Under the pieces are notes generated by a model. The model saw only the letters and a list, made by a program, of their open reading frames with translations, did no database searches and was not told the DNA's origin. This document shows positions 1 through 64,000 of a stretch of DNA of 64,000 nucleotides, one piece after another. The position numbers were made by a program, and so were the translations under genes. Numbering within the stretch: position 1 is the first letter of the stretch; each line of letters begins with the position of its first letter. Source of the DNA: Verrucomicrobiota bacterium (GTDB lineage Bacteria > Verrucomicrobiota > Verrucomicrobiia > Chthoniobacterales > UBA10450); assembly GCA_003219695.1 (NCBI GenBank), contig QHQA01000014.1, positions 26,081 through 90,080 of the forward strand. The letters run 5' to 3'.

Positions 1-1542
1 AATCGGTGAGCTGAGATGAAAATGTCGCGCGACGAGAGATGGCTCGATATTTGCCCGATACAATTCACGTCGAATAGACCGCGCAGCCGGGCTTTCCCAG
101 ATCGCGTGCTCGACATTCACGATCGGCGCCATCAATGCCACAAAGCGAAGATCGCACTCGACCATTGCCAGCAATGCGCCGATCCAGCCGCCGTAACTGG
201 TGGCCAGCACGCCGAACTCGCGACAGCCTCGTTCGCGCAAAGCCTTCATCAATTGCCGCAGTTCGATCACCCCTTGGCGCAATCCTTCCGCATTGCGAAT
301 GAGGTCCGGTGTGATGGCAAGCTCGCCATTCCAGTAGCCGCGCGGCACACGCGAATAATGATACGGCAGGTGAACGAAACAAGCGTTCCAGCCGAGTTGG
401 TTGAGGCGTTCTGCGCAGCGACGGTAGCCGATGCCGCTGGCGGACATCAGCGAATGCAAAAGAAGCACTGTCGGCGCAGTAATGCCTTGTGCGCATCGGA
501 AAAAATCCGTGCGCGCGATGTTGTTCGCTGGGAATTGCGTCTTGATCGGGCTGGGCCATGCGATGGCAATCCGGCCGTTTCCGAGTGCTTCAGCGAGAGC
601 CGCGTCGCCATGAGCGGCGTAATATTCTTCGGCAGTAAGGCGCTCGCATGTGCTTACGTAACGCTCCATCTCCTCGCGACTGCGCCCGTTTAGCCGATGC
701 CGGGCATGAAGCAGATTGAACGATCCGCATATAAACCCATCCATTCCCCTCGCGGCGAAACCGCAAAACCCGTGCCGGCGAACTGTAGGGCAACCGCTCC
801 GGTTGCCGGTGACGTCGGCGGCAAGCGAAGCGCTTGCCCTACAATGTTTCATCCGTTCTCGCGGCGGATGCGGCAGATCATCGGGCGTGAGTTGGAATGC
901 TTGTTGCAATTCCGCGTAAAGATTTTTGAATGCGGCAGCCAGCTCGCATTCGATCCGCGCGCGCGCCTTCGATTTTTCACACTCTGGAAAATGTGAGGTT
1001 GCCTTTCCAAACGCGATCCAAATCGGCGTGCGGCGAAACGGCAGCCAGTTTTTTTTCGAGTAAAAGCGATCGCTGCCGAGAAGCACGCACGGCAAAATCG
1101 GAACGCCAGCCATGTGCGCAAGGGTCGCGGCGCCTGGGCGCAGAGGCGCGCCTTCGAGCAGCGAGCGTGCGCCATCGCGAATCCCGCCCTCGGGGAAGAG
1201 ACCGACGACGCGTCCGCTTTTCAGCCGCTCGATGGCGGTGCGAATAGTTTTGCGATCAGCATGATCTCGCTCTGCCGGGAACGCATCGACCGCGTGCAAG
1301 AGGAATCCCACGACTGGCGATCGGAAAAATTCGGCCATGGTCATCCAATCAATTTTTCGCGGCACGGCGAGGGATATCAGGAATGGATCGAAATGACTGA
1401 TGTGATTCGCCGCCAGCACAAAGCCGCCTGCGGGATTCGCGTTTTCGCGCCCCAGCACGCGAACACGTGCGACGCAGCCAAACGGCAGTTTCACGAACAG
1501 TTTGCCGGCGCGGTAGGCTAACGAGTGAAATAGCGAATGCAT
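1..1542 (-). CDS. PlsC-type acyltransferase fused to an alpha/beta hydrolase (partial, C-terminus off window)
   Basis: This frame is missing from the ORF track because it has no stop inside the window. I read it by hand: it is open for 514 codons from ATG at 1542 to base 1. Residues 1 to about 245 are a 1-acyl-glycerol-phosphate acyltransferase-like domain, with the HX4D box in NHISHFD and a PEGGIRDG block. The linker (about residues 233-255) is encoded by the palindromic repeat at 784-843. From about residue 267 an alpha/beta hydrolase-like domain follows, with a strand-loop VLLLHSL and a nucleophile elbow ATSYGGW. The likely role is phospholipid acylation coupled to an esterase or lipase activity; the coupling is inference. 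It lies 65 bases downstream of the TPR gene on the same strand. An internal ATG at 744 could start the hydrolase separately, but the frame is continuous. Confidence 0.75.
   Translation of the reverse strand, partial: MHSLFHSLAYRAGKLFVKLPFGCVARVRVLGRENANPAGGFVLAANHISHFDPFLISLAVPRKIDWMTMAEFFRSPVVGFLLHAVDAFPAERDHADRKTIRTAIERLKSGRVVGLFPEGGIRDGARSLLEGAPLRPGAATLAHMAGVPILPCVLLGSDRFYSKKNWLPFRRTPIWIAFGKATSHFPECEKSKARARIECELAAAFKNLYAELQQAFQLTPDDLPHPPRERMKHCRASASLAADVTGNRSGCPTVRRHGFCGFAARGMDGFICGSFNLLHARHRLNGRSREEMERYVSTCERLTAEEYYAAHGDAALAEALGNGRIAIAWPSPIKTQFPANNIARTDFFRCAQGITAPTVLLLHSLMSASGIGYRRCAERLNQLGWNACFVHLPYHYSRVPRGYWNGELAITPDLIRNAEGLRQGVIELRQLMKALRERGCREFGVLATSYGGWIGALLAMVECDLRFVALMAPIVNVEHAIWESPAARSIRRELYRANIEPSLVARHFHLSSPI
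784..843. repeat. TGTAG/CTACA palindromic doublet inside the acyltransferase-hydrolase frame
   Basis: The element starts TGTAGGGCAA and ends TTGCCCTACA, which are exact inverted ends. It contains two hairpins, GGCAACCG-CTC-CGGTTGCC and GGCAAGCG-AAG-CGCTTGCC. It belongs to the same structural class as the copies at 21798, 29954, 39084 and 60369. It is translated in frame as a linker. Confidence 0.85.
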
Positions 1543-1607
1543 CGAATAACAGCGACAGAATATCAGAAGAAACGGGCCTTAACACTTCGGCTTAATTCGA
1601 AAGCGGC

Positions 1608-2468
1608 TTATTGTCCGAGCGCCTTCAATTCTGCTTTGGCAAAGGCGTGTTCGCTGACGTTTTTTGGTCCTGCCGCGCATTTTTCGAAAAGCCCAGACGC
1701 TGCAGACTTATTGCCATCCAACAGGTTTTTCATCCCGGCGTAAAACCATGCTTCACAGCGCTGATCGGGACCTATTTTGCGATCCGGCGACACTGCAGCC
1801 AAGAATTCGCTCTCAGACAAATTACCGAGTAGATATCGCTGTATTTTAGATGGCCAGTCTTTTCCCTTCGCGTTGAACTGGGCCGCGAGCTCCTTATCTG
1901 CCGCTTCTCTTTCACCGAGACGCGACCGGATCATCCAAATGCCGAAGCGAGCATACTGCTGACTGCGCGGTGACAACTCGCAAAAACGCCTATAGTCCTG
2001 CAGCGCAGCGGTCCAATTGCGAGCCAGAAAATTCGCACTGCCGCGCGAGGCGTATGCTGCCGCGAGCTTCGGGTTGATGTTCAGCGCGCGATTGATGTCT
2101 GCAATAGCATTGTCCGTGTCACCCTTATATGCTTTAGCGATTCCCCGGTTTAAGTATGCTCCCGGGAGCTTCGGGTTGAGCTCAATGGCGCGATTGTAAT
2201 CAGCAACGGCGCTGTCCAAGTCGCCCTTAATCGCTTTGGCAACGCCGCGGCTTTCATAGGCTGGGGCAAGTTTCGGATCGGATTGCAGAGCGTGGTTGAA
2301 GTCAGCCAGAGCGCTATCTAGATCGCCGCTACTCAATTTAGCAAGACCCCGGTCGTCATAGGCCTTGGCGTTTCTGGGATTGAGTTGCAAAGCGCGATTG
2401 ACGTCGGCGATAGCACCATCCGAGGCACTTTTGTCTACTTCTTTGTCCCGAGATCGTAATTTGGCCAC
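1608..2468 (-). CDS. TPR repeat protein, downstream half (frameshifted from the next ORF)
   Basis: This ORF carries five or more 34-residue tetratricopeptide units of the type GDLDSALADFNHALQSDPK, followed by a non-TPR tail of about 110 residues (SRLGEREAADKELAAQF...). It has no signal peptide and starts at a GTG that lies inside the end of the adjacent TPR ORF (34-bp overlap, different frame). TPR units are protein-interaction scaffolds. The most likely reading is that 1608-3043 was one secreted TPR protein. The junction holds an insert of roughly 60-80 bp, bounded by a TACGATCT direct repeat, that shifts the frame. Confidence 0.7.
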   Translation of the reverse strand: MAKLRSRDKEVDKSASDGAIADVNRALQLNPRNAKAYDDRGLAKLSSGDLDSALADFNHALQSDPKLAPAYESRGVAKAIKGDLDSAVADYNRAIELNPKLPGAYLNRGIAKAYKGDTDNAIADINRALNINPKLAAAYASRGSANFLARNWTAALQDYRRFCELSPRSQQYARFGIWMIRSRLGEREAADKELAAQFNAKGKDWPSKIQRYLLGNLSESEFLAAVSPDRKIGPDQRCEAWFYAGMKNLLDGNKSAASGLFEKCAAGPKNVSEHAFAKAELKALGQ

Positions 2469-3043
2469 TCAAACGTATCGACAGCGCCAGAAACGCTCAG
2501 ATCGTACTTCTCTCTTTTGGCATCGGCACGGTCATAATAAGCGTTAGCGAGTTTGGGATTGAGCTGCAAAGCTCGGTTAAAATCCGCGATGGCGCCATCC
2601 AAGTTGCCCTTCTGTTGCTTCGCAATCCCGCGGTTGACATATGCTTTGGCGTCTTTCGGATCGAATTGCAAAGCGCGGTTGAAGTCGGCGATGGCACCGT
2701 CAAAGTCGCCCTTGTGTCGTTTGGCAACACCGCGGTTATCGCAGGCTTTGGCGTCTTTCGGATCGAGTTGCAAAGCGTGATTAAAGTCCGCAATAGCTCC
2801 ATCAAGATCACCCTTACCTTGCTTAGCAAGGCCGCGATCATCATAGGCTTTGGCAAGTTTTGGATCGAGCTGCAGAGCACGATTAAAATCCGCGATAGCA
2901 CCGTTGAAATCTTTCTTCTGGAGTTTTGCAATGCCGCTGTTGGCGTAAGCTGCGGCGCCCTTCGACTTGGTCTGAGCAAAACCCCGAGCTGAAAATGTCA
3001 AACTCGCCGCGATCAGTAGCGCTTTGGCTGATTTTGCTTTCAT
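2435..3043 (-). CDS. Secreted TPR repeat protein, N-terminal half (frameshifted)
   Basis: The N-terminus MKAKSAKALLIAASLTFSARGFAQ reads as a signal peptide ending in an A-x-A-like site. Five TPR units follow, nearly identical in protein and DNA (102-bp period, core GAIADFNRALQLDPK). The sixth unit breaks off after AKREKYDL and the frame ends in unrelated residues (...YDLGTKK). The next ORF resumes TPR units in another frame. Tandem near-identical 102-bp units are prone to slippage and also to assembly error. Start chosen at ATG 3043, directly before the signal peptide. Confidence 0.7.
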   Translation of the reverse strand: MKAKSAKALLIAASLTFSARGFAQTKSKGAAAYANSGIAKLQKKDFNGAIADFNRALQLDPKLAKAYDDRGLAKQGKGDLDGAIADFNHALQLDPKDAKACDNRGVAKRHKGDFDGAIADFNRALQFDPKDAKAYVNRGIAKQQKGNLDGAIADFNRALQLNPKLANAYYDRADAKREKYDLSVSGAVDTFEWPNYDLGTKK

Positions 3044-3299
3044 AGAGCGTCTTTACGGGACCGTATGGTCGACTGCTGCGGATTTTGAGCTGGTTTGAAG
3101 GTCAAAGCAAGATTGTCTGACAATCCACGAATGCTTCACCGCACGAGCGCCACTATTTTATTCGGCGAGCTGTTGGCATTCTCTGGGTTGCATTTAAGTG
3201 TTTCGATTTTCGCGTGATCAAAAGCTATTTTTTCCGGCTGATTCCTTTTTTGAACGTGGTATCATAATTGCAGTTCCCACCGAATTTGGGGATACGGCT
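3044..3299. other. Divergent intergenic region
   Basis: This 256-bp region lies between the TPR gene (minus) and the small membrane protein (plus). It must hold both promoters, but I see no clear -35/-10 pair. A GTG at 3198 extends the plus ORF without a visible ribosome binding site and was not used. Confidence 0.5.
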
Positions 3300-3587
3300 A
3301 TGAAACCAAGGAGTCCTTCCACGGACGGCAAAGGGCAATTTCCGCAGACCGACTACTTTTTCCATTCCGGTTTTGGTCAATGGCGTGGCGGGTGGTTCGA
3401 CGGCGAGGACAAATCGGGATTCAGGAATTTTTACAATTTAGGACGCGAATTCCGTATCGAAGCGGCGAGGGAACGAGCGAAGGAAATGGCGGTGTTTGCG
3501 TTGATCGTTCTGACTTCGGCCTGGCCGGTGCTCTACATGGTCGTGACGGTAGTAAAACTGCTGAGCAAGGGCCGTCCGTTGAATTAG
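3300..3587 (+). CDS. Small single-span membrane protein, unknown function
   Basis: A 95-aa protein starting MKPRSPSTDGKGQF. The N-terminal half is soluble and rich in aromatic residues and glycine (YFFHSGFGQWRGGWF). A single hydrophobic segment (MAVFALIVLTSAWPVLYMVV) near residues 63-83 is followed by a short basic tail. The ATG at 3300 is preceded by a GGGGAT purine stretch about 8 bases upstream, so I prefer it over the track's GTG at 3198. I do not recognise a family. Confidence 0.55.
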   Translation: MKPRSPSTDGKGQFPQTDYFFHSGFGQWRGGWFDGEDKSGFRNFYNLGREFRIEAARERAKEMAVFALIVLTSAWPVLYMVVTVVKLLSKGRPLN

Positions 3588-3655
3588 CAGCGCTACGGAC
3601 CCCGGATCGTAAGTCAGTGTCGGGAATTATCCGCGTAGTCAGCGTAAGCCGCGGT

Positions 3656-6600
3656 TCAATGTTTCGGCGGCCAGAGTAATTCGTCGCGATACTCGGGCGT
3701 CTTTTCCGGGGCAAGACCGTGCCGGCTGGTGTTTTCGGTGACCACGCGCGGGATGAGAAATTGTAGGAGATAATCTTCGCCACCGGCCTTGGTGCCGCCG
3801 CCGCTCATTTTGAATCCGCCAAAGGGATGACGCCCGACAATGGCGCCGGTGCATGAGCGATTGATATACACGTTTCCCGCCTCCAGTTGCGCTTTTACCC
3901 GCTCGATGTTGGCGGGGCTGCGCGAGAAAAATCCGCCGGTCAACGCGTAATCGGTGCCGTTCGCCACTTCGAGCGCCTCGTCGAGGTCGCGCACTTTTAG
4001 TACGCTCAGCACGGGTCCGAAAATTTCTTCGCGTGCGATGCGCATATTTGGTTTCACATCGGAGAAAATGGTGGGCGGAATGAAATAGCCGTGCGGCAGC
4101 ACTTCTTTCGCTTGATAGGCGAGCATTGCCTCGCTTTTGCCGATCTCGATGTAATACAGAATGCGCCGGTAAGCGGCTTCATCAATCACAGGACCGACCA
4201 TGATGCCCGGTTCTTCCGGATTGCCGACGCGCAGACTGGCTGCGGCCGGAATCAAACGCTCCATCACGCGACCATAATTTTCTTCCAGAAGAATCAGACG
4301 CGAGAGCGCAGAGCACTTCTGTCCCTGATAACCGAACGCGGAATAAATGGAATAATCGATCGCCTCGCCAACATCGGCATCGGAATCCACGATCATTGCG
4401 TTCTTGCCGCCCATCTCGCAAATGACCCGCTTGAGCTCGCGTTGACCGGGTCGAGTGATACCGGCCGACTCCCAAATTTTTAGCCCGACTTCGCGGGAGC
4501 CGGTGAACGCGATCAAATCGACATCTTTATGATCAACCAAGTGCGCGCCGATCACGGAGCCGTGCCCGGACAGAAAATTCAAAACCCCCGGTGGAACGCC
4601 GGCTTCCTCGAACACCTGCATCAGCATGGCACCGCAGATGATCGTTTGCTCGGATGGTTTCATGATCACGGTATTGCCCGTCACCACTCCGGCCGACGCC
4701 ATTCCGCAGAGAATGGCGATCGGGAAATTCCATGGTGCAATCACAAATGCGACGCCGCGCGGCCAGTAATGATGATAGCTTTCTTCGCCGGTGACTTGCT
4801 GCGTAAGCTTGGGACGTCCCAGCCGTCGCATCTGCTGCGCGTAAAATCGGCAGAAATCTATCGCCTCGCGGATATCCGCATCGGCTTCCTTCCACGGCTT
4901 GCCTGCCTCGAAAACTTCGACTGCTGAAAGTTCGTAGCGCCGGCGTTCCATGATGTCTGCCGCGCGCTCTAGCAGGCGCGTGCGCTCTTCGAATGGAGTC
5001 CGACTCCATTTGCCAAATGCCGCGCGGGCAGCTTTGACGGCACGCTCTGCCTCGGCAATTCCTGCTTCCGACCCGTAACCGACAATCTCGTCCGGAGCAC
5101 TGGGATTGACCGAAGGCGTCAGCTGATCGGTCCAGACCTTTTCGCCTCCGATGACGAGCGGATGTTTTTCACCGAAACGTTTGCGCACTTCGCGCAATGC
5201 GCTTTGCATTTTGTCCTGGCTGTCTTTGTAAACGAAATTCACTAGCGGCGAGTTTTCGTAAATATCTCCGGGGACGGCGGGAAGTGAAGCGCCATTTTTG
5301 CCATGTGACTTGGCGAGCTCGCCGGGATCGTCCCGACGTGTCGGGATTACAGTTGCATTTACCAGCTCTCTTGGATCGCGCAGCAATTCTTCCGCTGAGA
5401 CGTTCTCGGCAAATTTGGCGCGCAGAAATCCTTCATTCGACGTGTTCTCGAGCAAGCGCCGCACCAGATAGGCCATGCCGGGAAGCAGTTCTCCGACCGG
5501 GCAATATTCCCGGACGCGATAACCCATTTCCACCAGCGCGCGCTTGATCGGCCCAGCCATGCCATAGAGCAATTGAAACTCGAAGCGGCTGCGATCGATC
5601 CCGAGCTCATCGGCGAGTGCCTGCGCGTGCGCGATGCTCCGAACATTATGCGACCCGAACGCAGCGGTAACGACGAATTCATTTTCCAGAAGTAATTTCG
5701 TGAGCTTCTCAAAATTGGCGTCGCTCTGCGGCTTCTGAAAATAAACCGGACAATCCCAGCCGTTCTGACGCGATTTCGTGGTTTCGTAATCCCAGTATGC
5801 GCCTTTCACCAGGCGAACCGCGAAGCGCGTGCCTCGGGCGCGCCCCCACTCGATCAGGTCGCGCAGATCGGTTTCTGAATCTCGCAAATACGCCTGGATA
5901 ACAATACCGACGTGTGGCCAATCTCTAAACTCCTCCTCGGCGAAAATGGTTTTGAACAGTTCAAGAGTGGTGTTTTTGAGCGCATAACTTTCCATGTCGA
6001 AATTGATAAAAGCGCCGAGCGCTTGCGCCCGGCGCAGCAGCGGTCGCAGCTTGGGCGCGAGATGGGCAATTGCATCGGTCGGATCGGCCGAATTCATTTG
6101 CGAATAAAGCGCAGAAAGTTTGACCGAAAGATTTACAACAGGAAAGAACTCCAAATTCCTTCCCAGCGGATCGGTCCAGTTATTTGTTTCGCGCGCGAGT
6201 TTCGCCAGCAAATCCAGATAACGCGCCGAATATTTGTCCGCGTCCTCTTCGCTGACCACCGCTTCTCCCAAAAGATCGACGGTGAAGCCAATTTTTTGCG
6301 CGTGACGTCCGCGCAATGTCGTTATCACATCGTCCGGATTTTTTCCGGCAATGAATTGACGCGCCATACCGGAAACGTTCCAGCGCAGAAAGGGCCCGCT
6401 GATCCACGGGACGATGCGCGCCAGCCGGACGCCGGCGCGAACTAAAGGCCCAAAATGCTCGTGCTCATTGGCGAAATATTCCCTGAGATGCTCGACAATT
6501 TCGCCTGACGTGCGCAGCGAGGGGAGAACATCCACAAAGCGAAATAATTGCAGTTTCAACTGCTCATCGCGCATCGAGAGCGTCATCAATCGCTGATAAA

Positions 6601-6694
6601 ATCCCGTCCTACTGAAAAGCGGCTCGGGATGTTTATCGACCAGCTCCAAGATGCGCCTGCCGCGCCGCTCAATTTCGCTTTGGAGCGCCGTCAT
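3656..6694 (-). CDS. putA: Bifunctional proline dehydrogenase / L-glutamate-gamma-semialdehyde dehydrogenase
   Basis: This 1012-aa enzyme oxidises proline to glutamate in two steps. The N-terminal FAD-dependent proline dehydrogenase barrel (about residues 100-430) shows VKGAYWDYE and the substrate-arginine region PGMAYLVRRLLENTS. The C-terminal aldehyde dehydrogenase (about 500-990) shows WNFPIAILCGM, FTGSREVG and the catalytic cysteine in GQGQKCSAL-type context (GYQGQKCSALS, near residue 795). It lacks the N-terminal ribbon-helix-helix of autoregulatory enterobacterial PutA, so it is the enzymatic form only. A small palindrome (5331-5351) is translated in the linker between the domains. It stands alone, divergent from ltaE. 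Confidence 0.96.
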   Translation of the reverse strand: MTALQSEIERRGRRILELVDKHPEPLFSRTGFYQRLMTLSMRDEQLKLQLFRFVDVLPSLRTSGEIVEHLREYFANEHEHFGPLVRAGVRLARIVPWISGPFLRWNVSGMARQFIAGKNPDDVITTLRGRHAQKIGFTVDLLGEAVVSEEDADKYSARYLDLLAKLARETNNWTDPLGRNLEFFPVVNLSVKLSALYSQMNSADPTDAIAHLAPKLRPLLRRAQALGAFINFDMESYALKNTTLELFKTIFAEEEFRDWPHVGIVIQAYLRDSETDLRDLIEWGRARGTRFAVRLVKGAYWDYETTKSRQNGWDCPVYFQKPQSDANFEKLTKLLLENEFVVTAAFGSHNVRSIAHAQALADELGIDRSRFEFQLLYGMAGPIKRALVEMGYRVREYCPVGELLPGMAYLVRRLLENTSNEGFLRAKFAENVSAEELLRDPRELVNATVIPTRRDDPGELAKSHGKNGASLPAVPGDIYENSPLVNFVYKDSQDKMQSALREVRKRFGEKHPLVIGGEKVWTDQLTPSVNPSAPDEIVGYGSEAGIAEAERAVKAARAAFGKWSRTPFEERTRLLERAADIMERRRYELSAVEVFEAGKPWKEADADIREAIDFCRFYAQQMRRLGRPKLTQQVTGEESYHHYWPRGVAFVIAPWNFPIAILCGMASAGVVTGNTVIMKPSEQTIICGAMLMQVFEEAGVPPGVLNFLSGHGSVIGAHLVDHKDVDLIAFTGSREVGLKIWESAGITRPGQRELKRVICEMGGKNAMIVDSDADVGEAIDYSIYSAFGYQGQKCSALSRLILLEENYGRVMERLIPAAASLRVGNPEEPGIMVGPVIDEAAYRRILYYIEIGKSEAMLAYQAKEVLPHGYFIPPTIFSDVKPNMRIAREEIFGPVLSVLKVRDLDEALEVANGTDYALTGGFFSRSPANIERVKAQLEAGNVYINRSCTGAIVGRHPFGGFKMSGGGTKAGGEDYLLQFLIPRVVTENTSRHGLAPEKTPEYRDELLWPPKH
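5331..5351. repeat. Half palindromic element in the putA linker
   Basis: On the minus strand it reads TGTAATCCCGACACGTCGGGA, a hairpin TCCCGA-CACG-TCGGGA led by a TGTA-type end like the other elements. It encodes about residues 448-454 of PutA, between the two catalytic domains, where an insertion is tolerable. Confidence 0.55.
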
Positions 6695-6940
6695 TTGCGA
6701 AATTAGTCTGCCCCTGTGGGTTAGGCAAAAACTGAACCAGGCTGATAAATAATTTTGCTCGCGGACACGCTCATTTGGCGGCCTTTTTCCGAAACAAAAG
6801 TGAAACTATTGCACGCAATTTCGAGGAGCAAGTGGAGGAGATTTGCCTGGCAGATTTCGGAGGCCCAGGGCTCGGAGCTGTCAGGCAATCTCTTTGTGGC
6901 GATTGATCCGGCGCAAAAACTCGGGTAGCAAACAGTCGGG
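6695..6940. other. Divergent intergenic region putA / ltaE
   Basis: This 246-bp region separates two divergent genes, so both promoters should lie here. I see no confident promoter or operator. Track ORFs crossing it are unsupported. Confidence 0.5.
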
Positions 6941-8005
6941 ATGACCGTAGAGCGCCACGAATTTGCGAGTGATAACGCCACAGGAATTTGCCCGGAGGCC
7001 TGGGCTGCATTGCAGGAAGCCAATGCAGATTACGCGCCATCTTATGGCGAGGACCGCTGGACCGCGCGCGTGTGCGATCGGATTCGTGAAATCTTCGAGA
7101 CTGACTGCGACGTCTATTTTGTTTTCACCGGCACGGCAGCGAATGCGCTGGCGCTCGCGCAGGTGTGCAAGCCGTTCCAGAGCGTGATCTGTCACCAGCA
7201 TTCTCACATTCAGACGGACGAATGCGGCGCGCCCGAATTTTTCACCGGAGGATCAAAACTACTTCTGGTCGGTGGCGCAAATGGCTCGCCCCAGCGAGTC
7301 CGTCCCGGGACGGACAAGATCGACATCGCGCAGGTGGAAGCGCTGCTAGCTCGCCAGAATGAGTTGCATTCGCATCAGCCGGGCGCGATCAGCATTTCAC
7401 AGGCAACGGAGTTCGGAACGGTTTATACACGCGAGGAAATTGCAGCGATCGCCGACTTGGTCCGCGCGCAGCAACTGTTTCTACACATGGACGGTGCGCG
7501 TTTCGCCAATGCAATCGCATCGCTCAACTGCGCGCCGAAAGCGATCACATGGCAGGCTGGGGTTGATGTTCTTTCTTTCGGTGGGACAAAAAACGGAGCA
7601 GCTGCAGGCGAGTTGGTGATTTTTTTCGATAAGAAAATTTCACGCGACTTTGATTATCGAGCAAAACAAGCCGGGCAGCTCGGATCGAAGATGCGTTTTC
7701 TCGCTGCGCCGTGGCTAGGGCTTTTGACCGGAGACGTCTGGGTGCGGAACGCCCAGCATGCCAACCGGATGGCGCGCAGGCTTGCGTGCCGTTTGCGAAA
7801 GGAGGCAGGGATCGAGAGTGTATTTCCGGTCGAGGCTAACGCAGTGTTTGTGTCGATGGATGAACAGCTCGCGGGCGGTCTCCACGCGCGCGGCTGGCGT
7901 TTTTATAAATTTATCGAGCCCGACGTTTATCGTTTGATGTGTTCGTGGTCCACAACAGAGGAGACGATATCAAGTCTGCTCGCCGATGTTGTTGCGATTA
8001 AATGA
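6941..8005 (+). CDS. ltaE: Low-specificity L-threonine aldolase
   Basis: This 354-aa PLP enzyme of fold type I cleaves threonine or allo-threonine to glycine and acetaldehyde. Visible features are the N-terminal FASDNATG block, the FVFTGTAANALAL cofactor-phosphate region, HMDGARFANA with the PLP-pyridine aspartate, and SFGGTKNG with the PLP lysine near residue 213. Length is normal for the family. An 18-bp perfect palindrome (7298-7315) is translated as RVRPGTD near residue 120 and looks like a small repeat insertion in a surface loop. The ATG is preceded by GTCGGG, a weak ribosome binding site. Confidence 0.9.
   Translation: MTVERHEFASDNATGICPEAWAALQEANADYAPSYGEDRWTARVCDRIREIFETDCDVYFVFTGTAANALALAQVCKPFQSVICHQHSHIQTDECGAPEFFTGGSKLLLVGGANGSPQRVRPGTDKIDIAQVEALLARQNELHSHQPGAISISQATEFGTVYTREEIAAIADLVRAQQLFLHMDGARFANAIASLNCAPKAITWQAGVDVLSFGGTKNGAAAGELVIFFDKKISRDFDYRAKQAGQLGSKMRFLAAPWLGLLTGDVWVRNAQHANRMARRLACRLRKEAGIESVFPVEANAVFVSMDEQLAGGLHARGWRFYKFIEPDVYRLMCSWSTTEETISSLLADVVAIK
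7298..7315. repeat. Perfect 18-bp palindrome in ltaE
   Basis: GTCCGTCCCGGGACGGAC equals its own reverse complement. It is in frame and encodes a surface-loop stretch. It resembles the hairpin cores of the other palindromic elements but lacks the TGTAG end. Confidence 0.5.
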
Positions 8006-8045
8006 TTGAACAGATCGTGATGCCAGCGCATCTGTTACGAACGAA

Positions 8046-8603
8046 ATGAATGTATTTGAGCGGTCTCTGCTGTTTGCCACGGTTTTACTTGCTGGGTGTG
8101 GAACCACCCGCGACGTCGCGACGACCTCCTACCATGTGACGCGTGGGGCCGCGGTGGGCTCTTACAAAGTAGCTCGAGCCGTTGCGGTCGGTTCGTATCG
8201 TGTTGCCAGCGCTCCGGTGCATTATGCCACGCGGAAGGGCAATGAACCAACCATGGTCGGAACGACCGAGGCAACGGAATCCGATGTCACCGAGTCCGAA
8301 CAAGCCGGTCCGCCATCAGAGGCGGCCTCAGCGCCGCGGCGCCACCCAAACGTGGAGACGGAAAACACTCAAACTCGTCAGGTCGCCCACAGGGAAACAG
8401 CGCAGGCAAATCCCAAGCCATCAACGTCAGCGCGAGTTTCCTCCGCTCAGACGGAATTTCCGACTGCGAAAGCAGTGCCCGGGAAGTCCGGCTACGTGTT
8501 CAGTCCATTTGATGCCAGTGGAAGGTATGTCGATGTGAGCGGCTACGCGCCCGGGACCAAAGTGAAAGATCCCTGGACCGACAAGATCTTTATCGTTCCG
8601 TAG
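8046..8603 (+). CDS. Lipoprotein of unknown function
   Basis: The 185-aa product begins MNVFERSLLFATVLLAGC, a lipoprotein signal with an LLAGC lipobox, so residue 18 should be lipidated. A short YK/YRVA-repeat-like region follows (SYHVTRGAAVGSYKVARAV), then a low-complexity Ser/Thr/Ala/Glu stretch. A conserved-looking C-terminus ends VKDPWTDKIFIVP (GYVFSPF ... VSGYAPGTKVKDP). I do not recognise a named family. It sits just upstream of the 145-bp repeat and dsbD. Confidence 0.7.
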   Translation: MNVFERSLLFATVLLAGCGTTRDVATTSYHVTRGAAVGSYKVARAVAVGSYRVASAPVHYATRKGNEPTMVGTTEATESDVTESEQAGPPSEAASAPRRHPNVETENTQTRQVAHRETAQANPKPSTSARVSSAQTEFPTAKAVPGKSGYVFSPFDASGRYVDVSGYAPGTKVKDPWTDKIFIVP

Positions 8604-8619
8604 CTTGGGCGACGTCCTT

Positions 8620-8764
8620 TCTGGGGAGCACAGGCTGCCAGCCTGTCGGTCTCGGCAGCTTGCCGAGGCGGGCAAATTTCGTGCGATTTTAGAATTGCGT
8701 GTTCCAGAAGATGTTGTCGGCAGGGCTGCCGACAACTACAGGCTGGCAGCCTGTGCTCCCCAGA
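8620..8764. repeat. 145-bp compound palindromic element, copy 1
   Basis: The ends TCTGGGGAGCACAGGCTGCC and its reverse complement form terminal inverted repeats of about 27 bp ending ...CAGCCTGT. Inside are a left hairpin (CTCGGCAGCTTGCCGAG) and a right hairpin (GTTGTCGGCAGGGCTGCCGACAAC), separated by about 40 bp. Copy 2 at 31181-31324 has the same ends with the inner hairpins in reverse order. It encodes no protein and looks like a non-autonomous mobile element. Confidence 0.85.
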
Positions 8765-8800
8765 CATTGCCGCGAACGTGGGCGAGTGCTACGTAATCAT

Positions 8801-10930
8801 ATGAGACCCGCTTCGAGGCTTGCTGCCTGTTTGGTGCTTTGCTGGCTAGTTGTTGGCATTGTGCCGTACGGCCTCGGCCAGGCGTACCGGGGAAAACAAC
8901 TTGTTAAGGCGGAGCTATTGGCTGACACCAACGCGATTGTCCCCGGCAAGCCTTTCACTGTCGGCCTGCTGCTGCGAATGGCTCCCGGCTGGCATACTTA
9001 TTGGAAATTTTCCGGTGACGCAGGTCTTCCCACAGAATTGAAATGGAAACTGCCACCGGGCTGGAAAATCGGCGAGATTCAATGGCCGATTCCACTGAAA
9101 ACGATCGATCCAGGCGATATTCAAACTTACGGATACGAAAATGAAGTCCTGCTGATGCAGGAAATCACGCCGCCGGCGAAAATTGATAGTCAATCAGTGA
9201 AACTTTCCGCGGACGCAAGCTGGCTGGTCTGCGAGAAAATCTGCATCCCCGGCGCCGCAACGTTGCAGTCGGATTTGCCGGTATCGACAACCAGTCAGCC
9301 AGCGAACACAGAACTTTTCGCGCGTTACCGGCGTTTGCTGCCGCGAGATTGGCCGGGACCGGACGTGGCAACTGCCGATTGGAGCCGGGTTGGCTCCGAT
9401 CTTCGTCTGAAAATCGGGAGCGCAACTTTGGCAAAGTATCCGGCCGTCGATTTTTTTCCTGTGCCTGACGAAGGCACGGTGGTCGGCCATCCAGCAATCG
9501 AATCGCGGAACAAAAATGAAATCGTGTTTCGTATTCCCATCGAGTCGTCGGGCAAGAATTTGTCGTCCATGGCAGGCCTGATTGTATTTTCGCAGCAGCC
9601 AAACGGCGAAGACCGCGCAGCGTGGCAGATTCCAACGTCGCCGGTTGTTTCGGCAGCGCGCCCGGTGCAGGCGCGTGGAGTTTTCACTTTTCTGCTCTTC
9701 GGTTTTATCGGCGGCATCATTTTGAATTTGATGCCGTGCGTGTTGCCGGTGATCTCGCTGAAGATCTTCGGGTTCATCCAACACGCGGGCCAGAGCCGGC
9801 AGAAAATCTTGCGAAGCGGGATTGCGTTCACGGCTGGAATTTTCGCGTGGTTTATCGCGCTTGCGGTGCTGCTGATTGCACTCAAGGCCGCCGGGCGCGA
9901 TGTCACCTGGGGCGGGTTTCAATTCACCAACGCTTATTTTGTTCTGACGCTGAGCGTGATTGTGCTGGTGTTCGCTTTGAATCTCCTTGGCGTGTTCGAA
10001 ATTTCGTTGCCGCAAAGCATGACGCGCGGCTTGCTTTCGACGACCGAGCGTAAGGATGATCTCGGCTCCTTTTCCCAAGGGGTGTTCGCGACTGTGCTGG
10101 CCACGCCATGCACCGCGCCGTTTTTGGGCACAGCGCTCGGCTTCGCCTTCACGCAGTCGCCCGGGATCATCCTGGGGATGTTTGTCGCCATCGCGGCCGG
10201 TATGAGCGCGCCTTATATGCTTTTCAGCGCGCAACCGGCGTGGCTGCGCTTTTTGCCAAAGCCCGGCCCATGGATGGTGCACGTGAAGCAATTCATGGGC
10301 TTTCTGTTGCTGGCGACATTGCTCTTTCTTCTTTACGTGCTCGGCGCTCAACGCGGGCTGGAAGGAGCGATCTGGGCAAGCTGTTTCCTGCTGGTAATCA
10401 GTGTCGCGTGCTGGATGAAAGGCGCGTTCGTTGTGCCAAAAGCATCGGTCACGGAACGAAGCATCGTGCTCGTGCTCATGCTCGTGCTCGTGCTCGCGAG
10501 CGGGATTTATTTCATCGGCGAGAAATTTCAGTCAACGAACCTAGCGTCAGTCGATTCTCGCCTCCGAGGCGACTGGCAGGCGTTCACGCCCGACCGCTTG
10601 CAAGCGGAGCTGGCGCAAGGCCGCACTGTGTTTGTCGATTTCACGGCCGCCTGGTGTCTCACGTGTAAATTCAATGAAGCCAACGTGCTTGAGAGCGCCG
10701 ACGTGCGGGAGGCGTTTCAACGCCACGGCATTGTGAAATTGAAAGCCGATTGGACCAACGGCGATCCGGTTATCACGAAATTATTACAACAATTCGGCCG
10801 TCCTGGCGTGCCACTGTATGTGCTTTATCCCGGGAAAAATGAACAGCCGATTGTGTTTCCCGAGCTGCTTACCAAGAACATGCTCCTACAGAAACTCGAA
10901 ACAGTCTCGCGCGCAGTCGCTTCGCAGTAA
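8801..10930 (+). CDS. dsbD: Thiol:disulfide interchange protein, DsbD/ScsB type
   Basis: A 709-aa membrane protein that passes electrons from cytoplasmic thioredoxin to periplasmic thiol proteins. Domains in order: signal peptide (to about residue 28); a DsbD-like N-terminal domain with CEKICIPG cysteines; a CcdA-like membrane domain (about 240-560) with NLMPCVLPV and ATPCTAPFLG, the paired intramembrane cysteines; and a C-terminal thioredoxin domain with AAWCLTCKF. The track starts it at GTG 8699 inside the repeat. I chose ATG 8801, which begins a normal signal peptide. The secreted redoxin downstream (11081) is a plausible client. Confidence 0.9.
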   Translation: MRPASRLAACLVLCWLVVGIVPYGLGQAYRGKQLVKAELLADTNAIVPGKPFTVGLLLRMAPGWHTYWKFSGDAGLPTELKWKLPPGWKIGEIQWPIPLKTIDPGDIQTYGYENEVLLMQEITPPAKIDSQSVKLSADASWLVCEKICIPGAATLQSDLPVSTTSQPANTELFARYRRLLPRDWPGPDVATADWSRVGSDLRLKIGSATLAKYPAVDFFPVPDEGTVVGHPAIESRNKNEIVFRIPIESSGKNLSSMAGLIVFSQQPNGEDRAAWQIPTSPVVSAARPVQARGVFTFLLFGFIGGIILNLMPCVLPVISLKIFGFIQHAGQSRQKILRSGIAFTAGIFAWFIALAVLLIALKAAGRDVTWGGFQFTNAYFVLTLSVIVLVFALNLLGVFEISLPQSMTRGLLSTTERKDDLGSFSQGVFATVLATPCTAPFLGTALGFAFTQSPGIILGMFVAIAAGMSAPYMLFSAQPAWLRFLPKPGPWMVHVKQFMGFLLLATLLFLLYVLGAQRGLEGAIWASCFLLVISVACWMKGAFVVPKASVTERSIVLVLMLVLVLASGIYFIGEKFQSTNLASVDSRLRGDWQAFTPDRLQAELAQGRTVFVDFTAAWCLTCKFNEANVLESADVREAFQRHGIVKLKADWTNGDPVITKLLQQFGRPGVPLYVLYPGKNEQPIVFPELLTKNMLLQKLETVSRAVASQ

Positions 10931-10963
10931 TTGCAATGCCGCCTGGCTTTTGTGAGTCATCCC

Positions 10964-10988
10964 GGCGCGCCCGGCGGTCGCGCCCTAC
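10964..10988. repeat. Single palindromic element, GGCGCGCC...CCCTAC type
   Basis: Reads GGCGCGCCCGGCGGTCGCGC then CCTAC. The reverse complement GTAGGGCGCGACCGCCGGGC is the form seen at 54691. Near-identical copies lie at 34203-34227 and 54691-54715, with a relative at 40303-40327. Confidence 0.8.
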
Positions 10989-11080
10989 CGCTGCTGCATT
11001 TGAATTACTGCGCGTTTCTTACAGATGCGTTACTTGAGAGAATTTGAACCATCTCAGAGGCTGTGTTTTCTAATGGAACT

Positions 11081-11695
11081 ATGAATACGAAAACAACCTT
11101 AGCCATTCTTACATCATTAATCGCAACCGCGGCCTATGCGTTCGATCCGCCGCCGGTGGGCAACGCTGCGCCGGATTTTTCGCTCAGGGACGCGAAAGGC
11201 CAGGCCCATTCGCTTTCGCAATACAAGGGCAAATACGTCGTGCTCGAATGGTTTAATCCGGAATGCCCATTCGTGAAGAAGCATTACGGCAGCGGCAACA
11301 TGCAAAAATTGCAGGACGAATATACGAGCAAAGGCGTTGTGTGGCTGACCATCGATTCCAATGCGCCGGGCGCCCAGGGCAATCTGACGCCCGAGGAGGC
11401 AGAAAAAATTACTACTTCCTGGAAGACGCATCAGACCGCGTTGCTACTCGACCCCGAAGGCAAAGTGGGACAGGCGTATGGCGCCAAGAACACGCCCGAC
11501 ATGGTGATAATTAATCCCGAGGGAAAAATCGCCTACGAAGGCGCGATCGACAACAAAGCTACGCCGAACCCGGCGGATATCCCTACCTCGACCAACTACG
11601 TCAAAGCCGCGCTGGACGAATCCCTCGCCGGCAAACCCGTCACCACATCACACACGAAGCCGTACGGTTGCTCGGTCAAATACAAATCGTCATAG
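11081..11695 (+). CDS. Secreted redoxin / AhpC-TSA family protein
   Basis: The 204-aa protein starts MNTKTTLAILTSLIATAAYA, a cleavable signal peptide, and matures to a thioredoxin-fold domain with VGNAAPDFSLRDAKG and a single catalytic cysteine in EWFNPECPFVKKHY (CxxV, not CxxC). The region TPDMVIINPEGKIAYEG is the usual C-terminal part of the fold. A conserved-looking KPYGCSVKY ends the protein. It probably reduces or transfers oxidising equivalents in the periplasm and may be fed by the upstream DsbD. ATG 11081 is chosen over the track's 11063 because it begins the signal peptide directly. Confidence 0.85.
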   Translation: MNTKTTLAILTSLIATAAYAFDPPPVGNAAPDFSLRDAKGQAHSLSQYKGKYVVLEWFNPECPFVKKHYGSGNMQKLQDEYTSKGVVWLTIDSNAPGAQGNLTPEEAEKITTSWKTHQTALLLDPEGKVGQAYGAKNTPDMVIINPEGKIAYEGAIDNKATPNPADIPTSTNYVKAALDESLAGKPVTTSHTKPYGCSVKYKSS

Positions 11696-11795
11696 AGCCG
11701 TAGCGGGCGCGTAGCCGGCAAAAGGTGTCGCAGCGGCGGTTCGCTTTCGGCAGTCTTTCGGCAAGCCCGAAAGATTGCAAAGTGAGCTGCGCAAC

Positions 11796-12593
11796 TCACA
11801 CGCGTTTCGGGGAGAGCCGTAATACCAAGCGCACGACTGGCATCGGCATCAGCCGACTCAGGAACATTGCAATCTTCATTGCAAGTCCAGGAATTACCAG
11901 GGGCAGGTCTGCTTCCAGCGCGGCCAGCGCCTGACGCACGACTTGTTGAACCGGAACAAAAAGAATTCTCGAACCCATCACGGGCTGAGCGCCCGGACGT
12001 GCGGCGATTTCTTGAAATTCCGTGCGCACAGGACCGGGACACACGGCACATACGCTCACGCCTGTTCTCCAGAGTTCGGCCCGAAGCGCTTCAGAAAAAC
12101 TTGTCACGTACGCTTTGGTAGCGGCGTAAACAGCGTCGCCTGGGATGGGAAGAAAACCAGCTGACGAGCTGACGTTCAGGATGCCGCCGCGGCGTTTTGC
12201 GATCATCTTTGGAAGCAAATGGCGGGTGAGCGAAGTAAGCGCCACCGTATTTACCAGCATCATCTGATCGTTGCGGATGGGATCGCTCGTCGCAAAGGCG
12301 CCGGTATCGCCCAGTCCAGCATTATTGATTAAAAGATCGACATCGATCTTTTCGCGATCGATCCAGTGCATCAATTCCTTGAGTTCCGCAAAATCAGCGA
12401 GATCGACTTTCCGAATGTAAACAGCGAGATTTGGATGCTGCTGTCGCAATTCATCACGCAGCTCAGCCAATCTTTCCTCACGACGCGCCACCAGAATCAT
12501 CGAGCGCGAGCGATTCGCGAGTTGCCGCGCAAATTCGCGCCCGATCCCAGCGGAGGCGCCCGTGATGAGCGCGTTACAGCCGTCGAGGTTCAT
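11796..12593 (-). CDS. Short-chain dehydrogenase/reductase
   Basis: A 265-aa classical SDR with the cofactor motif TGASAGIG, the NNAG stabilising motif, and the catalytic serine (SSSAG) and YAATK tyrosine-lysine pair. The C-terminal region (about 225-260) is hydrophobic with basic residues (LAMKIAMFLSRLMPMPV), as in the DltE/Sadh-like subgroup, so membrane association is possible. Substrate unknown. I start it at ATG 12593, preceded by GAGAGAA; the track's 25 extra residues are translated from the TCATTCCGAGCG repeat. Confidence 0.85.
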   Translation of the reverse strand: MNLDGCNALITGASAGIGREFARQLANRSRSMILVARREERLAELRDELRQQHPNLAVYIRKVDLADFAELKELMHWIDREKIDVDLLINNAGLGDTGAFATSDPIRNDQMMLVNTVALTSLTRHLLPKMIAKRRGGILNVSSSAGFLPIPGDAVYAATKAYVTSFSEALRAELWRTGVSVCAVCPGPVRTEFQEIAARPGAQPVMGSRILFVPVQQVVRQALAALEADLPLVIPGLAMKIAMFLSRLMPMPVVRLVLRLSPKRV

Positions 12594-12604
12594 TTCTCTC
12601 TTTA

Positions 12605-12633
12605 TGTCATTCCGAGCGAAGTCGAGGAATCTC
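12605..12633. repeat. TGTCATTCCGAGCG-type repeat, single copy
   Basis: TGTCATTCCGAGCGAAGTCG followed by AGGAATCTCC. The same unit occurs at 13349 and, in both orientations, at 42243-42503. On the minus strand it supplies the last residues (EIPRLRSE) and the TGA stop of the pseudouridine synthase gene. Confidence 0.85.
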
Positions 12634-13329
12634 CAAGTATTGGTTTGGTCGCAACGAGTCCAGCTCACGCTTTGTCAGCGCCCGCCAATGTCCGCGTGGC
12701 AAATCACCAAGCCGCAGATGACCGATTCGAACGCGAACCAGATGTTTGATGCGGTAGCCAACGCCTTCAAACATGCGACGAACTTGCCGATTTATCCCCT
12801 GTCGAAGAACAACACGCAATTTCGTACGCGTGACCGGGCGGAGTTGCGTGATCTGCGCTCGTTGTCCATCGAGAAAAATTCCGCGCAGCAATCTCGGCGC
12901 GAGCGCCGGGTCCCATGACCGATCCAGCGTCACCTCATATTCTTTCTCGATTTTGTAACGAGGATGCGTGAGCCGCTGCGCCAGTTCGCCATCGTTTGTG
13001 AGAAGAAGCAGGCCCCCAGTTTGCGCGTCCAGACGGCCGATGTTGAACAGCCGGGAAAATTTCTGCGGAAGCAGATCAAAGACTGTATCGCGCGCGTGCG
13101 GATCTTTTCGCGTGGAAACAAACCCCGCCGGTTTATGCAGCATAATGGTAAACGCCGGCGCGACGTGAACCAGTTTGCCATCAACTTTGACGTGATCGTC
13201 CGGGCCAGGCTGTGCGCTGAAGTTGATGCACACCTTACCATTCATGGTGACGCGACCCGCCGCGATTAACTCATCACAATGCCGGCGCGATCCGACGCCG
13301 GCGGCGGCGAGGAAACGGTTGAGGCGCAT
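12607..13329 (-). CDS. rRNA pseudouridine synthase, RsuA/RluB family
   Basis: This 240-aa enzyme isomerises a uridine in rRNA. It has an N-terminal S4 RNA-binding domain (MRLNRFLAAAGVGSRRHCDE) and the catalytic motif GRLDAQTGGLLLLTNDG with the nucleophilic aspartate. The later LRQGINRQVRRMFEGVGY is the conserved R-Q-x-R-R-M block. RluB/RsuA/RluE cannot be told apart safely here; the sequence looks RluB-like. The last eight residues and the stop come from the repeat at 12605-12633. It lies just upstream of the SDR gene on the same strand. Confidence 0.88.
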   Translation of the reverse strand: MRLNRFLAAAGVGSRRHCDELIAAGRVTMNGKVCINFSAQPGPDDHVKVDGKLVHVAPAFTIMLHKPAGFVSTRKDPHARDTVFDLLPQKFSRLFNIGRLDAQTGGLLLLTNDGELAQRLTHPRYKIEKEYEVTLDRSWDPALAPRLLRGIFLDGQRAQITQLRPVTRTKLRVVLRQGINRQVRRMFEGVGYRIKHLVRVRIGHLRLGDLPRGHWRALTKRELDSLRPNQYLEIPRLRSE

Positions 13330-13348
13330 GTCGCTTTGCTAAACCGAC

Positions 13349-13439
13349 TGTCATTCCGAGCGAAGTCGAGGAATCCCGTTGCACGACTGTGAGTAGCGCC
13401 ACGAGATCCTTCGACGTCGCTTCGCTCGCTCAGGATGAC
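13349..13439. repeat. Inverted pair of TCATTCCGAGCG-type repeats
   Basis: The left arm is TGTCATTCCGAGCGAAGTCG. The right arm, in the opposite sense, is GCTTCGCTCGCTCAGGATGA. A 25-30 bp spacer separates them. Together they can fold into a long imperfect hairpin between the rluB-like gene and the small basic protein gene. Confidence 0.75.
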
Positions 13440-13457
13440 GCTAGCTGTTCAACGCTT

Positions 13458-13613
13458 CTACACGTCCGGCTTGGTCTTGGGCAGGCCGACCACTTTCTGG
13501 CCGTCCTTCCATTGATCGCGCTTTTTCAGAAGCTCAACGCGCTCGAAGCGTTTCAGCACGTTGCGCCGGGCAGCAATCGTGCTTGCCCCTTTTAAACTGC
13601 GATGTTGTGACAT
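13458..13613 (-). CDS. Small basic protein of the Verrucomicrobia/Chlamydiae type
   Basis: This gene is too short for the ORF track; I read it by hand. The 51 residues begin MSQHRSLKGASTIAARRNVL and continue KRFERVELLKKRDQWKDG, ending KTKPDV. From memory it matches a conserved small basic protein family restricted to the PVC superphylum. Thirteen Lys/Arg in the central stretch suggest RNA or ribosome association, which is inference. It has its own upstream region with a plausible promoter. It is the best phylogenetic marker in the window. Confidence 0.85.
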   Translation of the reverse strand: MSQHRSLKGASTIAARRNVLKRFERVELLKKRDQWKDGQKVVGLPKTKPDV

Positions 13614-13675
13614 GAATGCGGCTGAAAAGTTAAAGGGTTAAATGATTACAAAGTTACAACGGAATGCGAGCGGGC

Positions 13676-13703
13676 ACTGTAAGCCAGCACAGGCGTTTTT
13701 CAA
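13676..13703 (-). promoter_or_regulatory. Candidate sigma-70 promoter for the small basic protein
   Basis: On the minus strand TTGAAA (13703-13698) and TACAGT (13681-13676) are 16 bases apart and lie about 60 bases upstream of the ATG at 13613. Confidence 0.35.
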
Positions 13704-13748
13704 GAAGCCGGACAGAATCCCTTTTTAACTTTTAACAAATCAAACTCA

Positions 13749-15551
13749 CTAAAGTTGATTGCTTAGCACTGCGTACGTCCCTGAGGTCGTGACCTGATGG
13801 TAAATGTGAAAGCGGCTGGTCAATAGCTGTTTCCAGTAGTCCGCCCGGCTTTGCTCGACAATTAGATAAACCGGGGTGGGCCGGCGCCATGTTTCCAGGA
13901 CCGCATCTTCATTCAGGAAAATATCAACGGAAGCTCCGCCAAGCGGCGCCGCTTTCCGGCGGTTTTGATTAACAAGAAAGAACTTTCGGTTCAGATAAAA
14001 GATCAGGCTGCTGCTGTCATCGAGGGGCCCTTCGAAAATCGTAATGCCGGCTGCCTCGAGCCGCGGATTTAAAAATCGTGCGACATCGGCGAGTGAAAAA
14101 TAAGGCGCGGTGCGCGCGATACCTGCGATCATACTCAGCCCGATTGGAACCATCGACGCAGCCAGAGCGATGGCAGCGAGTTTCTGGCGGTGTTTGAAAA
14201 TAAAGTAGAGCGCCACCAACGCGAAAACCGTGAGCGAAACCGCTGTGACCACTGCCAACGGCCGTAGTACCAGCCAGGTTGAGATGGGCATGTCGTGCAA
14301 TGCCTTCCAGGCTGTCCAGCGCGCATCCATCGTCCCCCAGTTTCCGTTTAAAGTGCGGGCGGCCCCAGCAAGGAAGAATGCCGCCGCGGCGCTCACCGCG
14401 CCGGCGACACCCACAGCGATTGCGCCTGTGGCGCGCCACACCCCCGGCATCCGGTCCCATGCGACCGCGGCCCAGAGCGCAAACGCGCCCCACATGCTCA
14501 TCGAATAATAATCCTGCCGTTGCCCCAGAAAGAGCAGCGGGACAAAAACGATGCCCATCCAGCAAAGCGGCAACGCATCGGCGAAGGTGATCTCACGCGG
14601 TCGCATCACGCGCTGCCAGGCAAACATCACTCCGGGGAGCAGCGCGATCGACCACGGAAACCACCAAGCCAGATGCATGAGCACAAATTGATAGGCAGGC
14701 ACGCCCAGGTAATCGTGCGTTTCGTCGGAAAGCCCGCGCAGATGCCCCAGCCATTCGGAGCGGATTAAATGACGAAAGTAACTGCGAAAATGCCATTCCG
14801 CCCAAATGTGCCAGGGGGTGACGATTAAAAGAAAGATCGCCACGTATTCCCATCGCAAAAGCGCGCGAAATCGCAGACGTGCTTCGCGATAAAAGATCGA
14901 CAGCAAAAGTAAAATCGCTGCCGGATAAACAAGGCCGAGTAACCCTTTCGTCAGGCAAGCGAACGCCGAGCAAATCCAAAAGCCCACGAACCAGGCACGC
15001 CGATGACGTCGCTGTTGGTAGGCGCACAATCCGCAGAAAATCGCGCCTGCGATGAATGCGCTGACCAGCGGTTCGGGCATGACGATGCGCCCGAGTAGAA
15101 ATGTGCCGCAGAAGCTGAGATAAATCAGACCGGCGATGAAGCCGCGCCAGTAATCCGTGAGTTTCTCGCCGATCAAAAAAATCAGCGCAACCGTGGCGAC
15201 TACCCCCAGCGCGGCGGGCAGCCGGGCAGCGGCTGCGCTGATGCCGAAAAGTTTGAACGAGATAATAATGAGCCAGTACAGCAACGGCGGTTTTTGCAGG
15301 CGCGCGATACCGTCGTTCGTCGGCAGAAGCCAATGGTGATTCGTTACCATCTCGCGCGCGGCTCCCGCGTATTGGCCCTCGGTCTGGCTGTACAAATCGC
15401 CCGTGCCGATCGTCGCGACGTGCAACAGCGCCGCCAGCGCAATTAGAATCACCAACAGAACGTGCCGCGTGGGCGGCGCAGGCAACGCCGGCGGTTCGAG
15501 CAGAGTCTTTTCCAGGGTTAAGCTGTGTGCGCTTGCGGTCATTGACTGCAT
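13749..15551 (-). CDS. Glycosyltransferase family 39 / ArnT-like integral membrane protein
   Basis: The 600-aa protein has a short cytoplasmic tail and about 11-12 hydrophobic segments. The first periplasmic loop carries the acidic GDLYSQTEGQYAGAAREM motif, where the aspartate or glutamate acts in GT39/GT83 enzymes. It should transfer a sugar from an undecaprenyl- or dolichyl-type phosphate donor to lipid A, protein or another envelope acceptor. Start chosen at ATG 15551, which overlaps the stop of the thioesterase gene as TAATG. The track's 64 extra residues are out-of-frame thioesterase sequence. Confidence 0.82.
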   Translation of the reverse strand: MQSMTASAHSLTLEKTLLEPPALPAPPTRHVLLVILIALAALLHVATIGTGDLYSQTEGQYAGAAREMVTNHHWLLPTNDGIARLQKPPLLYWLIIISFKLFGISAAAARLPAALGVVATVALIFLIGEKLTDYWRGFIAGLIYLSFCGTFLLGRIVMPEPLVSAFIAGAIFCGLCAYQQRRHRRAWFVGFWICSAFACLTKGLLGLVYPAAILLLLSIFYREARLRFRALLRWEYVAIFLLIVTPWHIWAEWHFRSYFRHLIRSEWLGHLRGLSDETHDYLGVPAYQFVLMHLAWWFPWSIALLPGVMFAWQRVMRPREITFADALPLCWMGIVFVPLLFLGQRQDYYSMSMWGAFALWAAVAWDRMPGVWRATGAIAVGVAGAVSAAAAFFLAGAARTLNGNWGTMDARWTAWKALHDMPISTWLVLRPLAVVTAVSLTVFALVALYFIFKHRQKLAAIALAASMVPIGLSMIAGIARTAPYFSLADVARFLNPRLEAAGITIFEGPLDDSSSLIFYLNRKFFLVNQNRRKAAPLGGASVDIFLNEDAVLETWRRPTPVYLIVEQSRADYWKQLLTSRFHIYHQVTTSGTYAVLSNQL

Positions 15552-16030
15552 TATTCGTCGGAAGCAAGTCCGATTCGGCGTTCGCCCTTGGAATGTCGGA
15601 CGGATTCCGCCTTTGTATATTTTTTCCAATGTTCGGGCAGACGCAGCAGTTTCCCGCTCGGCATCTCGATCAGCGCAAGCATCTGGCGACATTCCGCTAT
15701 GAGCGTGTTGTCCGTCGGTCGTGTAATCCGAAATGCGCACCAAAACCGCGCATGCTGCACCTCATCGAGCCAACCCTCGATCACCAGCCGGTCGCCGAGC
15801 TTGGCTGCGCGGCGATAATGAATCTCGGTGTGCACCACCACCGGATAAGTTTGTTTCTCGGCCATCTCTGCCAGGGCGAGCCCGAGTTGCTCGGCAAGAT
15901 GCGTGCGCGCGATCTCGATAAATCGCAGATACGCAATGTTGGAGACGACGCCTCCGCAATCCGTGTCGAAAAACATCACCTGCACTTCGGTGCGAATGTG
16001 CGGTGTATTTGCGGCCACAAGGACCAACAA
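15551..16030 (-). CDS. Acyl-CoA thioesterase, YbgC/4HBT family
   Basis: The 159-aa hot-dog-fold protein carries the signature FFDTDCGGVVSNIAYLRFIE, whose aspartate is the catalytic residue in YbgC-type enzymes. It likely hydrolyses short-chain acyl-CoAs or acyl-ACP. The start is uncertain: the track uses TTG 16030, while GTG 16018 (VAANTPHIRTEVQ) is as likely. It is translationally coupled to the GT39 gene (TAATG). Confidence 0.85.
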   Translation of the reverse strand: MLVLVAANTPHIRTEVQVMFFDTDCGGVVSNIAYLRFIEIARTHLAEQLGLALAEMAEKQTYPVVVHTEIHYRRAAKLGDRLVIEGWLDEVQHARFWCAFRITRPTDNTLIAECRQMLALIEMPSGKLLRLPEHWKKYTKAESVRHSKGERRIGLASDE

Positions 16031-16090
16031 TCATCCCGAAATGGGTTTCGAAGCAACGCGAAAGGGATTTGACGTCTCACACTCGCGTGC

Positions 16091-16613
16091 ATGACTTACG
16101 AACAATTCGAAGATTTGCCTGTGTGGCAGGAAGCTATGCGCTTGGCCCATGGTGTTTACGATCTAACAGAAAATCAGCGGTTCAAAATCAGCTTCAGCCT
16201 GCGCGACCAAATTGAACGTAGTAGTATGTCTGTTTCCCACAACATTGCAGAGGGCTTGGAGCGTGGCACGACCAACGAATTGCTCGCGTTCATTTACATC
16301 ACGCGTGGCTCGGCTGGTGAAACTCGCTCCAAGCTCTGCTTCATGGAAAAGCGCCCTCGTGCTGGCGAATTTCAAATCTGAAATTTCAAATTTCAAATCC
16401 ATCGCCAAGTCTTGCTCGAAGCAATTGCGGGCTTGGGCGGATCATCTGCAGAACTCCGAGATCAGAGGCCAGAGGCATCTGAGTGATCGATCGCGGCACG
16501 CGTCGGACCAAAAGAAGCGTGCAATGGCCTTCAATGAGAAGCTTCTTCGCAAATTACCAGCAACTCATCCATTGCGATTAGCAAAGGAGAAGACGCCCGA
16601 GTCTGAGATTTGA
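16091..16613 (+). pseudogene. Four-helix-bundle protein (S23/IVS-like), frameshifted
   Basis: Residues 1 to about 85 (MTYEQFEDLPVWQEAMRLAH ... AGETRSKLCFME) match the four-helix-bundle family first seen in 23S rRNA intervening sequences. Near 16345 the family's reading moves to another frame (LANFKSEISNFKSIAKSCSK, QLRAWADHLQNS) up to 16613. One extra base in the GAAAAGCGCCC stretch accounts for it. Both halves are family-like, so the gene was whole recently, or the base is an assembly error. The function of these proteins is not known; many are solitary. An identical 25-mer repeat lies at the frameshift side and at the stop. Confidence 0.75.
16374..16398. repeat. AAATCTGAAATTTCAAAT direct repeat, copy 1
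   Basis: AT-rich 25-mer AAATCTGAAATTTCAAATTT plus CAAAT, identical to 16613-16637. In the second frame of the four-helix-bundle gene it encodes FKSEISNFK. Confidence 0.8.
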
Positions 16614-16637
16614 AATCTGAAATTTCAAATTTCAAAT
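16613..16637. repeat. AAATCTGAAATTTCAAAT direct repeat, copy 2
   Basis: Exact second copy of the 25-mer. It lies at the convergent gene ends: the plus-strand TGA (16611-16613) and the minus-strand TGA of the LpxL-WaaF gene (16627-16625) both touch it. Confidence 0.8.
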
Positions 16638-18556
16638 TTCCCAGTAAGAATAGAGACCACAGCGTCGGCGACTTCCTGGCTGGTCACAGCTTTCATGCAT
16701 CGAAAATCAATCGGGCATTCGCGGAGGAAACACGGGCTGCATTCGACGTGGTGCCGCAGGACAATGTGACCGGTGCCGAGCGGCTCGGTCAGCCGCGGTT
16801 CGGTAGAACCGAAAATGGCGACCACTGGCACGCCCAGCAACGCGGCCAGATGCATCGTGCCTGTGTCGTTGGTCAACAGTAAGCGGCATTGCCGCAGTTC
16901 GTCGATAAGCTGATCGAGAGTGGTTTGGCCGATCCGGTTCACGCAATGGTTGCCGATCACAGCTCCAATCTTCTCGCCTATGGCCGCGTCGATGTTGGTG
17001 CCGAATAAAATCCACTGCGCCGGTGTTTGCGCGCCAATCTGTGCAGCTGCCTCCGCAAAGCGCTCCGGCAGCCAGCGTTTCGCCGGGCCGTACTCCGCGC
17101 CCGGACAGAGACCGATTTTGGAGGTTTGAGGTTTGAGGTTTGATGTTTCACGAAGGCGTTGGGCGTTGAGCGTTGAGCGTTGAGCGTTGAGCGTTTCCGC
17201 GCCGCAGTCGCCCGCGATCCGAAGAAATCGCAACGAATGATGCTCTGGCGGACCCGGTTTTCGCGGCTGGGGCGGGATTTGATTCAGCAGCCACCTTCTC
17301 CAATGTCCGCGATAACCAACCCTGCGCGGAATTCCGCTCAGCCAGGATTCAAGAGCGACCCGCAGCGAGTTTGGAAAAAGAATCGCTGCGTCAAAAGGCG
17401 CTCGTAGTCTAAGCAATCGGACGACGGAAAGAAGCGAACCATTCGGCAAAGGAACGATGTCGTCCACTTCTGGAACGAGCTTCCACACCGGCGCAATGTT
17501 CGCGGGCGCGGCAATTGTTACCTGCGCGTCGGGACGGCCGTTCTTGATCGCGCAAACTGTTGGCACGCTCATCACGGCGTCGCCCAGCCAGTTGCTTGAA
17601 CGAACAAGAATTCGGAATGGCTTGAGATCGCGGGCGGAAATTCCCGGTGGCAAATGGACGCCGCGTTTGTAGTGCGCAAGAAGAAAATTGGGTCGCGGGG
17701 TTTTCCACCGGCTATGCACCCAAAACCAATCTTCCGGCGCGAGGCGAATTTGTTGCTCGATGGTCTCGTTTATTTTCGATGTGAGCTCCGCGATCGAAGC
17801 GCTGGCCCGGTCAAAGCGCTCGGTAAAAACCATGCGCCAGCGCGCTGGAGCCGTCGTGTAAACTGCAGCGGCGATCACCGCCGAGCGGGTGCGCTTGGCG
17901 AGCACGCCAGGCAGGGGCGAAGTGGACGCGAGCCTTCCGAAAAAGGGCGTCCAAAGCCCGTGATCGCCTGCGTGTTGATCGGACAACACGCCGACACCGC
18001 CACCGGATCGCAGCAGATCAATTACCGGCTCAAATCCATCGTGGCGGTCGAACAGTTCCAGGCCCGTTTGGCTGCGGGTTCGGCGCACATGCTCGTCAAT
18101 GAAACGATTGCCGAGTCCCTGATAGACACTGGCGTTTCGCACGAACCCGACGAACTTCGGCATCAATTGCGCAAATAATTCCCATGTTCCCAGATGACTT
18201 AAAACGAGCACGACCGGAACGCCCGCGCGAAATTCGCGGGCCATGGCCTCAATATTCTCAACCGTCACTCGCTCGAGGATTTTCTCGGGCCGCATTTGGG
18301 TGAGTTTAATACTGCAAAGCAGGTTTGCGCCGAGCCGCCGAAAATGGCGGCGCACAAGGCGGCGCAACTCGAGCGGCGACTTTTCATTGGCAAATGCAAT
18401 TGCAACATTGCGTTTGGCCAGGCACCGATATTTCCCGGATATAAGCCACGCGCAAAAGCCGAGGAATTGTCCAAAAGCAAAGAGAAACCGCAACGGCATC
18501 GCAGCGGCAATGGCCGACCCTGCGCGATAAAGAAGATAAACGGCAAAATCGAGCAT
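16625..18556 (-). CDS. LpxL-type lipid A acyltransferase fused to ADP-heptose:LPS heptosyltransferase
   Basis: The 643-aa frame joins two lipopolysaccharide enzymes. Residues 1 to about 300 are a lauroyl/myristoyl-transferase-like domain with the HX4E catalytic pair in LSHLGTWELF and a DQHAGDHGLW region. Residues about 310-640 are a GT9 heptosyltransferase (WaaF-like) with RSSNWLGDAVMSVPT, PGAEYGPAKRW and TNDTGTMHLAALLGVPVVAIFGSTEP. A low-complexity stretch inside the GT9 part is encoded by tandem GGTTTGA and GCGTTGA units (17121-17194). Start taken at ATG 18556 (MLDFAVYLLYRAG); the track start at 18649 would overlap the divergent gene. The C-terminus ends inside an AT-rich repeat. Confidence 0.88.
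   Translation of the reverse strand: MLDFAVYLLYRAGSAIAAAMPLRFLFAFGQFLGFCAWLISGKYRCLAKRNVAIAFANEKSPLELRRLVRRHFRRLGANLLCSIKLTQMRPEKILERVTVENIEAMAREFRAGVPVVLVLSHLGTWELFAQLMPKFVGFVRNASVYQGLGNRFIDEHVRRTRSQTGLELFDRHDGFEPVIDLLRSGGGVGVLSDQHAGDHGLWTPFFGRLASTSPLPGVLAKRTRSAVIAAAVYTTAPARWRMVFTERFDRASASIAELTSKINETIEQQIRLAPEDWFWVHSRWKTPRPNFLLAHYKRGVHLPPGISARDLKPFRILVRSSNWLGDAVMSVPTVCAIKNGRPDAQVTIAAPANIAPVWKLVPEVDDIVPLPNGSLLSVVRLLRLRAPFDAAILFPNSLRVALESWLSGIPRRVGYRGHWRRWLLNQIPPQPRKPGPPEHHSLRFLRIAGDCGAETLNAQRSTLNAQRLRETSNLKPQTSKIGLCPGAEYGPAKRWLPERFAEAAAQIGAQTPAQWILFGTNIDAAIGEKIGAVIGNHCVNRIGQTTLDQLIDELRQCRLLLTNDTGTMHLAALLGVPVVAIFGSTEPRLTEPLGTGHIVLRHHVECSPCFLRECPIDFRCMKAVTSQEVADAVVSILTGKFEI
17121..17194. repeat. 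Tandem GGTTTGA / GCGTTGA repeats inside the heptosyltransferase domain
   Basis: About three GAGGTTT units are followed by about five GCGTTGA units. They are translated on the minus strand as NAQRSTLNAQRLRETSNLKP, in a loop between the two GT9 subdomains. The same heptamer family appears in the inverted pair at 32439-32532. Confidence 0.8.
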
Positions 18557-18627
18557 TACGAAACTGGCGACATCGCCGGATGGCGCGTGCAGGGTAGATT
18601 TGCCTGGGGCTGGCTTCAACCAATATA

Positions 18628-21036
18628 ATGTGCCCGGTGTCGCCGCCATTTTCCTCTTATTCTAACCCCGATTTTGCGCGCGCTATCTCGCAGAAAGTCG
18701 GACATGGCCGGTTTCTTGTCATTGGAGGCAACCCTCGGGAGCTTGGACCCCAATTTGCTGAAGCGAAAAGAGAAGCTGAGGTGTGGTCTTCTGACGAGCT
18801 CGCTTCAAAGCTGAGTCAGTACGAAGGCGCAGCTCGCTTTGAAACTGCGGCTTGGTTCTATCCTGCGGGAGCAAACGAGGACGAGCCAGTGGCGGAAGCG
18901 CTCACACGTTGCTCAGACAGCGTCATCCTCCTTCCCGGTCCGGGCGCTGACGCTGCGAGGCGCCGTCCTGAACTCGTTCAGTGTTTCGTGCGCCTCGGAT
19001 TTGTGCCCGATTACGAATGCGACGTCACAGACCTGAGCCCGGCGGCCGTTTGTCTCCGCCAGCTGCCGAGCAAGGTAACCGGCGAGTTCGTTGCTGCTGC
19101 GGAGACGGCTTTTGCCAGATTCAACAGGCAAGTAGCCGTGCTGCGGCGAACACTCGAAATCCGCGCCTCCGAACTGGAAGCAGCGCATCGTCATATCGCC
19201 GCTCTGGAGGAAAAGCTCCTCAAACTGAAACAATACCGGCGCGAACTCAGGTTGCTAAGAGAGCAGAGGCAAACCTTGCGCAAATCCCCCGAGCGCAAAA
19301 TGGGCCAGATATTGCTCGCGCCCTATCGTCTTCCGGAGAAACTGGCGAAAACAATCTGGAGAAAATTTCATCAGCAGACGCCAGAGCGTGCGAGATCAAC
19401 TGCACCAAGCGAATACCAGAAGTGGTTCGAGCAACATCGTGCGAGCGCGCAGGAGCTGAAGCAGATGCGGAATGAGTCGCGCGCGTTCGCCTCGCAGCCG
19501 CTCATCAGTGTCATCACGCCCGTGTTTGATACTCCGGTGGACCGCCTTGAGGAAGCGGTCAAATCAGTGCTGGCTCAGGCGTATGAAAATTGGGAACTCC
19601 TGTTAGCCGATGACGGATCGACTGATCCAGACCTGCTGCGCATTCTGCCGCGCATCGCCGCGCGCGACCGGCGCATCGTCCTGGCAAGCCTCGGAAAACA
19701 CGAAGGCATTTCGGCGGCGTCAAATCATGGACTCGCGCTCGCCCGTGGGGAGTGGGTCACTTTCCTTGATCACGATGATGTCCTCGAACCCGATGCGCTT
19801 TTCCGCCTCGTGGAGCTTTTGCAAACGCGTCCCGATGGAGATCTAATTTATTCCGACGAAGACAAGCTAGGCGAGGATGGATTGGAAGCGCCGTTGTTCA
19901 AGCCGGATTGGTCGCCTGATTTTTTCCTCTCCTACAGTTATCTGGGTCATCTGACCGCAGTGCGCCGCGACTTGGTGCAGAAAGCCGGCGGATTCCGTTC
20001 CCAGTTCGATAGTGCACAGGACTTCGATCTTTTCTTCCGCGTGATCGAGCGGACCAACCGAATTCATCATATTCCACGTGTGCTCTATCATTGGCGGCGC
20101 AGCGAAAGCTCCAGCGCAAACAGTGTCCGCCAAAAACCGGGGCAGCTGGAAACCTCGCGGCTTGCAATCGAAGATCACCTGAAACGCCGGGGCGAGCCCG
20201 CCCACGTGAGCGTGGACTGGCGCACCCACGCTTTCTGTGTGAGACGCGAGCTCTCGGAGGCGACCAAAATTTCTCTCATCGTTCCGAGTTACCACGGATC
20301 GGAGTCGCTCGCCCGATGCGTGGAAAGTATCACCAGCAAAACAAGCTACCCGAACTATGAGATCGTGATCGTCGAGAGCCGCGACAAATCTCCGGCGACC
20401 GCCACCCCGTTCCTACATCGTTTGCTGCGTCTCTCGGGCGCGCCGAATGATTCTGCAGCCAAAAATTACGCAGCCGAGCAAACCGACGGCCCATGGCTTC
20501 TTTTCATGGACGACAACATCGAAGTAATCGATCCCGAGTGGCTGACGATCATGGCTGAGCATGTTCAGCGGGCAGAAGTCGGCGCCGTGGGAGCTCGGTT
20601 GCTGAACCCGAGCGGCACGATCGAGCACGCGGGAATTGTGGTCGGCGTAAATAGAACCGCGCAGTCGGCCTTTCGCGGGTTTCCAGCTGAAGATCCGGGG
20701 GCAAACCGGCAATTACAGGTGACCCGCAATTGCAGCGGGGTATCGACCGCGTGCATGCTCACGCGCCGCGGAGTTTTTCAGCAGGTGGCTGGATTCGACG
20801 AAAGCCTCTCAGGCGCGCTCGCCGATGTTGATCTTTGCCTTAAGATGCGCCAGGCAGGTTACCTGATTGTTTACACTCCCTTTGCAAAGCTTTACTGGCA
20901 TGGAAGCTATCCTGACAAAATCGACGCGGGTAACGAGGCGATTGTGCGGGAACGTTGGGCCAGCGTTCTGCAGCGTGATCCTTATTACAATCCAAATCTT
21001 TCTCGCGAACGCGCCGATTTCTCGCTAGGCAAGTAA
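18628..21036 (+). CDS. Multidomain glycosyltransferase with two GT2 domains
   Basis: The 802-aa protein begins with about 130 residues that resemble a truncated nucleotide-binding or methyltransferase-like domain. A coiled coil (about 140-215, RASELEAAHRHIAALEEKLL) and a basic linker follow. GT2 domain 1 starts near residue 292 (ISVITPVFDTPVDRLEEA) with DDGSTD and FLDHDDVLEPDAL. GT2 domain 2 starts near residue 550 (ISLIVPSYHGSESLARC) with LLFMDDNIEV. Such double GT2 enzymes build O-antigen or rhamnan-like chains from nucleotide sugars at the inner membrane. It is divergent from the LpxL-WaaF gene and followed by an RmlC-like gene, so a surface polysaccharide role is likely. Confidence 0.85.
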   Translation: MCPVSPPFSSYSNPDFARAISQKVGHGRFLVIGGNPRELGPQFAEAKREAEVWSSDELASKLSQYEGAARFETAAWFYPAGANEDEPVAEALTRCSDSVILLPGPGADAARRRPELVQCFVRLGFVPDYECDVTDLSPAAVCLRQLPSKVTGEFVAAAETAFARFNRQVAVLRRTLEIRASELEAAHRHIAALEEKLLKLKQYRRELRLLREQRQTLRKSPERKMGQILLAPYRLPEKLAKTIWRKFHQQTPERARSTAPSEYQKWFEQHRASAQELKQMRNESRAFASQPLISVITPVFDTPVDRLEEAVKSVLAQAYENWELLLADDGSTDPDLLRILPRIAARDRRIVLASLGKHEGISAASNHGLALARGEWVTFLDHDDVLEPDALFRLVELLQTRPDGDLIYSDEDKLGEDGLEAPLFKPDWSPDFFLSYSYLGHLTAVRRDLVQKAGGFRSQFDSAQDFDLFFRVIERTNRIHHIPRVLYHWRRSESSSANSVRQKPGQLETSRLAIEDHLKRRGEPAHVSVDWRTHAFCVRRELSEATKISLIVPSYHGSESLARCVESITSKTSYPNYEIVIVESRDKSPATATPFLHRLLRLSGAPNDSAAKNYAAEQTDGPWLLFMDDNIEVIDPEWLTIMAEHVQRAEVGAVGARLLNPSGTIEHAGIVVGVNRTAQSAFRGFPAEDPGANRQLQVTRNCSGVSTACMLTRRGVFQQVAGFDESLSGALADVDLCLKMRQAGYLIVYTPFAKLYWHGSYPDKIDAGNEAIVRERWASVLQRDPYYNPNLSRERADFSLGK

Positions 21037-21055
21037 CGCTTTTGAAGAGACTGAC

Positions 21056-21802
21056 ATGAATAAGAGCGAAATAAATTTGTGGCCGGGCGTGAGTGAGGCA
21101 GCACGAAATACATTAATCTCGCGCGATTATAAATTGGGCTCTTTGCCACAGCGAGTCGCGCATTCAGGTGTTCCTGCCGGCGAGCTGGCAAAGGCCGACC
21201 GGTCGAGGCCGGAGATAAAGCGTGCCTGGATCCCCGGCGTCGAAATTTTCTCTCGCACAATCCATCCACAGCGTCATCGCGGAGTTTTCGGTGAATTTGT
21301 CCGACGTGACGAGGGAGTCTTGGCTAAAATCGGATTTTGGCCCAGGCAATGGTCGGCGGCGCGCATGTTTGCACCCAGTGCTAAAGGCTTTCATGTGCAT
21401 CCACCCAGTATTCCGCCCGATACGGCCGCCGAGAAATGGCTGCGACGTTTGTTCATTCGCAGGCCCGAGAATTATTCGTTGCGTCGTTATGATGACGAAC
21501 AGTGGGACGTCACGTTTTTTCTCCAGGGACGCGTGGAGATGATTCTGTGCGATGTGCGCACTGGTTTGTCCAAACGCATCATGCGTTTCTTCATCGATGG
21601 CGACAATCACCACAGCAGCAACAATGTGGGAGTGGTCGTTCCACCCGGGGTTGCGCACGCCATTCGCGTAGAAGGGTCGGAAGACGTGGTCATGGTTTAC
21701 GGGACGAGCACCGTTTTTCATCCCGAATTCGAGGGACGTATTGCGAGCGAAGTCGAGACGGCGGAGTTGCCCGAGGCGTGGCGGGAATTTCTTGGGTTGT
21801 AG
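21056..21802 (+). CDS. RmlC-like cupin / dTDP-sugar epimerase-like protein
   Basis: The 248-aa protein has a jelly-roll core: EIFSRTIHPQRHRGVFGEFV near residue 65, then QWDVTFFLQGRVEMILCDVR and VVVPPGVAHAIRVEG near 200. These match the dTDP-4-dehydrorhamnose 3,5-epimerase superfamily in order and spacing. The N-terminal 60 residues are not typical. The catalytic His/Tyr pair cannot be assigned safely, so it may be an epimerase homologue without that activity. It lies 19 bases after the GT2 gene. Its TAG stop belongs to the repeat that starts at 21798. Confidence 0.6.
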   Translation: MNKSEINLWPGVSEAARNTLISRDYKLGSLPQRVAHSGVPAGELAKADRSRPEIKRAWIPGVEIFSRTIHPQRHRGVFGEFVRRDEGVLAKIGFWPRQWSAARMFAPSAKGFHVHPPSIPPDTAAEKWLRRLFIRRPENYSLRRYDDEQWDVTFFLQGRVEMILCDVRTGLSKRIMRFFIDGDNHHSSNNVGVVVPPGVAHAIRVEGSEDVVMVYGTSTVFHPEFEGRIASEVETAELPEAWREFLGL

Positions 21803-21862
21803 CGGCGGTCTATGACCGCCGAAGATGTGGCATAACTACGGCGCTCATAGAGCGCCGCTACA
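21798..21862. repeat. TGTAG/CTACA palindromic doublet
   Basis: Starts TGTAGCGGCGGTCTATGACC and ends AGAGCGCCGCTACA. The two hairpins are GGCGGTC-TAT-GACCGCC and GGCGCTC-ATA-GAGCGCC, separated by 14-20 bp. Its TAG ends the upstream gene. The copy at 60369-60435 shares the left hairpin. Confidence 0.88.
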
Positions 21863-21865
21863 CAA

Positions 21866-22555
21866 ATGAAGCGAAGCTTCGATCCCGCTGTGTTGGAAAT
21901 GATGGACCGGCCGCAGCCGGTTTCTCCAGAGCTGGAGCGCGATCTGGCGCGAATTCGGCAATTCAATCGCTGGTTCGGAAGTTATCGTTTGATTTTGCGC
22001 TTTATGCGGCGGTGGATCGAGCCGGGCGCTCGCAGGCGCATCGTCGATCTTGCGACTGGCTCGGGTGATATTCCGCGATTGATTGCTGATTATGCTCGGA
22101 AAATTGGCGCGCAACTGGAGATCGACGCTGTGGATCGCCAATCTGCGACACTGGAAATCGCCAAGAAATTGAGCGCCGGGTACCCAGAAATTTCCTATCA
22201 CGAAGCCAACATTCTCGAATGGAACTCTGCCGAGGGTTACGACGTTGTGCTTTGCACCCTTACGTTGCATCACTTTAGCGATGAAGACGCGGTGCGGCTT
22301 TTGCGACAATGCCACCAGTTATCGCGGCAATTTGTTCTTATATCGGACTTGCGACGTGGATTCCTACTTAAAGCCGGCGTTTATCTTTTGACTGCGCTGA
22401 TCTTCCGGGAGCCAATGACACGCTACGATGCGCGCCTTTCCGCTGCACGCGCATTTTCATTTTCAGAAATGCGCGATCTCGCGTTGCGTGCTGGCTGGCA
22501 AAATTTCGGGCACGAAAAATTCCGCTTCGCGCGGCAGGCAATCTGGCTGGAATGA
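21866..22555 (+). CDS. Class I SAM-dependent methyltransferase
   Basis: The 229-aa protein shows motif I as VDLATGSGDIPRLIADYA, an acidic post-I region (EIDAVDRQSATLEIA) and VVLCTLTLHHFSDEDA as motif II/post-II, the layout of UbiE-like methyltransferases. The substrate is not visible. The region after residue 165 (LLKAGVYLLTALIFREPMTR) is hydrophobic and may bind a lipid substrate. It starts four bases after a palindromic element, so it is unlikely to share a simple operon with the upstream gene. Confidence 0.8.
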   Translation: MKRSFDPAVLEMMDRPQPVSPELERDLARIRQFNRWFGSYRLILRFMRRWIEPGARRRIVDLATGSGDIPRLIADYARKIGAQLEIDAVDRQSATLEIAKKLSAGYPEISYHEANILEWNSAEGYDVVLCTLTLHHFSDEDAVRLLRQCHQLSRQFVLISDLRRGFLLKAGVYLLTALIFREPMTRYDARLSAARAFSFSEMRDLALRAGWQNFGHEKFRFARQAIWLE

Positions 22556-22634
22556 ATTGATTTAGAGCGAACACTCGCTTCCCTTTGGAGTGGCCAGATA
22601 GTTTCTTGAAAATTCGGCGTCGGGGAGTAATGAA

Positions 22635-24056
22635 GTGAATCACAGAAAACGAAGGGCGATTATGCCGCTCCTCAAGCCAGACCCGACGTTTTACCCATCG
22701 CCACGACTGGCGATGCAGGCGCCTCCGGAGAGATATGCGTTCGTCGCCGCGCTGAATCCGCCTGGCAACAAGCTCCATGACGCGCTGTTGGTAGTGGATG
22801 TCGATCCTGAGTCGCGCTCGTGTGGCCAGCAGGTCGGCGAAGTCACTATGCCGCAGTTTGGTGATGAGCTGCACCATTTCGGTTGGAACGCGTGCAGCTC
22901 AGCGCTCTGCCCGTATGCGCCGCATCCGCACGTCGAGCGCCGGTATCTAGTTGTGCCTGGGCTGCGGTCGTCGCGGATTCACATCATCGACACGAAGCCG
23001 AATCCGCGAAAACCAAAGATCGTCAAAGTGATCGAACCGGAGGAAGTTTTCGCGCGCACTAACTATTCGCGTCCGCACACTATTCACTGTGGGCCAGAAG
23101 GCATTTATGTAAGTGCGCTCGGAGCGCCCAATGGCGATGGGCCAGGCGGCATTTTCATGCTCGACTGCGAAACGTTCGAGGTTCTTGGTCAATGGGAAGT
23201 AAATCGCGGCCCGCAATTCTTGCATTACGATTTTTGGTGGCATCTGGGATTCGACACACTGCTGAGTAGCGAATGGGGCACACCGAATATGATCGAAAAC
23301 GGGCTGCAACCCGACCTGCTTCTCGGCAGCAAATACGGTCATCAAATGCACGTTTGGGATTTGCGCCGCCGCCGTCACGTGCAAGCGCTCGACCTAGGCA
23401 ATGAGCAGCAAATGGTGCTCGAGATGCGTCCCGCGCATGATCCGACCAAAGCGTATGGCTTTGTCGGCGTGGTCGTTTCGCTAAAAGATTTGTCGGCATC
23501 GGTTTGGCTCTGGCACCGCAGCAACAGCGCTTGGGATTTGAAAAAGGTGATCGAAGTTCCAGCCGAACCTGCTGACCCGGAAAAACTGCCGCCAATGCTT
23601 AAGGATTTTAAGGCGGTGCCGCCGCTCATGTCGGACATCAATTTATCGCTCGACGACAAATTTCTATACGTCTCCTGCTGGGGAACCGGAGAATTCTTAC
23701 AGTATGACGTGTCCGACCCATTCAATCCGAAGAAGACAGGTTCTGTGCGTATAGGCGGAATTGTGAATCGCACGCCGCATCCGAAGAAGCCAGACCAGCC
23801 GCTGGCCGGCGGTCCGCAGATGGTGGAAGTGAGCCGTGATGCCAAACGCATCTATTTCACGAATTCGCTCTATGCGGCATGGGACGAGCAATTCTATCCC
23901 GATGGCGTCGGCAGTTGGATGGTGAAACTCGACGCCGGCCGCGACGGCGGCATCGCGTTTGATGAAGACTTTTTCGTGGAAAGCAACGATTATCGAGTGC
24001 ATCAAGTTCGCCTCGAAGGAGGCGATTCCTCGAGCGATTCGTTTTGCTTTCCGTGA
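22635..24056 (+). CDS. Selenium-binding protein 56 / methanethiol oxidase family
   Basis: The 473-aa beta-propeller protein matches the SBP56/MTO family across its length: NACSSALCPYAPHPHVERRYL, GWEP-type HIIDTKPNPRKPKIVKVIEP, RPHTIHCGPEGIYVSALG and LLLGSKYGHQMHVWDLRRRR are recognisable blocks. Bacterial members oxidise methanethiol to hydrogen sulfide, formaldehyde and peroxide with copper. I see no Sec-type signal at the chosen start, so it may be cytoplasmic. The start is GTG 22635 (GGGGAG nearby) or ATG 22662 (MPLLKPDPTFYPSPRLA). The downstream membrane gene overlaps its stop by GTGA. Confidence 0.88.
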   Translation: MNHRKRRAIMPLLKPDPTFYPSPRLAMQAPPERYAFVAALNPPGNKLHDALLVVDVDPESRSCGQQVGEVTMPQFGDELHHFGWNACSSALCPYAPHPHVERRYLVVPGLRSSRIHIIDTKPNPRKPKIVKVIEPEEVFARTNYSRPHTIHCGPEGIYVSALGAPNGDGPGGIFMLDCETFEVLGQWEVNRGPQFLHYDFWWHLGFDTLLSSEWGTPNMIENGLQPDLLLGSKYGHQMHVWDLRRRRHVQALDLGNEQQMVLEMRPAHDPTKAYGFVGVVVSLKDLSASVWLWHRSNSAWDLKKVIEVPAEPADPEKLPPMLKDFKAVPPLMSDINLSLDDKFLYVSCWGTGEFLQYDVSDPFNPKKTGSVRIGGIVNRTPHPKKPDQPLAGGPQMVEVSRDAKRIYFTNSLYAAWDEQFYPDGVGSWMVKLDAGRDGGIAFDEDFFVESNDYRVHQVRLEGGDSSSDSFCFP

Positions 24057-24712
24057 GTGGCTTCTGGCCGTGGCTGGCGATCTTTGGGCTGGGCATTTTT
24101 CATGGGATCAATCCTGCCATGGGATGGTTGTTTGCAGTGGCGCTCGGACTACAGGAGCAGAAGCGCGCAGCAGTGCTTCGCGCACTTCCGCCAATCGTGC
24201 TGGGGCACGCGCTGTCGATCGGCTTGATCATCGCCGCCGTTCTTGTGGCCCGAATTAGTTTGCCGCACCGAGCTCTAAAGATTGCCGCTGCCGCGATCCT
24301 GTTTGCCTTTGGCTTGTATCGACTCTTTCGGTCGCGCCATCCCAACTGGGTCGGCATGCGAGTTGGTTTTGGCGATTTGACGCTGTGGTCCTTTATCATG
24401 GCATCAGCACACGGCGCAGGGCTGATGCTCGTCCCATTCTTTTTGGGATCGCCGGCTGCGCAGTTCACGCATCAAGTTGGTTCGCACAACCGACATGAAC
24501 ACGTGTCGGGATTCGCGAATTTTAGCACGCCGTCGCTACTGACGGCTTCAGTCGCAGTTCACACGTTGGGATATCTTCTGATGACGGCTCTGGTGGCGAT
24601 TTTAGTTTACGAAAAACTTGGAGTCGGCATGTTACGCCGCGCGTGGTTCAACATCGATTTGGTCTGGATGCTCGCGCTGACGTTCACCGGCGGATTTATT
24701 CTCTTCCTTTGA
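24053..24712 (+). CDS. Polytopic membrane protein coupled to the SBP56 gene
   Basis: The 219-aa protein has about six hydrophobic segments. The first carries FGLGIFHGINPAMGWLFAVA and the fourth ASAHGAGLMLVPFF, with histidine-glycine pairs inside membrane spans that recall NicO/HupE-type metal transporters. I choose GTG 24053, which overlaps the SBP56 stop as GTGA; the track uses TTG 24044. The tight coupling suggests it supplies copper or exports a product of the methanethiol oxidase-like enzyme. That role is inference. Confidence 0.65.
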   Translation: MSGFWPWLAIFGLGIFHGINPAMGWLFAVALGLQEQKRAAVLRALPPIVLGHALSIGLIIAAVLVARISLPHRALKIAAAAILFAFGLYRLFRSRHPNWVGMRVGFGDLTLWSFIMASAHGAGLMLVPFFLGSPAAQFTHQVGSHNRHEHVSGFANFSTPSLLTASVAVHTLGYLLMTALVAILVYEKLGVGMLRRAWFNIDLVWMLALTFTGGFILFL

Positions 24713-24780
24713 TTTGCGGCCGCCTGCGTAATTGCATTTCATGATTCGCGCACCGTACGGAGTTGGATAAAGCTGGCGGC

Positions 24781-25608
24781 GTGAAAATTCTCACGATGAT
24801 CGCGCAGGCGCAGGCGCAGCCGCATGCAAAGAAACGCGTGCTCGTACCGACCATGGGCGCTTTGCACAAGGCGCATGCTGAGTTGATTCACGTGGCGCGT
24901 GAGCATGCCGGCCACGACGGCGAAGTGGCGGTCAGTATCTTTGTGAATCCGCTACAGTTTGAACCGGGAAGTGATTACGAGCGGTATCCGCGGCCGGAAA
25001 AAGCAGACGAGGAATTTTGTCAAAAGGCAGGGGTCGATCTCTTGTTCCGTCCGAGTGTTGCCGAAATGTATGCTGGCGATCGCTCGGTATTTATCGATGC
25101 ATCCTCTCTTGCAAACACACTGGAGGGCAGATCACGCCCTGGCCATTTCCGCGGTGTTTGCACAGTCGTGGCGAAGTTGTTCAATATTCTTTCGCCGGAC
25201 GCGGCGTTGTTTGGCGAAAAAGACTTTCAGCAACTGGCGATCGTCCGGCGGATGGTGCGCGATCTCAATTTCAAGATCGACATCGTCGCTGTGCCCACTG
25301 TTCGCGAGGAAGACGGACTGGCTTACAGTTCGCGCAACCAATATTTGACTGTGCAAGAACGGAAACAGGCGCCGGTTTTGTACCAGGCATTACGCGCAGC
25401 GGCAAACGCCGGCAAAAAATCCGCTGCAGATGTTGTCGCTATTGCGCGCAAGGTCATCGGGGAAGCGCCGCTGGCCCGGATCGATTATGTTGAAGTCGTC
25501 GATGCGGAAAACTTGCAACCGGTTGAGAGGGTTGGGCTAAATTCCGTGCTCCTCCTGGCGGTGTTCTTCGGCAAGACTCGTTTGATCGATAATATCCGGC
25601 TGTCATGA
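24781..25608 (+). CDS. panC: Pantothenate synthetase
   Basis: The enzyme joins pantoate and beta-alanine with ATP to make pantothenate for coenzyme A. Diagnostic blocks are VPTMGALHKAHAELI (HIGH-like), FVNPLQFEPGSDYERYPR, SRPGHFRGVCTVVAKLF, FGEKDFQQLAIVRRMV and the KMSKS-equivalent YSSRNQYL. Length 275 aa from GTG 24781 (VKILTMIAQAQ), which matches the usual PanC N-terminus better than the track's TTG 24763. It overlaps nadB by ATGA, so the two cofactor genes are translationally coupled. Confidence 0.93.
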   Translation: MKILTMIAQAQAQPHAKKRVLVPTMGALHKAHAELIHVAREHAGHDGEVAVSIFVNPLQFEPGSDYERYPRPEKADEEFCQKAGVDLLFRPSVAEMYAGDRSVFIDASSLANTLEGRSRPGHFRGVCTVVAKLFNILSPDAALFGEKDFQQLAIVRRMVRDLNFKIDIVAVPTVREEDGLAYSSRNQYLTVQERKQAPVLYQALRAAANAGKKSAADVVAIARKVIGEAPLARIDYVEVVDAENLQPVERVGLNSVLLLAVFFGKTRLIDNIRLS

Positions 25609-27227
25609 AGGAATACGATTTCGTCGTGATCGGCAGCGGTATCGCCGGTCTCAGCTTTGCGTTGAAAGCAGCAAAGCACGGCTCTGTAGCGGTCATCACG
25701 AAACGCAAAGCCGCCGACACAAACACCGCGTGGGCGCAGGGCGGAATCGCGTGCGTGACCAGCGAGGAGGATTCGTTTGAGCTGCACGTGCGCGACACGC
25801 TTCAGGCCGGCGCAGGGCTTTGTGACGAAGCGGTCGTGCGCACGATCGTGACGGAAGGGCCGGAGCGCATCCGCGAACTGGCAGAGCTTGGCGTGCATTT
25901 CGATGAGCGCGAGGTCTCAGGCCATCGTGAGTCCGCCACAGGACGGATTCGCCGAGGCGAACTTGATCTGGGCAAAGAGGGCGGCCATTCGAAACGGCGC
26001 GTGCTGCACGTGCGCGACGCGACCGGCAAGGAGATCGAGGACGCTTTGCTGCGCGAGTTGGGACGGCAATCAAATGTCCAGCTGCTGGAAAATCATATGG
26101 CGGTGGATTTGATCACCGCGGCCAAGCTAGGTTTCGCGAGCGAGGATCGTTGCCTCGGGATCTATGTGCTGGATGAAAAAACCGGAGACGTAGAAACGAT
26201 CCGATCGGACCGGATCGTGCTCGCGACCGGCGGTTGCGGCAAAGTTTATTTATACACGACGAATCCGGACATCGCGACTGGAGACGGCGTGGCAATGGCA
26301 TGGCGCGCAGGCGTAAAGATCGCGAACATGGAATTTATTCAGTTTCATCCCACCTGCCTTTTTCATCCCCAGGCGAAATCATTTCTCATTTCCGAAGCGG
26401 TTCGCGGTGAAGGCGGCATCTTGCGTAACGACCGCGGCGAAGATTTCATGAAGCGCTACGATCCGCGTGGCTCGCTGGCGCCGCGAGACATCGTTGCCCG
26501 CGCAATCGATGCAGAGATCAAACGCTCAGGCGCGAAATGTGTTTTCCTCGATATCACGCACAGGTCCCCGGAATTTGTTCGTGAGCGTTTCCCGCACATT
26601 TACCAGACGTGCCTGCGGTTCGGTATCGACATGTCGAAACAAGCGATCCCCGTTGTGCCGGCCGCCCATTATCAATGCGGTGGAATCAACACAGATGTGA
26701 ACGGTGTGACCAGTTTGCCCGGGGTTTATGCGATTGGCGAAGTCGGGTGCACCGGCATGCACGGAGCAAACCGGCTTGCGAGCAACTCGCTGCTGGAAGG
26801 GTTAGTGGTGGCGCATCGCGCCGTGGCGGCTGCCCTGCAGACGCGACCGGCGCGAAAACAGAAAATCGCGCTGCCTGAATGGCAATCAGGAAATGTCCAG
26901 GACGTCGATGAAATGGTCGTGATCTATCATAACTGGGACGAGATCAGACGCCTGATGTGGGATTACGTGGGAATTGTGCGCACGGACAAGCGGCTGCAGC
27001 GCGCCAGCGCGCGGCTGCGAAATCTCCAGCGCGAAATCCGCGAGTTCTATTGGAACTTCAAAGTATCCGTTGACCTGCTGGAGCTGCGCAATCTCGCCGC
27101 AGTAGCTGCTCTGATTGTCGATTCAGCATTGTGCCGCAAAGAAAGCCGCGGTCTCCATTACACCTTGGATTATCCCAACCCCGATGATGGCCAATTCAGG
27201 CGAGATACATTGCTCAGCCGCAACTGA
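25605..27227 (+). CDS. nadB: L-aspartate oxidase
   Basis: The 540-aa flavoenzyme oxidises L-aspartate to iminoaspartate, the first step of NAD synthesis. It shows the FAD motif VVIGSGIAGLSFALKA, the family block TNTAWAQGGIACV, EGGHSKRRVLH, EAVRGEGGILRNDRGEDFM and GANRLASNSLLEGLVV. Residues 109-120 (ESATGRIRRGEL) come from a repeat at 25931-25964 whose near-identical copy is intergenic at 57748. This is an in-frame insertion before the conserved DLGKEGGHS block. Coupled to panC through ATGA. Confidence 0.93.
   Translation: MKEYDFVVIGSGIAGLSFALKAAKHGSVAVITKRKAADTNTAWAQGGIACVTSEEDSFELHVRDTLQAGAGLCDEAVVRTIVTEGPERIRELAELGVHFDEREVSGHRESATGRIRRGELDLGKEGGHSKRRVLHVRDATGKEIEDALLRELGRQSNVQLLENHMAVDLITAAKLGFASEDRCLGIYVLDEKTGDVETIRSDRIVLATGGCGKVYLYTTNPDIATGDGVAMAWRAGVKIANMEFIQFHPTCLFHPQAKSFLISEAVRGEGGILRNDRGEDFMKRYDPRGSLAPRDIVARAIDAEIKRSGAKCVFLDITHRSPEFVRERFPHIYQTCLRFGIDMSKQAIPVVPAAHYQCGGINTDVNGVTSLPGVYAIGEVGCTGMHGANRLASNSLLEGLVVAHRAVAAALQTRPARKQKIALPEWQSGNVQDVDEMVVIYHNWDEIRRLMWDYVGIVRTDKRLQRASARLRNLQREIREFYWNFKVSVDLLELRNLAAVAALIVDSALCRKESRGLHYTLDYPNPDDGQFRRDTLLSRN
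25931..25964. repeat. GTCCGCCACAGGACGGATTC repeat inside nadB
   Basis: GTCCGCCACAGGACGGATTC continues GCCGAGGCGAACTT. It differs at one base from 57748-57781. It contains the stem TTCGCC-GAG-GGCGAA-type hairpin. It is translated in frame within NadB. Confidence 0.82.
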
Positions 27228-27310
27228 ATTGGGAACGAAGGCAATATTAGCTCCGAAAAATTGTCTTGCCTGATTGCCGGTGATCGGATAGAAGATGCCG
27301 GCGATTTAAG

Positions 27311-28150
27311 ATGAGGAGATTTCTCGCGGCTTGTTTCAGTTTGGCGATTGCTGCCGCCCCGAAAGCTTTCGGGGATGAACAATCCACTTCTCCTTACGCG
27401 ACTGCGGCGGATTTTGCCAAGTACGCAATGAAGCTGCGTGAGCAGGCATTGCTCAAAGTGGAACCGCAGGTTTTTATCCCTACCAGTTCCCACCCGGCGA
27501 TACAGCGTTACCCGTGGAAAATGAGTATTGTGACCACGGTGTTTTGGGTTGGCGAACAGGCCGGAGGCAACAATCCAGTGCCAAACTACAGGAGTTCGTG
27601 GGACTTGAATTGGTCGGACAACTACGGCGGAACCGATAATCCTGATCCGAGCTCACGGCGCAATTACATTCCAATCGCTTTCGTCCCGCATCAAAATCCC
27701 TTCTACTGCGCGTTGCCGTACAACGATGTCACGCACGGCCAGTTCAAACCGGAAGCGCCGCTGGTGATTCCCTGGTTCAAACAAACCTACACTGCGCCGG
27801 GGCAATCGGTGTGTCGCCACCACTGGGTGGCCATTCGCAAAGGTAATCGCACTTGTTATGCGCAATGGGAGGATTGCGGCCCATTCCGCACAGATCATTT
27901 CCAATACGTCTTTGGAAACGAGCGCCCCAAGCCGAACCTGAACCATGGGGCCGGGCTGGATGTTTCGCCGGCCGTGCGCGATTACCTGGGACTGGCGCCG
28001 ACTGACGTGACTGACTGGCAATTTGTCGAAGTCCGTGACGTGCCCCCCGGTCCGTGGCGAAGCTACGGCGAAAACAATCACTTCGTCATTGCGCGCCGCC
28101 AGAGCGAGCAGAAGCTGGCAGCGGGCGGCACAGGCGCCGCGAAAAAGTAG
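27311..28150 (+). CDS. Secreted protein with a likely double-psi beta-barrel core
   Basis: The 279-aa product has a signal peptide (MRRFLAACFSLAIAAAPKAFG). The middle (about residues 80-160) contains VFWVGEQAGGNN and RNYIPIAFVPHQNPFYCALP. Residues 180-235 (AQWEDCGPFRTDHFQYVFG ... AGLDVSPAVRDYLGL) follow the RlpA-like pattern of G-P-F followed by LDVSxAxxxxLG, suggesting a double-psi beta-barrel like that of RlpA or barwin. Three or more cysteines could form periplasmic disulfides. Substrate unknown; a cell-wall role is possible. Confidence 0.65.
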   Translation: MRRFLAACFSLAIAAAPKAFGDEQSTSPYATAADFAKYAMKLREQALLKVEPQVFIPTSSHPAIQRYPWKMSIVTTVFWVGEQAGGNNPVPNYRSSWDLNWSDNYGGTDNPDPSSRRNYIPIAFVPHQNPFYCALPYNDVTHGQFKPEAPLVIPWFKQTYTAPGQSVCRHHWVAIRKGNRTCYAQWEDCGPFRTDHFQYVFGNERPKPNLNHGAGLDVSPAVRDYLGLAPTDVTDWQFVEVRDVPPGPWRSYGENNHFVIARRQSEQKLAAGGTGAAKK

Positions 28151-28287
28151 GCGACCTTTCTTGAAGTAAGAACTACGCCATCGCGGAGATGGCGGTTCAA
28201 ATAAATTTGGAGAGGCAGGCGAAGGTACAAGTGATGGGCTTCCACCTGGCACGAAGTCGCCTTGGCGAAGGCGGCAGCCTTCACTTT

Positions 28288-29388
28288 TTAGCGGGACGGC
28301 TGCCCGAGCCGTCCTTCATTGGAAACGATCGCGATTCCCCACGGACCATCGCCGACTTTGATCCGGCGCAGTTCTTTGTGCGATTTTGGATCGACAACGG
28401 AGACGTCGTTTGAGGCGCCGTTTGCAGTGTAAAGCTTCGAGCCGCTGGGATCGAGCGCGATTCCCCAGGCGCGATTTCCAACAGGAATCATTGCAATAAT
28501 CGACTCCCCACCCTCCTCCTCTCCTCGCGTGGAGAGGAGAGGCGACCGTTGTCCGTTGATCTTTTGGGTGTCGATGATGGCGACCGCGTTTCCGCGACCC
28601 GTGGAGACGTAAAGTTCTTTGCCATCTTTGGAAATCGCGGTGCCCATCGGCAGCGAGCCTGTTGGCAATTGGATTTTCGACATTAGCTTGTGCGACTTCG
28701 CATCGATAATGGCGACGTAGCCGCCGTTTTCACACGCGGCGTATGCACGCGAGCCGTCCGGCAGAAATGCAACCGAACGCGGCCGGCCACCGGTGTCGAT
28801 TTTTGCGAGCACACGCTGTTGATCGGGGTCGATCGCGAATACTTCGCCTTTTGCTTCGCAGGTGACATACACCTCGCCGTTGCTCGGATTAACTCCGACG
28901 CCTTCCGGCTCGTCCGAGACTTTTATTTTGCCACGCGATTGCCCGGAATCCAAATCGACGATCGACGCGCTGGCTTCGTCTTCATTCGCGATGAACGCGA
29001 ATTTTCCGTCCCTGGAAATCGCGAATTGTTCAGGGTCCGAGCCGACATGCCAGCGATCGATCAACTTCCGCGCTGCGACGTCGATTACAGCAAGACCATC
29101 CGCGCGTTTGTCTGCAGGCGCGCGGCTTTCGTCCACGCCGGGCGCCATTCGCGGCGAGCCGCTCAAGGTCACAAACAGCCGTTTCCCATCGGGCGCGGCG
29201 TGAATGCCGCGCGGCCGTTTGCCCACTGGAAAAGTTGCAACTGCGGCATCCGTCGTCCCGTCAATCACCGTGACGTCGCCCGATCGTTCGTTGCTCACAA
29301 ACACGAGGTAGTTCTGCGCTTCGGCACGGACGACGAGCACCAGGCTCATGGCCACAGTCGCGTTAATCGCGAAAAACTTAAATTTCAT
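28288..29388 (-). CDS. Secreted YVTN-type beta-propeller repeat protein
   Basis: The 366-aa protein begins MKFKFFAINATVAMSLVLVV with a signal peptide. It then repeats about seven blades of about 42 residues with the pattern VxVIDxxxxxxxxxIxVGxxPxGIAxxPDGKxLYVT, for example NYLVFVSNERSGDVTVIDG. Such propellers bind partners or act with redox enzymes in the periplasm; the role is unknown here. One blade junction carries a translated hairpin (28508-28548), and the last residues GRLGQPSR come from another hairpin (28292-28316). I use ATG 29388, not the track's 29508. Confidence 0.8.
   Translation of the reverse strand: MKFKFFAINATVAMSLVLVVRAEAQNYLVFVSNERSGDVTVIDGTTDAAVATFPVGKRPRGIHAAPDGKRLFVTLSGSPRMAPGVDESRAPADKRADGLAVIDVAARKLIDRWHVGSDPEQFAISRDGKFAFIANEDEASASIVDLDSGQSRGKIKVSDEPEGVGVNPSNGEVYVTCEAKGEVFAIDPDQQRVLAKIDTGGRPRSVAFLPDGSRAYAACENGGYVAIIDAKSHKLMSKIQLPTGSLPMGTAISKDGKELYVSTGRGNAVAIIDTQKINGQRSPLLSTRGEEEGGESIIAMIPVGNRAWGIALDPSGSKLYTANGASNDVSVVDPKSHKELRRIKVGDGPWGIAIVSNEGRLGQPSR
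28292..28316. repeat. Hairpin at the propeller gene 3' end
   Basis: GGACGGCT-GCCCG-AGCCGTCC is a perfect 8-bp stem. It is translated as the C-terminal GRLGQPSR, and the TAA stop follows directly. It is not followed by a T-tract, so it is not a typical terminator. Confidence 0.65.
28508..28548. repeat. CTCCTCTCC/GGAGAGGAG hairpin inside the propeller gene
   Basis: CTCCTCTCC-TCGCGT-GGAGAGGAG is translated on the minus strand as SPLLSTRGEEEGG, a low-complexity loop between blades. This is an in-frame repeat insertion. Confidence 0.6.
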
Positions 29389-29443
29389 GCGCTGCCCAGA
29401 TACATCTCGTCCATCTGCGAAGCAACGCCTTTCGCGCTTGCGT

Positions 29444-29468
29444 TGTAGCCGGGATCGGTGATCCCGGC
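29444..29468. repeat. REP half-site downstream of the RAYT gene
   Basis: TGTAGCCGGGATCGGTGATC then CCGGC, a perfect stem GCCGGGATC-GGT-GATCCCGGC. It lies 14 bases beyond the RAYT stop. The same core reappears inverted at 30016-30040 on the other side of the gene. Confidence 0.88.
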
Positions 29469-29482
29469 ATGGACGTGCCCGA

Positions 29483-29944
29483 CTACAAGGCCAGCGACTC
29501 GATCTCACCCTGGAATGGCCAGTCCTCCGACTTCTTGACCAATCCAGCCCGCACCGGATTTTCTTTCACGTAGTCCCACTTCTGGCTGTAGCTCTCGGTT
29601 GAGCGCAAAACGTGGTCGAAGAACTCCTCATGCCAAACTCTTCCAGCAACGTTCAGCTCGCGCGCCATTCGCTTACTGCTCCACTCCTTCCATTTCTGCA
29701 TAAAGATTGGCAGCGGTTTGGAATCTAGTTCCGCCCGGCTAAAGAAATGCACATGTTCAGGCATGATGACGTAGCGCCCAATCGCCCATCCATGCCGACC
29801 ATGCGCCTTGCACCATTCCTCTACGAGTATCGCTGCAACCTCGTTAGACGCCAGAATCGCTCGTCGTCCGAAGATGCATGTAGTGACGAAATAAATCGGC
29901 CAATCGATCCAGATGCATTAGAGCCGGCGCAGATGTTTGTGCAC
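29483..29944 (-). pseudogene. REP-associated tyrosine transposase (RAYT, Y1 family), in-frame stop
   Basis: The track shows only the last 93 aa. The minus frame is open from 29917: CIWIDWPIYFVTTCIFGRRA leads to GRYVIMPEHVHFF, FFDHVLRSTESYSQKWDYV and ENPVRAGLVKK. PEHVHF is the HUH metal-binding motif, and the tyrosine in SYSQKWDYV is the expected nucleophile region. Upstream in the same frame GTG 29944 reads VHKHLRRL, then TAA (29920-29918), then the rest. KHLHRL-x-R-x-W is the usual RAYT start, so a single stop interrupts a full-length gene of about 152 residues. It may be dead, or may start at a non-standard codon. Palindromic REP-like sequences flank it within 15 bases on both sides. Confidence 0.85.
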
Positions 29945-29953
29945 TCGCTCATT

Positions 29954-30040
29954 TGTAGCTGGCATCGGCGATGCCGGCCAGCTTGAATCTTGTAATCGAG
30001 CCCGACAGTCGCCCGACCGGGATCACCGATCCCGGCTACA
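29954..30040. repeat. REPIN-like doublet upstream of the RAYT gene
   Basis: Starts TGTAGCTGGCATCGGCGATG and ends CACCGATCCCGGCTACA. The left hairpin GGCATC-GGC-GATGCC and the right hairpin CCGGGATC-ACC-GATCCCGG face each other across a spacer of about 35 bp. This is the two-hairpin architecture of REPINs. It begins 10 bases from the RAYT GTG. Confidence 0.88.
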
Positions 30041-30081
30041 ACAGCTTGCTCGCTCGTGACAAGTATTGGACGTTTCCTTCC

Positions 30082-31152
30082 ATGCATCCGCACGACAAGC
30101 TTTTCATTCCCGGGCCCGTTGAAGTATCAGAGAAAACATGGGCGGCGTTTTCGCGTCCGATGATTGGACATCGCAGCGAAGATTTTAAAAATCTTTACCG
30201 GGCGATACATCCGAAGCTCCAGATGTTGTTCGGAACGAAGCAGCCGGTGTTCCTTTCCACTTCCTCGGCGTGGGGCGTGATGGAAGCTTCCATTCGCAAC
30301 CTGGTCGATCGCGGCGTGCTTTGCTGCATGTGCGGCGCGTTCTCGGATAAATGGTTCGACGTGGCGAAGCGCTGCGGGAAAAACGCAGAGCCGCTGCGAG
30401 TGGAATGGGGAAAACATATCGACCCAAACGACGTCGATCGACAATTGGCGACTGGAAAGTTCGACACCGTCACATTGACACACAGTGAAACCTCGACCGG
30501 TGTCATGAATCCGCTGGGAGAAATTTGCTCTGTTCTCGCCAAGCATCCCGATGTCGCGCTCATCGTCGATACCGTTTCGTCGTTCTCCGGAGTCAAGATC
30601 GATATGGATGCGCTCGGGATCGATGTGATGCTCACCGGCGCGCAAAAAGCGCTGGCACTGCCACCGGGTTTTTCATTGTTTTCCGTTTCACAGAGCGCGT
30701 TCGCGCGAGCGGAAAAGGTTCCGAATCGCGGATTTTATTTTGATTTCCTGGAGTTCAGAAAAGAACAGGCGGAATGGCTGACACCGAGCACGCCAAGCAT
30801 CGCGCACATCCACGCGTTGCAATCGAAGCTCGACGAAATTTTCGACGAAGGCTTGGAGGCGCGCTTTGCTCGTCACGCGCGCACGAACGCGCTCGTGCAC
30901 GAGTGGGTGCGCCGCACCGGATTCGAATTTTTCGCCGAGGAAGGATTCCGCTCAAAGACGCTTACCTGCGTGAAAAACAACAAGGGCATCGACGTGCTCG
31001 AGCTCGCGCGGAAGCTGCGCGAGAAACATCATTTGGTGATCGATCCCGGTTACGGAAAGATTCGAGGTCAAACCTTCCGCCTCTCAAACATGGGCGACGA
31101 AACGGATGATACCGTCTCGCATTTGCTCACGTGCCTTGATGATGTTCTATAG
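30082..31152 (+). CDS. Class V PLP aminotransferase (alanine/serine-glyoxylate aminotransferase-like)
   Basis: The 356-aa enzyme begins MHPHDKLFIPGPVEVSEKTW, the usual start of this group (GP-x-x-V). It has STSSAWGVMEASIRNL, HSETSTGVMNPL, the cofactor aspartate in LIVDTVSSFSGVKIDM and the PLP lysine in TGAQKALALPPG (near residue 195). Members move amino groups from alanine, serine or phosphoserine. The substrate cannot be fixed from sequence; serine-glyoxylate or a SerC-like role are both possible. I choose ATG 30082; the track's 37 extra residues are translated from the REP doublet. Confidence 0.88.
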   Translation: MHPHDKLFIPGPVEVSEKTWAAFSRPMIGHRSEDFKNLYRAIHPKLQMLFGTKQPVFLSTSSAWGVMEASIRNLVDRGVLCCMCGAFSDKWFDVAKRCGKNAEPLRVEWGKHIDPNDVDRQLATGKFDTVTLTHSETSTGVMNPLGEICSVLAKHPDVALIVDTVSSFSGVKIDMDALGIDVMLTGAQKALALPPGFSLFSVSQSAFARAEKVPNRGFYFDFLEFRKEQAEWLTPSTPSIAHIHALQSKLDEIFDEGLEARFARHARTNALVHEWVRRTGFEFFAEEGFRSKTLTCVKNNKGIDVLELARKLREKHHLVIDPGYGKIRGQTFRLSNMGDETDDTVSHLLTCLDDVL

Positions 31153-31180
31153 CGCGGTTCACCCCCACGCTGTTCAGTTC

Positions 31181-31324
31181 TCTGGGGAGCACAGGCTGCC
31201 AGCCTGTTGTTGCCGGCAACCCTGCCGGCAACACGTTTTCACGCTTGATTTTGCCAGCATGAGAGAATTACCCGGTCTCGGCAAGCTGCCGAGACCTACA
31301 GGCTGGCAGCCTGTGCTCCCCAGA
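31181..31324. repeat. 144-bp compound palindromic element, copy 2 (inverted core)
   Basis: Shares the ends TCTGGGGAGCACAGGCTGCC and its complement with 8620-8764. The inner hairpins are swapped: left GTTGCCGGCAACCCTGCCGG, right GGTCTCGGCAAGCTGCCGAG. So the core is in the opposite orientation. The middle 40 bp are diverged. Confidence 0.85.
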
Positions 31325-31399
31325 ACGAGATCTGCACGCGCGAGTGACATGCGATCATTTTGCTCAAGCAGCATCACCACGTAGCTTCATTGAGCGTCC

Positions 31400-32419
31400 A
31401 TGGCAGCAATAGAAGCTAACAAGTTAACCAAGGTCTATCGCACCTACCGCAAAGAGCGTGGTCTTTGGGGCGCGATGAAGGGACTTTTGTGGCGACGCTA
31501 CGATGAAACGCGAGCAGCGGACCAGGTCACATTTCAAATCGATGAAGGCGAGTTTGTCGGCTTTCTCGGTCCCAACGGCGCGGGGAAAACGACTGTGCTC
31601 AAAATGCTTTCCGGGTTACTCAACCCGACTTCGGGTGACGCGCGCGTGCTGGGCTTTGTTCCATGGGAAAGACGCAACGAGATGAAGCGGCAGTTCAGTC
31701 TGCTGATGGGACAAAAGAATGCGCTCTGGTGGGACCTACCGGCGCAGGAATCGCTGGAGCTCAACCGCGCCATCTACGGAATCGAGCGCGCTCGGTTCGA
31801 AAAGGTCGTGGATGGATTATCGGACCTTTTGGAAGTGCGGGACAAAATGAATGTGATGGTGCGCGAGCTTTCCCTGGGCGAGCGCATGAAGATGGAGTTG
31901 ATCGCCGCGCTGATTCACGAGCCGCGCGTGCTCTTTTTAGATGAACCGACAATCGGCCTCGACGTGGTCAGTCAAAAACGGGTGCGCGAGTTTTTGCGAA
32001 TTTACAACGAGCAACATCACATCGTGACATTGCTCACCAGCCATTACATGCAGGATATCCAGGAGCTGTGCGACCGCGTGCTGGTGATCGATCACGGCAA
32101 AATCTTTTTTGACGGGCCACTTGCAGAAATCGTGGATCGCTTTTCCGGATACAAAATCCTCAGTCTTACTTTTGAAAAGGAGGGAAAGCGCGACCTCTCC
32201 GCATTTGGCGAAGTGACTGAGCAAACGCCGGTTTCGGTGCAATTGAGAGTTCCGCGCGCCAAAGTCACCGAAACCTGTCGGCAATTGCTCGAAGCCTGCG
32301 ATGTGAGCGACATCAACGTGCAGGAAGTGCCGGTGGAAGAGGTGATCCGCCAACTGTTCGGGGAACGGCAGGAAACTGGTCGCGCGGTTGATCTCGCTAT
32401 GGCAGAAGCTTCGCGCTAA
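31400..32419 (+). CDS. ABC transporter ATP-binding protein (ABC-2 type)
   Basis: The 339-aa ATPase has Walker A GPNGAGKTTVL, Q-loop LLMGQKNALWW, the signature LSLGERMKMEL, Walker B VLFLDEPTIGLD and the H-loop TSHYMQ. An extra C-terminal domain of about 100 residues follows. It resembles the NatA/daunorubicin-type ATPases that power ABC-2 permeases in drug, lipid or polysaccharide export. No permease gene is adjacent; the next gene is on the other strand and unrelated. It therefore appears orphaned in this window. Confidence 0.9.
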   Translation: MAAIEANKLTKVYRTYRKERGLWGAMKGLLWRRYDETRAADQVTFQIDEGEFVGFLGPNGAGKTTVLKMLSGLLNPTSGDARVLGFVPWERRNEMKRQFSLLMGQKNALWWDLPAQESLELNRAIYGIERARFEKVVDGLSDLLEVRDKMNVMVRELSLGERMKMELIAALIHEPRVLFLDEPTIGLDVVSQKRVREFLRIYNEQHHIVTLLTSHYMQDIQELCDRVLVIDHGKIFFDGPLAEIVDRFSGYKILSLTFEKEGKRDLSAFGEVTEQTPVSVQLRVPRAKVTETCRQLLEACDVSDINVQEVPVEEVIRQLFGERQETGRAVDLAMAEASR

Positions 32420-32438
32420 GACGGGACGGGGAACAACT

Positions 32439-32532
32439 CACAACGCTCAACGCCCAACACTCAACATTCAATTCAGACGCCACCAGATGGACGTTGGGAG
32501 TTGAGCGTTGGACTTTGGACGTTGGATTGAAT
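32439..32532. repeat. Inverted pair of CAACGCTCAACG-type heptad repeats
   Basis: The left arm reads CAACGCTCAACGCCCAACAC. The right arm, inverted, reads GTTGGGAGTTGAGCGTTGGA. The pair can form a long imperfect stem. The stop codon (TGA, 32475-32473) and about the last 17 residues of the epimerase gene fall inside it. Confidence 0.78.
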
Positions 32533-33390
32533 CTGCCCGGAAATTACATCCGCAAAACTCGGCAGGATGCTCGTTTCCATCGCATCGGCGAATGTCGGAT
32601 ACTGCGGTGTCCAGCCCAGGCGACGCAGCTTTGCGTTGCTCACGCGTTTGTTACCGTCCCCGCGCTTGCGTTGACCGGTTAGCTTTCCGATTGGCGGCAG
32701 CGGGCGATTCAATCTCTGCGCCAGCCAGCCGTAGCATTCGCTTTGCAGAATCGGCTGGTCGTCAACCACGTTGTAAATCTGTACGCCCTCCGCTCTTCGG
32801 CTCAACAAAAGGAAAAGTGCGGATGCGATGTCGTCCCGGTGCACTTGATTAACGTAGCGATCGTTTTCCGGATCAATGACTGCAGTGCCGTTCAGAAATT
32901 TACTTAAAAGCGCAGAGCGTCCCGGCCCGTAAATGCCGGCGAGCCGCGCGACGATGCCGCCGCGGTCGAGCACCAGCGTTTCCGTTTCAAGCAGGATTCG
33001 ACCGGTCTCGCGCGCGGGTTTCGTCTCGCTCTCTTCCGTGACCCACGAGCCATCGCGTTGCGCATAGACGCTGGTACTGCTCGTGAACAGCGCTTTCGAT
33101 CCGGGAAATATTTCGAGAAGATTGCGCGCACCGTTGAAATAAACCTGGCGATAAACATCGGCATCCCCGCCGCGTGAACTGGCGCAATGGATCACTGCAT
33201 CGAACGATCCTGCGTATTCATGAGCGAGTTGCGAGATATCGACATTGCGCACGAGATACGGCCTCACTGCCATTGCCGCTGCGGATTCCGGAGACCGAGT
33301 CCAACCTTCCACTGTCCAGCCTGCGGCATGGAATAGGTCGGCTGCCGCCTGGCCGACGTAACCACATCCAGCGATTAAAATTCGCGGCAT
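32473..33390 (-). CDS. NAD-dependent epimerase/dehydratase-like SDR (YeeZ type)
   Basis: The 305-aa extended SDR begins MPRILIAGCGYVGQAAADLF with a GxGxxG Rossmann motif. It has SSTSVYAQRDG in the active-site region and ARLAGIYGPGRS. YxxxK is not canonical: the Tyr in SVYAQ lacks a clear lysine partner, as in YeeZ-like proteins, so the reaction is unknown. The tail QIQSNVQSPTLNSQRPSGGV is translated from the repeat at 32439-32532. It directly follows scpA on the same strand (12-base gap). Confidence 0.8.
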   Translation of the reverse strand: MPRILIAGCGYVGQAAADLFHAAGWTVEGWTRSPESAAAMAVRPYLVRNVDISQLAHEYAGSFDAVIHCASSRGGDADVYRQVYFNGARNLLEIFPGSKALFTSSTSVYAQRDGSWVTEESETKPARETGRILLETETLVLDRGGIVARLAGIYGPGRSALLSKFLNGTAVIDPENDRYVNQVHRDDIASALFLLLSRRAEGVQIYNVVDDQPILQSECYGWLAQRLNRPLPPIGKLTGQRKRGDGNKRVSNAKLRRLGWTPQYPTFADAMETSILPSFADVISGQIQSNVQSPTLNSQRPSGGV

Positions 33391-33402
33391 TGCTTCAGGC
33401 GC

Positions 33403-34128
33403 TCACTTCGCTGCGGCCGCGATTTCAATTTCTCCAAAGACGTTTTTCTGGATTGCCCGTACTTGTTTGAGACGAATCAGCTCCAGCAGCGCGAGAAACG
33501 TCACGACTACTTCTACGCGCGACACGACAGCTCCAAACAAGTCGGAAAAGCGGATCCGATTACCACTTGCAACGTGCTGTAAAATCGCGTCGATCTTCTC
33601 CGAAACGCTAAAGCGCTCGCCAAAAATTTCCTGCACGTCCTGTCGCGCTTCGATTCGTTTCATCACCGTTTGGAAAGCGCTGATCAGTTGGAAAATTCCA
33701 ACTTCGCCCAAGCGCAACGGTTCCTGCAGAGCCGCGGACGCGCCGCTTTCACGCGCAAAGATTTTTTCCTGTTCCAGCGCGCGCAGATGCAATTCGGCCG
33801 CAGCTTCCTTGAACTTCTTGTACTCGATCAGTTGGCGGATTAATTCCCAGCGGGGATCCTCCTCCCCCGCGTCCTCTTCGGGCGGCTGTTGGTCGAGTGG
33901 CAGCAGGCTGCGGCTCATCAAGTAAATAAGGTTGGCCGCCATCACGACAAATTCGCCGGCAAGGTCGATGTTCAGCTCCTTGAATGCCTGAAGATACTCG
34001 AGGTACTGGCTGGTGATGCGTTCGAGCGAAATGTCGTAGATATCGATCTCGTCCTGCTTGATCAGGTAAAGCAGCAGATCGAGCGGGCCTTCGAAGACCT
34101 CCAGCTTGACCTTGTAATCGGCTTCCAT
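33403..34128 (-). CDS. scpA: Segregation and condensation protein A
   Basis: The 241-aa kleisin of the SMC-ScpAB complex starts MEADYKVKLEVFEGPLDLLL, the hallmark of ScpA, followed by LIKQDEIDIYDISLERITSQY and a C-terminal winged-helix part (EVVVTFLALLELIRLKQVRA). It bridges the SMC heads and drives chromosome segregation. ATG 34128 chosen over the track's 34164 because it gives the canonical N-terminus. ScpB is not in the window. It follows rodA. Confidence 0.92.
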   Translation of the reverse strand: MEADYKVKLEVFEGPLDLLLYLIKQDEIDIYDISLERITSQYLEYLQAFKELNIDLAGEFVVMAANLIYLMSRSLLPLDQQPPEEDAGEEDPRWELIRQLIEYKKFKEAAAELHLRALEQEKIFARESGASAALQEPLRLGEVGIFQLISAFQTVMKRIEARQDVQEIFGERFSVSEKIDAILQHVASGNRIRFSDLFGAVVSRVEVVVTFLALLELIRLKQVRAIQKNVFGEIEIAAAAK

Positions 34129-34202
34129 CTGTCGCGCCGGCCAGTTTAAACAACCGATGGCCAAAGTAAATCGCGTGGCCAGAATCAGTCGCGGGAGCGC
34201 GC

Positions 34203-34227
34203 GGCGCGCCCGGCGGTCGCACCCTAC
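34203..34227. repeat. Single palindromic element between rodA and scpA
   Basis: GGCGCGCCCGGCGGTCGCAC then CCTAC, one base different from 10964-10988 over 25 bases. Orientation is the same as that copy. Confidence 0.8.
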
Positions 34228-34257
34228 TAGGGTGTGCTTGTACCTTTGCTCCTAGCG

Positions 34258-35370
34258 TTACGCAGGAATTCTTCGATGAATCCACACGCTGTTCACGAGT
34301 CCGAGACCAAACATGATCATTAGCACAAACGAACCGCTGTAGCTGATTAAGGGCAATGGCACACCCGTGATTGGCAGCATGGCAATCGTCATTCCTACGT
34401 TTTGGAAAATGTGGGTGAAGACCAGGGCCGTAATCCCCACCACCAAAAGCAGACCAAGTTGATCACCGGCAAAGAACGCAACGAAAAGACACGTCATCAG
34501 GAGCAAGGCAAAGCCTCCGATGAGAAGTATTCCCCCAACAAATCCCCATTGCTCGCCGATCGCAGAGAAAATGTAGTCGTTGTGCACAGCCGTAGCGGGG
34601 AGAAAGCCAAGCTCGATCTGTGTGTTCGGCGCTTTAAACCCTTTTCCCGACCAGCCGCCTGAGCCGATGGCAATGAGAGATTGATTAATCGCCCACGCCG
34701 AACCCTGTTTGTCGATATCGGGATGTGTAAAGGCGGTGATCCGCTGTTGCTGATACGGTTTAAGCCCGAAATTGATTGCGATCGGAACAAAAGCGATCCC
34801 GATGAGAATAACGCAAATCAAATAGCGCAGCGGCAGCCCGCCGACGAACCACAGGGCCAGGAGCACTGGGATCCAAATGATCACTTCGCCCAGATCGGGT
34901 TGCATCAGGATGAGCAGACAAGGCGCTCCGGCAATCGCTCCGGAAAGCAGCAACCGCAGCATAGGATTTAACTCCCGAAATTGCGTGAGGAATATCGCCA
35001 AAACCATAATGCCCGCGACAACCGCAAGCTGCGCAGGTTGAAAATTGATCGGCCCCAAATGCAACCAGCTGCGCGCACCATAAACTTTGGTGCCCATAAA
35101 TTTTGTCAGGATCAGAAAGACAATGCCGGCGAGATACATCGGCAATGCGCCCCAGCGCACCCAGCGATAATGGACCAAACTGGTCACCATAAACGCGAAC
35201 ACGCCGACGACCACCCAGTTGGCCTGTTTCCGCCAGAAGTCCGCCGCGTACGCGTCTGTGCGCGTGGAAGTCGCGCTGTAGATTGCAATGACCCCAAAAA
35301 TCGCCAGCGCGAGCATGGTCAGTAACAGAAGCCAGTTTTGACCGAGCAACTTTCGGAGAAAAGGCGTCAT
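34258..35370 (-). CDS. rodA: Rod-shape-determining glycosyltransferase RodA (SEDS family)
   Basis: The 370-aa membrane protein has about ten spans. It carries YGARSWLHLGPINFQPAQLA (SEDS loop with WLxLGPxxFQPSE-like motif), LMQPDLGEVIIWIPV, and the C-terminal GVPLPLISYSGSFVLMIM. SEDS proteins polymerise peptidoglycan glycan strands during elongation with a class B PBP. The PBP2/mreBCD genes are not in the window. Normal length. Confidence 0.95.
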   Translation of the reverse strand: MTPFLRKLLGQNWLLLLTMLALAIFGVIAIYSATSTRTDAYAADFWRKQANWVVVGVFAFMVTSLVHYRWVRWGALPMYLAGIVFLILTKFMGTKVYGARSWLHLGPINFQPAQLAVVAGIMVLAIFLTQFRELNPMLRLLLSGAIAGAPCLLILMQPDLGEVIIWIPVLLALWFVGGLPLRYLICVILIGIAFVPIAINFGLKPYQQQRITAFTHPDIDKQGSAWAINQSLIAIGSGGWSGKGFKAPNTQIELGFLPATAVHNDYIFSAIGEQWGFVGGILLIGGFALLLMTCLFVAFFAGDQLGLLLVVGITALVFTHIFQNVGMTIAMLPITGVPLPLISYSGSFVLMIMFGLGLVNSVWIHRRIPA

Positions 35371-35497
35371 CCTGTGTAATTTTGCATATATTCCGGGTGC
35401 TTTCGCCGGAAATCCAGAGCGATTATACGCAATTTACTTTTTCGGCAAAACCGGCCAATTGAAAAGAAGAGCAATGTGTCCTCCAGAGGCGGACGGG

Positions 35498-35531
35498 GGG
35501 GCCACAGAGATTGGACACTGGCCCCTTTTTT
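35498..35531 (+). terminator. Candidate intrinsic terminator or attenuator upstream of the sprT-like gene
   Basis: GGGGCCA (35498-35504) pairs with TGGCCCC (35519-35525) and six T follow directly (35526-35531). No plus-strand gene precedes it. A second possible stem, GTGTCC (35476-35481) with GGACAC (35513-35518), uses the loop of the first, so the two compete. This looks like a leader attenuator or the end of a short unannotated RNA. Confidence 0.5.
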
Positions 35532-35556
35532 CACTCAGTAACTTCTCGAACCTGAG

Positions 35557-35569
35557 TAGCTTATAGCTA
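35557..35569. promoter_or_regulatory. Dyad TAGCT-TAT-AGCTA upstream of the sprT-like gene
   Basis: A 5-bp inverted repeat around TAT, about 85 bases before the ATG at 35654. It could be an operator. The gene itself has a strong ribosome binding site, GGAGG, six bases before the ATG. Confidence 0.3.
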
Positions 35570-35653
35570 TTTCGCACAAATATTGGCACTTTACTTGTCA
35601 CCAGATTTGGAGGCCGCTAAAGTAGTCCTCGCGTTTCACTTTGGAGGACGGCA

Positions 35654-36115
35654 ATGGCTAGGAAGACGAAAAAGACCAAGCGAAAGCTCGCTCATCCAAA
35701 GTTTCCGATGCAGCAGCTGTTGAATTTGCGTCATGAGGGAACGCACTTCGACCTGCGCGCGATCTTTCATGAGTTGAACGAACGACACTTTCGCGGGCGT
35801 CTTCGCGGGTACAACGTCATCTGGGGTCGCCGGCGAAAGCATCGCCCGAGAGAACAATTCATCTTTGGCACAATTCAGGAAGAAGACCGGGTCATTCGCA
35901 TCAATCCTGCGCTGGATCAACCCTTCGTGCCCCTCTGGTTTTTGCGCTACGTTCTTTATCACGAGATGCTTCATTCCGTTGTGCCGGATGAAATGATTTC
36001 AGGTAATCGCCGGCGCGTTCATACGGAGGAATTCAATCGTCGAGAGCGCGAATTTCCCAGTTATCGGCGCGCCCGGCGCTGGGAAGAAGAAAACTTGTCG
36101 CGATTTTTACGCTGA
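35654..36115 (+). CDS. SprT-like zinc metalloprotease-domain protein
   Basis: The 153-aa protein has the zinc-binding HEMLH (HExxH) in RYVLYHEMLHSVVP and a downstream HTEEF that can give the third ligand, as in the SprT/Spartan family. The N-terminal AIFHELNERHFRGRLRGYNVIWG is the usual SprT start of the fold. Members cleave DNA-protein crosslinks in eukaryotes; bacterial roles are unclear. A basic N-terminal tail (MARKTKKTKRKLA) suggests nucleic-acid contact. A possible attenuator sits upstream. Confidence 0.85.
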   Translation: MARKTKKTKRKLAHPKFPMQQLLNLRHEGTHFDLRAIFHELNERHFRGRLRGYNVIWGRRRKHRPREQFIFGTIQEEDRVIRINPALDQPFVPLWFLRYVLYHEMLHSVVPDEMISGNRRRVHTEEFNRREREFPSYRRARRWEEENLSRFLR

Positions 36116-36126
36116 ATCGCGCTGGT

Positions 36127-36276
36127 TTACCGGGTCTCGCTAACCGGCGCCCGGTAGGGCCTTTCAGACGGCCAGGGCGTCGTCGCTACGTTCTTTTTGA
36201 TCAGGTACCAAAGCGTTATCGCGAGCAGGAGCGAGATCAACTTCGCCCGCCAGTTTTTCAGAATCAGCCTCTTCAT
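36127..36276 (-). CDS. Minimal CdaR/YbbR-like membrane anchor overlapping cdaA
   Basis: A 49-aa ORF starting MKRLILKNWRAKLISLLLAI, with the segment NWRAKLISLLLAITLWYLIK that matches the N-terminal membrane anchor of YbbR/CdaR proteins, followed by a short basic tail to TAA. CdaR normally continues with several YbbR domains and activates CdaA; here none is present. It overlaps the last 113 bases of cdaA in another frame. Position after cdaA is the normal cdaR position, so I regard it as a real reduced cdaR. Confidence 0.6.
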   Translation of the reverse strand: MKRLILKNWRAKLISLLLAITLWYLIKKNVATTPWPSERPYRAPVSETR

Positions 36277-37039
36277 ACTTGCTGTGCAGCAAAATTTCCG
36301 CGATCCGCTGCCGAAACGTCTCGGGAGTGAAATTGCGCTCAATTCGGCGCCGGTGGCAAATGGAAATACCGCCGGTCTCTTCAGAAATGACCACCGCCAC
36401 GGCATCGGATTCCTCGGTGATCCCGAGCCCGGCGCGGTGGCGTAACCCCAGGCTGCGGTCCAGGGTTTCCCGTTGGCTTACAGGAAAAATGCAAGCGGCA
36501 GCCGCGACTCGTCCATTGCGAATGATCACTCCGCCATCGTGTAGTGCGGCCTTTGGATGAAAAATCGTTAACATCAGTTCGACGGAAAACTCGGCGTCAA
36601 TGGTTACCCCTGTCTCCTCATAAACGCGAATGGATGTATCGCGTTCAATGGCGATGAGCGCACCGAACTGTTTGTTCGCCAGCTGCGCCACCGCCTCGGC
36701 CAGGTCGTGGACCGTTTCGCGTTTCTCACTCGTCAGTGAAAAAATCGGGTGCCCGCCAAGCGCAGCGAGGCCGCGCCGCAGTTCCGGCTGAAAAATCACC
36801 ACCAACGCGACCGCGAGGAAGACCGAGAAACTTCGCACGATCCAAGCAATCACCACCAAATTGAGCAGCGTGGAGATTAACGTCAGCGTCAAAAAGACGA
36901 TCGCCAATCCGGTCAACACCTTCGCGCCGCGCGTTCCGCGAAAATAGAGATAGCCGTAATAGATCGCCACGGTCAGCAGCAGAATTTCCACCAAGCTGCG
37001 CCAGCTTCTGAACCAAAGATCGATGAGTTGATGAATCAT
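36164..37039 (-). CDS. cdaA: Diadenylate cyclase CdaA
   Basis: The 291-aa enzyme makes c-di-AMP from two ATP. Three N-terminal membrane segments (about residues 10-85) are followed by the DAC domain with the catalytic DGA-type LHDGGVII (near 170) and RHRAGLGITE (near 200). C-di-AMP controls potassium and osmotic balance and cell wall. The last 38 residues (EADSEKLAGEVDLAPARDNA) are low in conservation because the region also encodes the CdaR-like anchor. It overlaps folP by four bases (ATGA). Confidence 0.93.
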   Translation of the reverse strand: MIHQLIDLWFRSWRSLVEILLLTVAIYYGYLYFRGTRGAKVLTGLAIVFLTLTLISTLLNLVVIAWIVRSFSVFLAVALVVIFQPELRRGLAALGGHPIFSLTSEKRETVHDLAEAVAQLANKQFGALIAIERDTSIRVYEETGVTIDAEFSVELMLTIFHPKAALHDGGVIIRNGRVAAAACIFPVSQRETLDRSLGLRHRAGLGITEESDAVAVVISEETGGISICHRRRIERNFTPETFRQRIAEILLHSKYEEADSEKLAGEVDLAPARDNALVPDQKERSDDALAV

Positions 37040-37887
37040 TTTTCCCTTTGAAGAATCGCGTCGGTTACTCGCAATGCATTAACATTTTCCTTGACATCAT
37101 GGACGCGGAACACGTCCGCGCCGCGGGCGCGCAAAAGCGAAGTCAGCCCCACGCCTGGGGCGAGCCGGTCCACCATCTCCTGTGAACCGATGAGCTTTGC
37201 CAGGAACGATTTGCGGGAAACACCAATCACCAGTGGTCGATCGTGCGCCCGGAGCCGCTCCAGTTGCGCGAGCAATCCCAGATTGTGTTCGAACGTTTTC
37301 CCGAAACCAATTCCCGGATCAAACGCAATCGCCATCGGATCAATATTATAACCTATGGCGCACGCATATTGTTGACGAAAAAAATTCGCGATTTCTTCAA
37401 CCACATCCTCATATTGCGGCTGGATTTGCATCGTTCGCGGCGTTTCTTGCATGTGCATGATGATGAGTGCCGATTTGGTTTCGGCGATCAGCGGCAGCAT
37501 TTGCTTGTCCCCTCGCCCGCCGGTGACGTCGTTCACCATCGACGCGCCGGCCCGAATCGCCGCGCGCGCGACTTCAGCTTTCGACGTGTCGATTGAAATC
37601 GGAACATTGATTTGCGCTCGTAAGTTTTCGATCACTGGAATCACGCGACGCAATTCTTCTTCCGCGGCGACAGCTTCAGCGCCCGGTCGCGTGGATTCAC
37701 CACCGACATCAATGATGTGCGCACCTTCCGCAGCCATTCTCAAAGCGTGCTTTGTTGCTTTGTCCGCTGCGAAAAACTGGCCACCATCGGAGAACGAATC
37801 CGGAGTAACATTTAACACTCCCATGATCAGCCCCTGCCGGGAGACATCGAAAATGCGATCGCCAACTCTCCACTGTCTCCCGTGCAT
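37036..37887 (-). CDS. folP: Dihydropteroate synthase
   Basis: The 283-aa TIM-barrel enzyme condenses pABA with dihydropterin pyrophosphate for folate. It shows IMGVLNVTPDSFSDGGQF, DVGGESTRPGAEAV, ISIDTSKAEVARAAI and VNDVTGG, with the usual pABA loop residues. First gene of a minus-strand folP-cdaA-cdaR operon, coupled by ATGA. Normal length. Confidence 0.95.
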   Translation of the reverse strand: MHGRQWRVGDRIFDVSRQGLIMGVLNVTPDSFSDGGQFFAADKATKHALRMAAEGAHIIDVGGESTRPGAEAVAAEEELRRVIPVIENLRAQINVPISIDTSKAEVARAAIRAGASMVNDVTGGRGDKQMLPLIAETKSALIIMHMQETPRTMQIQPQYEDVVEEIANFFRQQYACAIGYNIDPMAIAFDPGIGFGKTFEHNLGLLAQLERLRAHDRPLVIGVSRKSFLAKLIGSQEMVDRLAPGVGLTSLLRARGADVFRVHDVKENVNALRVTDAILQREK

Positions 37888-37929
37888 TATACGGTGAGAC
37901 TAACACACGCGGAGCTTTATTCGATGCGT

Positions 37930-37954
37930 TGTAGCGGCCGCTCTGCGACTGCCG
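37930..37954. repeat. Half palindromic element upstream of folP
   Basis: TGTAGCGGCCGCTCTGCGAC then TGCCG, an imperfect version of the left hairpin of 21798 and 60369. It lies between folP and the PEBP gene. Confidence 0.65.
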
Positions 37955-37973
37955 AAATCACGTGCGCTGGCAA

Positions 37974-38492
37974 TTATTTTTTCCTCGCGTATCGTCCCAT
38001 CAATTGCCCCTGCGCGACGATGTGGCCTTTCATCGCCGCGTCGAGCTGGCCGCGTTTTGCGCCGAAAGGCAGATCCAGCTCGCGATCCAACGCGAAAACT
38101 TTGAAGTAATAACGATGCGTGCCAGAAGGCGGACACGGTCCGCCGTAGCCAGATCTGCCGAAATCGTTTGTGCCTTGCACGCCCTTTGGCGGGTTCCCTT
38201 CGGCAATGCTGTTGGTCTGCGGCGAGATGTTCCAAACTGCCCAATGCGTGAACAGCCCGCTCGGCGCGTCTGGATCATCCGCGATCAGGACAAGGCTTTT
38301 CGCTTCCGAACGAACTTCCGCAATCTGCAATGGCGGGCTGGTGTCGCCGCCGTCGCACGTGAATTTTGATGGAATGTTTCCACCTTCCTGGAAAGCAGAA
38401 CTTGTGATCTTCATCTTGGCTCCTCCTGCAGCAAATGAAGCGATCGCCGCGAGTAAAATCGCCGATGCGCCGGCAGTAATCGGCTTTCGCAT
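37974..38492 (-). CDS. Secreted YbhB/YbcL-type PEBP family protein
   Basis: The 172-aa protein has a signal peptide (MRKPITAGASAILLAAIASF) and the phosphatidylethanolamine-binding fold: DGGDTSPPLQI, LVLIADDPDAPSGLFTHWAVWNI and GPCPPSGTHRYYFKVFALD. Bacterial PEBPs may bind lipids or inhibit enzymes; the role is unknown. Monocistronic. Divergent from rnr. Confidence 0.88.
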   Translation of the reverse strand: MRKPITAGASAILLAAIASFAAGGAKMKITSSAFQEGGNIPSKFTCDGGDTSPPLQIAEVRSEAKSLVLIADDPDAPSGLFTHWAVWNISPQTNSIAEGNPPKGVQGTNDFGRSGYGGPCPPSGTHRYYFKVFALDRELDLPFGAKRGQLDAAMKGHIVAQGQLMGRYARKK

Positions 38493-39083
38493 TGGTTAGA
38501 CCTCCAGTTGAAATCGCATTAAATCCAACGACAAATCTGACGATATTGTTTCGACCAAATGACCGTAAACGGACGTAAGATTCAGGAACAAATTCTCGCG
38601 CTGCTCGCCCGAAGAGATTACCGGCCGCTGAACAAGGTCGAGATCGCTCGCAAGCTGGGCTTCACCGGCACGAAACGAACTACGCTGCGCAAAATCCTGC
38701 GCGAACTCGAGCGCGCAGGGGAAATCGCGCGCATTCGCAGGGAGCGGTACGTTCTACCGGCCGAAGCTGACCTGATCGCCGGCAAATTGTCGATTCATCA
38801 GGCCGGCTACGGGTTTCTCACTCCGGAAACGCCGGGCGAGCCCGATATTTTCATCGCCGCTGAAAACATCGGCACAGCGATGCACGGCGATCGCGTCGTC
38901 GCGCGCATATCGCGCGAAGCGCCATATGGGCGCACTGGCGGACGGCGCGAAGGTCGCGTGATTCGAATCCTGGAACGCGCTCACGATACCATCGTCGGCA
39001 CACTCCAACGCTCGCCGAATTTTTACTACGTTGTCCCGGATGATCCGCGTTTCGTGCATGATGTCTATGTGCGCTCCAATGTT

Positions 39084-39140
39084 TGTAGCCACGGCCCTAT
39101 GGGCAGTCCGCTTGCAACCGGCCGCAGGCCGATGGCTACA
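39084..39140. repeat. TGTAG/CTACA doublet inside rnr
   Basis: Starts TGTAGCCACGGCCCTATGGG and ends GGCCGCAGGCCGATGGCTACA; the end 8-mers TGTAGCCA and TGGCTACA are inverted. Translated as VCSHGPMGSPLATGRRPMAT (residues about 176-194), between the second cold-shock region and the RNB domain. Confidence 0.82.
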
Positions 39141-40302
39141 GTCGGCGACAAAGTCGTCGTTCGCCTCGACGCGTGGGAATCGCGCCACGTCAATCCCGAG
39201 GGCGAAATCATCGAAGTGCTCGGGCTGGCTTCGGCCCCGGGAGTGGACATGCTCTCGATCGTTCGGAAATATCATCTGCCAACTGAATTTCCACGGGATG
39301 TTTTGGAACAAGCAGAACGCATTTCCGAAAAAATCGACTCCGGGCAACTGGAGGCACGCGAAGACTTGCGCAAAAAATTCATTGTCACCATTGATCCCGA
39401 CGACGCGCGCGATTTCGATGACGCGATTCAGGTTGAGAAGACTAACAGTGGTTGGCATCTCGGCGTGCATATTGCCGATGTCGCTGCGTACGTGGATCCC
39501 GGAAGCTCGCTGGATCGCGAGGCGCGCCTGCGCGGCAACAGCGTCTATCTGCCCGACCGCGTGATCCCAATGTTGCCGGAGCGATTGAGCAACGGCGTTT
39601 GCAGTCTCAATCCCGGAGTCGATCGGCTCACGCATTCGGTTTTCATTCAATTCGATAAACGTGGTGTGGCCAAAAGCGCGCGGTTTGCGCGAAGCGTGAT
39701 TCGCAGCGCGCATCGGCTTACGTACAAGCAAGCGTACGCGATCTTAATGTCGCGACCCCGCGACCGGTTAGGCGAACGGCTGCACACTGCGTGGGAACTC
39801 GCCTTGTTATTGCGCAAGAAGCGATTCGAACATGGCGCGCTGGACCTCGATTTCCCATAGGTAAAAGTTTTGGTCGATAGAGACGGCGGGTCGATCCGAT
39901 TAGAGCGCGTCGAGAACGATGAATCACATCAGTTGATCGAAGAATTCATGCTGGCTGCGAACGAAGCTGTCGCGCGCAAGCTGAAAAGGCGCGCCATTCC
40001 CACCGTCTATCGCGTCCACGAAAATCCTGACCCCGAGAAACTCGCGGAGTACCGCGAATTTGTGTTCAGCTTCAACTACAAGGTTGGGGATCTGACGCAT
40101 CGCGCTGAACTGCAGCGGTTGCTCGCCGCGTTCCGTGGAAAGCCCGAGGAGCAAGCGCTCAAGGTTGCTCTGCTCAAAAGTCTCAAACGCGCTCGGTACG
40201 ATCCTCAGCCGCTCGGCCATTACGGTTTGGCCAAGACAAATTATTTGCATTTCACCAGTCCAATCCGGCGTTATGCCGATCTGGTGGTGCACCGCGCGCT
40301 AG

Positions 40303-40327
40303 GTAGGGCGCGCTCGCCGAGCGCGCC
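40303..40327. repeat. Single palindromic element inside rnr
   Basis: GTAGGGCGCGCTCGCCGAGC then GCGCC, close to the 10964/34203/54691 class in reverse orientation. Translated as RARSPSAPGGAAR directly after the RNB motif VVHRALG. Confidence 0.78.
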
Positions 40328-40759
40328 GGGCGGCGCCGCGCGCCGCCTCGACCATCTCGACATGGCCGAAATCACTTCCATCGCTGCGCACGTCTCAGCC
40401 ACCGAACGCAACGCAGCCGATGCAGAGATCGACGCCACGCAGATGAAGAAGCTCGAATTTTTTCAGCGGCAACTCACGCAACGCAACCCGCAGATTTTTC
40501 GCGCCACGATTGTGGATGTCCGCAACTACGGATTGATGGTGGAATTGCCGGATGCTCTGATCACGGGGCTTGTCCATGTCTCCTCGCTGACGGACGATTT
40601 TTATCTGTTCGAGCCTGCTCGCCGACAGCTCATGGGCAGACGATCACGCAAACGGTTCAGCGTCGGCGACGAAATATCGGTTTTCGTTGCCCGGGTTGAC
40701 GCATTCAAGCGGCAGGTGGATTTCGCAATTCCGCCGAATTCGCGACCCCGGAGGAGAAA

Positions 40760-41031
40760 TTGAAACGCTGGCGCATCGTTCGGAAATTCTCTCGATCCAG
40801 CATCGCGCATTATGGCAGCAAACAAGCGGAGAACGCGCCGGAACAATGGTATGTGGACCCGAGCTGCGCATTGTGCGCATGTGTTTGGAGGAAGCGCCAA
40901 ACCTCATCACTTACAACCGTGACGAATCGACCGTTCATTTTTTCAAACAGCCCGAAACGCCGGAGGAAATAGACGCTGCGCAGCGCGCGATGGAAGCTTG
41001 CCCCACACTCGCGATTGGGAATGACGGATGA
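40760..41031 (+). pseudogene. Small [4Fe-4S] ferredoxin-like gene, frameshifted
   Basis: The first frame (TTG 40760) reads KRWRIVRKFSRSSIAHYGSK and AENAPEQWYVDPSCALC. After TGCGCATTGTGCGC the family reading moves to the frame of the 40687 ORF: RMCLEEAPNLITYNRDEST, then PEEIDAAQRAMEACPTLAIG. Joined, this gives CxxCxxC and a late ACP, the cysteine pattern of small bacterial ferredoxins. One missing base near 40875 explains it. The TTG overlaps the rnr stop, and a flavin reductase gene follows, so it was probably an electron partner of that enzyme. Confidence 0.7.
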
Positions 41032-41069
41032 AGATTTGAGGCGATCAGAAATTGCCGCTAGAGACTGCT

Positions 41070-42230
41070 ATGACTGAAGCCACCGCAACTGTTGCCGCTC
41101 CGCCGTATTCGCGGTCAAATCCGTTTCCTTCCAGAATGGTGGCCAACCGCCGGCTGAGCGGGCCGGAGTCGGAGAAGGACACGCGCCATTTCGAGCTCGA
41201 TCTCACCGGATGGGGCTTGAGCTTTGAGGTGGGCGATTCCGTTGCGGTGTATCCCACGAACGATCCAGAACTGGTCGATGAAATCATTCAGGCACTCGGA
41301 TTCAACGGGAATGAACAGGTCCCGCGACCCAAGGGAGAGCCGACCACCTTGCGCGAAGCGTTGCTGCGCGATTACAGCGTCACGCAACCAACGCCAAAGT
41401 TTCTCAAAGCGATCGCCGAACGCGCCGACGCTGCGCCTACGTTGGGCTACCTTCTCGCTCCAGACCGCAGACAGGACCTCCAGACTTATCTCTGGGGCAT
41501 GGAGGTCATCGATTTTCTACTCGAGCATCCGTCTGCGCGCTTCACGCCGGAGGAATTCGTCGGGCTGCTCACGAAATTGCAACCGCGCCTCTATTCAGTT
41601 GCTTCCAGTTTGAAGGCGTTTCCTGATCAAGTGCACTTGATCGTGGACGTCGTCCGTTACGAAAGTCATGGTCGCGTCCGCAAAGGCGTGGCCTCGTCGT
41701 TCCTCGCTGAACGCGCGGACGATGTGCCGGTGCTGGTTTATCCGAGCGCGGCCAAGCATTTTCATTTACCGGAAGATCCCGATACGCCGATCATCATGAT
41801 AGGGCCCGGTACTGGCGTCGCGCCCTTTCGGGCTTACCTGCAGGAGCGGCAAGTCATCGGAGCGAAGGGAAAAAACTGGCTCTTTTTCGGATCGCAACAC
41901 GAGAAATGCGATTTCGCTTACCGCGAAGATTTCGAGGCGTTCACCAAAGAAAGAATTCTCACACGGCTCCATTGCGCCTGGTCGCGCGATCAGGCCCAGA
42001 AAATTTACGTGCAGCACAAGATGGTGGAAAACGCCGCCGAGATTTGGAAATGGCTCGACGCTGAGGGCGCGCATTTTTTTGTCTGCGGCGACGCGCGTCG
42101 GATGGCCAAAGACGTCGATGCGACGCTGCGCAGGATCGTACAGGAGCAAGGCGGAAAAACCGTTGAGCAAGCTAACGAATACGTCGAGAAGCTCAAGAGC
42201 GAGAAGCGTTACAAGCGCGATGTTTATTAA
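41070..42230 (+). CDS. CysJ-like FAD/NADPH reductase lacking the flavodoxin domain
   Basis: The 386-aa protein contains the FAD-binding RLYSVASSL (RxYS), the connecting domain, and the NADP part GPGTGVAPFRAYLQER and FFGSQHEKCDFAYRED, ending in the family-typical YKRDVY. It matches the C-terminal two thirds of the sulfite reductase flavoprotein and cytochrome P450 reductase. No FMN flavodoxin domain is present, so it would need a separate carrier, possibly the (frameshifted) ferredoxin just upstream. Likely an assimilatory sulfite or related reductase subunit. ATG 41070 preferred to TTG 41052. Confidence 0.85.
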   Translation: MTEATATVAAPPYSRSNPFPSRMVANRRLSGPESEKDTRHFELDLTGWGLSFEVGDSVAVYPTNDPELVDEIIQALGFNGNEQVPRPKGEPTTLREALLRDYSVTQPTPKFLKAIAERADAAPTLGYLLAPDRRQDLQTYLWGMEVIDFLLEHPSARFTPEEFVGLLTKLQPRLYSVASSLKAFPDQVHLIVDVVRYESHGRVRKGVASSFLAERADDVPVLVYPSAAKHFHLPEDPDTPIIMIGPGTGVAPFRAYLQERQVIGAKGKNWLFFGSQHEKCDFAYREDFEAFTKERILTRLHCAWSRDQAQKIYVQHKMVENAAEIWKWLDAEGAHFFVCGDARRMAKDVDATLRRIVQEQGGKTVEQANEYVEKLKSEKRYKRDVY

Positions 42231-42242
42231 ATGAGTCTTTTT

Positions 42243-42503
42243 GTCATTCCGAGCGGAGCCCGTTCGACTCGCTTCGCTCGCTCAGGTTAAACTCCGCGCA
42301 GTCGAAGAATCTCTGGAAGCCTCAACAACGTCGCGGATCACCACCGCTTTAACGCTTCAGCGCTTCAACCGTTTAACCCTGCGAAGCTGTTCGTCATTTT
42401 CTTCATTTATGGCATAATAATTTAGAACCTTTTCCGACCGACGAGGGGAGTTGGCTCGTTCCAAAATGAATCCGGAGATTCCTCGACTTCGCTCGGAATG
42501 ACA
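42243..42503. repeat. Cluster of TCATTCCGAGCG-type repeats, both orientations
   Basis: The left unit begins TGTCATTCCGAGCGGAGCCC with an internal GCTTCGCTCGCTCAGG segment. The right unit, inverted, is GATTCCTCGACTTCGCTCGG ending AATGACA. In between lies CGCTTCAGCGCTTCAACCGT plus an AT-rich stretch. The region (about 290 bp) separates the reductase gene from sufT and contains no gene I can support. Confidence 0.75.
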
Positions 42504-42518
42504 AAGAAAGAGAAAGCC

Positions 42519-43070
42519 ATGTACGAGAACACTGAATTCACATTGCTCCGGGATTGCGAGGCGATCCAGATCCCTAGCGGCCAGAAAACCATGATCCCGG
42601 CTGGAACGCAGGGCGTGATCACGCAAAGCCTTGGAGGGAGTCACACGATCGCAACTTACCAGGGCCTGGCGCGCGTCGCGGAGAAAGATCTCGATGCGCT
42701 GGGTTTGGAAAAACCGCAGGCGCAGGAAGCGAAAAAAACCGCACCCACAGACGGCGAAGTTTCAGAGGAAGATGTCTGGAACCAGCTGCGACAATGTTAC
42801 GATCCGGAGATCCCGGTGAACATTGTCGATCTTGGCCTGGTGTATGATTGCCGGCTGATCAAGAAAGAGGATGGCGGGACGCGCGTAGAAGTAAAAATGA
42901 CTTTGACCGCACCCGGTTGCGGGATGGGACCAGCCATCGCGCATGATGCGCAGAGCAAAATCCTGAGCATCGACGGCGTGGATGAAGCCGATGTCCAACT
43001 CGTGTGGGATCCGCCATGGAACCAAAACATGATCAGCGAAGCCGGCCGGATGAAGCTGGGCATGATCTGA
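42519..43070 (+). CDS. sufT: SufT-type Fe-S cluster assembly protein
   Basis: The 183-aa protein has an N-terminal domain (MYENTEFTLLRDCEAIQIPS) and a C-terminal DUF59/MIP18 domain with YDPEIPVNIVDLGLVYDC and the conserved cysteine region LTAPGCGMGPAIAHDA. This two-part build is the long SufT form linked to Fe-S maturation. No other suf gene is in the window. I choose ATG 42519; the track's first seven residues come from the repeat. Confidence 0.88.
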   Translation: MYENTEFTLLRDCEAIQIPSGQKTMIPAGTQGVITQSLGGSHTIATYQGLARVAEKDLDALGLEKPQAQEAKKTAPTDGEVSEEDVWNQLRQCYDPEIPVNIVDLGLVYDCRLIKKEDGGTRVEVKMTLTAPGCGMGPAIAHDAQSKILSIDGVDEADVQLVWDPPWNQNMISEAGRMKLGMI

Positions 43071-43131
43071 TGAATTGCCGATTGCGGATTGGCTGTATCT
43101 GAAAAAAAGTCGCTGGAAAATTAATCGCGTA

Positions 43132-43159
43132 TTGACAGTGTGCGGCGCGCTTTTATACT
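43132..43159 (+). promoter_or_regulatory. Sigma-70 promoter for rplI-dnaB
   Basis: TTGACA (43132-43137), a 16-base spacer and TATACT (43154-43159): an almost ideal housekeeping promoter. Transcription would start near 43166, leaving a leader of about 55 bases before the rplI ATG at 43222. Confidence 0.75.
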
Positions 43160-43221
43160 CGTCGCCCGCGAAAGGATTTGCGGTTGAAAATTTTTCGAGC
43201 GCATTTTAGAAAGACATCGAG

Positions 43222-43785
43222 ATGCCATTAACTGAACTCATCTTGACCGAAAACGTTCCGGGACTCGGCGCCGAAGCGGACGTGGTCAAAGTGCGGCGTG
43301 GCTATGCGCGCAATTACCTTCTGCCGCGCGGCAAGGCTTACGAAGTCACCCCGGCGGCTTTACGCCAGCTTGATGCTCTGAAGCAAAGGCGGGCGGAACG
43401 CGAGGCTCGCGAATTGAGCGAGGCCGAAGAACTGGCCCGTCGCATCGGCAAAGCACGATTCATCTTCACGCTGGAAACCGGTGAGACCGGCAAAGCGTTC
43501 GGATCAGTCACCGCGCAGGACATCGTGGATCGGCTCAAGAACGAGCTCGGCACGGAGATCGACCGGCACAAAATCGTTCTCGAGCGCCCTATTAAAGATA
43601 CCGGTCAGCACGAGGTGCCGATCAAATTGCATCACGAAGTGACTGCGCAGCTCGTTTTCCAGGTGAAATCCGCAGCAGAGCCGAAGGCTGGGGCCGTAAG
43701 CGCTGCGACTGAGGAACCGGAGACCAAAAGGAAGCGTCCATTTTTTCGCAGGAAAAAAGAGGAGAAGAAAGAAGAAGAGAAATAA
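43222..43785 (+). CDS. rplI: 50S ribosomal protein L9
   Basis: The N-terminal 50 residues (EVVKVRRGYARNYLLPRGKAY type) are the typical L9 rRNA-binding domain. The central helix and C-terminal domain follow (GKAFGSVTAQDIVDRL, KHEVPIKLHHEV). The protein is 187 aa against about 150 usual, because of a charged tail ending KRPFFRRKKEEKKEEEK. It is followed directly by dnaB with no gap (TAA-ATG), so both form one transcript from the promoter at 43132. The usual ssb/rpsF/rpsR partners are not upstream. Confidence 0.95.
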   Translation: MPLTELILTENVPGLGAEADVVKVRRGYARNYLLPRGKAYEVTPAALRQLDALKQRRAEREARELSEAEELARRIGKARFIFTLETGETGKAFGSVTAQDIVDRLKNELGTEIDRHKIVLERPIKDTGQHEVPIKLHHEVTAQLVFQVKSAAEPKAGAVSAATEEPETKRKRPFFRRKKEEKKEEEK

Positions 43786-45180
43786 ATGGCGACTCAATCG
43801 TCCGCGTGGACAGGAGAGAAGCCTCGTAAAGCGGGAAATGGCGCTGGCCGAGGTTCGGCGGCGCGAAGCGGCGAAAAAGTTGTCCCCATTTCGCCCACAG
43901 GTTCTGCGCAGGATGTTCACCGCACGCCGCCGCACAGCGCGGACGCGGAGCAAGGTGTGTTGGGCTCAATGCTCATCTCCCCGCGCGAGACCATCGCGGA
44001 ATGCGTCGAGAAAATTAATGAGGAATACTTCTACGTCCCCGCGCACCGCACGATTTACAGCGTCCTTGTCGATCTTTGGAACGCGGGTCAGGCAATCGAT
44101 CTGATCACATTTACACAGGTGCTGCGCGACCGGAATTTGCTCGACAGCGTAGGCGGCGCGGCGTTGGTCACGAACCTCTTTACGTTCGTCCCGACTGCAG
44201 CGAACGTGCAATATTATCTCGAGATAGTTCGCGACAAATACATTCTGCGGGAAATCATTTCCGCCGCCACCGAGAGCGTCCGCCGCGCTTACGAAGAGCA
44301 GGATGACGTGAACAATCTCCTCGACGAAGTGGAACAGAAAATCTTCGCGGTGATCACTGGAATCTCCACGGGCTTTGTCGAATTCGACCGGATGACCAGC
44401 GGTTTGCACGCTTCGGAAATGATCGTAATTGCCGCGCGACCCAGCATGGGTAAGACCGCGCTGGCCATGAACATTGCAGAACACGTGGCGATTAATGAAA
44501 AACTTCCAGTGGGCGTGTTCAGCTTGGAAATGAGCAGCCAGCAGTTGGTGCAACGTCTGTTGTGCTCGCGGGCGCGCGTGAATTTGCAAAAAGTGCGCGA
44601 CGGATTTCTGGCTGAGCGCGACTTTCCTAGTCTGACCGCAGCGGCGTCGAAACTCGCGGAAGCGAAAATTTTCATCGACGACAGTCCGACTCTCACCATT
44701 CTCGAATTGCGGGCGAAGGCGCGCCGGCTCAAAGCGCAACAGGACGTGCGCGTGATGATCGTTGATTATCTGCAACTGCTTAGGTCCACTTCCCGCCGCG
44801 CGCAGGACAATCGCCAGCTGGAAATCTCGGAAATATCCGCGGGACTCAAAGCTCTGGCGAAGGAATTGAAGATTCCGATCATCGTCGTAGCGCAATTAAA
44901 TCGCCAACCGGAACAACGCTCCGGCGGCAAACCGCGGCTGAGCGATCTGCGCGAATCCGGTTCGATCGAACAGGATGCCGATCTCGTCGCGTTACTGGTG
45001 AGGCCCGAACTCTACGAGGAAGACGAGGAGGCCCGCGTCGAGAAAGCCGGCGAGGCTGAACTGATCATTGCGAAGCAGCGCAACGGCCCCGTCGGTGAAA
45101 TTCCGCTCACGTTTCGCAAAGAATTCACCCGGTTCGAAACTCGTGCGCGCAACGTGAGCGAGCCGGAAGAAGCGTTTTAG
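43786..45180 (+). CDS. dnaB: Replicative DNA helicase DnaB, linker region shortened
   Basis: The 464-aa helicase has an N-terminal extension of about 45 residues, the DnaB N-domain (PPHSADAEQGVLGSMLISPR) and the RecA-like domain with Walker A ARPSMGKTALAMN, SLEMSSQQLVQRLL, MIVDYLQLL and QDADLVALLVRP. Between them, VEQKIFAV runs straight into ITGISTGFVEFDR. Other DnaB proteins have 35-40 residues here that form the linker helix used for hexamer packing. The gap is in frame and nothing else is disturbed. Whether this DnaB is functional is unclear. Confidence 0.92.
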   Translation: MATQSSAWTGEKPRKAGNGAGRGSAARSGEKVVPISPTGSAQDVHRTPPHSADAEQGVLGSMLISPRETIAECVEKINEEYFYVPAHRTIYSVLVDLWNAGQAIDLITFTQVLRDRNLLDSVGGAALVTNLFTFVPTAANVQYYLEIVRDKYILREIISAATESVRRAYEEQDDVNNLLDEVEQKIFAVITGISTGFVEFDRMTSGLHASEMIVIAARPSMGKTALAMNIAEHVAINEKLPVGVFSLEMSSQQLVQRLLCSRARVNLQKVRDGFLAERDFPSLTAAASKLAEAKIFIDDSPTLTILELRAKARRLKAQQDVRVMIVDYLQLLRSTSRRAQDNRQLEISEISAGLKALAKELKIPIIVVAQLNRQPEQRSGGKPRLSDLRESGSIEQDADLVALLVRPELYEEDEEARVEKAGEAELIIAKQRNGPVGEIPLTFRKEFTRFETRARNVSEPEEAF

Positions 45181-45183
45181 TCT

Positions 45184-45334
45184 GGGTAGCGCACGTGTCT
45201 CGCGTGCTGGTTTCGGCGTTGCGCCGAAACAGGCTTTCCCTTCAATTCATTGCCTTCAGGCGGGGTGGAAGTCACAACAGGAGTCCGCGATGGCGAGGAG
45301 GCCCTCGCCAGCACGCGAGACGCATGCGCTACCC
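45184..45334. repeat. 151-bp compound palindromic element
   Basis: Ends GGGTAGCGCACGTGTCTCGC and, inverted, GCACGCGAGACGCATGCGCT then ACCC. Inner hairpins are GGTTTCGGCGTTGCGCCGAA-type on the left and GATGGCGAGGAGGCCCTCGC on the right. Same layout as 8620 and 31181 but with different end sequence. Its right end provides the TAG stop of the transketolase gene. A half copy lies at 61168-61217. Confidence 0.83.
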
Positions 45335-47254
45335 GAGACTTTTCGCCGCACCGATCACGTGCTGCGCGTCAATGCCGCGTTCTTTCATCACTTCGGAGCC
45401 GGGCGCGCTTAGTCCAAATTCATGCAGTCCAACCACTTTGCCGTCGAGACCGACATATTGATACCAAATTTCAGACACGCCGGCTTCGATGGTGACGCGT
45501 TTGCGGCATTCGTTAGGCAGAACTTCTTCGCGGTATTCTTGCGGCTGGCGGTTGAACCTTTCGAAACACGGCATCGAGACAACGCGCACGCCGTCGCCGA
45601 GCTCTTTCGCGGCAGCGAGCGCGTGCTGCAACTCGCTTCCACATGAGAGGATGATCAGCTCGAGCTTGCCAGTTTCCTTCTTCGCGATGTAACCGCCGCG
45701 CAACACTCCTTCGCGACGCAGTTCTACATCGATCTCGTTTAAGATCGGAACAGCCTGGCGCGTAAGCGCCAGAAAAGTCGGCCCTTCGATTCGCTGCATC
45801 GCCGCCACAAATGCGCCTGCGGTTTCTTCAGGATCAGCCGGGCGAATCACGTCAATGTTCGGCATCAAACGAACCGAGCTGACCGTCTCCACAGGCTGAT
45901 GGGTCGGGCCGTCTTCGCCGACGCCGATCGAGTCGTGGGTGAAAATGTAAACGTTCGGAAGTTTCGCCAGTGCCGCTAACCGGATCGACGCGCGGCAATA
46001 ATCGGTGAACACCGTGAACGTCGCGCCCGACGCACGGAACAGCCCGTGATACGAAATGCCGTTGACAATCGCGCACATGCCGTGCTCGCGAATACCGAAC
46101 CGAATGTTGCGCCCGCCGGGATTATCTCGGTTAAAATCGCCACCGTCCTTGATGTAATTCATGGTCGAGCCATATAGATCGGCGCTGCCGCTCATCAGCA
46201 GGGGCATGGCCCGCGCGATCGGCTGCAGCACTTCGCCACCCGCCTTGCGCGTCGCCAGTTTCGCGTCTGTCGGAAACTCCGGAATTTTCGATACCAGATC
46301 GGCAGGAACTTTTCGCGCGAGGCCATCGTCGAGCAGCTTCGCTTCACCAGGATTTTTCTCGCGCCATGCCTCGTAGGTTTCTTCCCACCGATCATAATCG
46401 GCGAGCAGCTTCTTTTTGTGCTGGGCGAAATAATCGTACACGTCCGCGCCAGCTTCCCCATGCGCCTTGTATGTGCCTGCGACTTCTGGGACGCCTTTGC
46501 CGATGAGCGTGTGGGCGATGATGAACTGCGGTCTTCCGTTGTCGCGCCTCTTCGCAACCTCGAACGCGTCGAGGAACTGCTGCATGTCGTGTCCGTCGAT
46601 TTCCTGCACATCAAACCCGTAAGCTTCAAAGCGCTTGCCGGTGTCTTCGCTCTGGGTCTCCTTCGCCGCGGCATCGAGCGTGACGGCGTTTGAATCGTAG
46701 ATGAAAATTAAATTATCGAGACCCCAGTGAGCAGCGAGGGCACACGCTTCCGAAGCGACGCCCTCCTGCATATCGCCGTCGCTGCACAGGCAGATCACGT
46801 GCTGATCGAAAATTTTGTGCTCATCGGTGTTGAAACGCGCCGCGGCCATTTTCGTCGCCACGGAAATTCCAACCGCGTTGCCAACGCCCTGGCCAAGCGG
46901 TCCAGTGGTGCATTCCACGCCGGGCGTATCACCAAACTCGGGGTGACCTGGCGTCTTGGAATGCAATTGCCGGAACCGTTTGATTTCCGACATGGGCAAG
47001 TCGTAGCCGCTCATGTGCAGCCAGGCGTAAAGGAACATGCTGCCATGCCCGCCGGAGAGTACGAAAATATCGCGATTAATCCAGCGCGGCTCGGCCGGAT
47101 TGTATTTCAGTGCGTAGCCGTAGAGCACCGCGCCCATCTCTGCGCATCCGAGCGGGAGCCCAAGATGCCCCGACTGCGAGGCCTGCACGGCGTCCATGCA
47201 CAAACCGCGCGCCTGCGTCGCCGCTTTCGAAAGAATTTCAATGTTCAAACTCAT
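45329..47254 (-). CDS. tkt: Transketolase
   Basis: The 641-aa TPP enzyme moves two-carbon units in the pentose phosphate pathway. It shows [37 protein letters not shown], the TPP motif [22 protein letters not shown], and the Pyr domain with [19 protein letters not shown] and [14 protein letters not shown]-type [14 protein letters not shown]. Normal length. Its last codons and stop fall in the compound repeat. Confidence 0.95.
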
Positions 47255-47309
47255 GCAAGGCTTATAATCGCGGCGAAGCCATTCGTCATTCGGATTTCAT
47301 TTCTGAAAA

Positions 47310-48452
47310 ATGAACCAGACCACACTCGTTCAAATTGCCGAGCGCCTTGAACCTTTGGCAGGCAAACTTCCCGAGAGAATTCGGCGGCCGCTCCTGCGGG
47401 AACTGACCCCGCTCAAAGAGTTGTTTCTCAAACAGCGCCGGCCACGATTCCTGTTCGTCGGTTCGAGCAAAACGCCGATGCAAGAAATCATCCACATGCT
47501 TTTTGCTTCTGAATCTGACGAGTCCCGCAGTCGCGGGATCACGCTAATACCCGTGCATCGCTGGACTGAGTGGACAATACCGGGCCGTGGAACCATCTCG
47601 ATCCTGGATGCGCGGGACGCCGGCGATTCCGTCCAAGCGCAGATCGAAGAAGAACTCCAGCGCGAGCCTGCCGATATGATCTTCTTTTTCGACGATGGCG
47701 AATCGGATTTGAACAAACCCGTCGCGCTGCGACTGGGCGACACGAAAATCATCGGCCTTTCACTCGGGTCCGAAAAGCGCGCCGCGCAGTTGGAGCAAGT
47801 GCTCAATGCGCAGCCAGTGGGCAATCGTTTAGTGAGCGTAGCTCGCCTTCGCGAAACAGGATTGGCCGACAAACGGCGGTTGATGTCGCTGCTTGCGGAA
47901 GAATTGCCGAACGAAGCCAAGATCGAGATGATTCGAATTTCACGCGATCGCCAGGCGCAGGCTCATGTCGCGCAAATGCTGATAAAATCGACGACCGCGA
48001 TTTGTGCGGCAATCGGCACACAACCGATTCCACTGGCCGACATGCCGATCCTGACTTCGCTTCAACTCCTGATGGTCTCCGGAATCATGTACATCAGCGG
48101 CCGGGAACGGAGCTTGCGCGCCGCGACCGAATTCATCACTGCGCTCGGAGCAAATGTCGGCGCGGGAATGCTTCTGCGCGAGGGTGCCCGCGCGATGCTG
48201 AAGTTTTTTCCCGGCTGGGGCAACGTGGTCTGCGGCATGGTGGCCGGCGCGGGCACTTACGCGATCGGTCGCGCGGCGACGGCGTACTTTCTCGAAGGAG
48301 CTTCTTTGAAGGACGCGCGACAGACGTATCTGAAGAGCCGGAAAAAGCGCTCGCGCCGTGCGTTGCCAACTACGACTGACAGCGTACGCCAAGCCAATGA
48401 TCCGATCCTCAATCGCTCGTATACGCCGCCATCGGCCGACGCGCGTGAATAA
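47310..48452 (+). CDS. Degenerate GTPase-like domain plus DUF697 membrane domain
   Basis: The 380-aa protein has an N-terminal part that looks like a Ras-type fold (RPRFLFVGSSKTPMQEIIHM) but the P-loop lacks GKS/T, so nucleotide binding is doubtful. A long C-terminal DUF697-like region with hydrophobic segments follows (STTAICAAIGTQPIPLADMP, GWGNVVCGMVAGAGTYAIGR). DUF697 proteins are often paired with GTPases at the membrane. Residues about 71-76 (SRSRG) are encoded by a hairpin TCCCGC-AGTC-GCGGGA (47523-47538). A second DUF697-like gene lies at 54751. Confidence 0.7.
   Translation: MNQTTLVQIAERLEPLAGKLPERIRRPLLRELTPLKELFLKQRRPRFLFVGSSKTPMQEIIHMLFASESDESRSRGITLIPVHRWTEWTIPGRGTISILDARDAGDSVQAQIEEELQREPADMIFFFDDGESDLNKPVALRLGDTKIIGLSLGSEKRAAQLEQVLNAQPVGNRLVSVARLRETGLADKRRLMSLLAEELPNEAKIEMIRISRDRQAQAHVAQMLIKSTTAICAAIGTQPIPLADMPILTSLQLLMVSGIMYISGRERSLRAATEFITALGANVGAGMLLREGARAMLKFFPGWGNVVCGMVAGAGTYAIGRAATAYFLEGASLKDARQTYLKSRKKRSRRALPTTTDSVRQANDPILNRSYTPPSADARE
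47523..47538. repeat. Small hairpin inside the DUF697 gene
   Basis: TCCCGC-AGTC-GCGGGA, 6-bp stem, in frame in a surface region. Resembles other palindromic cores but lacks the TGTAG end. Confidence 0.45.
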
Positions 48453-48553
48453 CTTGTGAACAAGTTTTCCGCTTTGGCGCATTTTGTTCACAAGAAATTG
48501 TGAACAGGCATGCGATTTACCAGCGCTGTTCGCCGCAGCACGCAAGGTCCCCT

Positions 48554-49960
48554 ATGAAGCTTTCCGAGATACGAGCCACACTTCAAGAAATAGGCGTCTC
48601 GCCGGTCAAAACTCTCGGACAAAATTTTCTACACGACCAAAATTTGGCCCGCTGGATTGTCAGTCAGGCGCAAATCACTCCGGAGGATTACGTGATTGAG
48701 ATTGGGCCCGGGTTAGGTGCGCTGACTCGGTTTATCCTTGAGAAAGGCGCGCGCGTTCTTGCAATTGAAAAAGACGCGCGGCTCGCAAATTTTTTGCGCG
48801 CGCGCTTCGGCGATGAACAGCTTGAAGTGCTCAACATTGACGCGCTGAAATTTGACCCGCGCGTTCTTTTTGCGCGCCGCCGGGTAAAGCTGCTTGGCAA
48901 TCTGCCTTACAATATTTCGAGCGTACTGCTATTGAAATTCCTTGATCAGCCAAATCCTATCTCTTTGTGGCTGTTAACATTACAAAAGGAGATGGCCATG
49001 CGCCTGTCGGCGCTACCGTCCACCCATGATTACGGAGCGTTGACGCTGCGCGTGCAGTTGTACCATCGCGCAAAATATCTGCGCACGATTTCTCCAAGCG
49101 TTTTCTTTCCGCAACCTGAGGTCGATTCCGCAGTGGTGCGGCTCGTGCCACGCGATCCGGTCGAGCTGCCAGAGCGCGATAATGAACTACTTTTGAAATT
49201 AGTCTGCGTCGGGTTTTCTCAGAGAAGAAAACAGCTACGAAAATTGCTTCGTGAATACGCCACCGACTGGGCCGAGGTCGCGCGTCGTGTGAACATCGAT
49301 CCCAAGGCGCGAGCCGAAGAACTATCGCTGCTGCAATGGATCGCCCTCGCGAATTTCATTGCGCCGCTCCCCCGCCCAGACACGCCACTAACGAATGAGG
49401 AGCGCTTCCCGGTCGTCGATAAAAACGATCGGATTCTGCGCTACGCAACCCGCGCTCACGTGCATGGGAATAACTTGCGCCATCGCGCCGTTCACATCTT
49501 CATTTTCAACCACGCCGGTGAAGTTTATCTGCAGCAACGTTCGCGTTGGAAAGATCGCCATCCGTTGAAATGGGACTCGAGCGCCTCGGGACACGTGACT
49601 GCCGGCGAAACCTACGATGAAACTGCCCGACGCGAATTGAAGGAGGAGTTAAGCCTTGATGTCCCTCTTGAAGGAATCTCGAAGCTTCCGGCCTCGGCGT
49701 GCACCGATCATGAGTTTATCGCACTTTATCGCGGCGTGGCCTCCGGAGATCTCGCGCCTAACAAGTCCGAAATCGAGCAAGGCGCATTTTTGCCTCCAGC
49801 GATCGTCGATGGCTGGACGTCCGCGCGACCGGAAGATTTCGCACCAGGATTTTTAGCGTGCTGGAAAGCGTTCCAGCGAAAAACGCGCCTCGACCGCCAG
49901 CAATCTATCGACCGCCGAGAAATTTTCTCCGGGGCAAACGGCGCACCATCGTCCGCTTGA
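48554..49960 (+). CDS. rsmA: 16S rRNA dimethyladenosine transferase fused to a NUDIX hydrolase
   Basis: The 468-aa frame starts MKLSEIRATLQEIGVSPVKT. Residues 1 to about 265 are RsmA/KsgA, with GQNFLHDQN, EIGPGLGALTRFIL, LLGNLPYNISS and the C-terminal helical part; it dimethylates two adenines in the 16S 3' helix. Residues about 285-440 form a NUDIX domain of the YfcD/IPP-isomerase-like type, with the box GHVTAGETYDETARRELKEE (Gx5Ex7REUxEExGU). The ORF is continuous and both domains look intact. The NUDIX substrate is unknown. ATG 48554 preferred to the track's 48500. A small gene overlaps its 3' end on the other strand. Confidence 0.9.
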   Translation: MKLSEIRATLQEIGVSPVKTLGQNFLHDQNLARWIVSQAQITPEDYVIEIGPGLGALTRFILEKGARVLAIEKDARLANFLRARFGDEQLEVLNIDALKFDPRVLFARRRVKLLGNLPYNISSVLLLKFLDQPNPISLWLLTLQKEMAMRLSALPSTHDYGALTLRVQLYHRAKYLRTISPSVFFPQPEVDSAVVRLVPRDPVELPERDNELLLKLVCVGFSQRRKQLRKLLREYATDWAEVARRVNIDPKARAEELSLLQWIALANFIAPLPRPDTPLTNEERFPVVDKNDRILRYATRAHVHGNNLRHRAVHIFIFNHAGEVYLQQRSRWKDRHPLKWDSSASGHVTAGETYDETARRELKEELSLDVPLEGISKLPASACTDHEFIALYRGVASGDLAPNKSEIEQGAFLPPAIVDGWTSARPEDFAPGFLACWKAFQRKTRLDRQQSIDRREIFSGANGAPSSA

Positions 49961-50153
49961 ACTTTCGGGCGGCGCGCCTCGCAGCTTGCTTTCCACCATG
50001 GACATTGTCGCTGAACATTTTTGTCACCACGCGATCACCGCGAAGAAAGTGGACCTGAAAACCGTGCGTCTGCTTCTTCGCGCGCGCTTTTGTGTCAATG
50101 CGGCGAATGTTTTCTTCCGAGTCAGGATTGGGACGTTTTCGTCGTCGTGCCAT
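49905..50153 (-). CDS. AP2-like small basic DNA-binding protein
   Basis: The 82-aa protein begins MARRRKRPNPDSEENIRRID. Its centre, KQTHGFQVHFLRGDRVVTKM through GGKQAARRAARKFKR, matches the three-strand-plus-helix pattern of bacterial AP2/ERF-like domains (GWxVxIxRxGKxxSKxFSDxxYGGKxxAxxxA). It is strongly basic, so DNA or RNA binding is likely. It overlaps the end of rsmA by 56 bases on the opposite strand. The role is unknown. Confidence 0.65.
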   Translation of the reverse strand: MARRRKRPNPDSEENIRRIDTKARAKKQTHGFQVHFLRGDRVVTKMFSDNVHGGKQAARRAARKFKRTMVRRLPRRKFLGGR

Positions 50154-50191
50154 GGTAAACTAACAATAAGCTAGCCAAGCAAGCTCAGGAT

Positions 50192-50989
50192 TCAATGATC
50201 TGATGAAACAGCGGGGGAAATCGTCTCCGGCGATGGAAGGTTCCACGCACGCCATTTTTTGTCGTAATCGGCAGCGGGCAATAAGGCATAAGAAGGATGC
50301 CGTTGCGCTCGCAGCCAGGTGATCACTTTTAAAAGGTTTTCCTTCGCCATCGTGGTGCAACCAGTGGTTGGCCGGTTCACGCCCCGCCGGATATGGAAAA
50401 AAATGGCGCTTCCCGCTCCGGGCACGGGCGGATCGGAATTATGCCTGACTTCGATTATCCACTCGTAAGCAAAATCACCCGGGCGCATCTTCTCGTGGCT
50501 GTAATTGTCTGGTGGATTTTTCGGATCGATCACAATATGCCGATTGTAATTGGGCGACCGCGGATCGTCGCTCCAAACATCTGCCTCGGTAACCTGATGG
50601 TACGGATAATCGGCTCCCGCCGGCAGATGCGGGGCGTATCCGAAGACCTGCCCGATCTCGAAGACTCCCGCCGGCGCGCGACCGTCTCGCTCTTTTTTCC
50701 GAAGGCCGGGCTCATTTTGACCGGCCAAACCTGTGCCCCAGGCGAGCCCGTTCTTGCCGAACAATGCGGGGAAAGGACCGGCGACAAGTTTCCAGCCCCC
50801 GCCGTGTGAACGCTCAAACAATCGCAAGTCGCCGCGCATCGAATTCCAAGTAGGCGCGATTCCCAGGATAAGCTGTGTGCAATCGTCGGGAACACCGTCT
50901 GCAAATGCATTCACGACGAGGAGCGCGAACAAACAGATCACAAGCGTGCGCAAGGCTTGTGCTGAGCGGAGCCGAAGGATCGACATCAT
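50192..50989 (-). CDS. L,D-transpeptidase (YkuD family), secreted
   Basis: From ATG 50989 the 265-aa protein has a signal peptide (LRTLVICLFALLVVNAFA) and a YkuD catalytic domain with SAIFFHIRRGVNRPTTGCT, the H...TGC nucleophile motif in the variant (PTxGC) seen in many YkuD-like proteins. It would form 3-3 peptidoglycan crosslinks or anchor lipoproteins. The GIAPTWNSMRGDLRLFERSH region is the typical start of this subgroup. The track's extra 35 residues have no support. Confidence 0.85.
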   Translation of the reverse strand: MMSILRLRSAQALRTLVICLFALLVVNAFADGVPDDCTQLILGIAPTWNSMRGDLRLFERSHGGGWKLVAGPFPALFGKNGLAWGTGLAGQNEPGLRKKERDGRAPAGVFEIGQVFGYAPHLPAGADYPYHQVTEADVWSDDPRSPNYNRHIVIDPKNPPDNYSHEKMRPGDFAYEWIIEVRHNSDPPVPGAGSAIFFHIRRGVNRPTTGCTTMAKENLLKVITWLRAQRHPSYALLPAADYDKKWRAWNLPSPETISPAVSSDH

Positions 50990-51200
50990 TTCTAAAAAGG
51001 AAGTCACTTTAGTCGTTGCGCCAGTTGTTTTCATATCCGCAGTGATGGCGCGTAGCGGTTCCCAGGTAAAGGACGTGATAATCAACCGCAACACAGGTTG
51101 CCTGGCTTACACTGTTCTTGCCACCAGCGGAGCTGGAGCGCATGGCTGCTGGGGTAGGCTAACGCAGCGACGGAACCGTTTGCGGAACGCCGAGCCGGCG
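50990..51200. other. Intergenic region upstream of the L,D-transpeptidase gene
   Basis: This 211-bp stretch lies between the transpeptidase start and the end of the MFS gene, both minus. It should contain the transpeptidase promoter. I see no further gene. Confidence 0.45.
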
Positions 51201-52460
51201 CTACCTGATTTGTGCGTCTTCTACAGCGGCTGTATCAGCCGGAAGATATTTCACTCCCAGCAACCATATTAGACCCGACGCGAAAATAATTCCGGACACA
51301 AATAGAAACGCCACGTGCATGTTTGTGTGGCCTCCGATGTAACCAAGCAGCCAGAACGCCTGCACATCGCCCAACGCGTGGACGACGAGAATGTTTACCG
51401 CAAACGCGGTCGCGCGCACGGCGGGCGACGACACGTTGGCCAGAGCCGTGTTCGAGGGACCTGTGTTCAGAAACAAGAAGAAAATCGCAAGGAACATTGT
51501 GATCCATGCCGCGGGAAATGGAATATAAAGGGTCACAATGAAAATCGGACACGCGATCAGCATCCCGATTCCCGAGACCCAGAAGTATGAACCGGCAAAA
51601 CGCGAGCGCAATTTGTCGGCGATCACGCCGCCCAGAAGTGTCGAGATCAAACCTGCGACGACAGTGATCAAGCCAAAGACAGTCATGCCCACATCGGGAC
51701 TTTGAGCGCGATAACGCAAATAAGCCGCCACCCAAAACCCGAGGCCGCCGGTTACAAAAGTCATCAATGTTTGAGCCACGCAATTGATGAGATAAGAGCG
51801 TGTGCGGAATAGGTTCAGGTAGTCACGCATGCTGCGGCGCGGCAATTCCTGGACCAGGCGATTTGCAGCGACGCGCGGATCCCGTTGCCAGAAACACAGC
51901 AGGCCCAACAGCAAACCCGGCGGGGCAACTAGATAAAATGCCCAGCGCCACCCCATATGAGCACCAATTAATCCGCCGATGACATAGCCGAGTGCGCTGC
52001 CGACTGGAATCGCCGTGTAAAAAATCGCCATAACGCGGCCTCGCGTTTCGATCGGGAAGAGATCGGATAAAATGGTCGGTGCGGCCGGGCCGTAGCCGCC
52101 TTCACCAATTCCGACGCAAATGCGAGTCGCAAACAGGATGACGAATGTTGCCGCCAAACCGGAGCCTCCACTGGCCAGGCTCCACAAAATCACAGCACTG
52201 CCGACGATCATCCAGCGGGAGATCCGATCGGCAAGCAAACCGAGAATCGGCGCGCTGATCATGTATGTTACGAAAAACGCATCGCCGAGCAGGCCGGTCT
52301 TCGTCATGGCGTTTACGTCGCCAGGCGCAAAAAAACTTGCGCGAATGTCAGGCTCGACGGCAGCCAGAATTTGCCGGTCGATGTAATTGAACAGATTGAT
52401 TGTCAGCAGCAGGAAGAGAGCGGCACGGGCGCCGCTCTGTGTTCGCTCGCTTGTTTGCAT
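51201..52460 (-). CDS. MFS transporter, spinster-like
   Basis: The 419-aa protein starts MQTSERTQSGARAALFLLLT with about twelve spans. The first shows NLFNYIDRQILAAVEPDIR (spinster-type N-x-x-DR), the loop LADRISRWMIV is the MFS motif A, and RICVGIGEGGYGPAAPTIL is motif-like in span 4. Spinster homologues move lipids or organic anions; the substrate is unknown here. ATG 52460 preferred over 52505. It is divergent from the aas-like gene with a 50-bp gap. Confidence 0.88.
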   Translation of the reverse strand: MQTSERTQSGARAALFLLLTINLFNYIDRQILAAVEPDIRASFFAPGDVNAMTKTGLLGDAFFVTYMISAPILGLLADRISRWMIVGSAVILWSLASGGSGLAATFVILFATRICVGIGEGGYGPAAPTILSDLFPIETRGRVMAIFYTAIPVGSALGYVIGGLIGAHMGWRWAFYLVAPPGLLLGLLCFWQRDPRVAANRLVQELPRRSMRDYLNLFRTRSYLINCVAQTLMTFVTGGLGFWVAAYLRYRAQSPDVGMTVFGLITVVAGLISTLLGGVIADKLRSRFAGSYFWVSGIGMLIACPIFIVTLYIPFPAAWITMFLAIFFLFLNTGPSNTALANVSSPAVRATAFAVNILVVHALGDVQAFWLLGYIGGHTNMHVAFLFVSGIIFASGLIWLLGVKYLPADTAAVEDAQIR

Positions 52461-52510
52461 CGACAATTGCCGATTGCAGTTTGCCGCTCGCCGATTGTAA
52501 ATCATAAATC

Positions 52511-54694
52511 ATGGCCGGAACATCCGCTGCTGAGCGCGCGCTTTATTTCTTTGGGCGCCCGCTGGTGCGCTGCTTTTATCGAGTCACGCCGCTAGGTCTG
52601 GAAAATTTGCCCGATAGCGGATTTCTTCTTTTGCCAAACCACATCAGCTGGGTGGACGCTCTCGTGCTGCAACTCGCCTGTCCGCGCCCGATCCGCTACG
52701 TCATCGACGAGGCCTATTATCACGAGCCGATCTCGCATCCCTTCTTGCGCGCGCTCGGCTGCATTCCAATCAATCCCCGTCATTCACATCATGCCGTTCG
52801 CGCTGCTGCTGAAAAAATCGCTGCCGGCGAGATCGTATGCGTTTTTCCAGAGGGCCAGTTGGAGCGCATGGGGGTGCTGCTGAAGTTGCAACGCGGATAC
52901 GAATTAATCGCGCGGCGCGCGAATGCGACAGTCGTTCCAGTTTGGACGGATCAACTTTGGGGCTCGATCTTCTCGTTCGAGGGCGGCAAATTTTTTTGGA
53001 AATGGCCGAAGCGATTTCGCTATCCGGTGACGGTCGCATTCGGCAAACCGATCAAACCCGAGGCAGCCGACACCGCCACAGTTCGCGCAGAATTGCTCAA
53101 GCTCGCCGAGTTTTGTTTCAGCCGGCGGCCATCATTGGACAGGCATCTTGCCGAAGAATGCGTGCGTGGTCTGAAGCGCGGCCGATTCGGGACAGCAGTC
53201 ATTGATGGAACCGATCACAGCAAACTGAGCCGGGCAAAATTGCTCGGCGCAGCGGCTGCGTTGAGCCGTCATCTCCGAAAAGGATTTCAAGACAAACGAA
53301 TAGCGGTCGTCTTGCCTGCCAGCAGAGGATCGATGCTGGCGAATCTCGCTGTGACGCTGGCGGACAAGGTGCCTGTCGATCTTAATTTCACGATGGGGCG
53401 TGCGGCGAATGAATCCTGCTGCAAGCGCGCCAACTTGCGCGTCGCAATTTCAGCCACGCAATTCATGGAACGAATCAAAGATTTTCCGTGGCCCGAACAC
53501 GTTTTGAAGCTGGACGAACTGGTTCCGCAAATGAAACGCCAGATCATTTTCTGGTGGATTGTGTCGGCCTTGGTCCCGGCACGTTTGCTTTTGCGGCTTT
53601 TGCAAGTTCCCAAAAACGGCGGTCGCGCCGAAGCAGTGTTGCTTTTTACAAGTGGAACGACCGGGGAACCGAAAGGTGTCGTGGTCAGTCATCGCAACGT
53701 CGTGGGAAATGTCTCGCAGTTCCGGCAGCTCCTCGCCGCGAAAAAAAGCGACGCTATCCTCGCGTCGCTGCCCTTCTTTCACACGTTCGGATCGACCGTG
53801 ACGCTTTGGTATCCGGTCATCGAAGGCGTGCGCATCGTCACGTATCCGAATCCATTGGAAGCAGCAACGTGCGCAGCGTTGATCGAGCGATACAAGCTGA
53901 CGTTTCTATTGGCGACACCAAGCTTCCTGCGTCTGTACTTGCGCAAAGCCGAGCCGCATCAGCTTCGCAGTTTGCGCCTCACCATCGTCGGCGCGGAAAA
54001 AATGCCGCTCGATCTGGCAACCCATTTCGAGAAACGCTTTGGCAAAAAAGTTTTCGAAGGCTACGGCCTGACCGAAACCGCGCCGGTGGTGAGCGTTAAT
54101 CTGCCGGAACCAATTGCAGACGCCGAGCCAACCAATCGCCTCGGTTCGGTGGGACGACTGGCGCCGGGAATTGCATCGGAAATTCGTGAACCGGACACAG
54201 AGCACAAACTTTCCCTTTACGAAACCGGGATGCTTTGGCTGCGCGGCGTCAACATTTTCGAAGGTTACCTGCACGATGCCAAAAGGACCGCTGAGGTCCT
54301 GCGCGACGGCTGGTTGAGGACGGGCGACATCGGCCGGTTCGACGAGGACGGCTTTCTTTACATCGAAGGCCGCCTGTCTCGTTTTTCAAAGATCGGCGGC
54401 GAAATGGTGCCGCACGAGGCGATCGAACAAAAAATCATCGACCTATTGGAGTTGTCCGGACGAGATGAACGTCCGATTGCCGTCATGGGCGTGCAAGACG
54501 AAGCCAAGGGCGAAGCGCTCGTTTTGCTCAGCGCCGTCGATCTGGATCTTGCCGAGTTGCGCGAGAAACTTCGCGACGCCGGCGTGCCAAATTTGTGGAT
54601 TCCAAAACACATCCAGCGCGTCGAAGCCATCCCGGTCCTCGCCTCCGGCAAACTCGACTTAAAAAAATGCCAGGAATTGGCAGCCCAACGGTAG
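52511..54694 (+). CDS. Aas-like acyltransferase / acyl-ACP or acyl-CoA synthetase fusion
   Basis: The 727-aa protein has an N-terminal PlsC domain with NHISWVD (HX4D) and PEGQLERMG, and a C-terminal AMP-forming ligase with the core LLFTSGTTGEPKGVVVSH, EGYGLTETAPVVSVN and GWLRTGDIGRFDEDGFL. This is the domain order of E. coli Aas, which re-acylates lyso-phosphatidylethanolamine; the MFS-like LplT domain that often joins it is absent, but an MFS gene lies next door, divergent. Its TAG stop is the first base of a palindromic element. Confidence 0.9.
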   Translation: MAGTSAAERALYFFGRPLVRCFYRVTPLGLENLPDSGFLLLPNHISWVDALVLQLACPRPIRYVIDEAYYHEPISHPFLRALGCIPINPRHSHHAVRAAAEKIAAGEIVCVFPEGQLERMGVLLKLQRGYELIARRANATVVPVWTDQLWGSIFSFEGGKFFWKWPKRFRYPVTVAFGKPIKPEAADTATVRAELLKLAEFCFSRRPSLDRHLAEECVRGLKRGRFGTAVIDGTDHSKLSRAKLLGAAAALSRHLRKGFQDKRIAVVLPASRGSMLANLAVTLADKVPVDLNFTMGRAANESCCKRANLRVAISATQFMERIKDFPWPEHVLKLDELVPQMKRQIIFWWIVSALVPARLLLRLLQVPKNGGRAEAVLLFTSGTTGEPKGVVVSHRNVVGNVSQFRQLLAAKKSDAILASLPFFHTFGSTVTLWYPVIEGVRIVTYPNPLEAATCAALIERYKLTFLLATPSFLRLYLRKAEPHQLRSLRLTIVGAEKMPLDLATHFEKRFGKKVFEGYGLTETAPVVSVNLPEPIADAEPTNRLGSVGRLAPGIASEIREPDTEHKLSLYETGMLWLRGVNIFEGYLHDAKRTAEVLRDGWLRTGDIGRFDEDGFLYIEGRLSRFSKIGGEMVPHEAIEQKIIDLLELSGRDERPIAVMGVQDEAKGEALVLLSAVDLDLAELREKLRDAGVPNLWIPKHIQRVEAIPVLASGKLDLKKCQELAAQR

Positions 54695-54715
54695 GGCGCG
54701 ACCGCCGGGCGCGCC
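54691..54715. repeat. Single palindromic element at the aas-like 3' end
   Basis: GTAGGGCGCGACCGCCGGGC then GCGCC, the exact reverse complement of 10964-10988. Its TAG (54692-54694) ends the aas-like gene. Confidence 0.85.
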
Positions 54716-54750
54716 AATTCGTTATGTCAACTTACGATCGGCTTGGCAAG

Positions 54751-55758
54751 TCATGGCCGAGGCACCGAATCGTCTTCTTTCAATCGCCACGGTGAAATCC
54801 TCGTAAACAAATCGCGGGTCGCGCCCGCGATGTCTTCGACTTTGGATACGCCGCTATCGCGCGCCGCCTCCCAAATCTTCCTTACAACCAGTGCGCCGTT
54901 TTCTCGCACGATCCGGCCTAGATGGTGAACCGCTGCGGCCGTGGCAGATTTGCGGATAGCGTCAGGCGAACAGCGTGAAGTAAGCGCGCAATAGCGTCGC
55001 GCTACTTCACCAACCCTCAGCGTTAGAAATGCGTTCGCAGCGCCGTTTGAAATGCACCTTACGAGAAGCGCTGAAATGCCGCTTAGACCCGGAATTCCAC
55101 CTTTGAGGGCTGGCACAACGGAAGTGGCCAGCGGCGCGATCATTTCACCCAGATCGAGCGATTCCAGCCCGCTCGCTATCAATGCCGTGCCGGCCACGTT
55201 CGCATACAGCCGCATCAATTCGCGGGGCGACGGGCGCTGCACGTAAACGCGGGCGACCCGGTTCACCATTTGAATTTGTGTGAACAGGACCACGAGGCCG
55301 TCGAGCCGCCCGTTTTGCATCAGCGCCGTGCTCAGGAAAACAGTGCTCGCCGTCCGCCGCACAACCGTGTCTGCTTCCTTCGACAACTGCGTCACCGCGG
55401 CCTCAATGTCAGCCGGTGTGACCAGCGGCAATTCGCGCGTGCGCGGATTACTTGCTAGCCGTGCGCGCAGCGCTTGCAAGTACGCATCGTGCTTGGCTCC
55501 CGATGCCTCCTTCGGCGGCACCAGCGCTGCCGGCAGCCGTGCATACGCGATCACGCAATAGAGCGCACAAACTCCCGCGGCCAGACTGATGCTCCAGAAG
55601 ACGATCGTGCCCGCAAGCGGATGAATCCGCTCCGCGAACGAAATCAAGCTCATCGCACCCGCAACAAACAGCGACAGCATCGAAACGACGCCCAGCGTGA
55701 GAAGCACCAAAACGATTTTGTTCCAACTCGAGCCTTGATCTGCAGTAGCAGCGCTCAT
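54751..55758 (-). CDS. DUF697-like integral membrane protein
   Basis: The 335-aa protein (ATG 55758, preceded by AGGAAT) has two hydrophobic segments near the N-terminus (ILVLVLLTLGVVSML-type, SLAAGVCALYCVIAYA) and a DUF697-like core: RRTASTVFLSTALMQNGRLD, FTQIQMVNRVARVY and YANVAGTALIASGLE. These YcjF-like proteins often pair with a GTPase. It shares the family with 47310 but is not in one operon. The track's start at 55833 adds 25 unsupported residues. Confidence 0.7.
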   Translation of the reverse strand: MSAATADQGSSWNKIVLVLLTLGVVSMLSLFVAGAMSLISFAERIHPLAGTIVFWSISLAAGVCALYCVIAYARLPAALVPPKEASGAKHDAYLQALRARLASNPRTRELPLVTPADIEAAVTQLSKEADTVVRRTASTVFLSTALMQNGRLDGLVVLFTQIQMVNRVARVYVQRPSPRELMRLYANVAGTALIASGLESLDLGEMIAPLATSVVPALKGGIPGLSGISALLVRCISNGAANAFLTLRVGEVARRYCALTSRCSPDAIRKSATAAAVHHLGRIVRENGALVVRKIWEAARDSGVSKVEDIAGATRDLFTRISPWRLKEDDSVPRP

Positions 55759-56024
55759 TATTCCTGTCCCAACTGTGCGCTGACTCAGCGCGGCTGCAAT
55801 TCGCTTCTCAAGGAGCGGCGGCTTCCCAGCCACCGTAGTTCATCCACAGATTGACTCGCTCGCTCCCGCTCTCTCGGCCATTCGGCCTTCCCGTCTATGT
55901 CGTTCGCTCCCCAGCGACTCCGTTCCCTGCGTCCCGATGCACACAGATTTGGACGGAGCGAAGCAGCGAAAGATAATCTGTGCAATCTGCTTTAATCTGT
56001 GGTCAATAAATCTGATCGGATCAT
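55759..56024. other. Intergenic region with AATCTGTG-type repeats
   Basis: This 266-bp divergent region contains ATCCACAGATTGAC and, inverted, AATCTGTGCAATCTGCTTTA plus AATCTGTGGTC, a short repeat also partly seen near 60440. A run of CTCGCTC segments lies between. I see no gene. Confidence 0.5.
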
Positions 56025-56027
56025 GTG

Positions 56028-56336
56028 ATGAAAAATACGTTCATAACAATTTCGTCAGCTGGCCCCAATCGCGATCCATCGAAGGGCACGCGGGAGCAGC
56101 CCTTCTGGGACGAACACGCGGCCTTCATCGATGAACTCGTTGGGAAAGGCTTCATCATGATGGGCGGCCCCTTGCTCGATGAAGCGGGCCTCCCGCGTGG
56201 CGCGCTCTTGATCGTCAACGCGGAAAATGAAAATGAAGTGCGAGAAAAACTGAAAAACGACCCGTGGTTCCAACGCGCCATTCTGAAACTGGAAAGTGTG
56301 ACACGTTGGGAAATTTTCATCGACGAAAGACGGTGA
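56028..56336 (+). CDS. YCII-related domain protein
   Basis: The 102-aa protein matches the YciI/dimeric alpha-beta barrel pattern: REQPFWDEHAAFIDELVGKG, FIMMGGPLLDEAG and ENENEVREKLKNDPWFQRAI. The His in EHAAFID and an Asp in DDPW-like NDPWF are the usual family residues. Enzymatic role unknown. ATG 56028 preferred to GTG 56025. Confidence 0.8.
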   Translation: MKNTFITISSAGPNRDPSKGTREQPFWDEHAAFIDELVGKGFIMMGGPLLDEAGLPRGALLIVNAENENEVREKLKNDPWFQRAILKLESVTRWEIFIDERR

Positions 56337-56652
56337 AATCTCGAGCGCGGCGCCTCGGAGATTCGATTTAACCAGGATGATCATCATCCTAAACGCTGGT
56401 GCCGGTCCGGCCTCGAATTCTGCCGACGCATTACGGTCAAAACTCGCCGATGCCTTTTGATGTGGCAGGCGTAAGCGCATCCGGCACCAGTGGCAAAGCC
56501 AGCGCCGCGCGTTCGAGCCTTTCTCAACCGAGCGTTTCATGCGCAGCTCGATCGGCTGGACGCGTGCATGACGGGCGAATCACGCGAGCGACTGCACGCG
56601 AGACCAGCAAGCGAGGAATTCGAACTCGCGCGCGAGGCAGTTCCACACGAAC
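56337..56652. other. No supported gene
   Basis: 316 bp. Short ORFs exist on both strands (56399, 56490 plus; 56055 minus), but none shows a family pattern, a ribosome binding site or codon use like its neighbours. It may hold the promoter of the oxidoreductase gene. Confidence 0.5.
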
Positions 56653-57693
56653 GTGACCGGCATGCGAGTCCCGAGATCAATTCTCCAGTTGTTGAGTCTA
56701 ACGGTGCCTGTAGTTCTGTCCGTCTCCGCCATTGGCGCGGACGAAAAGCCTATGATGCGGGCTGTCGTCGCGCACGAATATGGCGCGCCTGAAGTGCTGA
56801 AACTCGAGCAAGTGCAGCGGCCAGAACCGAACGAGGATGAAGCGCTCGTGCGCGTGATCGCCAGCGGCGTCAATCCGGCCGACCCGCTCACGCTCAGCGG
56901 AAAATATGCGAAGGAATTCGGCACGCATCTGCCGCTGATTCCGGGCTACGACATCGCGGGCATTGTGGAAAAGACCGGCGCGAATGTCACCAGGTTGAAA
57001 ACAGGCGAGGCGGTTTACGGCTACCCAACCTTCGGCGGCGGTTGGGCGGATTACGTGACGGTCAAGGAATGGGAAGTGGCTGGAAAACCTGCGTCCCTGA
57101 AATTCGTGGAAGCCGCGGCGGTGCCGATGGGCGCATTGACTGCGTGGCAGGCATTAGTGGACGTGGCGAAGCTACAGCCCGGGCAAACCATTCTTATCCA
57201 CGGCGGCTCAGGCGGCGTCGGCAGTTTTGCGGTGCAGATCGCGAAAGCGCGCGGTGCGCGTGTCATTGCGACCGCTTCCACGGCAAACCAGGACCTACTC
57301 AAACAACTCGGCGCGGACGTCGCAGTGGATTACACGAAAACGCGGTTCGAAGATGTTGCGAAAGGAGTGGACGCCGTGCTCGATCCAGTGGGCAAAGAAA
57401 CCCTCGCACGCTCCTATGGCGTGGTGAAGAAAGGCGGCATCGTCATGTCGCTGGTCGAGCTTCCTGATCGGGCCGAGATCAAGAAGCGGGAAATTCACGG
57501 AGCGGCGATCTCCGTTCACCCGGACGCCAACGATCTCACTGAGATTGCGCGTCTGATTGAGGGCGGGAAAATCAAGCCAATCGTGACACAAGTTCTACCG
57601 TTGAGTGACGCGGTCACAGCGCAACAACAAGCCATGACCCATCATACGCGCGGGAAGATTGTGCTTAGGATTGCGGACGAGCCGAAAAGTTGA
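56653..57693 (+). CDS. MDR-family NADP-dependent oxidoreductase with an N-terminal hydrophobic leader
   Basis: The 346-aa protein is a quinone-oxidoreductase-like MDR: MMRAVVAHEYGAPEVLKLEQ, GYDIAGIVEKTGANVTRLKT, the cofactor motif HGGSGGVGSFAVQIAKARGA and HHTRGKIVLRI. It lacks zinc ligands. The first 29 residues (MRVPRSILQLLSLTVPVVLS) look like a signal peptide, which is unusual for this cytosolic family; export of a cofactor-dependent enzyme by Sec would be unexpected. The start could be GTG 56653 or ATG 56662. A later ATG at 56749/56752 would remove the leader. Confidence 0.85.
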   Translation: MTGMRVPRSILQLLSLTVPVVLSVSAIGADEKPMMRAVVAHEYGAPEVLKLEQVQRPEPNEDEALVRVIASGVNPADPLTLSGKYAKEFGTHLPLIPGYDIAGIVEKTGANVTRLKTGEAVYGYPTFGGGWADYVTVKEWEVAGKPASLKFVEAAAVPMGALTAWQALVDVAKLQPGQTILIHGGSGGVGSFAVQIAKARGARVIATASTANQDLLKQLGADVAVDYTKTRFEDVAKGVDAVLDPVGKETLARSYGVVKKGGIVMSLVELPDRAEIKKREIHGAAISVHPDANDLTEIARLIEGGKIKPIVTQVLPLSDAVTAQQQAMTHHTRGKIVLRIADEPKS

Positions 57694-57735
57694 GCAGCCG
57701 GCAAATTTACAGATTCTTACGCGGCATAGCTGCCT

Positions 57736-57794
57736 TGGAGTGCGGTGGTCCGCCACAGGACGGATTCGCCGTGGCGAACTTGACACCGCTTTGG
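57736..57794. repeat. GAGTGCGGTGG...ACACCGCTTT repeat element
   Basis: Begins GAGTGCGGTGGTCCGCCACA and ends GCGAACTTGACACCGCTTTGG; the ends GCGGTGG and ACACCGC are partly inverted. The core (57748-57781) is nearly identical to the nadB insertion. This copy is intergenic. Confidence 0.78.
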
Positions 57795-57848
57795 GACCAA
57801 CGGCGTTTCCAACGGCCGAAAGAGCTCGAGCGAGCCAGCTGCACCCAG

Positions 57849-58193
57849 CTACAACGCACCGTGGCGAACTTTTTCGTCGATCGCCAGGTAGTCGTTGCGC
57901 GGCGGGCTGAAAGTATCGAGCACGCGCGTCGGTAAGAGCGTTTCCACGCCGTGCGGAACATTGCTGGCGAGATAAAACGAATCCCCAGTTGAAAGCTCGT
58001 GTGGCACGCTGTCAACGATCAGTCGCATTCGGCCTTCCAGAATGTGAACGATCTGCTCCTGCTCGTGTGAGTGCGCCGGCATTTTGCTCCCGGCGGCTAG
58101 CGTAGCCATCATCTGATACATCGTCTTCCCGTGTGCAACTGTCCGGCGAGTGATGCCGGGACAGATTTCAATTGTCGGATTTTCTGAATTCAT
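57849..58193 (-). CDS. Small cupin-domain protein
   Basis: The 114-aa protein begins MNSENPTIEICPGITRRTVA. Cupin motif 1 is MPAHSHEQEQIVHILEGRMR (H-x-H-x4-E) and motif 2 is GDSFYLASNVPHGVETL, so a metal site is likely. Such single-domain cupins act in sugar or small-molecule metabolism or as sensors; the substrate is unknown. ATG 58193 preferred; the track's extra 83 residues show no family pattern. Confidence 0.8.
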   Translation of the reverse strand: MNSENPTIEICPGITRRTVAHGKTMYQMMATLAAGSKMPAHSHEQEQIVHILEGRMRLIVDSVPHELSTGDSFYLASNVPHGVETLLPTRVLDTFSPPRNDYLAIDEKVRHGAL

Positions 58194-58442
58194 TTCACAC
58201 AAATTTAACCCTGAAATCACGAAAGCAGGAAGTAAGGAAACAACAATCTTGATTGTGGCGGCGATTGTGCGCGACGCCGGTTTACCATCGAGCAGTTCAA
58301 AGATCTTCTCTGGTGACATTTTCGCATGCGACTGCACATCGAACTCCGTCGAGAGCCATCGTGGCCTTTGAACATCCAAACAACTGCCGGCGCGCGTATC
58401 AAAAATGACTGAACTGAAACGAAACGAAGGAAAGGGAAACAA

Positions 58443-58805
58443 ATGAAATTGAAAATGATTGCTCTCGCTTGTGTAGCGATCGCGCCGGTCACGTTCGCCC
58501 AGACAAACGTGCCGACCGGGTCGGGACCAACAAGTACTGGAGAAAGGGATATCGCTGCGGCGCCGGGCGGCGAGGTCAGCTACGTCAATGAATTCACGCC
58601 GGGCAAATCCATCAAAGTGACCAGATCAGGTATTGGGACACAACCTGTCGTTTACAGACTCGCGCCAAATGTCCGGTACGTTAATGAGGATGGAAGCCCA
58701 ATCGATCCGAACGACATCCAAGCCGGCGCACGCGTGCGGCTTGACACGACCGGTACCGGCCCGGGTCTAACAGTGGATCGTGTTGTCGTGCTCAAGGCCA
58801 AATAA
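58443..58805 (+). CDS. Small secreted protein of unknown function
   Basis: The 120-aa protein has a signal peptide (MKLKMIALACVAIAPVTFAQ). The mature part contains GEVSYVNEFTPGKSIKVTRS and YRLAPNVRYVNEDGSPIDPN, then AGARVRLDTTGTGPGLTVDRV, which looks like a small beta-rich domain. No named family recognised. GGAAAGGGAAAC before the ATG is a good ribosome binding site. Confidence 0.7.
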   Translation: MKLKMIALACVAIAPVTFAQTNVPTGSGPTSTGERDIAAAPGGEVSYVNEFTPGKSIKVTRSGIGTQPVVYRLAPNVRYVNEDGSPIDPNDIQAGARVRLDTTGTGPGLTVDRVVVLKAK

Positions 58806-58890
58806 CCTACTGGTTTGAGGTTTCGCTGCGTTTGCCCCACAGGCCAGCCACCGTGAGTCCATTCTGTGGCGGTTCTGCACTGATCAGTGC

Positions 58891-60318
58891 CTACGCAGAG
58901 GTCAGTAATAATCTTGCCACGCGCCGCAAATCATCGAGCAGAATTTCCATGTCGTGCAAAGTGGTCCGATAGTTCAGCACGCATCCGCGCAGCGCGAAGC
59001 GGCCGGCGAGCGTGGCATTGGATAGATACGAACTGCCGTCTCGTTGCAGAGCGACCAGAAGTCGTTCATTGAAGGCGTCAATTGCCTCGGGCGATTCATG
59101 TGTGAGCTGCGCTGGCACATGACGAAAGCAGAAGATCGATAGCTGCACCGGCGCGAGCATCTCGAAGTCATCGCTGGCTCGCACCATCGACTCGAGGTAA
59201 CGCGCGCACGCAAGATTGCTTTCAATCGCCTCGCTCAACGACTCGAGTCCCACTCCCTTTAAAAGCATCCACACTTTAAGCGCCCGAAAACGCCGAGACA
59301 GTTCCGGCCCATAATCCCAAAACGCGAACGCTTCGTCTGCCTTCTCACCAAACATGCGAGTGTAATCAGCTTCATGAGCAAAAGCGGCCCGGGCGATCTC
59401 GGGGTCGCGGTAGATCACGCAGCCAACGTCCACTGGCAGATAAAGCCATTTGTGAGGATCGAGCGCGATCGAATCCGCCTGCTCGATTCCCCCAAACAAT
59501 CTCCTCGCCGATTCCGCGAGAATAGCGAAGGCGCCATAACTTCCATCCACATGCATCCAAAGTTGGAAGCGGTCCGCGATCTCTCGAATTTCCGCCAAGG
59601 GATCGACTGCGCCCGTATCCACGGTTCCAGCGTTCGCAACGACGCAGAATGGAAGCAAGCCCGCCTCCAGATCAGTAGTGATTTTTGCAACGAGATCGTC
59701 CGTCCGTATTTTGAAGCGCTCGTCAACGGCGACCAAGCGCACATTTTCGCGCCCGATTCCCAAAAGCGCTGCCGCCTTGGCGATGGAAAAGTGCGTCGCG
59801 CTCGACGCGTACATGCGCAAGCGACTTGACGAAAAATCTTTCGCCTGCCGCGCCGCGGCGATCGCGGCCAGATTGGCCATGGATCCACCGCTGACAAAGA
59901 GTCCGCCGGCTTCAGCATTGAATCCAAGAATTTGCCGGATCCAATCGATCGTTAAGCGCTCGAGCTCCACTGGCGCCGGGGCGGAACGCCACACCGTGAG
60001 ATTCGCGTTTAAGGTCGATGCTAGCAGGTCGGCGAACGCCGCGATTGGAATCCCGGGCGATTGCACGTAGCCAAACATGCGCGGATGCGCGTTCTGTCGG
60101 CTGAATGGAATAATGTTTTCGCGAAAAACTTTCAGCAGGCCGTCAAAACTGATTCCTTTGGTCGGTAGCGCGGGGTCGAGTTTTTCTCGAATCTCGCGTG
60201 AAGACATCTGCCGATACACCCTGCGATCGCGGAGATCGCCGAGATAATCGACCATGAGCTGGATGACCGAATTTCCCCAATCGCGTATTTCATCCGCAGT
60301 AGGCTCGAGCATTTCCAC
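58891..60318 (-). CDS. PLP-dependent decarboxylase, group II (aromatic amino acid / glutamate type)
   Basis: The 475-aa enzyme matches group II decarboxylases: HPRMFGYVQSPGIPIAAFAD, GLFVSGGSMANLAAIAAARQ, AGTVDTGAVDPLAEI, WMHVDGSYGAFAIL and the PLP lysine in DSIALDPHKWLYLPVDVGC. Substrates in the family include aromatic amino acids, glutamate, aspartate and histidine; the sequence alone does not settle it. Monocistronic. The ATG at 60318 is followed by a second in-frame ATG two codons later. Confidence 0.88.
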   Translation of the reverse strand: MEMLEPTADEIRDWGNSVIQLMVDYLGDLRDRRVYRQMSSREIREKLDPALPTKGISFDGLLKVFRENIIPFSRQNAHPRMFGYVQSPGIPIAAFADLLASTLNANLTVWRSAPAPVELERLTIDWIRQILGFNAEAGGLFVSGGSMANLAAIAAARQAKDFSSSRLRMYASSATHFSIAKAAALLGIGRENVRLVAVDERFKIRTDDLVAKITTDLEAGLLPFCVVANAGTVDTGAVDPLAEIREIADRFQLWMHVDGSYGAFAILAESARRLFGGIEQADSIALDPHKWLYLPVDVGCVIYRDPEIARAAFAHEADYTRMFGEKADEAFAFWDYGPELSRRFRALKVWMLLKGVGLESLSEAIESNLACARYLESMVRASDDFEMLAPVQLSIFCFRHVPAQLTHESPEAIDAFNERLLVALQRDGSSYLSNATLAGRFALRGCVLNYRTTLHDMEILLDDLRRVARLLLTSA

Positions 60319-60368
60319 TTATTACACGCGCAAAAAATAAGGCGCGCAAATTGCGGCCTGCGGAAATC

Positions 60369-60435
60369 TGTAGCGGCGGTCTGTGACCGCCGAAACGAAC
60401 ATCAGTTACCGGGCAGGCGAAGCGCCCGCTCTACA
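60369..60435. repeat. TGTAG/CTACA palindromic doublet
   Basis: Starts TGTAGCGGCGGTCTGTGACC and ends GCGAAGCGCCCGCTCTACA. Left hairpin GGCGGTC-TGT-GACCGCC, right hairpin GGGC-(AGGCGAAGC)-GCCC. Left half almost identical to 21798. Confidence 0.85.
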
Positions 60436-60531
60436 AATGAATCTGTGCCAATCTGAGTCAATCTTCGGATCGACGAGAGCCTGTAGTGTCCGCTGTCGTA
60501 GCGGAAGATTTCACCAGAGATTACACTTGCC
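60436..60531. other. Short repeat-rich intergenic tail
   Basis: Contains AATCTGTGCCAATCTGAGTC, akin to the AATCTGTG repeats near 55975, and GTCCGCTGTCGTAGCGGAAG, a small hairpin. No gene. Confidence 0.4.
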
Positions 60532-60930
60532 TCAAATCGAGCCGCGTATGCCGCGGTCGGGATCACGCGGACCGATCACGCCGGCCATTTTTTCCCAGAC
60601 CGCGTTTACCGCGGGACGCGCGATGTCCCATGGCAATGCTGAAGCCGGTTTAGCGTTTTCATATTCGGTCGCAACCGACTCTTCGACCTCGTCGAATTTC
60701 TTCCCCGGATACTTGAAGAAAGTATCGTAGCCGGTGCGATACGCGTGCCTGAATTCCTGGTAAGAGTAATTCTTCGCGTATGGTTGTTTCGAATGTCGTT
60801 TGCGCCAATAAGCCGCTTCCTTTTGCGGATACAGTCCGCGCTTTTGCCTGATTCGACCACTGCGCACGCCCGATCGCACCCGCGTACGGGTATTTAGAGA
60901 CCTGACACCTGTTTTGGAACGTCTTTGCAT
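60532..60930 (-). CDS. Conserved-looking hypothetical basic protein
   Basis: The 132-aa protein starts MQRRSKTGVRSLNTRTRVRS, preceded by GGGAAGGGAGAGGT, a good ribosome binding site; the track start at 61050 is unsupported. The N-terminal 45 residues are strongly basic. The rest (KNYSYQEFRHAYRTGYDTFF ... PASALPWDIARPAVNAVWEK) resembles small stress-related hypotheticals found near other soil bacteria genes, with a WDxARPAVxxxW pattern. No function assigned. Confidence 0.65.
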   Translation of the reverse strand: MQRRSKTGVRSLNTRTRVRSGVRSGRIRQKRGLYPQKEAAYWRKRHSKQPYAKNYSYQEFRHAYRTGYDTFFKYPGKKFDEVEESVATEYENAKPASALPWDIARPAVNAVWEKMAGVIGPRDPDRGIRGSI

Positions 60931-61049
60931 ACCTCTCCCTTCCCTGATCTGCCCATTAAAACATCGCTGCTGACCAGCCAGTCGGTCGCTTTTTTCAATT
61001 GATCTCGAGACAATCCATCTCGAAGAATTTCCGCTGCCGACAGCGGACA

Positions 61050-61379
61050 TTATACAGCCACATAGGGAGAATCCGGAGACAGTCTGTTATAGCGTGCGCT
61101 GTCCTCAGCGCAGAAAGTGGCCACGCTGCAGACTTGCCGCGGAGAGAACGCAGGAACGTGTTGGAGAGCATACGCGTCTCGCGTGTTGGTTTCAGCAGCC
61201 TCGCCGAAACGAACTTTATTAATCCCCCGGCTGCTGTATGCGCCGTCGATCTCGCCGCAATTAAATCCGCCGTCGCACATTTTCCTCTGCACCTCGCGCA
61301 TGTTATTCGTTTCGTCTGCCGAAACTGATCTGGCGACTGCAAGCCGGACCGCCGCAACCCGCAATTGCAACAATGGCAT
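61050..61379 (-). pseudogene. Remnant with a peptidoglycan-binding-like segment, interrupted by a repeat
   Basis: Residues about 27-52 (MREVQRKMCDGGFNCGEIDG then AYSSRGINKVRF) fit the PG_binding_1 pattern VQxxLxxxGFxxGxIDGxYGxxTxxAVxxF. The reading then runs into the half repeat at 61168-61217 and loses similarity. A hydrophobic start (MPLLQLRVAAVRLAVARSVS) could be a signal. It is probably a decayed secreted cell-wall protein. Confidence 0.4.
61168..61217. repeat. Half copy of the 151-bp compound element
   Basis: GCATACGCGTCTCGCGTGTT then GGTTTCAGCAGCCTCGCCGA-AAC aligns with the left end of 45184 (GTCTCGCGTGCTGGTTTCGG). The right half is absent. Confidence 0.65.
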
Positions 61380-61553
61380 GGTCAGCCTTCGCTAATCAGC
61401 CAAGCATCTCATCAATGGACAATCTTTCGGTGTTCTTTTCTCGCTGAAGGCGAACAATTCAACGCCGAGAACATTCTCTTCATCGAAAGCGCGCCGCTCG
61501 CGGACAGTTACAGCGCATACATCGATCATCTAAAATCGAAATACGCGGCGTGA
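61365..61553 (+). pseudogene. Possible remnant of a phospholipase-D-like C-terminus
   Basis: The last 30 residues, EGEQFNAENILFIESAPLAD then SYSAYIDHLKSKY, resemble the N-A-E-N-x-L-x-I ... Y end of PLD-like nucleases and synthases. The rest of the domain is missing and no HKD motif is present. Weak evidence. Confidence 0.3.
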
Positions 61554-61621
61554 AGCAATGTCCTGTCTCAGCCGCAAAGAGTGGCGTTGCGAACCGCTCC
61601 GGCGATTGCTAAACTTGCGAG

Positions 61622-61834
61622 GTGAAATTTCGTGTCATGATTGAACCCGATGAAGACGGCGTATTTGTCGCCGAATGCCCAGCTCTGCCTGGCTGCATCT
61701 CGCAAGGGAAAACCCGCGACGAAGCAATGACGAACATTCGCGACGCTATTCAGGGCTATCTTGAAAGTTTGAGAAAGCATGGGGAGCCGATTCCGGCACC
61801 GATCACAGAGGCAGTCGTGGAAGTCTCCGTGTGA
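61622..61834 (+). CDS. hicB: HicB-family antitoxin (orphan)
   Basis: The 70-aa protein reads MKFRVMIEPDEDGVFVAECP, then ALPGCISQGKTRDEAMTNIR and DAIQGYLESLRKHGEPIP, the partial RNase-H-like HicB fold. It lacks the C-terminal DNA-binding part of longer HicB. The start is GTG 61622. A hicA start overlaps its stop (GTGA at 61831), but only a short stub remains, so the toxin appears lost. Confidence 0.88.
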   Translation: MKFRVMIEPDEDGVFVAECPALPGCISQGKTRDEAMTNIRDAIQGYLESLRKHGEPIPAPITEAVVEVSV

Positions 61835-61914
61835 GCCGTCTTCCCGCTTGTCCGGCGCAGGACTCGCGTGTGATTCAGATCCAACGACGCACTTCGCGTT
61901 TGTATTGCAAATAA
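61831..61914 (+). pseudogene. hicA stub
   Basis: GTG 61831 overlaps the hicB stop. The first residues MSRLPACPAQDSRVIQ follow the HicA start (MSRLPxxSGxEVIxxL) for about 11 positions. The frame then runs into unrelated sequence that belongs to the 3' end of the opposite-strand methyltransferase gene and stops at 61914. The dsRNA-binding HicA fold and its catalytic histidine are absent. Confidence 0.5.
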
Positions 61915-62348
61915 GGCTCACCGAATTTCGCGGTGAGATATCTCTCTTCACGAAGGATAACGCCGTAATGAAAGATCAAGGCGAGCGGCACCACAAAGAG
62001 CAACGTGATCCAGTCGTTAAGAAAAAAGCCGAGCGCGACCTGCACCAAACAGAGCGCCAGATACATCGGATTACGAGTGAAGCGAAACGGCCCGTCGCGC
62101 ACAATCGCCAGCGCAGGTTTGGCAGGGTGAACGTTCGTTCCGGCCGCTTTCATTGTTATCAAGGCCCACATTGCCAGCGTCGGCGCCAGAACGATAAAGA
62201 CAATCCCGAAGACGAGGCATGCGCCATATGTCATGATCGGCAGCCGTATGAACAGATGCACCAAAACGCTGATTACCGCGTTCACCAGCCAGATCAACGG
62301 CGGGAACGCGATGACTCCCGGATTATCCAGTGATTGGTTCGCGTTCAA
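61875..62348 (-). CDS. Isoprenylcysteine carboxyl methyltransferase-like membrane protein
   Basis: The 157-aa protein has about four hydrophobic segments and the C-terminal ICMT/PEMT core RDGPFRFTRNPMYLALCLVQ, then REERYLTAKFGEPYLQYKRE, where RNPMY and the EExxLxxxFGxxYxxY pattern bind SAM. Bacterial members methylate lipids or unknown small substrates. Normal length. Confidence 0.85.
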   Translation of the reverse strand: MNANQSLDNPGVIAFPPLIWLVNAVISVLVHLFIRLPIMTYGACLVFGIVFIVLAPTLAMWALITMKAAGTNVHPAKPALAIVRDGPFRFTRNPMYLALCLVQVALGFFLNDWITLLFVVPLALIFHYGVILREERYLTAKFGEPYLQYKREVRRWI

Positions 62349-62473
62349 TGCGCGACAATTTATGCAAATGCGTCATGCGTGCTTTGCATTTCTGGGCATC
62401 GCGATTTTCACTCTTCATTCCTACGGCCAGGCGGCCTCGGTCGCTATTTCCCGGATCGATGCGATACTCTCAG

Positions 62474-62833
62474 ATGTCTAAACGATCTGCTATCTCTTTC
62501 ACGCGTCGCGGACCGGACAACATTACCGAAGAGTTGATCGCTGTGCTTTCGTCGAAGGCCTCTTTCGAGTTCAAGCCCTTGTTCGAAGTTATGCTCCTCA
62601 ATCTGCGGGAGCGAAACGCAGCCAGTGGCGGCCAAGAGATGCTGCGTTTGCGTGCGTATGAAAAGCTTCAGGGCCTTGTCAACCAAGGCGCGGTCCACCG
62701 GGAAGTCACAGGGACCACGAAGAAATACAAAGGCGTTGCTGCACGGATAGCCGTGCTGCGCACTGAGATGAAAGCTTTGCGCGCCGCCTGTAATCAGCGC
62801 GCTCGCGCCAAGGCTGCCGCCGCGGCGAACTAA
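62474..62833 (+). CDS. Hypothetical Ala/Arg-rich protein
   Basis: The 119-aa protein (MSKRSAISFTRRGPDNITEE) is mostly helical: ELIAVLSSKASFEFKPLFEV, then RLRAYEKLQGLVNQGAVHRE, KKYKGVAARIAVLRTEMKAL and an AKAAAAAN tail. The basic, Ala-rich C-terminus suggests nucleic-acid contact. ATG 62474 chosen; the track's first 48 residues are antisense to the methyltransferase start. No family recognised. Confidence 0.6.
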   Translation: MSKRSAISFTRRGPDNITEELIAVLSSKASFEFKPLFEVMLLNLRERNAASGGQEMLRLRAYEKLQGLVNQGAVHREVTGTTKKYKGVAARIAVLRTEMKALRAACNQRARAKAAAAAN

Positions 62834-62905
62834 TTGCTCCTGATCGAGCAGCTACAACGCAGCGTTTTGACCAGCCTCTTCGTCGTTTTTCCTTATTTCC
62901 GAATC

Positions 62906-63247
62906 TTACACTGCTCGCTTCGATACTCTCTTTCGTTTGCGTGGCGGCCGTTTCGGAGACTTTGAAGCAGCTCCCTTACGAACAGCAGGGGCTTTCTGCT
63001 TCTGTTCGGAAGCGGACGCATCGCGCTGGCGAAATTGCTTGCGTTGCTTACGCAACTGCTTCTTCTGCACGTAGGTCTTGAACTTTTTATAGGCAAGACC
63101 ACCGCCCAAACCAGCCGCGGCAACTGCCAGTGCCGCCGCAATTTTTACTGGCCCGCGACCAGGCACCATATGCCACGGGCATTTAGGCAGCGGATAGGTA
63201 TCCGGAAGAGAAAACTCGCAACCAGGCGAAGTACACTTATGCGCCAT
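62906..63247 (-). CDS. Small protein with N-terminal cysteine cluster and one membrane span
   Basis: The 113-aa protein begins MAHKCTSPGCEFSLPDTYPL then PKCPWHMVPGRG; C-x4-C and C-x2-H could bind zinc. One hydrophobic span follows (VKIAAALAVAAAGLGGGLAY) and then a highly basic tail (KKQLRKQRKQFRQ ... RKRKRVSKRAV). No family recognised. Confidence 0.6.
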   Translation of the reverse strand: MAHKCTSPGCEFSLPDTYPLPKCPWHMVPGRGPVKIAAALAVAAAGLGGGLAYKKFKTYVQKKQLRKQRKQFRQRDASASEQKQKAPAVRKGAASKSPKRPPRKRKRVSKRAV

Positions 63248-63360
63248 AGCTTGTCGTATCGCGACCGGGTAAAATCGTCAAATGCGGAGGTTGCACCGCG
63301 TGCGCCTTCACTTTCAATCGGATGCTCGTCATATGTTGGTTGTGACAGATCGTAAGCCGC

Positions 63361-64000
63361 TTACGATGGATGAGTGGTACTGAGAATTTCCCAGCCGAAG
63401 ACTCGTAAGACCTGATGAACTGGATGAATCAATCCTTCGATCCGGCGCTCGATACGCGCGGTGAGCTTTACCTGCATCACTTGGGCTGCAAGCAATTCGA
63501 ATGAGCGAATCGCTGGATCGAGCGGAACCACTGCTTGTGTGTGTTCGTATCCAAACACGATGATGCCTTTGCGCTCCGGTAATCCAGATTGCAGAAGCTT
63601 CATTCAATCGCCGAGTGAGCTGGTGTTCCCAGGATATGGATGAAGAATATTTTCTGACCAGTGTTCCGCTGGACGCCCGTTATCGCCGAATGGCCGAACA
63701 ATTTTGAACTCGAGTGCCCACTGCTTCGGGATCAGGACATCGGGAAGCTGCTTGGTTCTGGCTTCTGAAAAAAACTCCGGCGATCGCGCTCGCATGTGCT
63801 GAAGTGCCAATCGGACAGCTTCTCCTTCACCGTCCGGCCCAACACCTGGCTTAAATAATTTGTGCGGGACACCGCTTCCATCAATCGCGAGTAAACCCTC
63901 AGCGAAAGCGTTAACGACTTGCTTGAGTGAGACGTCCACCGCGCAAGCAGAGCAGAAAATGCTTGCTTCGTCACCTTCGACGCTGGTTTCTTGCAATCGA
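63361..64000 (-). pseudogene. PD-(D/E)XK nuclease-like protein with an in-frame TGA (partial, N-terminus off window)
   Basis: Two track ORFs (63604-63996 and 63361-63603) are one frame separated only by TGA (63606-63604), followed at once by ATG. The first half has PDVLIPKQWALEFKIVRPFG, with D ... ExK as in PD-(D/E)XK nucleases, and HWSENILHPYPGNTSSLGD. The second begins MKLLQSGLPERKGIIVFGYE. Read through, the join is GD-x-MKLLQSGLPERK, where I expect Cys (TGC), so TGC to TGA is the simplest change. The TTG at 63996 may be internal, since the frame is open to the edge. Confidence 0.65.

Follow-up and report, generated by a model that had tools for sequence, protein, structure and literature searches.

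A REPtron, which is a known kind of element, occupies positions 29442-30042 of the 64,000-nucleotide stretch of DNA analysed here (the window). It comprises a RAYT gene on the minus strand between GTAG-tagged hairpins (REPs) and is a broken member of the RAYT family. Very probably it is a REPtron with its cognate REPs, in which the gene copy has recently died and whose REP-RAYT-REP unit is not fixed among relatives.

The RAYT (TnpA_REP) coding frame covers 29486-29944 on the minus strand. It begins with a GTG codon (29942-29944), is interrupted by a TAA (29918-29920) and reads (GTG)HKHLRRL-TAA-CIWIDWPIYF...MPEHVHFF...WDYVKENPVRAGLV...-TAG. The residues following the TAA are CIWIDWPIYFVTTC...MPEHVHFF...VWHEEFFDHVLRSTESYSQKWDYVKENPVRAGLV...ESLAL-TAG; they include the HVH motif and a catalytic-type tyrosine (WDYVKENP). 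The first-pass annotation had proposed a RAYT transposase here from an HUH motif and a KHLRRL start on the minus strand. Both are present in the frame, and the identification is borne out by the 144 residues after the TAA. These score 106.8 bits with the NCBIfam model of the REP-associated tyrosine transposase (NF047646, cut-off 80) and 25.6 bits with Pfam Y1_Tnp (PF01797, cut-off 23), and they match the solved structure of E. coli TnpA_REP (4er8, E 1.5e-11) with the HUH and tyrosine region aligned. HxH and Tyr are kept in all 47 homologous loci. Further attributes of the family are inverted GTAG REP flanks, REP specificity (some loci have no call from the hairpin finder) and a single copy, all of which are found. 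An intact open reading frame is missing from the window copy; relatives with no inside stop exist, G014 among them.

We also considered membership of the IS200/IS605 group, and rejected it. The Y1 transposase family and the end hairpins are common to both kinds of element, and the model NF033573 does give a score. This score (21.7 bits) is nevertheless below its cut-off of 55, and the genome has a single copy of this RAYT type and no set of near-identical copies. The ends of IS200/IS605 elements are in direct arrangement, whereas the REPs here are inverted, and no tnpB was noticed beside the RAYT. That the unit is an IS200/IS605 insertion sequence is therefore extremely improbable.

Hairpins had been reported within 15 bases of the gene on both sides, and this holds. 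On the gene's 3' side, the outer REP (29442-29468, plus strand) has a GTTGTAG tag and then a complete GCCGGGATC-GGT-GATCCCGGC hairpin. What was previously described as a half-site at 29444 is thus an entire 9-bp hairpin (29448-29468, GTAG tag 29445-29448). Adjoining it is a decayed REP (29469-29488, minus strand), whose TTGTAG tag leads into a ruined stem. Inside this tag sits the stop codon of the RAYT (TAG, 29483-29485); several relatives have an intact downstream REP that starts at the RAYT stop codon (TTGTAGCC), of which the window retains the tag with its stem ruined. On the 5' side lie an inner REP (29954-29978, plus strand, stem CTGGCATC/GATGCCGG) and an outer REP (30017-30042, minus strand, stem CCGGGATC/GATCCCGG). 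The inverted doublet noted at 29954 is therefore real, but its two members do not have the same stem: only 30017-30042 has the GGGATC stem, and the doublet is a heterotypic REPIN of about 87 bp (29954-30042). The outer pair (29442-29467 and 30017-30042) forms a perfect 26-bp inverted repeat, each half of which is a GTAG-tagged hairpin. DNA folding places the left REP 4.4 and the REPIN 3.9 standard deviations below shuffles. A loose REP detector found six REPs in the window (three of another stem family) compared with one in 100 shuffled windows. No preferred target dinucleotide was found by eye at the outer ends of the unit.

The REP population extends over the whole genome, as the first reading had supposed. 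A search of the host genome (a draft of 3.14 Mb in 224 contigs, 92.9% complete) with TGTAGCCGGGATCNNNGATCCCGG, allowing up to two mismatches, gave 56 matches and none for the backward control. Twenty of these are exact, 11 have one mismatch and 25 have two. Among the two-mismatch copies, 19 of 25 differ by one compensatory pair change, for which a simple null expects 1.3% each; many compensated copies share few stem types, so that there were few independent events and shared descent inflates the count. In the 30 loci examined in this genome (about 3 kb or less each) there are 41 REPs, 20 of which form 10 convergent pairs. The two stems of a pair are unlike in all 10 cases. This is not a product of the choice of loci, since choosing by the GGGATC stem would favour like pairs. 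The 29954-30042 doublet and these 10 pairs thus make two inverted REPs a repeated unit, that is, a REPIN. A related hairpin pattern has at least one match in 34 of 35 genomes of the genus, most in the host genome (46), and none in any control. Across the genus, REP number does not simply follow the presence of a close RAYT, because G030, G028 and G021 are rich in REPs without one.

The type of hairpin shifts with the RAYT clade, in agreement with the proposal that the flanking hairpins are cognate to this enzyme. We compared stems in 34 RAYT loci that are 40-79% identical to the window copy, using a strict stem finder that missed degenerate REPs and made no call in several relatives. Where a hairpin is called, loci at least 61% identical to the window copy have CCGGGATC or CCGGCATC stems; at about 50-58% identity the stems that could be called or read are of the CCGCGG or CCGGGG type, and below 50% the stems are different again. 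It is highly improbable that these are ordinary terminators, or regulatory palindromes with no link to the gene. They are indeed stable and intergenic, as such structures would be, but terminators account neither for the GTAG tag nor for the heterotypic inverted pairing (10 of 10 pairs), nor for a stem type that is common within a RAYT clade and changes between clades.

The host genome contains several other RAYT/REP systems. A search for further RAYT genes gave 12 RAYT-like matches (two of which are pieces of one gene on contig C112), the second best being 42% identical to the window copy. Nine other RAYT-like loci were examined, and none has hairpins of this RAYT's own TGTAGCCGGGATC type in its flanks (the upstream flank of L003 is partly N); other hairpins or none were detected there. 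The suggestion that a second RAYT works in trans is thus not supported, and the REPs of this family appear to be left with no detectable cognate enzyme in their own genome ('orphaned REPs'), with the reservation that an assembly 92.9% complete may have missed a second copy.

The earlier proposal that the RAYT mobilised the palindromes of the window goes too far: most other palindrome families in the window, including four further ones, match the flanks of other RAYTs and not of this one. The L011 type (GGGGAGCACAGGCTGCCAGCCTGT; 42 genome copies, control 0) flanks the RAYT at G000:C8:2365-2658 on both sides and provides the inverted-pair elements at 8620-8765 and 31181-31325. The L009/L007 type (GTAGCGCACGNGTCNCGCGTGC; 52 copies, control 0) flanks the RAYTs at C113 (both sides) and C84, and is found in the window at 45181-45334 and 61160-61217. 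The L004 type (GGTAGGGCGCGACCGCCGGGCGCGCC; 56 copies, 33 of them exact, control 0) brackets the RAYT at C100, is repeated in the window at 10961-10993, 34202-34227 and 54686-54715, and is possibly the family that spread most recently. Within these repeats, the stretches matching RAYT flanks are 61172-61217 for the second L009/L007 element, and 10961-10989 and 54690-54715 for the first and third L004 elements. The fourth, the L002 type, is a weak match to a RAYT flank (820-844). With the window RAYT's own family, the L011, L009/L007 and L004 types make four hairpin families counted in this genome, of 42-56 copies each. That every tnpA_REP comes with a REP family of its own is already reported in passages of PMC6006769 and PMC3733652. 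The window also includes GTAGCGGCGGTC-n3-GACCGCCG hairpins at 21798-21862 and 60369 (a further REP-like type, with a like stem flanking the RAYT in L070), TGTCATTCCGAGCGAAGTCGAGGAATC repeats apparently of another kind (12593-12634, 13349-13375 and 42474-42515) and 102-base tandem repeats at 2032-2964, probably a repeat protein gene.

The TAA that had been read after eight codons is there: counting from the GTG it is the ninth codon. We compared this position in 47 homologous loci (L043-L072 and L077-L093; not included are L094, which is partial, and L073-L076, which match contigs that other loci already represent). None of the 46 readable loci has a stop here. Homologues have sense codons, and in the close ones these are mostly Glu or Gln: among the 11 loci of at least 61% identity, the 10 that can be read have six Glu, two Gln, one Arg (G024, where the frame is disturbed) and one Trp (G008). 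A second change affects a position reported to contact GTAG: the residue that a passage of PMC6006769 lists as Q95 of E. coli, in the region that recognises GTAG, is H in the window copy and Q in 44 of 47 homologues. For pairs that include the window copy, the computable dN/dS values are 0.09-0.19, within a range of 0.03-0.22 for other RAYT pairs (0.53 for one nearly identical pair). Such low values indicate that the RAYT was constrained through most of its history, so that the stop is either young or an error. Taken together, the TAA, the Q to H change and the low dN/dS suggest from sequence comparison that the copy died recently, as the first-pass annotation had surmised in part.

The TAA could instead be a sequencing, binning or consensus error in an intact gene. 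The window comes from a single draft assembly, and the dN/dS of pairs with this copy resembles that of other pairs. We think this quite unlikely given the second unusual change at the reported GTAG-contact position, and given that other copies in the family are also broken (a TAG inside the gene in G019 and G047, a disturbed N-terminus in G024 and G008). In G001 (L099), a REP is inserted in frame within its own RAYT gene and adds about ten codons before the WQ motif.

RAYTs with 61-79% identity to the window copy occur at the window site, at a helicase site, between hutU and ftcD, between parB and an M28 gene, between lpxC and lpxA, and on one further contig (in G009). In L048 (also G009), a 103-base tandem duplication upstream of the RAYT holds a REPIN and the first RAYT codons. 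All the genomes compared are draft assemblies.

To recognise empty sites we used the neighbouring genes, which at the window site encode a beta-propeller-like protein on the left (28288-29388, minus strand) and an aminotransferase-like protein on the right (30082-31152, plus strand), both named by eye. The right neighbour is matched in 33 of 35 genomes of the genus, and 20 of the 30 loci read also show the left one. Four of these 20 (G000, G014, G001 and G032) have a RAYT or a remnant: in G032 the outer REPs are present and most of the gene is deleted. In G030 the two outer REPs enclose other sequence, in G033 the left REP is present, and at 14 loci there is neither RAYT nor REP; in G018 the left and right flank blocks are a few bases apart.

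The other sites are likewise filled in few genomes. At the helicase site, both neighbours are found in 14 genomes, two of which are filled (G015 and G024) and 12 empty, with gaps of 58-322 bases. In G026 and G034 the RAYT is at a contig end beside one neighbour; these contigs are 92.8% alike over 2 kb in two genomes that the aminotransferase tree separates, and this near identity may result from misbinning or transfer. The hutU-ftcD site has a RAYT in AV106 and in G047 (another genus) and in none of the 25 rows of the genus that show hutU (two rows each for G002 and G009). REPs occur at this place in G008, G018 and G031, and worn REPs in G000 and G012. For parB-M28, 28 rows show both neighbours: a RAYT is present in one of them (G019) and absent from 27; one further row lacks the neighbour. 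Between lpxC and lpxA, one of 30 rows is filled (G008). In the other 29 the two genes are -1 to 213 bases apart, except for one gap of 800 bases with neither RAYT nor REP.

These observations bear on the view, found in passages of PMC8266576, PMC6006769 and PMC8049555, of a canonical, immobile REPtron, in which a domesticated, vertically inherited RAYT moves REPINs only. The several sites would then be old paralogues with differential loss, or would have rearranged flanks. The presence of one copy of this type per genome, the low dN/dS and the occupation of hutU-ftcD in two genera are consistent with this. On the other hand, the flanking genes are adjacent with no RAYT between them in most relatives (parB-M28, lpxC-lpxA and helicase sites), so that the flanks have not been rearranged. 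Moreover, old paralogues would still require an earlier dispersal, and the window-site RAYT copies group with those of the helicase site (support 88/91). This tree (432 columns) has many weak forks and a weak deeper order, and omits the G032 remnant, whose row ran into the neighbouring gene, as well as nine more distant rows. We therefore consider an immobile REPtron unlikely, while leaving it more room than the other alternatives. Two copies of this RAYT type were not seen together in any of the genomes compared, so that no case of duplication in action was seen.

The preferred reading, a unit that is not fixed, is further supported by its orientation. At the window site, G000 and G014 have the gene directed against the aminotransferase gene, and G001 and G032 have the two in the same direction; the left neighbour keeps one direction throughout. 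In both directions, the left outer junction is AGC or TGC followed by GTTGTAGCC, and the right one is GGCTACAA, then C or G, then the GCTTGCTCGC block. The aminotransferase tree places G001 and G014 in one group of four (100/99) and G000 and G032 outside it. By our count, the gene must then have changed direction twice or more, or else have inserted repeatedly in the same place. Such in-place inversion could be plain homologous recombination, for which the transposase is not needed. At parB-M28, G019 has the arrangement REPIN-RAYT-REPIN, in which both REPINs have a common inner sequence (TCTTCGAAA...CCTGCGC). In G028 this place is occupied by one REPIN alone, with a similar inner sequence; the inner sequences of other REPINs differ from these. 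The pattern is consistent with a unit that was gained at a resident REPIN, or was lost again with a REPIN left behind.

A possible course of events can be outlined by analogy with E. coli. The RAYT protein would bind the GTAG foot and the stem of a REP in single-stranded DNA, and would cleave beside the REP and rejoin the strands, as described for TnpA_REP in passages of PMC8266576. About 56 REPs would have been dispersed in this way, some of them in heterotypic REPINs; the chemistry we infer, while the copies, their stems and their pairing are observed. The gene copy would then have died through the TAA and the Q to H change, leaving its REPs behind. The REP-RAYT-REP unit would reach several sites and be gained or lost at resident REPINs; between the outer inverted REPs it would also undergo inversion at a given site. 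The outer inverted REPs, or whole REPINs, would be the crossover places for relocation, inversion and loss, whether by RecA or by the enzyme. The comparisons suggest that the hairpins are the means by which the unit relocates, flips and disappears, and the likeliest route, which we put at about an even chance, would be recombination between REPs or REPINs, whether or not the transposase assists. The unit may also have come to new sites by horizontal transfer, which would likewise count as mobility. More broadly, and here our judgement is evenly divided, the REPtrons of this genus may be mobile as whole units. They would behave as giant REPIN-like elements that enter and leave REPIN-bearing or REPIN-capable sites, flip, and decay by internal deletion to a plain REPIN. 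On this view a REPIN would be more than the passenger of a domesticated enzyme: it would be a miniature form derived from an element that still moves.

Many of the components are already known. RAYTs, REPs, REPINs, genomes with several REPtrons and GTAG repeats in Verrucomicrobia are described in passages of PMC3733652, PMC6006769, PMC3116915, PMC8049555, PMC8266576 and PMC3686654. The unit resembles the REPtrons of E. coli (4er8) and other gammaproteobacteria in its HUH and Tyr enzyme, its WQ motif region, the GTAG hairpins bracketing the gene, the single copy of the type per genome and the dispersed REPs and inverted pairs. It differs from them in phylum and stem, in the REP tag that overlaps the RAYT stop codon, in the site changes and in-place inversion among close relatives, and in the broken window copy. 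Passages of PMC3733652 name a species of Verrucomicrobia (O. terrae) as rich in GTAG repeats and describe families that, like ours, bear the GTAG tag, form oppositely oriented dimers, include REPs overlapping RAYT ends and, in multi-family species, have repeat-specific REPtrons. The window family and genus, on the other hand, are absent from the passages of that paper that we compared. As with the REPINs described in passages of PMC3116915, the unit here is an inverted REP doublet, presumed to be non-autonomous and moved by a RAYT; unlike those, the paired REPs differ in 10 of 10 pairs. Among the open-access papers searched, we found none on this genus or on inversion of the unit.

As to mobility, RAYTs appear incapable of self-mobilization according to passages of PMC3116915, and the RAYT gene itself is stated not to be mobile in those of PMC8266576 and PMC6006769. 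A passage of PMC3686654 reports that in certain strains RAYTs occupy new positions on the chromosome, so that a change of RAYT site has some precedent. What the present comparisons put in question, through the changes of site, the unoccupied sites and the inversion, is the absence of RAYT mobility stated in print (PMC8266576 and PMC6006769, in the passages concerned). In this genus of soil Verrucomicrobia, one RAYT type occupies several sites that are empty in sister species, lies in opposite orientations at one of them and shows an exchange between REPIN and REPtron, which makes the question open to a test by genome comparison. The presence of several parallel RAYT/REP systems in one genome also provides a natural setting for studying the fidelity between enzyme and hairpin.
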